In this document: positions 1 to 33,289 of the stretch, piece after piece
Position numbering within the stretch: position 1 is the first letter of the stretch
How the letters are laid out: each line of letters starts with the position of its first letter
From: Hepatocystis sp. ex Piliocolobus tephrosceles
Taxonomy: Eukaryota > Apicomplexa > Aconoidasida > Haemosporida > Plasmodiidae
Assembly: GCA_902459845.2 (NCBI GenBank)
Contig: CABPSV020000077.1
Location: 1 to 33,289 of the forward strand
Length of the DNA stretch: 33,289 nucleotides
Direction of reading: 5' to 3'
Translations under genes and position numbers: made by a program
The notes under the pieces: generated by a model
Seen by the model: the letters and a program-made list of their open reading frames with translations, nothing else
Told to the model about the DNA's origin: nothing
Databases searched by the model: none

Positions 1-705
1 ATATATGTATACATAAGTAGATATGCATAGACGCGTAAATCAAAAGATATTAAAAATAAATAATTTAACCATAACAAAAAAAAAAAAAAAATAAATAAAA
101 TAAAATAAAAGGATAGACAAAAACAGAAATCATTTTAATAACATTTATTTTAACTTTTTCATAGAGGCAATGTTGTTTTTTAAATAATTAAGTGGATGGT
201 TTACAAATAAAATAAAAAAATTAAAACATGAGGATGAACAAAATAATGATATTAAAAAAAAAAAAAATTATTTAAATGGTCATTGGCGACAGTTCTATGT
301 TTGCTTTTGTTTGCTTTTGTTTGCTTTTGTTTGCTTTTGTTTGCTTTTGTTTGCTTTTGTTTGCTTTTGTTCGTTTTTATGTTTGCGTTTTTATGTTTGC
401 GTTTTTATGTTTGTTTTTGTTTGCGTTCGTGTCCACCTTTGTGTTAAGGGTTGTGTTAACGTTTGTTCTAACTTTAGTTTTTTAAAATTAGTTTTTCTTT
501 CTGTTTCTTTTTCAATTTTATTACTTGCTTGTATAAGTGATAGTAGAAACATGATGAATAAATAACTTGATGCATTATAATACATTAAAAAAAAATGAAA
601 AAAAAATATAACATATTAGTCGTCTTTTATATATAAAAATAAAAAGAAAACAAATTTACATCATCGTATTCAATGGAAAATTATATATAATGATATGAAG
701 TATCA

Positions 706-748
<43 letters not shown>

Positions 749-1480
749 AAAAAAAATAATAAAAATAAAAAAAAATAAATAAAAAAAAAATAAAAAAAAA
801 AAAAAAAATGATTTAATAAATGTTTTAGAGGAAAAATATATGTATACATATGTATATATATTTTTATAAAAATAATAAAACTTAAGACTAATAAACAAAA
901 AAAAAAAAGAAAAAGAAAAAGAAAAAAAAAAAATATATATTTATATATATATATGAAAAAAACAGTTCCCTCTCACCTCATAAGAAAAAAATAAACAATG
1001 GACCATTATAAATAAGAACAAAATAAAATCGAAAAAAAATAAAAATAAAATAAATAAATAAATAAATAAGTTTTTACATACATAGAAAACGAGTTATAAA
1101 TATTTTTAACATATATATATATATATATAAATATAAATAAAACGCTTGGAAAAAAAAAGAGAAAGTGTTTTTACAAAGAAAACAAATTATAATTTCTTTT
1201 TCATATATATATATATATATATCAACATAAATCTCTTGTAAACAAAAATATAATGAACAGCATTTGAATATTTCTCATATATATATGTATATGCTATTAT
1301 ATAATTTAATTGCTGTATTTGTAATGCTTGTACAGTTATTTATATTTTGTATTGTATACATACATAAATTATACTTATAGATAAAAAATTCAAAAGTAAA
1401 GTGCGTCATTCGTTACAGCAAATAGTTAATTTTTTTATAATTATACATGTAAAAACATAACAAATGCCAATTATAGATAG

Positions 1481-1512
<32 letters not shown>

Positions 1513-1755
1513 TATTTATAAACTATTTACTTTTAAACAACTATACATGTAGTTCAAGTAATACATTTTTTATTATTAATAATATACATTTAAAAAGATT
1601 ATTTATACAATATAAACAAGCGCATGTATAATGTATATATTATCCCCTTTTTTTTTTTATTTAAAACAATAACATAAATAACATAAATAACATAAATAAC
1701 AAAAAAACCAAAAAAAAGAAAAAAAAAAACAAAAAAAAAAAAAAAATAGTAAAAA
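1..1755. other. Intergenic AT-rich region upstream of UTP15 gene
   Basis: No supportable gene. It holds poly(dA) tracts (the longest an uninterrupted run at about 707-746), several (TA)n stretches (about 1110-1130, 1205-1222, 1480-1508) and the 10-bp minisatellite listed separately. Short open frames here are low-complexity Phe/Lys/Ile strings read from homopolymers. The UTP15 promoter and 5' leader should lie in the last several hundred bases, but I see no diagnostic motif. Confidence 0.7.
301..370. repeat. 10-bp tandem repeat, unit TTGCTTTTGT
   Basis: Seven near-perfect 10-bp units follow each other from 301. They then decay into related T/G-rich copies (TTTGCGTTTTTATG-like) up to about 425. 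The repeat gives low-complexity open frames in several registers, which argues that it is not coding. It lies about 1.3 kb upstream of the next gene start. Confidence 0.9.
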
Positions 1756-4381
1756 ATGGCACTCTTCAAACCTATAACATTAACAAGGAATAAAAATAAA
1801 ATATGTGACATCGACCAGAGTTTGATTAAGTTCAATATTATGACACAAGGATATGAAGAAGGATGTGTTATAAAGTCTATAAGTATATGTAAGGAATATG
1901 TCGCTTTAAGTAAAAACGCATTGGTAAGTAAAAAAAAAATAAATAAATAAATAAACAAATAAATAAATAAAAATGCAAATAAACAAATAAATAAAATAAA
2001 CAATAATAAAACTAACACATATACATATATACATGCATTCGTTCAAAAATTTTGTGCATTCATTTTCCCCTTATTTTATAAATGTTATCGCATGTCTATG
2101 AACCATGTTTATTTTAGCAATAGAGATACATTTTTTGACAGTTTTGTGTTATATATATATATATATAAACTTGCATTTAGAAAACTGTTAGCTCTATATT
2201 TATATTATAAGTAAACGTATGTACATAGTTTTGTATATATGTAAGCACATATATATATGCATATTTATCGATGTATACGTGTGTAGGTAATAGTAGCTTG
2301 TGTAAAAAGCGGTATGAAAAGAAAACAACAGTGCAAGGAGAATGTGAGTAAATTAAAATTCCGAGATAGTAATATGTTAGGAATTGGTATGGAAAATGGT
2401 GATATCGATTTATTAGGTGTTGGCCTTTTTGATATTATAAAAAAATTAAAAGGTCATAAATCATCTATTACAGATTTAGTCTTTGACACAGATTTTAGTA
2501 AATTATATTCGTGTTCAAGAGATTTCACCATAAAAATATGGAATATATGGGAAGGTTTATGTAAAAACACGTTGGATTATCATGTTGATAATGTAACAAG
2601 TATTTGTTTATTTAATAATAATAATAATAATAATAATAATTATTTAATAAGTTCTGGTTATGATGGTTATATTTATTTTTATGACAACAAGTTAGAAAAA
2701 CAAACAAAAAAATTAGAAATGGACGAACCTATAGAATGTTTCACAATTTTTAATAATACCTACATAGTTCTCGCAATAAAAAACCGAATTAAAATATATA
2801 CAGTAAATAATTTAGAACATATAAAAGACATTTATGTTTGTACTAAAACTATTTTTTATTTAAATAGTTTTCAAGATTATCTTGTTGCAGGTTGTCTAGA
2901 CAACACTATTTATGTTATAAATATGTTTGTTACAAAACCGAAGGAAATAAATGTTTTATCCACAATTAAATATTGCAAATTATTATCATGCGTTGACGTA
3001 TATGGCAATATTTTATCCTTAGGAGGAGGGTAAAATTTTGAAAAAAAATAAAAAAAAAAAAAAAAAATAACTATAACAATTATATAACATTACGAATTTG
3101 TTATATATATTTGTACTCTACATTCTTTTTTTTTTTTTTTTTTTTATTTGCATTAATTCAAAATTTATTTTACTGTAACTCCATTTATTGTACTACTACT
3201 ATACATATACATATTTAGTTATGATTTTATATAATTTTGTTATTTATATTTTTATTAAATAGAAACGGAAATTGGTTTATTTGTTTACAAGATGAGAAAA
3301 CAAATATAAATTCCAAAAAAAAAGATGAAAGTTTTTTCAACTGTTATAAGGTATTAACGCGATAAGAAGTAATTATAGTGTACACTAATAATGAAAATGT
3401 ACATATAGATTTGTATTCAAAATTGTATTATATTATATTTTTTTTGTTTTGTTTTATGTTTTTGTTTTGTTTTATGTTTTTATTTTTTTTTTTGGTACAT
3501 TATTTTATTAGGATACAAAATTTTCTTACCAAAGCCATAATATATCTAGTTTAGTTAAAAAATTTAAATTAAATGAAGCTTTGATGTCATTAATTAAGCA
3601 AGAGTAATTAATTAGAATATATTATTAATACTTTGAAAAAAATGAGTGAAAAAGAAGAAAAAAAACGTTTTTATTAAATTAATATTGTTAGCGCTTATGT
3701 TATTAATATTGTATTTGTTAATATTTATTTGTTTATTTATTTATTTATTTATTTATTTATATATATGTATATAACTTTTTTTTTATTGTGCAGCCCTCGC
3801 GCTACAGTTTCCTTACTAGAATATTACTCCAAAAACCGTATGTTACGTATAGCATGTAAAACACATTCCATAGAAGATGTAGTGCGCGTCATTCAATATA
3901 TAAGAAAATATTTTACAACAGATGCTATAATATCAGAGTTTTTCACAGAATATTTAGGCAAGTTATTTCGATTTAATATACACGTGTTTATGCCTATCCA
4001 ACATGTTTAATTTAATTAAATCACATATTTTTGTTTTTTTATTTTTTATTTTTTATTTTTTATTCTTTATTTTTTACACAGATGTTAACCAATGGATAAA
4101 CTCTACAACGAATGAGAAGTTGTCATATGAATTGTCACTGTTGCTTCGGGTAATAATGCAAAAGAAAGAAAGAAAAAAAAAAAAGAAAAAAAAAAAATAA
4201 AAATAATAAATAAATAAATAAATAAATAAAGAGACAATAGAAAATGTCAATAGAAATAATATATACACATAGTGTCATGTTTTATTCCTTTTCTCAGGTT
4301 ATTCAAAACGAGATGAACGTTATTAACAAATTTAAGGAATTAAAAACTTTTACCGACGATTTATTTAATAATAGTCTATAG
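1756..4381 (+). CDS. UTP15: U3 snoRNA-associated protein 15 homologue, WD40 (7 exons)
   Basis: Exons 1756-1923, 2287-3029, 3263-3350, 3512-3603, 3794-3957, 4082-4149 and 4298-4381 join to a 468-residue protein, close to the ~515 residues of yeast and human UTP15. In those, UTP15 is a nucleolar SSU-processome (t-UTP) component needed for pre-18S rRNA processing and rDNA transcription. Seen: WD40 blades in residues ~40-310, including a GH dipeptide at 112-113 and FTIKIW at 136-141, with a poly-Asn insertion at 166-174. Residues ~340-462 match the UTP15 C-terminal helical domain (DPRATVSLLEYY, then a helix ending LSLLLRVI and NKFKEL). All exon joins keep frame. Intron 5 works only with a GC donor (AG/GCAAGT at 3958). 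The start is the first ATG of exon 1 and gives the family-like N terminus (MALFKPITL). Family assignment is inferred from recalled UTP15 features and overall architecture. Confidence 0.85.
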
Positions 4382-4779
4382 TATAACTTTGGAATGCTTT
4401 AGTATATTAATATATATATATATATATTAATATATACGTTTTTTTGTGTTTGTGAACCGAATTTTGTTTTTATTATTTGATACCCTAGTTGTATTTTTCA
4501 ATTAGTATAATTTACCATTTTAATTTATCCGTCAATGGATTTTTTTTTTTTTTTTTTCTCTTTACTGAATACTTGAAATTAATTTTTTAAAGGATGTTTC
4601 TTATTTCAATTATTTGATTTGTTTGTGTTTATAAATCACTAACATTTGTAGAATCTACTTATTAAATTCTATTTAATTTTTACAAAAACAAAAAAACAAG
4701 TAACATAAAAAACGTTTTAAATAATATTATATTATACATACAAGTATAGGTGGTATACCTTTATTTTACTTCCGAAACG

Positions 4780-4818
<39 letters not shown>

Positions 4819-5030
4819 TCATGTCAAAAATAATATTTTATTATTCACTCCCATCATAAAAGTGATACTTGTTTTAAAAAAAAAAAAAAAAAATTTTTAT
4901 TTATTTAAAAAAAAAACAAATAAACATGTATGTTTGAATTTGGAGAAAAAAAAACAAGAAAATGACAAAAAGAAAGTATGTGAAAGTTTTATCATTTCCC
5001 CTCCTTCCCCCCTCCTTTTTTTGGTGCTTC
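4382..5030. other. Intergenic region between convergent genes
   Basis: This holds the 3' flank of the UTP15 gene on the left and of the minus-strand gene on the right. It contains (TA)n at about 4786-4810, short poly(dA/dT) runs and a pyrimidine patch at 4997-5021. No coding region is supported. A minus-strand exon could begin at 5029 if the donor-like site near 5125 is used, but the peptide it would add is low-complexity and unconvincing. Confidence 0.6.
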
Positions 5031-6968
5031 CTAATGTAAAGTTTTTATCCGTGGTTTCCTTTTATTTTTATTATGGTTATAATTTTTACTCACTGTTTTA
5101 ATATAAGTTAAATAAAAGAACTTACTTTGTGAAAAATCGTAAAAATAATTTGATTCATCTTTAAAAAATAAAGTTTTCATTTTTTTAATTAGATGTTTTT
5201 TATTGTGTGTTTTGATAAGGTCTAAATTGTGAATACATAAATTAAAAGATTTATGAATCATTTTATTAATGATATTTTTGTAGAATAAAAAATAGTTTAT
5301 ATATGGGATTATATGGTTATTCAAGTAGTAACAATTTATATTATTTGAAAAATAAAAATGGTTTTTTATTTTATTTTTTAATAAATATTTAATACATAAG
5401 GTTTGGTAAAATATATAAAAATTATTATTTTGATTTTTTTTTTTTAAAAATTCTTGATAATATACAGTAGTTAAATGACACCAGTTATTAATAGGGAAAG
5501 GAATATATTTATGCTTATAATTTAGTTTAAACATTTTATGCAAATATATAATTAGTTTGTCGGATTCAAAAAAATTCAAATATAATTGTGTTATTAATAA
5601 AGAAATGAAATAATGTTTATAATAAACGTTTTTATTTAATAAAAATATTAATTGGTTAATATCAGTATTGGATAAAAATATGTTTTTAAAATAATTTTTT
5701 GTATTAGTTGACAGATTCGATGTTTTATTATTTGTTAAATGTAGTGTTTCATTTTTAGTGATTAAGTTAATATATATATAATTCGCATTAATTATTTTAA
5801 GTATATTTAAAAAAATAAATTGATTTTTTTTTATTTTATTATTTTGCAGAATTGTAAATTGATAAATGGAATAAATAATATCTTTTAAATTAATCTTTTT
5901 TGTTTGCTCAATTTTATTTTTATAATTAAGTGATATTTCTGATTGCTTAAATAGTAATAGATTATTATCTGTACTACTATTAATGTTCAAGCTGTTACTG
6001 TCGTTGCGGTTGTTACTGTCGTTGCGGTTGTTACTGTCGTTGCGGTTGTTACTGTCGTTGTGGTTGTTACTGTCGTTGCGGTTGTTACTGTCGTTGTGGT
6101 TGTTACTGTCGCTGCCGTTGTTACTGTCGCTGCCGTTGTTACTGTCGCTGCCGTTGTTACTGTCGCTGCCGTTGTTACTGTAGCTGCCGATTCTGTTAGT
6201 AACTGTAAAATTATTACTACGTTTTTCTACATTAATTGATATGTGTTTAAAAAATAAGTAAATTTTTTTTAACACATTGTTTAATATTTTGTTATAATTA
6301 AATTTATATATTTTAAATATATTTTTTATAATTATTATGATCATAGACAGGTCTTTTATGTTTTGTGCATTTTCAATTAAATTTTCAACAAATGTTTTTT
6401 TATGAAATAAAACAAGTGAGTATTTTGGATAAAATTTTTTTATTTCCAAATATGAGTATTTTATATCAACGTTTTTTTTTAAGTGAATAAAATTTCTTAA
6501 ATAATTTCTTCTTATTTTATGTATATAATTTATATCATATGTTAATAATAGTTTACATAAATGGATTAAAAATTTTTCTTTTTTTTTTTCAAGCCTTTGT
6601 TCATTTAAATTAATATAGTTTTTTGGTTTTTCTGTATTATTACTTAATATGTTATATAAAAAAATTAATTTGTAATTGTAATTAAATTCGAAATAATTAA
6701 ATAAGTAAATATCTAAAATAAGTTGTAATGAAAAAACGACATTTGCATTTTTTTTATTGATTTTTAAATGGTTACAAATTTTACCAACATATTTATTAAC
6801 GTTTTCTTTGTATGTCTCTCTACTATTTTTTACTATCTTTGACTCAAGATAGTTGTATATATATAAAGTGGTTAGGTTAACTAAATAATTCTTCTCATGG
6901 TAAAAGTTATTCAACCCTTTTCTGATTATGTTGCTACAGGTATGTGGTTTAGTTAAACAATGTTTCAT
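5031..6968 (-). CDS. Conserved-looking helical protein with NDSNN repeats, function unknown
   Basis: A single open frame of 645 codons. I take the ATG at 6968 (MKHCLTKPH), because upstream in-frame codons before the nearest stop include only a GTG. I do not recognise a family. The body is Lys/Asn/Ile/Leu/Phe/Tyr-rich and reads as stacked amphipathic helices with little beta signal, the style of helical-repeat proteins such as the RAP/heptatricopeptide-type organelle RNA-binding proteins. I see no RAP domain, so that is only a possibility. The N terminus is basic (KHCLTKPH...NIIRKGLNN) and could be a mitochondrial presequence. A central Asn/Ser/Asp repeat of six-residue units splits the helical parts. 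Near the C terminus the codons for SQSK contain a GTAAGT donor-like hexamer, so the last ~30 residues could be intronic. It is convergent with UTP15. Confidence 0.8.
   Translation of the reverse strand: MKHCLTKPHTCSNIIRKGLNNFYHEKNYLVNLTTLYIYNYLESKIVKNSRETYKENVNKYVGKICNHLKINKKNANVVFSLQLILDIYLFNYFEFNYNYKLIFLYNILSNNTEKPKNYINLNEQRLEKKKEKFLIHLCKLLLTYDINYIHKIRRNYLRNFIHLKKNVDIKYSYLEIKKFYPKYSLVLFHKKTFVENLIENAQNIKDLSMIIIIIKNIFKIYKFNYNKILNNVLKKIYLFFKHISINVEKRSNNFTVTNRIGSYSNNGSDSNNGSDSNNGSDSNNGSDSNNHNDSNNRNDSNNHNDSNNRNDSNNRNDSNNRNDSNSLNINSSTDNNLLLFKQSEISLNYKNKIEQTKKINLKDIIYSIYQFTILQNNKIKKNQFIFLNILKIINANYIYINLITKNETLHLTNNKTSNLSTNTKNYFKNIFLSNTDINQLIFLLNKNVYYKHYFISLLITQLYLNFFESDKLIIYLHKMFKLNYKHKYIPFPINNWCHLTTVYYQEFLKKKNQNNNFYIFYQTLCIKYLLKNKIKNHFYFSNNINCYYLNNHIIPYINYFLFYKNIINKMIHKSFNLCIHNLDLIKTHNKKHLIKKMKTLFFKDESNYFYDFSQSKFFYLTYIKTVSKNYNHNKNKRKPRIKTLH
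5993..6190 (-). repeat. 18-bp in-frame tandem repeat (six-residue units, ~11 copies)
   Basis: Eleven 18-bp units encode GSDSNN, then HNDSNN/RNDSNN in the minus-strand gene. The units fall into two classes: a GC-richer GSDSNN block at the high-coordinate end (five units, the first a GSYSNN variant) and an RNDSNN/HNDSNN block. This looks like two successive expansions. The unit length is a multiple of three, so copy changes keep frame. The opposite strand reads as a Leu-rich string that is only a shadow. Confidence 0.92.
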
Positions 6969-7276
6969 TGAAAACGGAATGCGCACAAAACAAACAAGTA
7001 AACAACTATAAGTACGTAAATGTTAGCACTCTTTTAGTATATGTTAACATTATTGTTTCGAGGGAAAAAATAAATAAATGAAGAAGCTATAAGAATCCAA
7101 AGTTCACATGGATATAAACAAAATGTACGATTGTATAAAAACAAATAAATAAGTACGCTTTTTAAGCATGTTAACATATATATATATATATATCCAATGT
7201 ATAGGTTACTGTATATATACATTATACTACATAGACTGCGAAGCATATAAATATTAAAAAATGGGGAAAAAACTAT

Positions 7277-7342
7277 TTATTCACACTTTAAGGCCTGCTC
7301 TTTGAACAAATTAATCCTTCTTTCCCTCATTTTTTTCTTCAT
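7277..7342 (-). other. Possible short exon or tiny ORF (21 codons)
   Basis: The minus strand reads an ATG-started frame, MKKKMRERRINLFKEQALK..., then a stop at 7277-7279. Its composition (Arg, Glu, Gln, Ala, Cys; base content less extreme than the flanks) is more protein-like than surrounding frames. It could be the last exon of an unrecognised small gene, or chance. No convincing acceptor with a pyrimidine tract precedes it. Confidence 0.2.
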
Positions 7343-7884
7343 TATTTTATCTAATTTTTTCTGATTTTTTCTGATTTTTTATTTTGATGTTTTTAAACAA
7401 AAAGCGAATATATATATATATATATATATATCTAGCTACATTTACAGGTAATAAACTTGCAAATAAATATTATATATAAAAAGTTGCGTATACATTTTTT
7501 TTCTCCAAAGGATAAAATTAATAGTATTTTACAATAAACTTTTTTCTTTTTTTATTTTTTCAATATTTACTCAAACAGTAGATAATAATTGTTAATACTG
7601 AATGTACTTTAAATGGAAATATAAACTATGTAGTAATACATTTTACAAGTACATAACTCGTTATTTTATAAGAGAATATGTTGGGTTTCTCTACATATAA
7701 TTTTTTTTTTTTTTTTTTTTTTAAAAGTTTATCATTATTTAAATATATTAATTTTTTTTTTTTTTTTTTTTTTCTAAATTTTTTATACATTTTTATATAT
7801 TTTTTATCATTTATTTTTTATGTATTTAATACATATTTTATTATGTATTTTATAAATTAAAAATTTTTTAATTTATAACTTTTA

Positions 7885-7904
<20 letters not shown>

Positions 7905-7915
<11 letters not shown>

Positions 7916-8022
7916 TCCTCTTTTGCATAATCGAGCGAGCAGGAAAAAAACCAAAAAATGCTCCATTGTAACAATTATACATAATGGGATATTACGTAAA
8001 TATATATATTTATATGACCATT
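7905..8022 (-). other. Possible exon encoding a hydrophobic segment
   Basis: On the minus strand a reasonable acceptor (TATGTATTCACAG) is followed by an open frame reading WSYKYIYLRNIPLCIIV and MEHFLVFFLLARLCKRG, then an A-tract. It includes an unusually GC-rich core near 7930-7942 (CGAGCGAGCAGG on the plus strand). It might be an exon of a small membrane protein. I found no partner exons in consistent phase. Confidence 0.15.
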
Positions 8023-8581
8023 CTGTGAATACATAAATTTGGAAAATAATATTTGAGAGAAAAAAATGAATTATCATTATTAATATAGTTACATTATTAA
8101 CTAAATATTTTTAATTTTATACGATATAACAAATTTTTAGTTTATTGTGATTTTTTTTTTTTTTTTTTTAATATTTTACATGCGTACATGCAAACATAAA
8201 TATATTATCTTAATATGTATTGTTCTTTCATTAATTTTTTTTTTTTTTTTCTTACTTTTTTTTTCGTTTTCTCCTTTATTGAATATAACTTTTGTCACAA
8301 AAATTTTAAGTATACGATTTCATATTTTTAAACACAAAAAAGTGAGATTATTTTCTTTGTAAGAATGAGGATGGAGATTTTCTATTTTTTTTAAACCTTA
8401 TCAATTTATGCAATGTGAAAAAGCAAAAAATAAAAAAAAAAAAGAAACGAGAAATAGACAGTTTGTAAGTGAATATATGTATATACAAATTTATACATAT
8501 ATATATATATATATGTATATATATATTGATATTGATATATTTAACTGGTATTGAAAAAACAAAAGAAAATAAATAAAAAAA

Positions 8582-8818
8582 GAAGCAAAGGTGAACAAAA
8601 AAAAGAAGCAAAGGTGAACAAAAAAAAGAAGCAAAGGTGAACAAAAAAAAGAAGCAAAGGTGAACAAAAAAAAGAAGCAAAGGTGAACAAAAAAAAGAAG
8701 CAAAGGTGAACAAAAAAAAGGAACAAAGGTAAACAAAAAAAAAGGAACAAAGGTAAACAAAAAAAAAGGAACAAAGGTGAACAAAAGAAAGGAACAAAGG
8801 TGAACAAAAGAAAGGAGT
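8582..8818. repeat. 23-bp A-rich minisatellite, ~11 copies
   Basis: Units begin at 8582, 8605, 8628, 8651, 8674 and 8697 (core GAAGCAAAGGTGAAC followed by an A-run). Variant units with core GGAACAAAGGTAAAC or GGAACAAAGGTGAAC begin at about 8720, 8744, 8768, 8791 and 8814. The repeat is A/G-rich on the plus strand, the sense strand of the downstream gene, and runs straight into the poly(dA) tract. Minus-strand open frames across it are shadows. Confidence 0.93.
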
Positions 8819-8821
8819 AAG

Positions 8822-8946
<125 letters not shown>

Positions 8947-8983
8947 TGTAATATATAAAAACACAAATGATAATGTGCGAATA

Positions 8984-11900
8984 ATGAATGATTATAGAGA
9001 AGAATACGATTTTATCCAAAGAATTCACAAAATTGAAGGTAACAACAATAACAACGATTATAATACAGTATATTCAGATGGAAACAGAATAAAAAAAGAT
9101 GATCCTTTAATTGGAAGAGATTTATACGAAAAAGATTTATATTTAAAAAGTCGGTATGATAAGTATGATATTACACTTAACGGTTTCGATAAGGATGATA
9201 AGGATTTACATTTGAAAAGATTAAAAAAAGAAAATGAGAAAGAATTAAGAAGAAAAGAATATAATTTAAAACGGAGTAATATTAATGAATTAGTTAAAAT
9301 AAATGAAGTAGTATATTATATTCATGCAAACAGAAAAAATATTTATGAATATATTAATAATCAAAGTGATTTGGATAATAATTATTATCAAATAGAAGAA
9401 AAGCCAGTAAATATAACTAGTAATATGATAAAAAATAATGAAGAATATGTTTATTTAAATGATAATGCATATTATAAATTAAAAATAAATAAGGAAGATA
9501 AAGATATCGAAGATGATAATAATATGAATAATTATAATAACAAAATAAAAATAAAATATACATTGGATGAAAATTCGAATAGTATAATTGAGAAAATAAT
9601 TGATTCAGACAGTTACTTATTTCATTTATTACATATGTTTATTTCTATGAAAAATGGTATGAGTAATGTTTTTTACATTTTAAGTAAAATATTTCATTTT
9701 AATTTTTTAGATTATGCATATATAAAAAATTACTCCTTAAATGATTATATGAATATAAATATGAAGGAATATTTAAGATGTTTAAAAAAAGAAGAAGAGC
9801 CTAAAATGATTACGAACGATTTTTTATTAAGAAGACAATATATGACTCCTTATTTTGTTCATAATTGTGTAGATTGTAATTATAACACGAATGACAATGG
9901 GATTATAATATTATCTTCTATATTACCATTTATACACAGTTTTGATTATGATTACAAATTGAAAGAAATAAGAAGAAAAGAAGAGGAATTAGAAAATATA
10001 CTATATAATGAGAAAAGCAAAAAAAGTGGAGCAGTACGGGTATTAGAATGCATGAAGAAAGCAAAAGGTTTTGTTACAAGTAAAATAATATCCAATAATA
10101 ATAATAATAATAATAGTAGTAGTAATAATTTTACTGCTAATAATGGTGGTATTACTACTGGTGATAATATAAATACGACTGCTAAAAGTGGCAATACTAG
10201 AAGTAGTAATAATCATGAGTATTCTGAATTTTTACAAAAGTTCGAAAATAGTATAAATGAAGAAGGGGAATTGATTCAAGACATTTTATTTGCTGGTAAG
10301 GCACAAATGATATTTATTAATTTTAAACAGTTAGAAAATAATTTTAATAACGTGATTGGTAATATAGAAATAAAAAATGATAAAGTACAAGTGAGTAATT
10401 TAATTTTAGGTTATGAAAAAAGAGAACATATAAGATATACTGACATTTTAATATCAAATATATTAAAAAATATAAAAAAGAAATATCCTGATAATATTAT
10501 TAATGATTGTAATCCTAAACAATTTTTATATGGTGACGACAATGATGATGACAGATTGAAAAAGTATTTACATGAGAACATTCCGTATGGTGCCTCCTAT
10601 GGTACCCCCTATGGTGCCCCTTATGCAAAAATAGTAGGTAATGAGCCATATAACAGTAACATTAACGACAACATTAACGACAACATCAACATAAACAACA
10701 ACATAAACAACAACATAAACAACAACATAAACAATAATAATACGAGTGGTAGGGATATTTTTATAGATGACAGGGGAAATATAAATAAAAAAGAAATATA
10801 TAAAGACACGGATTTTAAAGAATATATATATAATTCGCCATTCCATTTAATGAAAGGTGGTAATAACAATAACAATGAATATGTAACTTGTGTTTGTTTT
10901 GATAATAATTCAAATGATTGTAATTTAATTAATAATTTTGTACTTGGTTATAATACTGGTAAAATTGAATATATTTATGGTAAAATAGTATATAGTAATA
11001 TAAGCCATTGTGATTTATTGATAGATTATTATTCTAAAAGGAATAAAAAATATTCTTACGAATTAAGTAAAAGATTATATGTAAATGGTTCAGTAATAAA
11101 AATTGGTTTTGCTACGAATGGTTTTTTTTGTTTAATATTAACAACGAAAGCATTATATATATGTAATTTTTTTTATTTTGCAATACATGAGATAAAAAGT
11201 ATAAGTTATAACAATGTATTATTTGTGAATTTTTTATGGATTAATAATAATTCATATGTTATATTCAATGAAAAAGGTTGTATTTATTTATATGAAAAGA
11301 ATTTAAAAAATGATGGTTCGAATAGTTTTTTATTAACTAAAACATTTTATATAAATCAACCAATATATTTTAATTCGATTTGTGAATATCATTTGTATAG
11401 TAATTGTATATATTTATATACTGGTGAGATTGAAAAAGTGAAAACAAAGAATAATAGTAATATTGGTTTTTTTTGTTTAAAAAAAAAAAAATTTAATAAA
11501 AAAAGTAAAATGAGTGAATATTTTTATAAATATAATTGTAATTTTATTATAATTGAATTAAATACAGAAATAACTAAAATAATTGAAAGTGATAAATATC
11601 ATGATAATATTTTTAATAGTATATATAAAGATAACATGACAGATATTGAAACAAGTATGAAACAAATAAAAATGTTAGAGCACTTATTAGAAAGTGATAA
11701 TAACAACAGTAGTAATAACAACAACAATAATAATAATGTGATTACTAGTAATAATAATAATAATGTTGAACAAGACGAATTAAGTTTAGAAAGTATGTTT
11801 CATATGAATATAAAAACATTTAATAATCATATTTCTACTATTAACGATGCGAATAATCGTTTATTTATGTATGGGGATGATAATGCTGATAGTATAAATG

Positions 11901-14002
11901 AGAATTATATCAGTGGATATAGTAATAATAATTTGGCAAAATATTATGAACGTAGAAAAGATACATTTTCAATTAAAAAAGCTTTACTAAACTATTTTAA
12001 AGATGTAAAGAGGTATTTATATAATATTCGAAATGAAAATATAGTAAATATATTATTACCTAGATATTATAGTAATACTGATGATTATAATCATAAGAAT
12101 TTTTTAACTATTCGATTTTTTACAATTGAAAAATCGGATAATAAACATTTAATTGCGTTAGATACTGAAACGGATTATGTATATATATATAAGATAAAAA
12201 AAAATGTATATTTAGATGATGATGCATTAGATGTAATACCAAATAATAAACATCAAGCAAATAAACACATGTTACAAATGTTTCAACCTTCGCAACGTAT
12301 GAAAAAAGAGACAAGATTAAAAGAGGAATGGAAAATATATAATGAATATATTTATGTAAATACAAAAAAGTTAAAAAGATATATTAAATATCATTTATTA
12401 TATATAATTAAAAATCATAAAAAATTGTTTTTTCCTTTACATGTGTATGTAATAAATGCCAAATCAAATGAGGATGAATATTTTTTATTTATAAAATGGG
12501 GAACAATAAAAAATTCATATATTTATTCATCTTATAGTTCGCTTAATCGAGTATCGAAAATGAAAGAGTACTTTAAGAAGATTGATGAAAGAATGTTACA
12601 AGTGTTAGAAAAACCAAAAGATATATTTTTATATAATATTAATGATAACAACAATGACAATATTCATTATAACACTATGAATTTTTATGACAACAATCCA
12701 TATATGTACAATAGTAGTACAACTGGTGCTAATAATATGAATTTTAATAATAGTAATAACAGGAGTTCATTTAATCCTTTGACTGGTAGAAATACGTATT
12801 TAGATAAAGACTATTTATCAGAACGAGGTGGTACTTATATGTCTCATAATGATAGAAATAAATTAAAAGGATATAAAGGTGATTATTTAAATATAAAAAA
12901 AGGTTTTAACAATCCGATACATACTGCTACTAGTACTAGTACTACTGCTGATAGTAATACTTTTACTACTAATGTTATGAATCCAAATGATGATTATTTA
13001 AATAAAACTCCAATCAAAAATATGTCTAGGAATTTTTATACTTCTCCTATAGGTGCTACTATAAATCCGAACATAGTAAATGATTCAACAATACCATATA
13101 ATTACAAACAAAATAGTAAATATGATAAAAATGAAATATATTACGATTATTATAACAACCTTCCAAGTAGTATTCATAGTAAGAATAATAATTATAATAG
13201 TAATAGAGATATAGGTAGAGATGTAGGTAGTAGAGGTTATTCTAATGATCCACACGATATTAAGAAACAAGGTGAAGAAAGTAAAATAGGAGGTTGGAAT
13301 TATTTGAAAAAATTAAACTTAACTGGTAAAAAGAATAATGATGATATATTAAATGATGCATATAGGACTAGTAAGTATACATATAATAATAAAACAGATA
13401 ATATTAAAATGGAACGTAAAACCGCACACACATATAATTTAGAAAATGATTTTATGTTAAGTGATATAAAAGGTGGTAGTAGTAGTAGTATTTATAATAT
13501 GTCTCCTCCACCTAGTAGTAGTATGAGATTTAATAGGTTACATGATGTATCGGATCATTCTAAAATAATAAACAATGAAAATATAAATATTAATGAACCT
13601 GTAAATATTAATGAACCTGTAAATATAAACGATTTATATTTGATAAATAATAATAATAATAATAATAGTCATACGAGACGTTACACTTCTAATGATACGA
13701 ATCGGTATGATTCTTTATTAAAAAATGATATATATAATTTTCGAAATCCAAATATTGATACGAATAATGAGAATAGTCATAGTAAATATATATACAGTAA
13801 TGACATATATAAAACAACGAACAATATTAATAATTTTACAAACAATTTAGATTATAAATCATATGATAAACTGGGTACTCTTTATAACAATAGAGATCGT
13901 CCGGACATAAATCAAATGTCTAATGAAAACCATTTGAGAAGTAGATATAGAAATTTAAATTTAAGTGATCGATATGATGATAGTACAAGTAAATATATAT
14001 AG
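8984..14002 (+). CDS. Large probable beta-propeller protein with disordered tail, possibly nucleoporin-like
   Basis: A single open frame of 1672 residues. I choose the ATG at 8984 (MNDYREEYDF), since the only in-frame upstream start-like codon is GTG at 8975. The N-terminal ~330 residues are charged and mixed; residues ~360-400 are Asn/Ser/Gly low complexity. Blade-like beta strands recur at ~440-500, ~630-760 (NFVLGYNTGKIEYIYG, then a strand reading IGFATNGFFCLILTT, and SYVIFNEKGCIYLYE) and ~1040-1070 (HLIALDTETDYVYIYKI). Spacing and strand pattern resemble the N-terminal propeller of Nup155/Nup133-type nucleoporins, which is inference only. Residues ~1205-1672 are polar, Asn/Ser/Tyr-rich and look disordered, with no alpha-solenoid of the kind those nucleoporins carry. 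In-frame repeats include YGxPYG-like units (~533-545), NIND/NINN units (~557-585) and NINEPV x2 (~1536-1547). It could equally be an unrelated WD40-like protein. Confidence 0.85.
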   Translation: MNDYREEYDFIQRIHKIEGNNNNNDYNTVYSDGNRIKKDDPLIGRDLYEKDLYLKSRYDKYDITLNGFDKDDKDLHLKRLKKENEKELRRKEYNLKRSNINELVKINEVVYYIHANRKNIYEYINNQSDLDNNYYQIEEKPVNITSNMIKNNEEYVYLNDNAYYKLKINKEDKDIEDDNNMNNYNNKIKIKYTLDENSNSIIEKIIDSDSYLFHLLHMFISMKNGMSNVFYILSKIFHFNFLDYAYIKNYSLNDYMNINMKEYLRCLKKEEEPKMITNDFLLRRQYMTPYFVHNCVDCNYNTNDNGIIILSSILPFIHSFDYDYKLKEIRRKEEELENILYNEKSKKSGAVRVLECMKKAKGFVTSKIISNNNNNNNSSSNNFTANNGGITTGDNINTTAKSGNTRSSNNHEYSEFLQKFENSINEEGELIQDILFAGKAQMIFINFKQLENNFNNVIGNIEIKNDKVQVSNLILGYEKREHIRYTDILISNILKNIKKKYPDNIINDCNPKQFLYGDDNDDDRLKKYLHENIPYGASYGTPYGAPYAKIVGNEPYNSNINDNINDNININNNINNNINNNINNNNTSGRDIFIDDRGNINKKEIYKDTDFKEYIYNSPFHLMKGGNNNNNEYVTCVCFDNNSNDCNLINNFVLGYNTGKIEYIYGKIVYSNISHCDLLIDYYSKRNKKYSYELSKRLYVNGSVIKIGFATNGFFCLILTTKALYICNFFYFAIHEIKSISYNNVLFVNFLWINNNSYVIFNEKGCIYLYEKNLKNDGSNSFLLTKTFYINQPIYFNSICEYHLYSNCIYLYTGEIEKVKTKNNSNIGFFCLKKKKFNKKSKMSEYFYKYNCNFIIIELNTEITKIIESDKYHDNIFNSIYKDNMTDIETSMKQIKMLEHLLESDNNNSSNNNNNNNNVITSNNNNNVEQDELSLESMFHMNIKTFNNHISTINDANNRLFMYGDDNADSINENYISGYSNNNLAKYYERRKDTFSIKKALLNYFKDVKRYLYNIRNENIVNILLPRYYSNTDDYNHKNFLTIRFFTIEKSDNKHLIALDTETDYVYIYKIKKNVYLDDDALDVIPNNKHQANKHMLQMFQPSQRMKKETRLKEEWKIYNEYIYVNTKKLKRYIKYHLLYIIKNHKKLFFPLHVYVINAKSNEDEYFLFIKWGTIKNSYIYSSYSSLNRVSKMKEYFKKIDERMLQVLEKPKDIFLYNINDNNNDNIHYNTMNFYDNNPYMYNSSTTGANNMNFNNSNNRSSFNPLTGRNTYLDKDYLSERGGTYMSHNDRNKLKGYKGDYLNIKKGFNNPIHTATSTSTTADSNTFTTNVMNPNDDYLNKTPIKNMSRNFYTSPIGATINPNIVNDSTIPYNYKQNSKYDKNEIYYDYYNNLPSSIHSKNNNYNSNRDIGRDVGSRGYSNDPHDIKKQGEESKIGGWNYLKKLNLTGKKNNDDILNDAYRTSKYTYNNKTDNIKMERKTAHTYNLENDFMLSDIKGGSSSSIYNMSPPPSSSMRFNRLHDVSDHSKIINNENININEPVNINEPVNINDLYLINNNNNNNSHTRRYTSNDTNRYDSLLKNDIYNFRNPNIDTNNENSHSKYIYSNDIYKTTNNINNFTNNLDYKSYDKLGTLYNNRDRPDINQMSNENHLRSRYRNLNLSDRYDDSTSKYI
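10585..10740 (+). repeat. Short in-frame 12-bp repeats (YGxx and NINx units)
   Basis: Inside the large protein gene, three 12-bp units read TATGGTGCCTCC-like (YGAS, YGTP, YGAP). They are followed by AACATTAACGAC-like 12-bp units (NIND, then NINN). The first block is clearly more GC-rich than its neighbours. Both keep the reading frame and are probably polymorphic in length. Confidence 0.8.
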
Positions 14003-14030
14003 AGAATGTATATATGCACACGCACATATT

Positions 14031-14067
<37 letters not shown>

Positions 14068-14151
14068 TTAGTTGTAGGTTTCCATTTGTATGGAACTGCA
14101 AGAGCTTATATTTTTTTATTGTTCAATTATAATGTGTTTTGTTTGTGTTTG

Positions 14152-14199
14152 TTTTTTTTTTTCTTTCCTCTTCTTTCCTCTTCTTTTCTTTTCTTTTCT

Positions 14200-14246
<47 letters not shown>
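14152..14246. repeat. Polypyrimidine tract, ~95 bp
   Basis: Only T and C occur from 14152 to 14199 (TTCTTTCCTC-type units repeated, then TTCTTTTC units), with one G at 14200 followed by 46 T to 14246. Homopurine/homopyrimidine tracts of this kind can form triplex (H-DNA) structures and often mark indel-prone sites. Confidence 0.85.
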
Positions 14247-14249
<3 letters not shown>

Positions 14250-14350
14250 ATATATATAATACCTTTTTTGCTATATATTAATATATATGCAAAACTCAAA
14301 AATTTTATTATAATGTGTTGCATTGTTTGTTCATTCTTATATGTGCGTAT

Positions 14351-14480
14351 GTAGGCTTATGTAGGCGTATGTAGGCTTATGTAGGCTTATGTAGGCTTAT
14401 GTAGGCTTATGTAGGCTTATGTAGGCTTATGTAGGCTTATGTAGGCTTATGTAGGCTTATGTAGGCTTATGTTGGCTTAT
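14351..14480. repeat. 10-bp minisatellite GTAGGCTTAT, 13 copies
   Basis: Thirteen consecutive 10-bp units. Unit 2 is GTAGGCGTAT and unit 13 is GTTGGCTTAT; the rest are identical. At 40% G+C it stands out from the surrounding ~90% A+T DNA. It lies about 350 bp past the stop of the plus-strand gene. Confidence 0.96.
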
Positions 14481-14612
14481 GTGTATATATATATACATGT
14501 ATAATATAGGTACATGTATATATACATGCATACATATATACGTACATATACACATACATACATACAACCATATATATATATATACATACACACAACCATA
14601 CGTACGCATATT

Positions 14613-14652
<40 letters not shown>

Positions 14653-14726
14653 TCTCCTTTCCCCCATTACATGAGTTCATATTATTATAATTTTTAAAAA
14701 AAAATGTTAAATTGTTTTTCCTTTTC

Positions 14727-14762
<36 letters not shown>

Positions 14763-15327
14763 TAATAAATAAAATATATTAATATAGTTACTTTTTATTT
14801 TTAATAATATGTATCAAATGAAAAAACACATGTTATATCCTAAAAAAAAAAAATAAAAGTTTTATATTTTTTTTGTCAACATTTAAAAAAAAAAAAAAAA
14901 AAAAAAACGAATAAAAAAGCTTTATGTTTTTAACATCAAAAAAAAAAAAAAAAAAAAATACAAAGTAGTTTTGTACGTTGTTGGTATACACGTACTTAAC
15001 TGCGTAAACTTCCACAATTTTTAGTTTAACAAGATAACATGTTTACAAATATATGCGCACATATCATCGCAATGATTAAGATTAAATGAAAATATTTTAA
15101 TGTTTTAATTTTTTTTCTTTATTTTAACCATGTATTACATTAAAAATGTTATAGTTAGTTTTTAATTATATATATTTTTTTCTTTTATAATTAGGATACG
15201 TTCATAATCCACAAAAAATAAAAAGTAAATATGAAAATACATTTTTACTTTTGTATCATACAACCTTTTGAATTAATATAAATTGAAGATAAAATGTAAA
15301 AAAAAATATATATGAAAAATAAATTAA

Positions 15328-15358
<31 letters not shown>

Positions 15359-15402
15359 AATGAAATACAATAAAAATATATTTATGTTTTTATTTGTTTG
15401 TG

Positions 15403-15434
<32 letters not shown>

Positions 15435-15902
15435 ATAATGTATATTTGTACGTAAATAATTTGCCATTTTACTGAATACTTTTTCCATTAGTAATTTTAA
15501 TACCAATATATTACGACTACATATATATTTCAATACAAGGTTTTCGTTTATTTATATTTGCTACATATATAAATAATTATATATATATATATATAAATGC
15601 GTTAAACGTAACTTGTGTATAATATTTCTGAAGCATAACTTGATATATTATTTTTTTGTCATTTTACTTAACTTTATTTAACTTCTTTGAATTATAATGT
15701 AATATTCTTTATTTTATATTTATTAGGATTACACCAATTTAAGAATATGTAAGAGTAGTATTCTTATTAAGGTTTATATATATATTTTTTTTTCACTCCT
15801 TTCTCTGTTTGGCTCTATTTCATTCGATTATATTTTGTTTTATTTTTATTTTCAAATGTATTATTCTAGTAATATAACCGATTTTTATAATTTGTTATTA
15901 AT

Positions 15903-17131
15903 TTATTTTTTTTTTTTGGAACTGTCTTGTACGGATTTACGACCAAATAATTTACTAAGAAGAAAGCAAGTAATAAAACCGCAACCAAAAGATATTGAAC
16001 TGATTAAAATTAAAGATGGGAAAGCATATTTGTATATTCTGTCAATATTTGTAAGTGCTTCATTTATCATGTCTTTGACAATGTCAGTAATAGTAAGAGG
16101 TTTAGGTGGTTCAACTGCTTTCGTTGTTTTGTATGTTTCCATTACGAAGTTTTTAAAAGCTTCTAAAGATCTATCATTATTTTTGTATTCATATAATTTA
16201 CCATTTTTAAAAAATAATAATGTTGGAAAACCTTCTATTTTAAATCTTTTTCTAGTTTGGGCATTTGTAGTAGCATCAATTTTAGCTATGTTTACTTGTC
16301 CTTTAAGTTCTGAAGCCAATTGTGCCCAAACTTTACTAATGGCTTTACAGTGTGTACACCAGGGTGCGTAAAATTTAATGAACCATGATCCTGTGAACGG
16401 TAAAAAAAAATACAAAAAACAAAATAAATAATAAGTAAATGGATGCAACAAAATATATGTATATACATATGTACATATATATATATATATATAAAAGGAT
16501 CAACCGAATAAATAAATAGATAGTTGAATAAAACATAATATAATAATAGAAAGCTTGTATATGAAAGCATAAATAATTAAATAAAGATATAAATAAACTA
16601 CAAAATCGTTGAATGTTGTGTAGTTTCTGATTTTATGTAACATATTGAGTAAAAAAAAAAAAAAATAAAAAAATAAAAATAAACGAAGAATAAACGAAAA
16701 ATAAAAGAAGAATAAAAGAAGAATGAACGAAACATAAACGAAGAATGAACAAAACATAAACGATGAATAAACAAAAAAAAAACGAAAAATAAAAGAAAAA
16801 TAAACGATTAGTAAACAAAAAATAAACGATGAATAAACAAAAAATAAACGAAAAATAAAAGAAAAATATCGTATAATTACATACATATGCATATACATAA
16901 TATATATACTGATTTATATTATAAATAAAACAACATGAACCAAATGAAATTGCATAAGAAATAATAGAAAATAAATTAACAAAAGTAATAATAACCTGAT
17001 GTATTTCCTGTTGACATTTGAGTCAAGTTTTCAAAATTTGCATCAGTTAACTCAATCACATCTTGGGTAAAGCAATAATTAAAAAATGTTAAAAAAAAAA
17101 GTAACACAAAAGATCTTAAAATTATTGCCAT
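15903..17131 (-). CDS. Membrane-anchored thioredoxin/PDI-type oxidoreductase, ER (2 exons)
   Basis: Exons 16996-17131 and 15903-16390 join across a 605-bp GT-AG intron into 207 residues; the junction codon (G46) keeps frame. The N terminus (MAIILRSFVLLFFLTFF) is a clear signal peptide, cut near residue 22. One thioredoxin fold follows: FYAPWCTHC with redox cysteines C57 and C60, KIDATTN, and the cis-proline loop GFPT (P101). After an acidic/helical linker, a membrane span lies at about 168-190, and the tail ends SSKKKK. This is the type I layout of TMX-like PDIs: redox domain in the ER lumen, lysine-rich tail in the cytosol, where lysines at -3 and -4 fit a COPI dilysine retrieval signal. The active site is CTHC rather than the usual PDI CGHC. 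Family-level function is thiol-disulfide exchange in secretory folding. The terminal lysines come from an A12 run, so a one-base indel would change the tail. Confidence 0.94.
16391..16995 (-). other. Intron of the PDI-type gene, containing an 11-12 bp degenerate repeat
   Basis: The donor is CAG/GTTATT at 16995 and the acceptor TTCACAG ends at 16391. At 605 bp it is longer than most introns in this window. From about 16680 to 16868 the plus strand shows degenerate units such as AATAAACGAAGA, AATAAAAGAAGA and AATAAACGATGA. Minus-strand frames across it (Phe/Ser/Leu/Val-rich) are repeat translations, not a gene. Confidence 0.85.
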
Positions 17132-17861
17132 TTTTCAAATATGTTTATAATGTAATACAATTTAAAAAAAAAAAATTTATATATATATATATATTTTCAA
17201 ATGTTTTTATTTCCAAATAAAAGTTTACTAAAATATATTAATTATTTGTATATATATTTTACAAATAATCAACACAGCTTTATGAAAAAATTAAAAAGAT
17301 TTTTTTTTTTCATGCATTTATTTGAGTTATATACATATATACATATATTTTATAATTCTTTGTCTTACATATTGTTACTATTTACATGAAAATTGTGAAT
17401 ATTTATATATACATATATATAATATTTGTTTATTATGGCATTGTAAAGTGGTTGTATATATATTCAAGTCATATACGCCTTTTGTAGTTTATTTACGATT
17501 TTTACTACTTTTTTATTATTTTTTTTTAATAAAACAATTATTTATTTTGGAAAAAGCTGTTATCTTCACAACTACAAATGTTATGCAATAATTAGAAATC
17601 AGGCATAATAATTATTTAAACAAAAATAAGAAAATTAATTTTTTTTTTATTTTTTTATTTAAACATTAAGCTTCCTTTTTTTCTTAACATAAAAAACAAA
17701 AGTGATCGTTTATAAAAATATTGTATAAATATATATGCATGTATATGTATAATATGAATTTATATGCACGTGTACATAAATATATATACATACATAGTGT
17801 ATGCTTAAATGCCTATGTGGATGATTATGCTTACATACATAAATATGTACAAAAGGTACAA

Positions 17862-17896
<35 letters not shown>

Positions 17897-18357
17897 TATG
17901 TTTATATACATATATACATGTTTTTTTTGTTAGTAATATGTTTTTTAAATAAATGAAAAAAAAACTATTTTTCTTTAGTAAAAAATAAAACAAAAGTAAA
18001 ATGAAAAATAAAATAAAAAAAAAGGCGTGATATAACCTGTATGGATGGTTGGAATAATTTAAAAAAAAAAAAAAAAAAAAAAATTAAAACATTATAATAT
18101 ATATGTAAAAAACTACGTTAAAAAAAAAGCTATATTGTTTTACTGAAAAAAGAATTATAAAAAGTAGCATTTTGCATACAAATAAAAGGATTAAGTAAAA
18201 GATTAAAAAATTGAAAAAAAGAAAAATTGATCAATTTTTTTTATTAATATACTTTTCATAATATATATAATACTTAATTATTGTGAGCTTTTTTTTTTGT
18301 GTTTTTAAAGTTAAAATATATTTATAAAATGTTGAAATTATAATATTATTTCACTAA
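17132..18357. other. Intergenic region between PDI-type gene and CDPK-like gene
   Basis: 5' flank of the PDI-type gene and 3' flank of the CDPK-like gene, both minus-strand. It contains (TA)n at about 17176-17193 and 17880-17899, poly(dA) runs (17863-17880, 18061-18083) and several short A-runs. I see no coding region or RNA gene. Confidence 0.65.
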
Positions 18358-18461
18358 TTATTTGCTAATATAGCCATAGAATTCTTCAAATGCTTAAAAT
18401 TAAAAATATAAAAAAAATATATACGCGTATGTGTATGATTATATGTATGCTTATGTGTGTA

Positions 18462-18508
<47 letters not shown>

Positions 18509-19111
18509 TTTGTTTATGTGTATGCTTATATGTGTGCATATTTAATAAATACAAAACAACACAAATTTATAAAAAATAAATATTCTTTATATACATGTTG
18601 GCAAAAAAAAAAAAAATAAAATAAAATAATAAGTGTTATGTTAATGCAAATGTCAAACTGAAAGCAATAAAAAAGAACTAATCTAAAATAAACTAATTAG
18701 TTAAACAAAAAAGAATATATATATCATATAACAGTTAACAAAAATATAAAATTTATATATATATATATATATATAATTTTTAAAGTGCATTATGAAGCCT
18801 TACTAAATTTTTTTTTGTTGATGAAGCTAGTTTCATTTTTTACTTTAATTTTATAAAGTTTATATAGTTTTTTTTTTGTTATTATGCCTAAAAAGCAAAT
18901 AATAATTTACATATACAAAAACATAAGAACATATATATATATATACTCAGGTTTATCTACATAATATTTATGAATATGTCTTTAAATCACGTAAATAAGA
19001 AACTATACATAATGCATTTTACCTTCATTATCGTAATCAACTTTTTTAAAAAATTTTAATGCCATTTTCTTTTCAATTTTAATAAATTTATTTAAAAGAC
19101 AAGCTATAACA

Positions 19112-19142
<31 letters not shown>

Positions 19143-20777
19143 GATTTATTATTATTATCGTATAAAATAATAAATGTAATAATTTTTTAAAGTATATACA
19201 GACAAATAATAAAAAAGAAGTTTATTTTTTACTGCTAAACTCTATGTGACCAATATTTAAAATATCTAATCCGTCAAACGATTCTTTTATCTAACATGAA
19301 AAATTAAAAACAATAAACGTTGGATTCGAGGAGTTTGACAAAAATAAATGAATAAATAAAATTAATGAATAAAATAATTAAAAAAATAAATGGATAAATG
19401 GATGAGTAAATAAATAAACAAAATAGATCAACAATTTTTACATTGGCATCCATCAGACCTAGTTTCATCATGGTTGCAAAATATTGTGTATATTTTATTA
19501 ACCCTTCTTCCGTTATATCAAAATAAAAAAACAAAGAAGTGTATTCTGTAAAAAAAAAAAAAAAATAAAACAAATGTGATTACAAAAATGTGTTTAAATA
19601 CAATATGAACATTTTTTTTGTTTGTGTTACGATAATAATATATAAAATAAAGATATTTTTTTATTAATTGGTAAAATATATATATATATATATATATATG
19701 GTTATTTTCATATTTATACAGTATGATTTGTTAATATTTAGAATTCTTTTCGTCCTACTATATATATCTTCTTTCACTAAAAACTTAGAAATGTTATTAA
19801 GTATATATCTTTTAAAGATATTTACTCTCCAGAAGTTATAAATACTAAAAACAAATTTACATTATTTTGGAAGCATGTAAAATTAAAAATGACAAAATGA
19901 CACATAAATATATGTGTAAATTAATGCATATATATATTAACGTGTAAATTAATGCATACATATATAAAAACTATATATATATATATATATTAAAATCCAT
20001 TCATTTACCTTTGTAGTACATCATAATTTATATATACAGTTTGATTCACATTTTCTTTAAACCAGTCCTTTTAAAGAAAAAAAAAAAAAAAATAATAATA
20101 AAACATATAATTAATAATTAACTTTGTTTTTTTATCATTTTTAACATTTGAATAGAATTAGAAATAGTAAATTAATAGATAAAAATAAAAAGAGGTTTTA
20201 TTATTTGGTTACGTGATATAGTGCTTCTTTAGTGGTTATCATAGAACTGTTAAAAAAAAAAATTGCAAATTAATATGTATATATATTAAGCGATGTGTAA
20301 ATATATATATGTATATACTTATATATATATAACCTTGAACCATTTAGTAAAATTGTTTTCAAAAAGTGTTGTCCCTTTTTTGATACACTTTCCCATCTAT
20401 TAAAATGTTAAAAAAAATTAACGTTTAAACAATGTAAAGCAATCAAGAAAAAATGTAAAATGCTGAAAACAGTAGATCAACACAAGATTAAAATAAATGC
20501 AGAACAATACAAATATTTCTTTTTTTTTTTTTTTTGCAACGTATTACAAATTAAAAAAAAAAAAAAAAAAAGAGGACTAACAATTTGGAAGGGGATGAAA
20601 AAATCTCTTCTTTATTGTTCATATATAAATTTGGATATTTCCCAAATATTAAAAAATACACTATAAAAATATATTAAAAATAATAACTGATTATATAAGT
20701 TTTAATATTATTAATTAATGATATATTAATGACAAACTTGTAAGAAGTATTTAAAATAATGAAAAAAAAAAAATAGA

Positions 20778-20819
<42 letters not shown>

Positions 20820-22060
20820 ATATTATCACTTATAATTCCAATGCTGTACACATTTTGTCTTCTCATAGTTTTGTGTGCTGAATATAGAAAAAAACAAAAA
20901 TTACATATATTAATGCATCAAAATAATATATATATATATATATATACATATGTATAGATACATAATTATATAAGAAGGAAATATAACATTTTGAAGAATT
21001 TAATATAATCTTATGAATGTCTTCTAATTTAATCATGAGTTCGTTGTTAATAGATTTAATCAGGAAGCTTTGAAGATGTAGGTTCCTAAAATATCGTTTT
21101 TTTTTATAAATAACGTTAAAGTATTTTATTGTATATATATATGTACATATGTATTGGCTTATTTATATGAATGTATATATGTTTTTATTTATTGTTAATG
21201 GTAGGTTTTATGTTAATAACTTGTGTACTAAATTTTTTGAGTGTAAATAATTGACAGTAAGTATAATCTGTAAGAATAATAAATAAATAAATGGGTATGT
21301 ATAACGAAAAATTAAAAAATATATGTAATATAAAACAAAGCAAAGTTGTGTATAAAACATATATACATACGCTTTGTTAAATTTTATGTATCGTACATTA
21401 ATATCACATGTAACAATATGTTTCAACACACAATCACAGTTTTATAGTATTTTATTATTTATATTTTTTCTTTATATTATTGATTAACCTGGTATATTAT
21501 GTTCTTAATTGTACTTTCATCGTACTGAGTATTATATACTTTGGATGTGTATAAATTTGTTTCTACAAAATAAATTAAAAAGGAAGATAGACAAATACAT
21601 ACATATGTAAAAATAAATACATATAATAAAAAAAATGTAAAGGAAAAAATAAAATATATGTAAAAATCAAATGTTCTAAAAAATTAACATAATTGCGAAC
21701 TATTGATTTATTGATTTATTAAAAAAAAAAAAAAAAAAAAATACCAGAGAAGAACTCAAATACGGTAATTGAAGATGATGCATATTCACAGTAATGAATT
21801 AACTTAAGAATATATGGGTGGTCTAATGATGAAATTATAAATTTGTTATTATCTACATTGGGACTTCTGTTTTTAACTATAACTTTGTATTTGTAACCAT
21901 CAATACTATTATAACTGTAAAATATTTTTTTAACATTATTTTCTTTTACTATACAAATAGGAACATGATCTTTTAACACACACGTCTGTGTTTCCAGACA
22001 AAACGAGTTTAAAAAGTTATACGTATTATTGATATTATCGGCAACGTTTTTAGCGTTCAT
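18358..22060 (-). CDS. CDPK-like pseudokinase with degenerate EF-hands (15 exons)
   Basis: I rebuilt 15 exons (minus strand): 21745-22060, 21489-21562, 21221-21267, 20988-21085, 20830-20877, 20582-20660, 20334-20396, 20213-20246, 20009-20067, 19759-19844, 19442-19545, 19233-19290, 19023-19112, 18804-18887 and 18358-18392. They give 424 residues with every phase consistent. Kinase landmarks run in CDPK order: VIVK (K63), SLDHPYILKLI (78-88), YLHSKNLVHK (137-146), NVYSIGII for DVWSIGVI (187-194), W222 plus a helix, and TTKEALYHDWF ending the C-lobe (~247-256). A junction helix and four EF-hand-like units follow (loops from D311, D345, D381 and about 402-413). HRD is HKN (145-147), DFG is DIH (168-170), the alphaC Glu is absent, the activation segment lacks APE, and no Gly-rich loop is seen. 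EF loops lack the position-12 Glu, or the early ligands in the fourth. So kinase activity and normal Ca2+ binding are unlikely. Donors are mostly weak (GTTATT, GTTATA, GTGATA), so single boundaries could shift, but the motif losses do not depend on them. Confidence 0.85.
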
Positions 22061-22111
22061 TTTTAATTTTTAGTTTATTATATGTTTAAAAAACTTTTGT
22101 CATATTTTTTA

Positions 22112-22173
22112 ATTCTTGTTTTTTATTCTTGTTTTTTATTCTTGTTTTTTATTCTTGTTTTTTATTCTTGTTT
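22112..22173. repeat. 13-bp tandem repeat (ATTCTTGTTTTTT), 5 copies
   Basis: Units start at 22112, 22125, 22138, 22151 and 22164. The repeat lies about 51 bp upstream of the CDPK-like start codon. On the sense strand of that gene the unit reads AAAAAACAAGAAT. Confidence 0.92.
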
Positions 22174-22520
22174 AAAAAAAGCATTTTTTTTTTGCTTTTT
22201 TTAATATATATTGAATGTTGTTGTTTTTTTTTTTTTTTTATTATTTGAATTATATAGATATACATATTTATAAATGCATTTACAAATGCATATATAAACA
22301 TATATACATATATATACATGTCTATATGAGTTTATAGGATTTTGATACATATATGTATATTTATCAATGACTTGTTCTTTATATATATATCCTTTCCATA
22401 CATATGCATAATTTTTATTTATTTTTAAATCATGTAAACAGGAAATAATTAAAAGTTGTCTTTTTAACTTTTTATTTTTATTTTTTTTTAAATAATTTAT
22501 ATATAAACATGTATGCATAA

Positions 22521-22561
<41 letters not shown>

Positions 22562-23878
22562 TGTATCCACAAACGTTTTTGGAAAAAAAAAAAATGATCA
22601 GTGTAACAAATATACGCAATTATACTCAATAAGAAAAAAAAAAAAAATAATGAAAAAATACAGAACTGTAAAAGTTATTGAGCTTAGCACCTTTGTCTAA
22701 TAACTAATCATATCTAATAATTGAAATAATATATTGAAAAAAGGAAAAATAAAAGTTAGTTTATTTTATATACTGTAATATTGTATAAACTTATAAATTA
22801 TACAGTAATTAAATAGCAACTTCGAAGGTTAATTTTTTTCTATAAAAAAAAAATTAAAGTAGAGACCATTTTTTTTTTTTTTTTTTAAAGCCAATGACAA
22901 ATTTGTTTTTAACATTTTTAAAGTTTACAATAATTTCCTTTTTTTTATTTATTATTTTTTTTATTGTTTAACAAGTTTTATGCATTTCTAAGATACTAAA
23001 TAATGTTTACATGTTGTATATGTTTATCAAAGGGTGAATAAAAATGACCTGTTTTGTTTTTTTTTTCATTTTTAATGTATATTTATAAAGTATTATTTTA
23101 ATAAAAGGTGATATTATAAGATATATAAAAAGAGCGTATAACATACATATAAATTTATATATATCTTTATTTTACAGTGCCATTGTTTCTATATAAATAA
23201 ATGCGTTTTTTAACTAAATTTTTGATATAAAAAGGTAACCAAAATATTGTGTTTGCGTTTTTTTCTCTTATTTATAAATTGTTGTTTAGTGTTTCAATTT
23301 TATATAAATAAATAAATAAATAAATAAATAAATTATTTTCGTTTAACATTACTCTAAAAAAAAGTATATACTATTATATATCATATGAATAAATGCATAG
23401 CCATGTATAACATTTTTTAAGCGTAAAAAACACAAAAAAAAAGTATATAAAAATAAAACATGTTACAAGCAGTAATACATTTTATATGTTCAGTAAATAT
23501 AAATTAATTATTTAAATATTTGTTAAAAAAGCTTTTATCTGTATGTTTGTATATATATATATATTTTCTATTCATTAATTCATAAATGCTAGTGATTAAT
23601 AATGATTAAGAATGGGAAGCAAATGATACTCAGAAGCGACAAATGTTATTGTAAATATATATATAAAATGTAAAATAAAAAAAATAAATACCTGTATATT
23701 TATTTAAAAAAAAAACAAAAGAGTTAAATATATTTGACATATTAATAGAAAAATTAAAGGAAAAAAAAAAAAATAAAAGTGCTTATGTAAAACCCTTTGG
23801 ATGAACAAGTTAAATAAAAGAAAAAAATCAATATGTTTGTGAAAAACTTTTTGAATAATTAAAATAAATAAAAAAAAA

Positions 23879-24055
23879 TCGTAAACAAAAAAACGTAAAC
23901 AAAAAATCGTAAACAAAAAAATTGTAAACAAAAAAATTGTAAACAAAAAAATTGTAAACAAAAAATCTTAAAAAAAAAAAAATCGTAAACAAAAAAATCG
24001 CAAACAAAAAAATCGTAAACAAAAAAATCGCAAACAAAAAAATCGTAAACAAAAA
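23879..24055. repeat. 14-16 bp A-rich minisatellite (GTAAACAAAAAAATC-type), ~12 copies
   Basis: Imperfect units alternate ATCGTAAAC, ATTGTAAAC and ATCGCAAAC cores joined by A-runs, ending about 90 bp upstream of the Aquarius start codon. The minus-strand frames across it (FTIFLFTIFLF-type) are shadows. Confidence 0.92.
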
Positions 24056-24133
24056 TATAGTTTCGTGATTTATATACTATTCATATGATAAATTCAAAAA
24101 CTGTATAATTAATCAAAGACGATTAATTAAATA

Positions 24134-24151
24134 ATGGGAAAAAAAAAATGA
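24134..24151 (+). promoter_or_regulatory. Short upstream ORF overlapping the Aquarius start (ATGA)
   Basis: ATG GGA AAA AAA AAA TGA: a five-codon uORF whose stop TGA (24149-24151) overlaps the main ATG (24148-24150). It is either a reinitiation-type uORF, or the sign that the true N terminus is MGKKK... and the A10 run has lost one base. One extra A would fuse the two frames. Confidence 0.5.
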
Positions 24152-27100
24152 ATAAAAGATCAAATAAAACTATTACAAGAAATAATGATTTAGAACATAA
24201 ATCAAAGAAGGGGAAATGTAATAACAACAACGATGTAAATATATTAGATGATAAAAATGTTTTACCGAAAGATTTAAATACAAATAATATTAATTCACTA
24301 ACCAGTGACGATAATTTTCAATTTGTTATTAAACACATAGATTTTGATATATTTTTTCAAAAAGAAAATAGGAAAGGGGGTGATAAAAAAGGTAGTAAGA
24401 AAGGAAATACTAATATTGAGCACACTGATTTTAAAAATATTGAAGACAAGAATAAAATAGATTTAAAAACTTTACATTTTATAGGTAGAACATATGATTT
24501 TTTAATAAGAAAAAATTTGAATGGTAAATATTTAAAACGGCTAGATAATTGTCAATATTTTGAAAAAATATTATGGCCTAATTACAACATATATGACGAG
24601 TTGTATGTTTTAAAAAATAATAGTATTTTTTTTAATAACAACATATCTTCAATTAACAAAATAAGTACATTATATATAAAACACATTTTATCATTAATTG
24701 TTTTTATTTGTTATAAATATGAAGAGAAAGGTAGGCATGAAATATGGGATGAAATTGTTTGTAACAAAATTGATGAATTTGAAAAATTAGTGCAATTTGA
24801 AAAAAATGGTTACACGGAAAATAATAACAGTAAAATAAATGAAAAGTACAATTTATATAAAGAGTTTTTAGTATATAAATTTAATAACTTATTTTACAAC
24901 ACCGTTAAATTAATAAATTATAATTTTGTTTTTAATCAGTTTACAAAACGTTTGCATAGTAACGTAGAGACTAATAAAGTAAAGACTAGTAAAATAGAGG
25001 CTTATAAAGTAAAGACTAGTAAAGTAGAAGCTAATAAAGTAAAGACTAGTAAAGTAGAAGCTAATAAAGTAGAGGCTAATAAAGTAAAGACTAGTAAAGT
25101 AGAGGCTAATAAAGTAAAGACTACTAAAGTAGAGACTAATAAAGTAAAGACTAGTAAAATAGAAGCTAATAAAGTAAAGACTACTAAAGTAGAGACTAAT
25201 AAAGTAAAGACTAATAATTTTCATAATAAGTTAATAAGTTATAAAAATAAAATTTTTCAATTAAATTTTTTAGAAAAATCTGTTATTATTAAATTTTTTA
25301 TAAATATATATGCCTGTATTGATAAAAAATATATTTTTAAACTGTGTTTGGATTTGTGTAATCCATATATATGGAATTGTATACATTATGATTACTTACG
25401 TACATTTCTTTTAAAAAAAAATGAAGAAGCAAAAATGCTTTATCATAATATTACAAGTATTATGAAAAAAAAATATTTAAATGATAAAATTTATGACTCC
25501 ATAAATGTGTATACTTGCAATTGTAATAATAATATAACAGACCGCAATTTTTTACAAAATAATAGTTTACATAATCAGAACATACATAAAAATAAAATTC
25601 AGAATGAAGAAAATTCAGAAGAATATGATGAAAATATTATTATGTTTATAAATAAGAATAATTTTTTTTATAATTTAATAAATTACTTTTTAATAGTTTT
25701 AAATATGGTTGAGCAAGAATATGAAGAAGAAGAAAATGATGATGAAGTATTAAGCTGTTCTTCTTCTTCATCTTCATGTTCGACAAGTGATAATGAAACC
25801 AACGACAAATTGAAATTAGATCAATTTGAAAAATATATCAACACATATAGTAATAGAAAAAATAATAGTTTATTGGAAGTATTAGATATGAATAATGGGG
25901 AGGTAAGCAAAGAATATCTTTTAGCGACTAATGAAAATGATAAAGGTGTGGTTAAGTTGTATGACAACGATGGTAACGACAACGATGGTAACGACAACGA
26001 TGGTAACGACAACGATGGTAATGACAACGATGGTAATGACAACGATGGTAATGACAACGATGGTAACGACAACGATGGTAATGACAACGATGGTAACGAC
26101 AACGATGGTAACGACAACGATGGTAACGACAACGATGGTAACGACAACGATGGTAATGACAACGATGGTAATGACAACGATGGTAATGACCACAATGGTA
26201 ATAATGACACTTATCCTTTAAATCACAAAAGCAATGGAGTTATCACTACTGACGAAACTGATCTAGATTTAATAACTTATTTAAAAAATGTTTCTAACAT
26301 TGATAAAAAGGATAAGTATGTAAAACATGACACATTTAGTAGTATTAATTATTCTAAAGAGATAGAAGAAAATGATTTGATCGAAAGTTATTTAAAATAT
26401 GCATCAAGTGATGATGAAACAAATAAACTATATGTAGATAATAACAGTAGTGCACATAATAATATCAATAATAGTAAAAAAAACGAAATTTTAGAAATGT
26501 TTTTAAAATATGAAAGTAAAATTAAACCTTATCGTAAAATACTTTCCAAACAAAAAAAGAATAAAAAAAAATCTATATATAATGGTGAAAATATAAAATT
26601 TATTATACTATTTATTGAAAGTTGTATTGAATTTTTTACTGATTGTTTGAGTCAACTTTATACAAGAAGAATATTGTATATTTTTATGAAATATTTTAAT
26701 GTATTAATTTATTGTAAAATATCTTGTTTGAATAGAAATAGAAAATTTAAAAAGTTAATTAAGATTTTAAAATATTATATGGAAATGTATATAAATAACT
26801 TTTCTGGAAATGCATTAACATATTTAGAAATAGATAATGAACATTATAAAAATTTTGAAAAATTCCAAAGTTTTTGTTATAAATATTTTAAAGATGATAG
26901 AATTTTAAAAAATTTTTATTTAAAATCCGTTTTTATAATGGACAAAAAAAAAGAGTTATTAGAACATTTTGTTAAATTAGATAAAAAGCAGTTAATATTG
27001 TTATGTAAAAAATTAAAGTATATTACTATATTTCAAAAAAGAAAAAAAATGGTTGACAAATGTGATGAGGGGGATGAAATGATAATGTATGAGGATGGTA

Positions 27101-30100
27101 CGTTTGGTGTTACTAAAGAAAGTAATAAATTAGACACTACTGATGAAAGTGATGGACGAATCACATCAGATGATGAAATAAATAATGAAGCCAAAAATAT
27201 CAACATAAAAAGAGCTCCTAAAAATGAATCCATTAATAGTAATAATAATAACAATACAATATTCGAGATTTGCAATTTATTTGTTAAAAAAAGAAAATTA
27301 TTTTATATAACATTATTAATTGAGAATTTAAGTTATAAAAGTAATATTTTTGAAGACGTCGATAAACAATGTGATTATCCCAATGAAAGAGATTTATTTG
27401 AAAATGTGTTAATAGATACAAAAGACGATTTAAAGAATAGGGAAAAAAAAAAAAAGAATACATTTTTTAATACTAAACCATTGTTTAAGTTAAATTTACA
27501 ATATTTATGTATTAATGACTACATATATAGGATTTATAATCTATTTAAATTACAAAGTTATTATGATATAAGGAAAAATATAATTGAGTATGTATATGAG
27601 ACAAATCCTAAGAATAAAAAAATAAATGAAAACACTATATGTAATTATGTTTTTGAAATTGATGAAAGGAATCAGAGTTATAAAAGCGTTGAAAAAAAAA
27701 AAATTAATAATTTAAAAAGTTTAACATTATCAGAACAGGACACTGACAATGATTTTACACAACAAAATAAAAAAGAAAAATTTGAAATGATTAAAGAAAC
27801 CGTTACTATGGTAAAAAAAAATAAATTACTTAATTCGAAAAATAGGTATTTATTAAATGATAATATTGTATTTAACGAATATCAATTAAATTCGATTATA
27901 CATGATGTGAATGAAATAGATAATACTTATTTTGCAAATGAAAGGAGAATGAGCAATAAAATCAATTCGTTTAAAGTTGTAAGTGTTGATGATAATGCAA
28001 AAAAAATAATAGCAGAGATTATTATTGATTTAAAATATAAATATCATGAAAGGGCTCATATTGAATGGAATATGATTAAAACATCTGATATTTTATTTGT
28101 AGTTTGTGTTAAAAATTATACAAATTATTATAAAAATAAAATAAATGTTATCTCTGATAATGATTTGAAAAATTTATTAGGTATTAATTATGTTAGAGGA
28201 TGTGAAGTAGTGAAGTATGAAAATATAATTGAAGATAATGTAGATATAACAAATGAGAATCGTAATATAAAAAAAATTACAGTATATTTGGATTATGCAC
28301 AGTATAAAAAAGATTTAATAAATAATCCGGAAGTATACAGCTCTTTTAATTTATTGATCAGAAGAAAGCAGAAAGAAAATAATTTTTATGACATTTTAAA
28401 CAATATTAAAATATTAATTATGAACCCAGATAGTGCAATTATACCGTATTGGGTGCATGATATTTTTTTAGGTTATTGTAATAATTCGTTAAAATATTAT
28501 CAGGAATTGCCTTCGAAAAAAGAAAACGGTAAGTGTGATAGTGATGAAGGTTCAGATGGAAGTTCAGATGGAAGTTCAGATGGAAGTTTAGATGGAAGTT
28601 TAGATGGAAGTTTAGATGGAAGTTTAGATGGAAGTTTAGATGAAAATAATGTTACGGAGAGTAATACAACAGGAGACGATAGTGCATCAGAAGATAACGT
28701 TACAGATGACAATGATACAGATGACAATGATACAGACGATAATGCATTAAGCAGAAATGAACTAATCGAAACTAAAATGAGTGAAAATAAAAAGAATGTA
28801 AATGATAGGACAAATAAAAAGAGTGTCACTACATATAAACATGGAAAAAAAAATAAAACGTCCACTTTAAATAATAGTAAAGAATTATGTTTTGTACAAA
28901 ATAACACTGATGATATAAATTATTTGAATACATTTGTAAATATTAAACATGTACTTAATACTACTAGCGTTGGTTATGTATGTATTGATTCATCTTATAT
29001 TTTGAATGATCCAAAGGATAGTGGAATTGCGAATGTAAAAAAACTATTAAATGAATTCATCGAACCATTATTTTTAAGCTATGTTCCAATAAAATACAAA
29101 AATGAGAAAAAAGCATTACAAAAAAACATAGTACTAACAAACATCCTTCAAAGCTTAAAGCAACATATATGTATTATTAATAAACAGGAAATAAATAATG
29201 ACGATTTTGTTATTAATTTTATGTCAAATATTATTAAAGTTGGTTATTTATATGAAAATTTTGTTATTTTTGGATTTGAATTTCAAAGTAAAAAATATTT
29301 TTTGATTTTGAATAATTATTTAAATAAATTACTTACTGTTGAGGAAAGTACTGAGTTTTTCACATATGTTAGAGACAAATGTCAAGATGTTGATCATAAT
29401 GGAAGTCGTAATGGTGTAGATACGGATGACAGTACTTTTGGTAATGTATTTACAATACATAATGTAAGTAGTATTAAAAACATATTTAAAACTATTGTAA
29501 ATCGTTTAATTAATTATTTGAGTGTAAAGGATAACATATATAGAATAGTAAATAAAATATATGAGTATGCAGATTATCCGCTAGAAGGGTTATTAATTCA
29601 TAGTAAAAAAATAAACAGTACCAATGTTGATTTTGGTAATTTTAATAATGGGTATCGAAATAAAAGTATAAAAAATACAATACATTTTACAGCAAGGCAG
29701 ATTGAATGTATAAAAAGTGGCATATATAAAGGTATTACATTAATTGAAGGTGTTCCAGGTAGTGGTAAAACAAGTATATTAAATAAGATAATAAATATTT
29801 TATTTAATAATCATAAAAAAGAGAAAATTTTGATATGTACACATAGTAATAGTTGTTTAAATTATATTTTTAATTTCCTTGTTAAAGAAAATTTGATTCA
29901 TCAGAAATATTTATGCAGAGTTGGAATGGGAGAGTTAGATATTGAGAATTTACGAAATGAGTATGAAGAAATTGAAAAAAGTTTAACTAAAAGTAGTAAT
30001 CAGAATAATACAAATATTGATAAAAATATTGATAAAAATATTGATAAAAATATTATAAATATAAATGACATAAACGAATTTAACAAACCAGAGAATGAAT

Positions 30101-32265
30101 TGTATGATGAAGATGATAATTTTAATTTTTCAAAATATGGCAGAATAAATTACATGATTGATTTAAGAAAAAAATTGTTAAATGAAGTAAATTTATTAGA
30201 ACAAACAATACATAATAAAAAAATATATAATTGTTTATCAGCTATTCAATATTATGAAATTGTAATAAAAAAACGTATAAGTAATTTTTTTAAATATACT
30301 AATACATATTTGTGCCAAGAATATGATAAAAAAGAAAATATTGATGATTTTATACAATCTTATGTAGCATCTTGTACTGATGAATACGATTTATATAATT
30401 TATTTTTATGCCCTAAGATATATGTAAAAAATGTTGAAAAATTAAAACATATATTATGCACAAAAATAAATCGAAGTGAATATGATTGTAAGGTAACTAA
30501 TGAAATATGTATATTGGAAGAAGATAAAGAATGCTTTTATTTAATACATCCACGTGATCAAATAAAAACATTAAATTTGAGTATATATAATGTTATATTT
30601 CCATTTAAAAAATACGTAAACATAAAATTGGAAAGAGTTAACTTAGATCATTACACACGGTATAAAAATAGTTTGATGAATGAGGTGTTAACTTCCACAT
30701 TTGACGGAGGTGTGCTTGATAGTATGAATTCAACAGCAGGAACCGTTACAAATGACAAAGCATATAAAAACATTAGTAGTAATGGTAGTAGTAATAGTGG
30801 TAGTAACAATTATGTAAATGATGGGTGGAATGATGGGGGGAATGAAAAAAAGGATAATGTAATAACAAATACTGTGCATAACGAGGGTAAAGATATAGCA
30901 TCAGTAAATAAAAAAAAGTGTGATTATTCTAACGAGACGCACGAAACGAACAAAAGTTATAATAATATTCACCATAGTAATACTACTAGTAGTAGTAATC
31001 GTAATAGTAATAATAATAATAATAATAATAGTAATAATAGTAATAATAATAATAATAATGGCGCGTATAAAATATTTAAAGGTGAAACACATGATATAGT
31101 TTTCGAAAACAAGAAAGATGATTTATATGTAAGCAAATATTATTTACTTAAATTAGTAAAAATATTTGAACACTTAAATGATTGTAGAGCATTTGAAGTT
31201 TTGAAAAATCAAAAAGAAAGAGGTGTTTACATAATAGCTAAATTAGCCAGGGTAATTGCAATGACATGTACACATGCAAGTATAAATAGAAGTAAAATAG
31301 CAAAGTTGCAATTTTATTTTGATAATATTATAATTGATGAATGTACACAAATAACAGAGAATGATACCTTTTTACCATTATTACTACAAGAAAACCGATA
31401 TGAAAAAAGTAAATTAAAAAGAATTATTTTTGTTGGAGACTCTAATCAATTACCACCTATTATAAAAAATAAATATATAAAAAATTATGCAAATTATGAA
31501 CAATCTTTATATAAAAGGTTTTTACGATTAGGATTACCATCCATTTATTTAAATGAGCAAGGTCGTATGAGAAGTGAAATATGTAATGTTTATAAATATT
31601 TTTATACAAAATATAATGCTCAAATACAGAATTTATCTTGTATTGATAAGGATAAATTTTTAAAAAAATTTAACCCAGGTTTTACTTATACATATCAATT
31701 TATACATATAGAATCAGAAGAATATACACCTATCCCATATTTTTATCAAAATTTGTTGGAAGCTGAAATGGCTGTTGCTATTTTTATGTACATGAGATTA
31801 TTAGGCTATTCAAATGATATTATAACAATTTTAACAACTTATAATGGGCAAAAAGAATTAATTTTAGATATTTTAAAAAAAAATTGTTTATATAATAAAT
31901 TAATAGGTATGCCTAAAAAAGTAACTACTGTTGATAAATATCAAGGAAAACAAAATGATTATGTAATTGTTTCATTGGTTAGATCAAGAAGTATAGGATA
32001 TATGAAAAATATTAAAAGATTGATTGTTGCATTTTCGAGAGCCAGATATGGATTATATGTACTTGGGAATTATAATTTGTATAAAAAAAATTATGAATTC
32101 AAAAAACCATTATATTTTTTTAAAAAAAATAAATTGGAATTGTCCTTACAAATGAATGAAAACTTTAATACAACAGAAAGAAAACATGACAATTCCACTG
32201 TTATTATAAAAGACCTAAATCAGTTGTATTCAATTATTTATTCTTTATCAAAGGCTTATTTTTAA
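24148..32265 (+). CDS. AQR: Intron-binding spliceosomal RNA helicase Aquarius
   Basis: A single-exon frame of 2705 residues, against ~1485 in human AQR. The excess is low-complexity insertions. It belongs to the SF1/UPF1-like helicases. Walker A is GVPGSGKTS (1868-1876, K1874); Walker B/motif II is DECT (2397-2400); motif III VGDSNQLPP begins at 2429; QGRMR is at 2471-2475; motif V is DKYQGKQNDYVIVS (from 2596); and motif VI is AFSRAR (2628-2633). What sets it apart from UPF1 and SEN1 is the Aquarius signature after motif Ia: a long insertion with FSKYGRINY and LNEVNLLEQ (~1990-2015), matching FSRYGRVNY in AQR. The N-terminal ~1000 residues are helical, as expected for the AQR ARM-repeat region; the stalk/beta-barrel precedes the helicase core. 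AQR binds introns near the branch point, joins the spliceosome through the intron-binding complex and is linked to intronic snoRNP assembly. All ATPase motifs look intact. Start choice depends on the A10 run noted for the uORF. Confidence 0.95.
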   Translation: MNKRSNKTITRNNDLEHKSKKGKCNNNNDVNILDDKNVLPKDLNTNNINSLTSDDNFQFVIKHIDFDIFFQKENRKGGDKKGSKKGNTNIEHTDFKNIEDKNKIDLKTLHFIGRTYDFLIRKNLNGKYLKRLDNCQYFEKILWPNYNIYDELYVLKNNSIFFNNNISSINKISTLYIKHILSLIVFICYKYEEKGRHEIWDEIVCNKIDEFEKLVQFEKNGYTENNNSKINEKYNLYKEFLVYKFNNLFYNTVKLINYNFVFNQFTKRLHSNVETNKVKTSKIEAYKVKTSKVEANKVKTSKVEANKVEANKVKTSKVEANKVKTTKVETNKVKTSKIEANKVKTTKVETNKVKTNNFHNKLISYKNKIFQLNFLEKSVIIKFFINIYACIDKKYIFKLCLDLCNPYIWNCIHYDYLRTFLLKKNEEAKMLYHNITSIMKKKYLNDKIYDSINVYTCNCNNNITDRNFLQNNSLHNQNIHKNKIQNEENSEEYDENIIMFINKNNFFYNLINYFLIVLNMVEQEYEEEENDDEVLSCSSSSSSCSTSDNETNDKLKLDQFEKYINTYSNRKNNSLLEVLDMNNGEVSKEYLLATNENDKGVVKLYDNDGNDNDGNDNDGNDNDGNDNDGNDNDGNDNDGNDNDGNDNDGNDNDGNDNDGNDNDGNDNDGNDNDGNDNDGNDHNGNNDTYPLNHKSNGVITTDETDLDLITYLKNVSNIDKKDKYVKHDTFSSINYSKEIEENDLIESYLKYASSDDETNKLYVDNNSSAHNNINNSKKNEILEMFLKYESKIKPYRKILSKQKKNKKKSIYNGENIKFIILFIESCIEFFTDCLSQLYTRRILYIFMKYFNVLIYCKISCLNRNRKFKKLIKILKYYMEMYINNFSGNALTYLEIDNEHYKNFEKFQSFCYKYFKDDRILKNFYLKSVFIMDKKKELLEHFVKLDKKQLILLCKKLKYITIFQKRKKMVDKCDEGDEMIMYEDGTFGVTKESNKLDTTDESDGRITSDDEINNEAKNINIKRAPKNESINSNNNNNTIFEICNLFVKKRKLFYITLLIENLSYKSNIFEDVDKQCDYPNERDLFENVLIDTKDDLKNREKKKKNTFFNTKPLFKLNLQYLCINDYIYRIYNLFKLQSYYDIRKNIIEYVYETNPKNKKINENTICNYVFEIDERNQSYKSVEKKKINNLKSLTLSEQDTDNDFTQQNKKEKFEMIKETVTMVKKNKLLNSKNRYLLNDNIVFNEYQLNSIIHDVNEIDNTYFANERRMSNKINSFKVVSVDDNAKKIIAEIIIDLKYKYHERAHIEWNMIKTSDILFVVCVKNYTNYYKNKINVISDNDLKNLLGINYVRGCEVVKYENIIEDNVDITNENRNIKKITVYLDYAQYKKDLINNPEVYSSFNLLIRRKQKENNFYDILNNIKILIMNPDSAIIPYWVHDIFLGYCNNSLKYYQELPSKKENGKCDSDEGSDGSSDGSSDGSLDGSLDGSLDGSLDGSLDENNVTESNTTGDDSASEDNVTDDNDTDDNDTDDNALSRNELIETKMSENKKNVNDRTNKKSVTTYKHGKKNKTSTLNNSKELCFVQNNTDDINYLNTFVNIKHVLNTTSVGYVCIDSSYILNDPKDSGIANVKKLLNEFIEPLFLSYVPIKYKNEKKALQKNIVLTNILQSLKQHICIINKQEINNDDFVINFMSNIIKVGYLYENFVIFGFEFQSKKYFLILNNYLNKLLTVEESTEFFTYVRDKCQDVDHNGSRNGVDTDDSTFGNVFTIHNVSSIKNIFKTIVNRLINYLSVKDNIYRIVNKIYEYADYPLEGLLIHSKKINSTNVDFGNFNNGYRNKSIKNTIHFTARQIECIKSGIYKGITLIEGVPGSGKTSILNKIINILFNNHKKEKILICTHSNSCLNYIFNFLVKENLIHQKYLCRVGMGELDIENLRNEYEEIEKSLTKSSNQNNTNIDKNIDKNIDKNIININDINEFNKPENELYDEDDNFNFSKYGRINYMIDLRKKLLNEVNLLEQTIHNKKIYNCLSAIQYYEIVIKKRISNFFKYTNTYLCQEYDKKENIDDFIQSYVASCTDEYDLYNLFLCPKIYVKNVEKLKHILCTKINRSEYDCKVTNEICILEEDKECFYLIHPRDQIKTLNLSIYNVIFPFKKYVNIKLERVNLDHYTRYKNSLMNEVLTSTFDGGVLDSMNSTAGTVTNDKAYKNISSNGSSNSGSNNYVNDGWNDGGNEKKDNVITNTVHNEGKDIASVNKKKCDYSNETHETNKSYNNIHHSNTTSSSNRNSNNNNNNNSNNSNNNNNNGAYKIFKGETHDIVFENKKDDLYVSKYYLLKLVKIFEHLNDCRAFEVLKNQKERGVYIIAKLARVIAMTCTHASINRSKIAKLQFYFDNIIIDECTQITENDTFLPLLLQENRYEKSKLKRIIFVGDSNQLPPIIKNKYIKNYANYEQSLYKRFLRLGLPSIYLNEQGRMRSEICNVYKYFYTKYNAQIQNLSCIDKDKFLKKFNPGFTYTYQFIHIESEEYTPIPYFYQNLLEAEMAVAIFMYMRLLGYSNDIITILTTYNGQKELILDILKKNCLYNKLIGMPKKVTTVDKYQGKQNDYVIVSLVRSRSIGYMKNIKRLIVAFSRARYGLYVLGNYNLYKKNYEFKKPLYFFKKNKLELSLQMNENFNTTERKHDNSTVIIKDLNQLYSIIYSLSKAYF
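24964..25214 (+). repeat. Lys-rich 5-residue repeat inside the AQR gene (15-bp half-units)
   Basis: About 16 units alternate NKVKT and SKVEA/TKVET-type pentapeptides (15 bp each, 30-bp higher order) at residues ~273-355. The repeat is predicted helical and charged, with Lys of one unit near Glu of the next. It lies inside the N-terminal helical region and keeps frame. The antisense frame is a shadow. Confidence 0.93.
25963..26195 (+). repeat. Acidic NDNDG repeat inside the AQR gene (15-bp unit, ~15-16 copies)
   Basis: The 15-bp unit GACAACGATGGTAAC (or with AAT) repeats almost perfectly and encodes DNDGN at residues ~607-682. The only differences are silent AAC/AAT changes in the Asn codon, which suggests recent expansion. 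Both antisense and shifted frames stay open for the same reason. Confidence 0.95.
28552..28641 (+). repeat. 12-bp GSSD/GSLD repeat inside the AQR gene
   Basis: Seven to eight 12-bp units encode GSSD (GGAAGTTCAGAT) and then GSLD (GGAAGTTTAGAT). They are followed by an acidic DDNDTDDND tract to about 28745. The repeat sits between the beta-barrel/stalk region and the helicase core. Confidence 0.92.
30670..31070 (+). other. Asn/Ser-rich insertion inside the AQR helicase core
   Basis: Residues ~2175-2308, between the Aquarius-specific insertion and the strand leading to motif II, are low complexity (NGSSNSGSNN, later SNRNSNNNNNN). They interrupt an otherwise conserved region and so probably form a surface loop on the fold. 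No conserved helicase motif is broken. Confidence 0.8.
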
Positions 32266-33242
32266 TCATCTTGTTGATGTGTATGTAGTAAAATAAAAGT
32301 TACCTATATATATATATATATATATATTTGCATATATTTGCATATATTTGCATATATCGATATATGTATACGTTAATATACATAATATATAGAATTTGCT
32401 TTTGTTTAAAAATTAACTTTTATTATTTATGGTAAATGCAAAGAGAAAAAAAAATAGAGCATTTCATACAATTTTAACATAAGCTTGGTATAACCTTAAC
32501 AATAATGATTTTATTGTGCATTTTTTTTTTTTTTTTTTAGCTTCATTTGCTTGCGCTAAGAGACTTAAAAACTAAAAGTATCATAGTGTTACAATTATAT
32601 TATTTGTATTGGTTATATATATATATATATATATATATGTGTTTGTATTTGTTTTTTTTTTGCATTAAGAACATGCAGTGTTACTTTTGAATTTTTATGT
32701 TTTGTTTTCTAATTTTGCTAGATTTCCGTATCAATTTTTAAATTCATTTTTTTTTATATATTATTATGCTATGAAAAAAAAGAAAAAGAAAATGTCAAAT
32801 CGAATAAAGTTTAAGTCTAACTCCATTTTGTTTAATCTTTGTATTCTCCGCGTAAAAATGAATGTAAACTTATATATATATATATATATATTATACGCAA
32901 TTGGCATTAAATTTTTTTTACCATAACGTATTTGTTTTTATATCTTCCTAGTAATATATATATATTTTTTTATATTGTTAGATACCTAAAGTTTTTACTT
33001 TTTTTTTTTTAAGTTACAGTTTAAACAGTTACTCAATTATTCACGTATTAATGTATTTTTTTTTTTTTTTTTTTTCCTTTTAATTGCTAAAAATAATATT
33101 GTTATATACAAACTAAAAACTTTAATAAAATATAAGTAAATGCAATCAACTAAAAGAAATTATGACAAAAAAAAAATTACGTGTTTATTATAAAAATTTA
33201 AATTTTTAAATAAATAAATATGAGAATGTAATATTGTATGTA

Positions 33243-33281
<39 letters not shown>

Positions 33282-33289
33282 AAAAGTTT
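32266..33289. other. Intergenic region downstream of the AQR gene
   Basis: 3' flank of the Aquarius gene up to the window edge. It contains (TA)n at 32305-32327, 32613-32638 and 32871-32890, a short CATATATTTG x3 repeat at about 32330-32355, poly(dT) at 32520-32539 and 33056-33075, and poly(dA) at 33244-33279. No coding region is supported. Confidence 0.65.

Follow-up and report, generated by a model that had tools for sequence, protein, structure and literature searches.

On the minus strand of the 33,289-nt Hepatocystis contig analysed here (the window), 15 small exons between 22060 and 18358 splice into a single open frame, 424 codons long before its stop, and the gene appears, from its sequence and predicted fold, to encode a CDPK-derived pseudokinase. 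Most of the residues used in catalysis are missing from the protein and from nine full-length orthologues, and the EF-hands are predicted to have lost calcium binding in the normal way. With moderate confidence, we regard the product as non-catalytic, probably Ca2+-independent, and working as a protein-binding scaffold mainly in the sexual or transmission stages. The gene is already catalogued as 'protein kinase, putative', the database label of its orthologues except for P0005, which is labelled 'calcium-dependent protein kinase'. Among the open-access main texts listed and covered on Plasmodium kinomes, pseudokinases and CDPKs, we found no description of it as a pseudo-CDPK.

Gene model and neighbouring genes

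All 14 introns (87-411 nt) are GT-AG, and the donor gtaagg stands directly after the exon 14 boundary at 18804. The exons are listed below; each is placed by the splice model, with further support in brackets.

21745..22060, minus strand: exon 1 (residues 1-106), N-terminus, then an N-lobe that lacks the Gly-rich loop, and the hinge (protein matches, orthologue alignment)
21489..21562, minus strand: exon 2, alphaD-alphaE (orthologue alignment)
21221..21267, minus strand: exon 3, alphaE and the beginning of the HRD-equivalent HKN (145-147) (orthologue alignment)
20988..21085, minus strand: exon 4, remainder of the catalytic loop in its degenerate form (HKNLHLQS) and DIH (168-170) in the place of DFG (alignment, site counts)
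20830..20877, minus strand: exon 5, the short activation segment, followed by NVYSIG (187) at the start of alphaF (site counts)
20582..20660, minus strand: exon 6, alphaF-alphaG
20334..20396, minus strand: exon 7, alphaH
20213..20246, minus strand: exon 8, alphaI with the Arg280 site (site counts)
20009..20067, minus strand: exon 9, C-lobe end and linker to the junction
19759..19844, minus strand: exon 10, helix of the junction (272-296), one of the most strongly conserved parts (conservation profile)
19442..19545, minus strand: exon 11, EF-hand 1, loop DITEEGLIKYTQ with Gln at position 12 (site counts)
19233..19290, minus strand: exon 12, EF-hand 2, loop DILNIGHIEFSN with Asn at position 12, the codon of which is finished in exon 13 (site counts)
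19023..19112, minus strand: exon 13, helix and beginning of the EF-hand 3 loop (conservation profile)
18804..18887, minus strand: exon 14, EF-hand 3 continued, with Lys at position 12, and the greater part of EF-hand 4 (site counts)
18358..18392, minus strand: exon 15, EF-hand 4 end (TFEEFYGYISK) and stop (orthologue alignment)

The remaining two frames of the spliced coding sequence contain 46 and 50 stops, and 1000 base shuffles of it gave a mean of 39.6 (minimum 23), so that the open frame is not a product of chance. Junctions 1-8 are backed by P0003, a separately annotated protein of 273 residues from the red colobus monkey assembly, 272 of which are identical to our model; according to a passage in Aunin et al. 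(2020, PMC7425995), that assembly contains Hepatocystis, and so Hepatocystis is the most likely source of the window as well. Exons 10-15 align without gaps to the nine full-length orthologues. The 15 exons, 14 in-phase junctions and 424 residues proposed in the initial annotation are thus borne out, and a chance joining of unrelated frames is already refuted by the full-length orthologues and the independent partial model P0003. The same annotation had named junctions restoring HRD and DFG as one outcome that would count against it. No HRD-, DFG-, APE- or Gly-loop-type motif was found in the six frames of 18300-22300 (the scan would miss codons that straddle a junction), so other splicing of this interval should not restore any of the four, and alternative splicing of that kind was rejected.

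Downstream, on the same strand, lies a thioredoxin-domain gene (15903-16451, minus strand; a possible first exon near 17000-17130 was seen by eye), which probably matches PF3D7_1352500, described in part of PMC9901795 as a thioredoxin-related gene of P. falciparum. On the opposite side and in the opposite orientation, an Aquarius-like helicase occupies a single frame of 2705 aa (24148-32265, plus strand), in which Aquarius N-terminal and AAA helicase domains are broken up by low-complexity repeats. From the consecutive ID after PF3D7_1352500 and the thioredoxin neighbour here, we infer that PF3D7_1352600 is the P. falciparum orthologue; PF3D7_1450000/PF14_0476 and PF3D7_1428500/PF14_0264 were dropped in its favour. 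In the open-access literature PF3D7_1352600 was traced to one paper, a gametocyte study, which lists it as 'protein kinase, putative' with gametocyte increases of log2 4 and 2 (PMC10581088).

Kinase half, EF-hand half and predicted fold

Sites were counted in nine of the 15 orthologue records (P0001-P0015), and the Hepatocystis protein was read separately; P0003 (partial, same organism) and P0006, P0011, P0013, P0014 and P0015 (incomplete or read-through models) were left out. All nine have lost the three Gly-loop glycines, the alphaC Glu, the HRD Asp (Lys in five, Asn in two, Gln in two), Lys168 (Ser in four, Leu in two, Thr in two, Ala in one), the DFG Gly and Arg280 (Met in six, Ile in three); Asn171 is replaced by Ser and the alphaF Asp by Asn throughout, and a deletion has removed the activation segment together with the APE block. 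All nine still carry the DFG Asp, and seven the aligned VAIK Lys. At the matching sites the Hepatocystis protein has HKN, Ser152, DIH and Asn187, and P0006, P0011, P0013 and P0014, where alignable, have neither the HRD Asp nor DFG. By comparison, HRD Asp, Lys168, Asn171, DFG, alphaF Asp and Arg280 are all present in 52 of 52 CDPKs, which were picked from 120 listed among 7732 matches to a CDPK2 query and lean to the CDPK2 type. The third APE position is Gln in these CDPKs, and so no argument is drawn from the Glu-Arg pair.

A Pfam scan of the Hepatocystis protein found a protein kinase domain (E = 9.5e-17). If a pseudokinase is a kinase fold without at least one of the VAIK Lys, HRD Asp and DFG Asp, the absence of the HRD Asp from the nine orthologues and from Hepatocystis places the protein in that class; of the residues of an active CDPK (HRD Asp, Asn171, Gly-rich loop, alphaC Glu, DFG), only the DFG Asp is left. 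Translation, alignment and site counts agree with the initial annotation on HKN, DIH, NVYSIG and the missing alphaC Glu and APE; the activation segment is short, as it had said, but 18 residues separate D168 from N187 instead of about 16. Judged from these residues, the loss of catalysis is ancestral.

In the EF-hand half, Glu or Asp is the norm at loop position 12, but EF1 has Gln there in eight of the nine orthologues (Glu in P0012), and EF2 has Asn and EF3 Lys in all nine. EF4 retains its acidic position 12 and has no Asp1 in any of them. The Hepatocystis protein reads Gln, Asn, Lys and Glu at position 12 of EF1-EF4 and Ser at position 1 of EF4, so that by residue none of its four loops is a canonical Ca2+-binding loop. 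The four-EF-hand-like module of the initial annotation, in which the degenerate loops had gone unmentioned, therefore stands as a fold and falls as a set of canonical calcium sites (position 12 lost in EF1-3, Asp1 in EF4). Of the two domain types for which it had proposed a profile search, the kinase domain was found, whereas three EF-hand models match the Hepatocystis protein below their cut-offs.

The predicted structure of the P. ovale orthologue (pLDDT 83) matches whole CDPKs in fold searches, and in this model kinase domain, junction and EF-hand module form one chain with a CDPK fold, in line with the architecture first proposed; the closest structure is that of PfCDPK2. An earlier prediction made from nine close orthologues only (pLDDT 43) was discarded. 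The model superposes on the calcium-bound CDPKs 3hx4 and 3lij at 4.3-4.5 Å, on the activated 4y5q at 6.2 Å and on the inactivated TgCDPK1 3ku2 at 24.8 Å; the sequence alignment behind the model was dominated by CDPKs with intact motifs, and its conformation is a tentative one.

PfCDPK2 (PDB 4mvf), with the same domain order and whole-length fold, was the top solved match in three of three sequence queries and came first in both fold searches. The P. ovale orthologue is about 26% identical to P. gallinaceum CDPK2, and, unlike CDPK2, the present protein has lost its catalytic residues apart from the DFG Asp and, in many orthologues, the VAIK Lys, has 20 residues instead of 38 between the DFG Asp and the alphaF Asp/Asn, and has degenerate EF loops. 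Six proteins from ENA contigs (P0016-P0020 and P0023) also have a CDPK layout, with HRD changed to NRS or NRG and the DFG Asp to Tyr in all six. However, they retain Asn171, APE, the alphaF Asp and Arg280, and P0016 retains acidic EF positions 1 and 12; since the tree warns of long branches meeting, they possibly form a separate pseudo-CDPK family independent of the present gene. P. falciparum has other kinase-like genes set apart from normal kinases, and the passage of PMC11629380 that lists such pseudokinases names seven (e.g. PF3D7_1428500), PF3D7_1352600 not being one of them.

Distribution and evolution

A protein search with the 424-residue model gave 14 relatives (best E = 7.7e-178). 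Besides P0003, all of them (12 Plasmodium-named, plus P0012) cover 95-97% of the query at 43-69% identity. A search with the nine-orthologue alignment added P0015 and more distant CDPK-like proteins. P0001-P0015 represent the same gene, the nine full-length entries carry the same losses, and the motifs argue against the activity implied by the kinase labels. The P. falciparum strain entries P0013, P0014 and P0015 contain hydrophobic stretches not seen in the other orthologues, as if introns were read through, and these annotations of the 15-exon gene look wrong.

The gene was found in P. vivax, P. ovale and Hepatocystis, and no rodent Plasmodium entry appeared among the names listed by either the single-protein or the nine-orthologue alignment search. 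It is likely absent from rodent Plasmodium and thus seems dispensable there. In Tewari et al. (2010, PMC2977076), tkl6, PFB0150c, CDPK2 and FIKK are the only kinome differences named for P. berghei and P. falciparum, and the present gene was therefore probably not part of that kinome. Hepatocystis arose from Plasmodium, with rodent Plasmodium as its sister group, according to PMC7425995. The distribution would be explained by a single gene that predates the split of the sampled Plasmodium lineages and Hepatocystis.

Of seven regions ranked by mean identity across the nine orthologues, the junction comes first (0.76) and the DFG/activation segment last (0.54), whereas in nine CDPK2-type kinases, hand-picked from more distant organisms and comparable only in region order, the junction (0.59) stands below the segment (0.69). 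The top two 25-residue stretches start at 376 (EF3) and 265 (junction). The N-terminal tail (0.46) lies below the activation segment. In a midpoint-rooted tree the stem of the orthologue clade measures at least 3.12 changes per site (the alignment across it is poor) and the tips 0.09-0.44, which is read as an early burst of change followed by constraint. P0012, with Glu at EF1 position 12, groups with bird and Laverania sequences. Placement within the CDPK subfamilies carries a long-branch warning at this stem of 3.12, and naming a closest CDPK paralogue by tree was dropped.

Possible functions

The initial view of a maintained, non-catalytic, CDPK-shaped protein is supported by losses common to all nine full-length orthologues, whereas the regulation of active CDPKs that it suggested is a conjecture. 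Phosphate transfer is implausible from the residues and normal calcium binding by the EF-hands unlikely. The protein most likely acts as a fixed protein-binding scaffold, whose conserved junction helix and EF3 surface would keep a partner in place or tune it. That partner may be an active kinase or the substrate of one, and sexual or transmission stages would be the main setting. The sexual-stage role is suggested by the probable identity with PF3D7_1352600, and PMC7425995 takes the blood forms of Hepatocystis to be gametocytes and gametocyte precursors. CDPK2 is reported, in a passage of PMC8960227, only from bird and Laverania parasites and as absent from murine and non-Laverania primate Plasmodium, and CDPK5 is reported in part of PMC7425995 as missing from the draft Hepatocystis genome; the closest match to P. 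gallinaceum CDPK2 in 12.4 Mb of Hepatocystis sequence has 38% identity. Since P. vivax, P. ovale and Hepatocystis have the pseudo-CDPK all the same, CDPK2 and CDPK5 are unlikely to be its sole partners, and CDPK1, CDPK3, CDPK4 or a non-CDPK protein are left as candidates. Against the scaffold stand the missing rodent entries, a shift in constraint that is not simple (the alphaE-catalytic-loop region is still at 0.72, and 43 of 424 equal-size intervals match the junction in conservation), a longer Hepatocystis tip branch, and a link to PF3D7_1352600 that rests on ID adjacency and the thioredoxin neighbour. Only tentatively, and with the structural model as a guide, may the protein be seen as a doubly dead CDPK that lost catalysis and calcium sensing before the sampled Plasmodium lineages split, became locked in the calcium-activated shape and organises sexual-stage signalling.

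Mean identity is higher in the EF half (0.70-0.71) than in the C-lobe (0.60), and the EF half keeps Asp1 in EF1 (eight of nine), EF2 and EF3 (nine of nine each) as well as Gly6, with the Glu of P0012 in addition. Its fold is recognisable in the orthologues by Pfam at E<=0.01 (EF-hand_6 in seven of nine, EF-hand_7 in five of nine, best 7.5e-07). These features would suit a Ca2+-responsive adaptor, in which the EF half binds Ca2+ through atypical loops and signals to a partner from beside a dead kinase half; given the replaced position 12 residues of EF1-EF3, the lost Asp1 of EF4 and the sub-threshold EF-hand models in Hepatocystis, we consider this unlikely.

It is less probable still that the gene is a relic on which constraint has relaxed, drifting in Hepatocystis and lost from rodent Plasmodium, of which neither search listed an entry. 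The Hepatocystis tip is 0.43 against 0.087 for P. ovale, and 12 of the 139 columns invariant in the other nine are changed in it, the second highest count of ten, though within the range of the other tips (0-16). The gene also appears to evolve faster than CDPK2, with 63% identity between P. gaboni and P. gallinaceum against 82% for CDPK2 between a gorilla parasite and P. gallinaceum (different Laverania partners). However, a pseudogene should show a broken frame or unconstrained change, and here one open frame with 15 exons is kept, the orthologues are conserved, and the long stem is followed by short branches.

It seems very improbable that the protein still binds nucleotide or catalyses in an atypical way, an idea put forward for some pseudokinases such as CASK. 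CASK is among the solved sequence matches, and the DFG Asp and, mostly, the VAIK Lys persist, but the Gly-loop glycines, alphaC Glu, HRD Asp, Lys168 and Asn171 are absent from every full-length orthologue, and the activation segment is the least conserved of the seven regions.

The CDPKs of malaria parasites receive attention as drug targets. If our preferred reading of a scaffold is true, their calcium signalling would include a hidden component that is not an enzyme, a pseudo-CDPK kept over a long time, which enzyme screens and kinome counts may miss. Should rodent parasites truly lack the gene, the usual mouse models would be blind to its role. The gene is a reminder, too, that labels such as 'protein kinase, putative' can mislead about activity.
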